From JBDRGX01 sp043817485 [NCBI: bacterium] (GTDB lineage: Bacteria > JBDRGX01), in assembly GCA_043817485.1 (NCBI GenBank), contig JBDRGX010000087.1:1-9198 (forward strand): a stretch of 9,198 nucleotides of DNA, read 5' to 3'. Numbering within the stretch: position 1 is the first letter of the stretch; each line of letters opens with the position of its first letter. The position numbers and the translations under genes were made by a program. The notes under the pieces were generated by a model. The model was not told the DNA's origin. It did not search any database and saw only the letters and a list, made by a program, of their open reading frames with translations. This document shows positions 1-9,198 of this stretch, piece after piece.

Positions 1-662
1 GCTTTAGTTATTCTTTGTATTTCTCCATTTCTTAATTTAATAAAAAGATTTTTTTTTTCTTGGTCAGGATAAATATTTCCTTCTTTTGCTAAAATCACTG
101 TAGATAATTGATTATCTTTTAAAATGTACATAATAATATTGGACATCAAAGAAGTTTTAGAATCTATTTTATCTACATAAAATATAAGATTCCCATCTTG
201 ATAGTCTTTAATATAAATTTTTTCTTTAATAAAAATCGATGCATGTTTTTGATTCAAGTCAAAATATAATTGTTTAAGAGAGTAATTTGCTTTAGGTAAA
301 ATAGTATTATTAAATCCAATCATTAAAAAAGTAAGTATTGAAGAAAAAATAATTACTGGTTTCATTATTTGTATTAAATTCATTCCACTAGTTTTCATAG
401 CAGTAAATTCATTATCACTGCATAATCTTCCAAAAGTCATCATTACTCCACATAATAATCCTATAGGTATAGTAACAGCAATTACATTAGGAAAAGCTAA
501 TAAAAAAAGTTTTATAACGGTTACAATATTAACGCCTTTATTTACAACTAATTCAGTTAATTGAAATATTTGATCAATAAATAAAAGAAAGGTAAATAAA
601 AAAAAACTTAAAATAAAAGGAAAACTTATTTCTTTAAGAATATATTTCGTCAATATTTTCAT
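1..662 (-). CDS. LptF/LptG (YjgP/YjgQ) family permease, 3' end cut off
   Basis: Inner-membrane permease of the family that, with the LptB ATPase, extracts lipopolysaccharide and passes it to the periplasmic Lpt bridge. The window shows about 220 codons of the usual 350 or so; the C-terminal membrane segments lie beyond the left edge. Visible are a hydrophobic segment at residues 14-34, a second around 48-78, the family-typical stretch FGRLCSDNEFTAMKTSG at 77-93 and a third hydrophobic segment at about 102-117. The start of the periplasmic domain follows, including FIKLRNGEIQR near 207-217. The start ATG (660-662) overlaps the stop of the upstream dehydrogenase as ATGA, with a weak GGA about 10 nt upstream, so translation is probably coupled. 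A ten-A tract (plus-strand T at 49-58) lies in the reading frame without breaking it. Whether this is LptF or LptG cannot be decided from the fragment. Confidence 0.88.
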   Translation of the reverse strand, partial: MKILTKYILKEISFPFILSFFLFTFLLFIDQIFQLTELVVNKGVNIVTVIKLFLLAFPNVIAVTIPIGLLCGVMMTFGRLCSDNEFTAMKTSGMNLIQIMKPVIIFSSILTFLMIGFNNTILPKANYSLKQLYFDLNQKHASIFIKEKIYIKDYQDGNLIFYVDKIDSKTSLMSNIIMYILKDNQLSTVILAKEGNIYPDQEKKNLFIKLRNGEIQRITK

Positions 663-2569
663 TTAATTTCTTTCCAAAGAATTTCTCTTATATCTACAAC
701 TTCAATATTCCCTTTTCCTTCTTGAGTAACTTTAGATGCTGCATTTTTAAGTACTTGTTCACAAGTAGGACAAGATGTAATTAAAAAATTTGCACCAGTT
801 TTCAATGCTTGTTTAATTCTATTTTGAGAAATTTTTTCTACTAATAAAGGTTCAGAAACTAACATTCCACCACCACCACCACAACATCTTGAAGTATTTT
901 TTGAATATTCCATTTCTACTAAATCATAACCTAATTTTTTAATAATTTTTCTTGGTTCTTCAATTAATGATAGACCTCTTGAAAAATCACAAGGATCATG
1001 ATAAGTTACTTTTGGTTTAGAATCATTTTTATTTGAAATTTTTTCTAAAATTACTTCTAAAATATGTTTTGGGTTAAGTTTATATTCTTCTTTTAAAAAT
1101 AAAGTACAAGTAGGACAAAAAGTAATTATATTTTCATCTTCTATCATAGAAGAAAATTGTTGTTTATGTTTTTCAAAATTTTCTTCAAATCCTAAATTTT
1201 TCATAGAAAATCCACAACAAATTTCTTTTTTAATTTTTACTTTAATACCTAATTTTTCTAATATTTTAATATACATTTTTGTTTTATTAGTTCGAGATAA
1301 ATATTGACAACCAATGAAAAGTAAAATTTCTCCTTCTTGTTGAGGAAAATTAAGTTCTTTGTCTCCAAAAATATTTTTTGTGTTTTCTATATTTTCTATA
1401 AGTGTTTTGTGAATAGGAGAAATAATTCCTTGTTTTATTAAATAAGTTCTTGCTTCTTGAATAATTTCTGGTACTTTTATTTTTGATGGACATCTTCTAT
1501 AACAATCTTTACATTGAGTACAAGAATAGAAAATTTTTGCTATATTTTCATTTGCTGTAAGTTCACCAGTTAAAAGACCATAAGCATTTAATATTTTTCC
1601 TCTTGCTGTTTCTGTATCCCAATATGTATTTTCAAATATAGGACATACAGATTTACAAAATCCACAATAAGTACAAGTATCCATTTCTTTTTTCCACTTA
1701 CTCAAACAACTTTCTTTTTTATCTAAAGCAATTTCTTTATATCGTAAATCAGTAATAAAACTTCCTTGCCAATCCATCATTTTATTTGGATTCATAATGT
1801 TATTTGGATCTAATGCTTTTTTAATTGATTTCATGATATTTAGACTATCTTTTCTTTCTTTTTGCATTAAAGGAGCTTTAGTAATACCAGATCCATGTTC
1901 TCCTGTAGTAGTGCCTCCAAAAGCAAAAACTGCTTCATACATTTCTTCAACTGCTTTTTCTGCTTTTTGCCATTCTTCTTTTGAAGTAGAATCTAATATA
2001 AATTTAGTATGTAAATTTCCATCTCCAGCATGTCCATAAACAGGAATTAAAAGATCATATTTTTTTGCAATTTGATGAAAAACTTTAACTACATCTGGAA
2101 TTTTTGACATTGGCACAGCCATATCATCAGCCAAAGAAACACAAACTTTATCTTCTATATATCGAGATAAAGAAGGAATCATTGCTTTTCTTGCTGCCCA
2201 AATTTTTGCTTCTTCTTCTTTTTTTTGAGTAAATTTTACTTCTTTAGCACCTGTTTCTTGACAAATTTTAATTACTTTTTCTATATCATTTTTAACTGTT
2301 TCTAATGAACCATCAACACCAATTAATAAAATAGCTTCTACTTCTGGTAACCCCATTTTACTTGCTTTATTAACTGCTTTAATACAAATACTATCCATTA
2401 ATTCTAATTGAGAAGGAATAAGTGGAATAGAAATTATTTCACTTACACATAAAGCAGCTTGTTCTAATTTATCAAAAATAGCCATTGCAGAAGCTGTTGC
2501 TTCTGGTAAAGGTGTTACTTTAAGAATTATTTTTGTAATAACGCCTAAAGTTCCTTCACTTCCAACCAT
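659..2569 (-). CDS. FAD/Fe-S 2-hydroxyacid (glycolate/D-lactate-type) dehydrogenase, C-terminal part of a frameshifted gene
   Basis: This is the larger piece (636 codons) of one gene whose first 181 codons lie in another frame at 2608-3150; read through, the protein would be about 830 residues. The piece opens at VGSEGTLGVIT, the end of the FAD-binding domain. The FAD-linked oxidase C-terminal domain follows, with HAGDGNLH (180-187) and TGEHGSG (222-228). Then come two 4Fe-4S motifs, CTYCGFCKSVCP (299-310) and CTQCKDCYRRCP (350-361), and two CCG domains: CCGF at 451 with CPTC at 485, then HDPC at 524, CCGGGGG at 562 and CPTC at 600. The order equals GlcD followed by GlcF. The likely reaction is oxidation of glycolate, D-lactate or a similar 2-hydroxyacid, with electrons passed through Fe-S clusters to quinone or another carrier; the substrate cannot be read from sequence. 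The ATG at 2567-2569 is an internal methionine, not a natural start. The stop overlaps the lptF/G-type start. Confidence 0.88.
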   Translation of the reverse strand: MVGSEGTLGVITKIILKVTPLPEATASAMAIFDKLEQAALCVSEIISIPLIPSQLELMDSICIKAVNKASKMGLPEVEAILLIGVDGSLETVKNDIEKVIKICQETGAKEVKFTQKKEEEAKIWAARKAMIPSLSRYIEDKVCVSLADDMAVPMSKIPDVVKVFHQIAKKYDLLIPVYGHAGDGNLHTKFILDSTSKEEWQKAEKAVEEMYEAVFAFGGTTTGEHGSGITKAPLMQKERKDSLNIMKSIKKALDPNNIMNPNKMMDWQGSFITDLRYKEIALDKKESCLSKWKKEMDTCTYCGFCKSVCPIFENTYWDTETARGKILNAYGLLTGELTANENIAKIFYSCTQCKDCYRRCPSKIKVPEIIQEARTYLIKQGIISPIHKTLIENIENTKNIFGDKELNFPQQEGEILLFIGCQYLSRTNKTKMYIKILEKLGIKVKIKKEICCGFSMKNLGFEENFEKHKQQFSSMIEDENIITFCPTCTLFLKEEYKLNPKHILEVILEKISNKNDSKPKVTYHDPCDFSRGLSLIEEPRKIIKKLGYDLVEMEYSKNTSRCCGGGGGMLVSEPLLVEKISQNRIKQALKTGANFLITSCPTCEQVLKNAASKVTQEGKGNIEVVDIREILWKEIK

Positions 2570-2577
2570 AAGCCTTG

Positions 2578-3150
2578 CTAATTGATAACCAGAAGTATCT
2601 TTAATTGTTTTGTTCCTAAATTAATTATTTCTCCAAAACTATCTACTATTTCTAATCCTAAAACATAATCTCGTGTTGCTCCATATTTTACTGCTTGTTG
2701 ACCTGATGCATTAGCTGCTACCATTCCTCCAAGAGTACAAACTTCACCACTTCCAGGATCTGGAGAAAAAAAGAATTTAAAAGGTTTAAGAGCATTGTTT
2801 AAAGTTTGATAAATAACACCAGGTTCTATAATACAATATAAATCCTTTACATTTATTTCTAATATTTTATTCATTTTTTGCAAATCAAGGATAACTCCTC
2901 CTTTAATTGGAACTACATGTCCACAAAGAGCAGTTCCAGCACCACGAGGAATAATTGAAATTTTATATTTTTGACAAATTTTCATTATTTCAACTATTTC
3001 ATTTGTATTTTGAGGTTGTATTACAGCTTCTGGTAAATGATGATGAATCCCTGAATCTGCTCCATAAACATATAAAATTTCTTTTTGTATAGAAAAATTT
3101 TCTTCTTTTACAATTTTTTTAAATTGTTCTATTATTTCTGAATTAAACAT
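2578..3150 (-). CDS. FAD-binding N-terminal part of the same dehydrogenase, ending early after a frameshift
   Basis: N-terminal portion of the GlcD-like half. It carries the PCMH-type FAD-binding signature: PRGAGTALCG (68-77), SPDPGSGE (129-136) and GGMVAANASG (141-150), followed by KYGATRDYVLG (155-165). Homology-like sequence stops at GTK (179-181). The last nine codons before TAG look like junk, while the -1 frame reads TIKDTSGYQLAR and runs straight into the VGSEGTLG motif of the downstream piece. One A added to the A4 run (plus-strand T at 2608-2611) restores the expected sequence exactly. The start ATG at 3148-3150 has a good AGGAG (plus 3159-3163) with 8 nt spacing. Alone this piece could not work, since half of the FAD-binding domain is missing. 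The break may be a sequencing error, a recent inactivation, or (less likely) recoding. Confidence 0.86.
   Translation of the reverse strand: MFNSEIIEQFKKIVKEENFSIQKEILYVYGADSGIHHHLPEAVIQPQNTNEIVEIMKICQKYKISIIPRGAGTALCGHVVPIKGGVILDLQKMNKILEINVKDLYCIIEPGVIYQTLNNALKPFKFFFSPDPGSGEVCTLGGMVAANASGQQAVKYGATRDYVLGLEIVDSFGEIINLGTKQLKILLVIN
2608..2611 (-). other. Apparent one-base deletion (frameshift site) in the dehydrogenase gene
   Basis: On the coding strand the sequence reads GGAACAAAACAATTAAAGAT. Frame one gives GTKQLK and soon a stop; with one more A it gives GTKTIKD, continuing into family-typical TSGYQLAR. In-frame stops on either side confine the shift to about 2578-2624. The A4 run is short, so polymerase slippage is not a strong explanation, although a single Lys-tRNA could re-pair one base back on AAA. 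Confidence 0.75.
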
Positions 3151-3158
3151 AGAATCAT

Positions 3159-3163
3159 CTCCT
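3159..3163 (-). promoter_or_regulatory. Ribosome binding site of the dehydrogenase gene
   Basis: AGGAG on the minus strand, 8 nt before the ATG at 3150. It is a clear Shine-Dalgarno and supports this start. Confidence 0.8.
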
Positions 3164-3225
3164 ATTTTTTTTATATTAAAAATTTTTTACTATTCCATTC
3201 TCAATTAATTTATTAAATAGAATAA

Positions 3226-3256
3226 ATTATTGATAATATATTTAATGAAAAGTCAA
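3226..3256 (-). promoter_or_regulatory. Possible promoter of the leftward unit
   Basis: On the minus strand TTGACT (plus 3251-3256) is a 5/6 match to the -35 box, and AATAAT (plus 3226-3231) a 5/6 match to the -10 box. The 19-nt spacer is longer than ideal. The site lies about 75-105 nt upstream of the ATG. In such A+T-rich DNA -10-like words are common, so the -35 is the more informative half. The -35 overlaps the left arm of a 13-bp inverted repeat. Confidence 0.35.
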
Positions 3257-3355
3257 GAAAAATTAATGATTACTACAAGTATTTTAAGTAAATTTAAAAA
3301 AAAAAACAAAGTACAAAATATTAAAAATTTCTACTAATTAAAACTTTTCATTAAA
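3241..3355. repeat. 13-bp inverted repeat pair in the divergent promoter region
   Basis: TTTAATGAAAAGT at 3241-3253 and its exact reverse complement ACTTTTCATTAAA at 3343-3355 are separated by 89 bp. The left arm overlaps the -35 box of the leftward promoter; the right arm lies just upstream of the -35 of the rightward one. Relative to each gene the word therefore has the same orientation, as expected for a regulator site serving both. Chance similarity in A+T-rich DNA cannot be ruled out. Confidence 0.45.
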
Positions 3356-3367
3356 ATCAAAAAAAAA

Positions 3368-3395
3368 TTGACAAAATAAAAAAATAAAGCATATT
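3368..3395 (+). promoter_or_regulatory. Likely sigma-70 promoter of the rightward unit
   Basis: A perfect TTGACA -35 (3368-3373) is followed after 16 nt by CATATT (3390-3395, 4/6 to the -10 consensus). It sits about 35 nt before the ATG of the phosphatase gene and is preceded by an A9 run (3359-3367) that could act as an UP-like element. It is the only convincing promoter for the whole rightward gene set in this window. Confidence 0.5.
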
Positions 3396-3418
3396 TACTA
3401 TTTTGAAAAATTATAAAT

Positions 3419-3423
3419 AGGAG
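3419..3423 (+). promoter_or_regulatory. Ribosome binding site of the metallophosphoesterase gene
   Basis: AGGAG with 7 nt to the ATG at 3431. It fixes the start, which also gives an N-terminus with a signal-peptide shape. Confidence 0.8.
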
Positions 3424-3430
3424 AATACAA

Positions 3431-5509
3431 ATGAAAAAACAAACAAAAAAAAATATTGAAAATGTAATAAAAATATTTGTTATTTTGTTTATTTTAAGCA
3501 TAAATAAAATGGCTTTTACAGACAATAATCCAATAGATAATAATTTAGCAAATAATAATCCAGTAATTATTGGTCCATATCTTCAACCAACAGAAGATTT
3601 AGAACATAGTATGGTTGTATCTTGGATTACAGAAAAAAATTATGAAGCAAAAATTAAATATAGAATTAAGGGACAAAATAGTTTTTTAGAAAAAATTCCT
3701 CAAAAAGAAATAATGTATGTAATGACATTTTCAAATTTAAAATCACCTGGAAAATATGAATATTATATAAAAGGAACAGAAAATGAATTAAAAGGAGAAT
3801 TTGAAATTCCATCAAGTTTTCCATCTCCAAAAGCTTATAGAGAAATATGGTGGATGAGTTCAATTTTAAATGAAAAACTTATTGGATTTTACAAAGAAAA
3901 AGGAACATCTGATTGGAAAGAAACAAATGATTTAAAAATAAGAATAAAACACACTGCTAAATTAACAAATTTACAATCTGGTCAAATATATGAATATACT
4001 GTAGATGATAAAATATATTCTTTTAAAACATCTACATTGGGACAAGAATTTAAAATTGCTTTAATAGCTGATCCTCATGTTGGAGGATATCCTCATACTG
4101 AAAATTTTGAAATAAAAAATAATGAAAAAGTTGTTAAGCATATTATAGAAAATGGAATGCCAGAAATTACTATATTTTTAGGAGATTTAGTACATGGAAG
4201 AAATGTTATAGGCACTTCTTTTGTTGAATATGAAAATTTTTTTATTAGATTTAAAGATTTGTTAACAAGTAGTATTTGTATTGCTACTTTTGGTAATCAT
4301 GATTATGATCTTACAGATAACTATAGTTATACTCTATGGAGAATGTGGTTCACTTTTCCAAATAATGGTCCTAAAGAATTAGAAGATTTAGTATATAGTA
4401 TAAAATATGGAAATGTTTATTTTATCAATCTTCTTTATCAAAAAAGAGATCAACAAATTAATTGGGTAGAACAAGAATTAAAAAAAGCAAAAAACTTAAA
4501 CTATGATTTTATTTTTACATTAGAGCATGTTCCAAGTTACAGTATAGTTGAAAATCCATATAGACAAGTATTTGAATTAGGTAATCAAAATTCTTGGTAT
4601 AAAGATAAAGAAAAATGGTTAAAATTATATAATGATTATGGTGTTGATATCGAATTTTCTGGACATGAACATCTTTTACAAAGAACAGTTCCAATAACAA
4701 CTCATCCAGAAAATTGTCATTATACTGGTTTATTAGAAACTGCTGAACTACATTCTTATTTTGCTAATACTGAAGGAGTAATTTATGCTAATTTACCTAT
4801 TACATGGAAACCTTCTAATTATGTTTCAAATTATATATATAATCCTATTATTTCAAAAAATGCTGGATATGGAGAAGTAATTATTAGGAATAATGGTAAA
4901 ATTTGCAATTTTAAATGTTATTCTTTAGAAAACTTAAATCAATCTTTAATAATAAAAACAAATGATTATTTTACAATAGATAAAACTCAAAATTCTTCTA
5001 AAAAAAATCTTTCTAAAGAAAAAATAGTAATTAATAAAATTCAAGCAAATGTAATTTCTGGATACAAAGCTTTAATACAATGGAATACAAATTTAGAATC
5101 TAAGGGAAGCATTGAATATTGGGAAAAAAATAACAAAGAAAGAAATTTTATGCCTTTGGGAGTAAATGAAATATTTGAAAAAGAACATCAAATAATGTTA
5201 CAACTTCTTACCCCAGAAACAGATTATTGTTATCAAATAACCAATATACGAGAAAAAGAAAAATCTATTAGTGAAATTCAAACATTTAAAACTTATAAAG
5301 CAAAAGAAGAAGAAATTTATGCTCAATTTGATTTTGGTCCTTCTGCTTTTTTACCAGAAAAAGATTATGCAAGAGTTTATCTCTATCCATATAAAAAAGA
5401 ATATAAATATGGTTGGGTAAATCCTTTTGATGAAAATGGAAATTTAATTATACATTGTGGCATAAATGAAAAAAAAACCAGAATTATCTTTACATACTTT
5501 TTGTTATAA
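3431..5509 (+). CDS. Exported purple-acid-phosphatase-like metallophosphoesterase with FN3-type domains, main part of a frameshifted gene
   Basis: Secreted or periplasmic calcineurin-like phosphoesterase. The N-terminus (MKKQTKKN, then a hydrophobic stretch at 12-24) looks like a Sec signal peptide. An FN3-like domain opening with the typical GPYLQP (48-53) covers about 45-125, and a second runs about 135-200. The catalytic domain (207 to about 420) shows the metal-binding blocks ADPH (D214, H216), GDLVHG (D252), GNHD (N289, H290), LEHVPSY (H366) and GHEH (H412, H414). All expected ligands are present, so the enzyme should be active; its substrate is unknown. A third FN3-like domain spans about 532-622. 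From about 629 a beta-rich module begins (FDFGP, YGW) that is interrupted at residue 682, where an A9 tract throws the frame; the last ten residues here are out-of-frame sequence. The module continues in the next frame to 5822, giving about 796 residues. A second A9 tract lies at codons 5-8. Confidence 0.88.
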   Translation: MKKQTKKNIENVIKIFVILFILSINKMAFTDNNPIDNNLANNNPVIIGPYLQPTEDLEHSMVVSWITEKNYEAKIKYRIKGQNSFLEKIPQKEIMYVMTFSNLKSPGKYEYYIKGTENELKGEFEIPSSFPSPKAYREIWWMSSILNEKLIGFYKEKGTSDWKETNDLKIRIKHTAKLTNLQSGQIYEYTVDDKIYSFKTSTLGQEFKIALIADPHVGGYPHTENFEIKNNEKVVKHIIENGMPEITIFLGDLVHGRNVIGTSFVEYENFFIRFKDLLTSSICIATFGNHDYDLTDNYSYTLWRMWFTFPNNGPKELEDLVYSIKYGNVYFINLLYQKRDQQINWVEQELKKAKNLNYDFIFTLEHVPSYSIVENPYRQVFELGNQNSWYKDKEKWLKLYNDYGVDIEFSGHEHLLQRTVPITTHPENCHYTGLLETAELHSYFANTEGVIYANLPITWKPSNYVSNYIYNPIISKNAGYGEVIIRNNGKICNFKCYSLENLNQSLIIKTNDYFTIDKTQNSSKKNLSKEKIVINKIQANVISGYKALIQWNTNLESKGSIEYWEKNNKERNFMPLGVNEIFEKEHQIMLQLLTPETDYCYQITNIREKEKSISEIQTFKTYKAKEEEIYAQFDFGPSAFLPEKDYARVYLYPYKKEYKYGWVNPFDENGNLIIHCGINEKKTRIIFTYFLL

Positions 5510-5822
5510 TGATAATAAATTAAAACAAATATTTAGAGTTGATTTACCTAATGGAAATTATCAAGTAGAAATTGGAAGTGGAAAAGGTGGTAATTATCAA
5601 GGAAATACTTTATTAAATATTCAAAATGGACAACATATTTGTGAATATTCAAAATTAGATGGGAAAAAAAGTGTTTTAGTATTTAATAAAAAAATAAAAG
5701 TAGATAATGGATTTTTACAAATAGAAATGGGATATGAAAATGATAAGTATGAAAAAAAAGATAAAAAATATGAAGATTGTTCAATTATAAATTATCTTAA
5801 GATTTATAAAAATGAAGAATGA
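5466..5822 (+). CDS. C-terminal part of the phosphoesterase: rest of a putative carbohydrate-binding-like module
   Basis: This frame (118 codons from the ATG at 5466) is best read as the continuation of the phosphoesterase, not as its own gene. It starts mid-domain, has no Shine-Dalgarno, and from PELSLH onward completes the module begun by FDFGP upstream, through FRVDLPNGNYQVEIGSG to a final beta-strand-like INYLKIYK. The FDFGP...GW...FRVDLPNGxYxV pattern resembles galactose-binding or malectin-like beta-sandwich modules attached to extracellular enzymes; that is an inference from pattern, and the ligand is unknown. Removing one A from the run at 5469-5477 fuses it in frame after GINEKK. The stop (TGA, 5820-5822) overlaps the start of a 33-codon ORF as ATGA. 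Confidence 0.75.
   Translation: MKKKPELSLHTFCYNDNKLKQIFRVDLPNGNYQVEIGSGKGGNYQGNTLLNIQNGQHICEYSKLDGKKSVLVFNKKIKVDNGFLQIEMGYENDKYEKKDKKYEDCSIINYLKIYKNEE
5469..5477 (+). other. A9 tract with apparent +1 frameshift in the phosphoesterase gene
   Basis: Nine consecutive A residues lie where the reading frame changes. With eight A the gene reads GINEKKPELSLH and is open to 5822; with nine it stops at 5509. Tracts of this length are known sites of replication slippage, RNA-polymerase slippage and sequencing error, so the same DNA could still yield some full-length protein. Confidence 0.75.
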
Positions 5823-5920
5823 AAAATTATCAAGTTGTTTCAAAAAACTTTGTAGTTTACTGCAAAAATAAATTGATACAAAAATCTTTATTTGATAAAT
5901 TTGGAAAAATAGATTTATGA
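5819..5920 (+). CDS. 33-codon hypothetical ORF, ATGA-overlapped on both sides
   Basis: A short ORF whose ATG (5819-5821) overlaps the phosphoesterase TGA and whose TGA (5918-5920) overlaps the plsY ATG; both junctions are ATGA. It fills the 94-nt gap between those genes exactly. The product begins MKNYQVVSKNFVVYCKN and ends with FGKIDL. It is basic, has one Cys (16), and shows no signal peptide, membrane segment or recognised motif. Its A+T-rich codon use matches its neighbours. The double overlap argues for translational coupling of plsY to upstream translation, with the peptide either functional or just a coupling ORF. I do not recognise a family. A remnant of a longer gene is another possibility. 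Confidence 0.5.
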   Translation: MKNYQVVSKNFVVYCKNKLIQKSLFDKFGKIDL

Positions 5921-6543
5921 TATTATTATTAGGTATAATTATAAGTTATTTAATAGGGTCTATTCCAACTGCTTTAATAGTGGGAAAATTTTTCAATATA
6001 GACATTCGCAAACATGGTAGTGGAAATATTGGAGCAGCAAATACTTTCAGAGTATTAGGAAAAGTTCCTGGATTAATAGTTTGGATTGGAGATATTTTAA
6101 AAGGTGTTATTCCCGTACTTATTATTTCTCAAATAATAAAACCTTATGCTAATATTTCTATTATAAATTTACAAATTCTTTTAGGTAGTATGGCTATTCT
6201 TGGACATGTATTTCCAATATTTTTACAATTTAAAGGTGGAAAAGCTATTGCAACATCTACAGGTGTATTTTTAGGAATAGAACCTGTTTTAATGAGTATT
6301 TCAATATTAGTTTTATTTCTATTACTTAAAATTACTAAATATTTTTCTGTAGGAACTCTTAGTTCTTTTTTAAGTTTAGTTATTTTAATTTGGATATTTG
6401 AAAAATTATCTTTTATAAGTATATTTGCTACATTAGTTTTTATATTTGTTTTAATTCTGCATAAAAGTAATATTAAAAGACTAATTCAAGGAAAAGAAAA
6501 TAAAATGCATTTTTCTTCATCTTCTAACAAAGAAAAAAAATGA
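5917..6543 (+). CDS. plsY: Acyl-phosphate:glycerol-3-phosphate acyltransferase PlsY
   Basis: Integral membrane enzyme that transfers an acyl group from acyl-phosphate (made by PlsX) to sn-glycerol-3-phosphate, giving lysophosphatidic acid, the first step of phospholipid synthesis. At 208 residues it has the usual family length. The three conserved cytoplasmic motifs are present: GSIPTA (14-19) and HGSGNIGAAN (33-42), then FKGGKA (105-110), then HKSNIKRLIQGKEN (182-195). Hydrophobic segments lie near 2-22, 53-72, 85-104, 111-138 and 143-181. The Lys/Ser-rich tail after 195 is not conserved in the family. The start at 5917 places the first membrane helix at the very N-terminus, as is normal; the nearest purine-rich site (GGAAAAA) is weak, so coupling to the upstream micro-ORF through the ATGA overlap is likely. 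The merR-type gene follows after 10 nt. Confidence 0.95.
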   Translation: MILLLGIIISYLIGSIPTALIVGKFFNIDIRKHGSGNIGAANTFRVLGKVPGLIVWIGDILKGVIPVLIISQIIKPYANISIINLQILLGSMAILGHVFPIFLQFKGGKAIATSTGVFLGIEPVLMSISILVLFLLLKITKYFSVGTLSSFLSLVILIWIFEKLSFISIFATLVFIFVLILHKSNIKRLIQGKENKMHFSSSSNKEKK

Positions 6544-6553
6544 AATTTTAAAA

Positions 6554-6916
6554 ATGGAAGAAAAAAAATTACCAAATAAAAATTTTTATTTAATAAATGA
6601 AATAAGTGAATTTTTAAATATAAAATCTTTTGTTTTAAGATATTGGGAAACAGAATTTGAAATATTAAAGCCCATTAGAACTAAAGGCAAACAAAGAAGA
6701 TATAAAAAAGAGGATATAGATATAATTTTTTTAATAAAAGATCTTTTGTATAATAAAAAATACACTATTGCTGGAGCTAAAAATTTTTTACTTAAAAATA
6801 ACCATTATCTTAAAGAAGAATCTTTAGAAAAATCTTTAGATGAAAAAACTGAATTACCTGTTTTTATTGCTTCATTAAAACAAGATTTAGTATCATTATT
6901 AAATATCTTTAAATAA
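6554..6916 (+). CDS. MerR-family DNA-binding regulator
   Basis: Small cytoplasmic transcription factor of 120 residues. A MerR-type winged helix-turn-helix occupies about 11-80: FYLINEISEFLNIKSFVLRYWE (11-32) is the HTH with the characteristic LRYWE, RRYKKEDI (48-55) starts the wing and following helix, and TIAGAKNFL (71-79) closes the domain. No Cys is present, so a metal or thiol sensor like MerR or SoxR is unlikely; the short C-terminal part (about 90-120) could form a dimer helix. This matches the effector-less MerR-like proteins found beside housekeeping genes. No Shine-Dalgarno is visible before the ATG, and the gene is packed between plsY (10 nt) and coaB (1 nt), so it is probably translated by coupling. 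Its targets are unknown; the repeat at 3241-3355 is one place to test. Confidence 0.88.
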   Translation: MEEKKLPNKNFYLINEISEFLNIKSFVLRYWETEFEILKPIRTKGKQRRYKKEDIDIIFLIKDLLYNKKYTIAGAKNFLLKNNHYLKEESLEKSLDEKTELPVFIASLKQDLVSLLNIFK

Positions 6917-6917
6917 T

Positions 6918-7550
6918 ATGAAAAATATATTAATTACTAGTGGACCTACTCAAGCAAATATTGATCCCGTAAGATATATTGCTAATACATCAACTGGAGA
7001 ATTAGGTACAAAAATTGCAAAAGAATTTTTAAAATACAAAAATAAAGTGACATTTATTTATGGAAAAAATAGTATTTTTCCATCAAAAAAAACTGAAAAT
7101 CTGTGTTTAATAGAAATCATTACAATCAATGATTTAATTAAAGTTATTAAAAAAGAATTAAATAAAACAAGATATGATATTATTGTTCATTTAATGGCTG
7201 TATTAGATTATGTTCCAGAAAAATATAATACAAAAAAAATTGCTTCAAATAAAAAAAACTTAATTATTAAATTAGTACAAACTCCTAAAGTAATAAAAAT
7301 CATAAGAAAACTTGCTCCTGCTTCTTTTTTAATTGGGTTTAAATTAGAAGTAAATAAAAAAGAAAATTCACTTATAAAAACGGCTTTAGAGTTTTTGAAA
7401 AAAAATAAATTAGATATGGTTGTGGTAAATGATTTTAAAAAAATAAAAGAAAATACCCATATAGCTTTTTTAATAAATAAACAAGGAATTATTAACAAAG
7501 AAATAACTAAAGAAAAAATTGCTAAAAAAATAGTTTTTTTATTAAAATAA
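6918..7550 (+). CDS. coaB: Standalone phosphopantothenate--cysteine ligase (CoaB)
   Basis: Catalyses CTP-dependent joining of cysteine to 4'-phosphopantothenate in CoA synthesis. The 210 residues cover only the CoaB (DFP) domain, without the flavin-binding CoaC decarboxylase half of the usual bifunctional CoaBC. Visible motifs are a nucleotide-binding start [20 protein letters not shown] (4-23), STGELG (25-30), MAVLDYVP (93-100), KIAS (107-110), TPKVI (122-126), LIGFKLEV (138-145) and DMVVVND (166-172). The combination MAV-DY-P, KI-S and GFKL resembles, from memory, the standalone streptococcal/enterococcal CoaB more than the C-terminal half of E. coli CoaBC, which has GFAAET. CoaC must be encoded elsewhere. 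It begins 1 nt after the merR-type stop with no clear Shine-Dalgarno, so coupling is likely. Full length for a single-domain CoaB. Confidence 0.87.
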
Positions 7551-7559
7551 AAATTAAAT

Positions 7560-7564
7560 GGAGG
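7560..7564 (+). promoter_or_regulatory. Ribosome binding site that fixes the TTG start of ilvB
   Basis: GGAGG, 9 nt before TTG at 7574. No in-frame ATG exists before the conserved N-terminus, and the nearby ATG at 7558 is out of frame, so this site decides the start. Confidence 0.8.
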
Positions 7565-7573
7565 AAAATTATT

Positions 7574-9198
7574 TTGAAAAAAACAGGTTCACAAATTTTC
7601 ATAGATGCTCTTGTTAAAGAAAAAGTAAAAGCAATGTTTGGTTATCCAGGTGGAGCAGTATTACCAATTTTTGATGCTTTATATGATTCTCCAATTAAAT
7701 TTTACTTAACAAGACATGAACAAGCAGCAGCTCATGCAGCTGATGGTTATGCTCGAGCAACAGGAAAAGTAGGAGTTTGTTTAGCTACATCTGGACCAGG
7801 AGCAACAAATTTAGTTACAGGCATTGCTACGGCCTATATGGATTCTATTCCAATGGTTGCTTTTACGGGTCAAGTAAATACAACTTTAATTGGAAATGAT
7901 GCTTTTCAAGAAGCAGATATTACTGGAATTACTCGTCCTATAACAAAATATAATTATATTGTAAAAAAAACTGAAGACCTTGCTCAAATTATTCATGAAG
8001 CATTTTATATTGCTTCTTCTGGGAGACCAGGTCCAGTTTTAGTAGATATACCTAAAGATGTGCAAAGTAATAGTATTTTTACTCATAATAAAGATATAAA
8101 AGTAGATTTAAGAAGTTATAATCCTAATTATCACGGACATATTAAACAAATCAAAAAAGCAGTAGAACTTATTAATCAATCTTTAAAACCAGTAATTTAT
8201 TCTGGTGGTGGTATAATTTCTTCTGAATCTTCAAATGAATTAACAGAATTTGCTATTAAAGCAAATATTCCAGTAACAAATACTCTTTTGGGCTTAGGTG
8301 GATTCCCTGGAACTCATCCTTTATTTTTAGGAATGTTAGGAATGCATGGAACTTGGACTGCCAATATGGCAATTACTAATTCAGATTTAATCATTGCTAT
8401 AGGTGCTCGATTTGATGATAGAGTTACTGGAAAAGTAGAATCTTTTGCACCTCATGCTAAAATAATTCATATAGATATAGATCCTTCTTCTATTAGCAAA
8501 AATGTAATTGTAGATATACCTATTGTAGGAGATGCTAAATATACCCTAATTGAATTATTAAAATATGTAGAAACAAAAAAAAGAATAGATTGGTTTGAAC
8601 AAATTAGTAAATGGAAAGAAAAACATCCTTTAAAATATAAACATAGTGATGAAATAATTAAACCTCAACATGTAATAGAAGAAATTTATAAAATAACAAA
8701 AGGGGAAGCTATTATTGTTACTGAAGTAGGACAAAATCAAATGTGGTCTGCTCAATTTTACAAATTTAATAATCCTCGTAATTTTATTTCTTCTGGAGGA
8801 TTAGGAACTATGGGATTTGGATTTCCAGCAGCTCTGGGAGCACAAATAGGACATCCAGATAAAATAGTTTTTGATATTGCTGGAGATGGTAGTATTCAAA
8901 TGAATTCTCAAGATTTAATGACAGCAAGTGTTTATAATATTCCCGTTAAAATAGCTATTTTAAATAATTCTTGTTTAGGAATGGTAAGGCAATGGCAAGA
9001 ATTATTTTACAAAAAAAGATATTCATCTACTTTATTGAAAAATCCAGATTTTGTTAAATTAGCTGAAAGTTATGGAATATTGGGCTTAAAAGCAACAAAA
9101 CCTTCAGAAGTAGAAAATACTATTAAAAAAGCTTTATCTGTAAAAGGTCCAGTAGTTATGGAATTTGTAGTTGCTAATGAAGAAAATGTTTTTCCAAT
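7574..9198 (+). CDS. ilvB: Acetolactate synthase, large (catalytic) subunit, 3' end cut off
   Basis: Thiamine-diphosphate enzyme that condenses two pyruvates to 2-acetolactate (or pyruvate with 2-oxobutyrate), the first common step to Val, Leu and Ile. About 541 residues are present of a usual 560-570, so only the last 20-30 are missing at the right edge. Visible are [12 protein letters not shown] (23-34), catalytic Glu49 in TRHEQAA, SGPGATN, the FAD-region signature [58 protein letters not shown], and the ThDP/Mg motif from GDGS (437-440) to NN (464-465). The WQELF region follows at about 484-488. TTG is the start, with GGAGG 9 nt upstream. It begins 23 nt after coaB, too close for an attenuator or T-box, so it probably depends on upstream transcription. 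ilvN and ilvC commonly follow ilvB and may lie just outside the window. Confidence 0.96.

Follow-up and report, generated by a model that had tools for sequence, protein, structure and literature searches.

The window, by which we mean the whole 9,198-nt stretch of DNA analysed here, is AT-rich, with 20–30% G+C per 1-kb tile and about 25% overall. Its plus strand carries genes for a phosphoesterase, the glycerol-3-phosphate acyltransferase PlsY (plsY, 5917–6543, scoring over the cut-off of TIGR00023), a MerR-family regulator (merR, 6554–6916), a DFP/CoaB-like phosphopantothenate-cysteine ligase (dfp, 6918–7550) and IlvB. The merR gene starts 10 nt after plsY and dfp starts 1 nt after merR, and no Shine-Dalgarno (SD) sequence was found before either of them. 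The product of dfp consists of the DFP/CoaB domain as a protein of its own, without the decarboxylase part of CoaBC. The phosphoesterase is distributed over two frames. The first (3431–5509, plus strand), preceded by AGGAG, encodes fn3, metallophosphatase and purple-acid-phosphatase N-terminal-like domains, and the next frame (5466–5822, plus strand) encodes the 3′ part and shows gene-like codon-position G+C values. An A9 tract (5469–5477) is located inside the 5466–5509 overlap of these two frames. On the minus strand, a single frame (659–2569) combines FAD-oxidase C-terminal, 4Fe-4S and CCG domains and resembles what we take to be a GlcD-GlcF fusion, referred to here as glcDF; the FAD-binding part of glcD is encoded at 2578–3150 on the same strand.

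Between the phosphoesterase gene and plsY lies an ORF of 33 sense codons (5819–5920, plus strand), a candidate ribosome relay, which begins with ATG at 5819–5821 and ends with TGA at 5918–5920. The phosphoesterase frame stops at TGA 5820–5822, so that this stop and the start of the micro-ORF are contained in a common ATGA (5819–5822). The stop of the micro-ORF and the plsY start codon ATG 5917–5919 are likewise contained in a second ATGA (5917–5920). A stop and a start thus coincide in one ATGA at both ends of the micro-ORF, which is the defining feature of ATGA-coupled gene pairs. The spacer between the two ATGAs measures 94 nt, and its two remaining forward frames are interrupted by stops. 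The first-pass annotation had described a 33-codon ORF that exactly occupies the gap with an ATGA overlap on either side, and our coordinates match that description.

Several simple explanations of this ORF were rejected. Reading of TGA as a sense codon was ruled out by the Trp codons: the 27 that were counted across the nine gene pieces of the window are without exception TGG; the three TGA codons of these pieces are all terminal and none is internal. The match of PlsY to TIGR00023 begins at residue 2, and an N-terminal extension of PlsY by the micro-ORF is therefore superfluous. A further part of the phosphoesterase was ruled out by the different frame. An origin by local duplication was also considered. 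Elsewhere in the window the spacer matches best (66%) to 5466–5543, which begins with the ATG opening the 3′ part of the phosphoesterase. Of 500 dinucleotide-shuffled versions of the spacer, 182 matched the rest of the window as well, 38 of 500 did so against the plus strand of the phosphoesterase only, and 26 of 90 other 102-nt tiles scored as well; local duplication was therefore rejected. Short two-copy repeats in 5700–6000 are 71–86% alike and were regarded as chance. Comparison of the spacer DNA with plasmids at E values up to 1 returned 22 records, all with less than 80% query coverage; the best five of the 22 had E values of 0.1–0.4 and were likewise regarded as chance.

The foremost support for coupling comes from the distribution of SD sequences over the eight starts of the window. 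The three starts that do not closely follow a stop carry strong SD sequences, namely AGGAG before glcD, AGGAG before the phosphoesterase gene and GGAGG before ilvB, which starts 23 nt after the dfp stop. All five starts located −4 to +10 nt from a preceding stop (lptF, the micro-ORF, plsY, merR and dfp) are devoid of a strong SD sequence: the best SD-like match is GGA for lptF and plsY, and none exists for the micro-ORF, merR and dfp. For plsY this GGA (5903–5905, plus strand) is the longest match, with 3 nt at a spacing of 11. If the micro-ORF is counted, all eight starts obey one rule, which was noticed after the fact and covers the eight starts of this window; if it is omitted, plsY lies 94 nt from the nearest preceding stop and becomes the exception. 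Of the eight starts, that of plsY has the largest predicted opening energy (9.2 kcal/mol), a value within the scatter of 160 random ATGs (mean 7.7, sd 3.0).

As the most likely working explanation, to which we assign a probability of roughly 0.5, we propose that ribosomes are relayed to plsY by termination and reinitiation through the spacer ORF. Ribosomes terminating translation of the phosphoesterase at TGA 5820–5822 would reinitiate at the overlapping ATG 5819, translate 33 codons, stop at TGA 5918–5920 and reinitiate at the plsY ATG 5917. From plsY, ribosomes may pass on to merR across a gap of 10 nt and from there to dfp across 1 nt; both genes likewise lack an SD sequence. Translation through the spacer would also unfold a hairpin predicted there together with the plsY start, and the peptide made on the way is probably incidental. 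With junctions of −4 nt on both sides, no strong SD sequence and a gap of 94 nt, translational coupling is plausible and the best-supported mechanism. Provided that translation of the phosphoesterase runs to its stop, a micro-ORF of such geometry should pass ribosomes on to plsY, whether it was selected for this or not.

Published work on gene pairs bears on this proposal in both directions. An overlap of −4 nt is described as by far the commonest geometry in unidirectional gene pairs (Huber et al. 2023, PMC10666635). For three E. coli pairs the same article reports that a gap of 38 nt reduced reinitiation by 80–90% or abolished it, and for the two E. coli pairs tested that the final 15 nt of the upstream gene were enough for reinitiation. 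A short ORF could therefore mend the break that a 94-nt gap would cause. Coupling was reported as strict in nine of nine Haloferax pairs, and the E. coli pairs were coupled with one exception (Huber et al. 2019, PMC6728339). A 2025 review (PMC12548453) cites studies in which coupling was unaffected up to +25 nt and others in which it fell only gradually, between +50 and +350 nt; according to these accounts of coupling over longer gaps, a bridge may therefore be dispensable. The same review considers that short upstream ORFs could exist solely for the delivery of ribosomes. If real, the arrangement would represent a natural ribosome bridge that keeps a gene without a strong ribosome-binding site of its own translated even though the gap before it exceeds what direct reinitiation can span.

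The alternative with the next best claim, which we regard as possible and somewhat less probable, is that the AT-rich spacer is open by luck and that the flanking gene ends just happen to be ATGA. Initiation at plsY would then be independent, on an AT-rich leader poor in SD sequence or by way of a promoter close by, and any translation of the micro-ORF would be noise. We simulated this situation by keeping the real flanks and both ATGAs fixed and randomising the 94-nt spacer (40,000 trials per null model). An open frame linking both ATGAs arose in 7.4% of trials with an order-2 model of 3151–9198, in 8.7% with an order-2 model of both window strands and in 1.7% with independent bases near the spacer composition. 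When the spacer was allowed any length from 60 to 130 nt, the frequencies under the order-2 models were 2.8% and 3.2%. These simulations, which presuppose both ATGA ends, thus allow an accidental frame in 2–9% of cases.

Three of five complete gene ends in this window (glcDF, phosphoesterase and plsY) read ATGA. A further intergenic ATGA, in which glcDF ends and lptF starts, is located at 659–662 on the minus strand. When genes were ignored, the whole window contained one ATGA-framed ORF of 15–60 codons per strand. The one on the minus strand (8314–8394, 26 codons) is antisense within ilvB; it serves as a chance control and speaks for an accidental origin of its counterpart in the spacer. A three-codon ORF (ATG AAA TTT TAA, 6540–6551) opens within the ATGA that closes plsY; it ends 2 nt before merR and is a miniature of the micro-ORF layout that could easily be due to chance.

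As an external yardstick we used 400 kb of Fusobacterium vincentii (26–29% G+C) in eight 50-kb stretches, in which a simple ORF script, run without annotation and choosing starts partly by SD sequence, defined 327 genes. Among 59 tandem gaps of 40–160 nt in these stretches, none contained an ORF lying −8 to +6 nt from each of its neighbours; with looser limits, one of 59 did. ATGA was present at the upstream end of two and at the downstream start of 29 of the 59 gaps. The absence of the arrangement from all comparable Fusobacterium gaps argues against an accidental frame, as does the fact that plsY has GGA alone, compared with 5-nt SD sequences at the three starts that do not closely follow a stop. 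Taken together, the arrangement of the micro-ORF is real and mildly unusual and is statistically not compelling; luck could well produce one such case among the few hundred spacers that a genome may have. The first-pass annotation had considered chance unlikely and had taken this as pointing to selected translational coupling. The coupling is plausible, as outlined above; selection for it is not demonstrated, because an open frame arises by chance in 2–9% of cases once the ATGAs are given.

The coding content of the micro-ORF was assessed with a codon score trained on the genes of the window. The micro-ORF scored higher than only 3.0% of 330 real 32-codon segments (2.6–3.2% of 656 in a second run), and 3.5–3.9% of 3,000 simulated open frames as well as 36% of 188 open out-of-frame stretches of window genes scored at least as high as the micro-ORF. 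The resulting density ratio of coding to random is 0.96–1.65, and the codon score therefore hardly decides between the two. The G+C content by codon position amounts to 0.27, 0.12 and 0.15 for the micro-ORF compared with 0.38, 0.30 and 0.08 for the genes. Of 718 real 33-codon segments, 4.2% had a third-position G+C content equal to or above that of the second position, compared with 55% of 2,000 random ones. This pattern, which is unlike that of genes, leans against a selected peptide and favours an accidental frame.

Searches with the encoded peptide point in the same direction. There were no matches to Pfam at E values up to 1 or to NCBIfam at E values up to 0.01, a single match to PHROGs had an E value of 0.2 and was regarded as chance, and tblastn against plasmids and phages yielded nothing at E values up to 1. 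The lack of a tblastn match and of any family match better than E 0.2 is also what an accidental frame would produce. The peptide is lysine-rich, and no membrane segment was apparent by eye. That the micro-ORF encodes a small protein with a function, 33 residues long and made together with the phosphoesterase and PlsY, would agree with the open frame having an ATG and with a codon score compatible with coding; it appears very improbable to us in view of these search results, the lysine-rich composition without evident membrane segment and the weak codon-position pattern. The functional peptide contemplated in the first-pass annotation thus found no backing in these searches, and the codon content is borderline.

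We also considered that the spacer acts as RNA. An imperfect hairpin of −18.6 kcal/mol, for which the folding gives weak support, was predicted at 5800–5902 (plus strand) and comprises most of the spacer. In its 151-nt context (5800–5950) the fold reached z = −2.4, and three of 200 shuffles were equally stable. When plus-strand tiles are ordered by how well they fold in relation to their G+C content, the hairpin ranks fourth. The tiles ranking above it are located in coding regions such as ilvB, and little weight was therefore given to it. No terminator-like site was found in 5400–7700, and the window had no Rfam match at gathering scores. That the hairpin is an element for mRNA stability or attenuation, with the open frame as a by-product, would account for the stability of the fold and its rank; given the better tiles in coding regions and the absence of such signals, we consider it the least probable of the explanations discussed. 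Promoter-like matches in 5400–7700 numbered 21 compared with 19.6 expected from shuffles, which is no excess. A few of them are located in the spacer or at its end, and these would suit independent initiation of plsY next to an accidental frame, even though the region as a whole stays at the shuffle rate.

The proposed relay would depend on ribosomes reaching the end of the phosphoesterase. If the A9 tract is real and the ribosomes do not slip on it, they would halt about 310 nt short of the micro-ORF, leaving the relay unfed. The claim that plsY translation depends on the A9 tract accordingly holds only on condition that the tract is genuine and that the mRNA carries it without correction. 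A second frame break occurs in glcD (about 2569–2620, minus strand); it lies between two complete domains, FAD-binding and FAD-oxidase C-terminal, and outside any homopolymer of 8 or more. For two frame breaks in 9.2 kb, sequence error or decay fit as well as slippage, and the dependence on A9 is conditional for this reason too. If the relay is real, a frame error in the upstream gene could lower expression of plsY, a gene of lipid synthesis.

Relatives of the locus were sought by means of the neighbouring genes. A scan of genome contigs for PlsY gave one relative among 40 pattern matches, with 33% identity, in an Actinomycetes record. In 60 sampled genomes of the phylum of this record, 34 had a PlsY match and none exceeded 43% identity, which gives no sign that the window comes from this phylum. 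Viral contigs scanned with PlsY, IlvB, the phosphoesterase, GlcDF and DFP contained no relative. Against plasmids, tblastn with PlsY returned 57 records, all below 60% identity, and tblastn with IlvB returned 1652 records, 1651 below 60% identity and one in the 60–80% band. Among the few titles and abstract openings that a literature search returned, none dealt with this arrangement.

Among known systems, ATGA termination-reinitiation pairs (PMC10666635) come closest in geometry: as in the pairs described there, both junctions here are at −4 nt and the downstream starts lack a strong SD sequence. Unlike in these pairs, the two junctions enclose a 33-codon ORF instead of joining two ordinary genes, and the coupling is predicted. 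Of the two partners at the downstream junction, plsY scores over the TIGR00023 cut-off, and the micro-ORF is without a homolog in the family and tblastn searches.

MIRUs, which insert at start codons and carry an ORF of their own coupled at −4 nt (PMC12548453), resemble the micro-ORF in this geometry. They are described there as mycobacterial and apparently mobile repeats; for the spacer, no second copy above chance was found in the AT-rich 9.2-kb window. One may imagine that the 98 nt of 5819–5916 represent an insertion into an ancestral ATGA overlap between phosphoesterase and plsY, which would have duplicated the ATGA and brought in a frame along which ribosomes could continue to plsY, making it a MIRU-like relay outside mycobacteria in a very AT-rich lineage. 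We consider such an origin very unlikely, at about the same low level as a functional small protein or slightly below it.

The tap-repA system of plasmid R1 offers another parallel, as a short frame precedes a gene to which it would deliver ribosomes (PMC5717011). The micro-ORF resembles the tap leader in position, ending in the ATGA at 5917–5920, and its driving of plsY is putative. As described in that source, an antisense RNA controls tap, which is part of the replication control of a plasmid. In the window the short ORF is itself linked to the gene before it, its neighbours are of housekeeping types, no antisense RNA is known and there was no Rfam match at gathering scores. Mycobacterial uORFs are similar in being short ORFs that may pass ribosomes to the next gene. 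The proposed relay through the spacer ORF is a mechanism of a known kind, to which tap-repA, mycobacterial uORFs and MIRUs belong.
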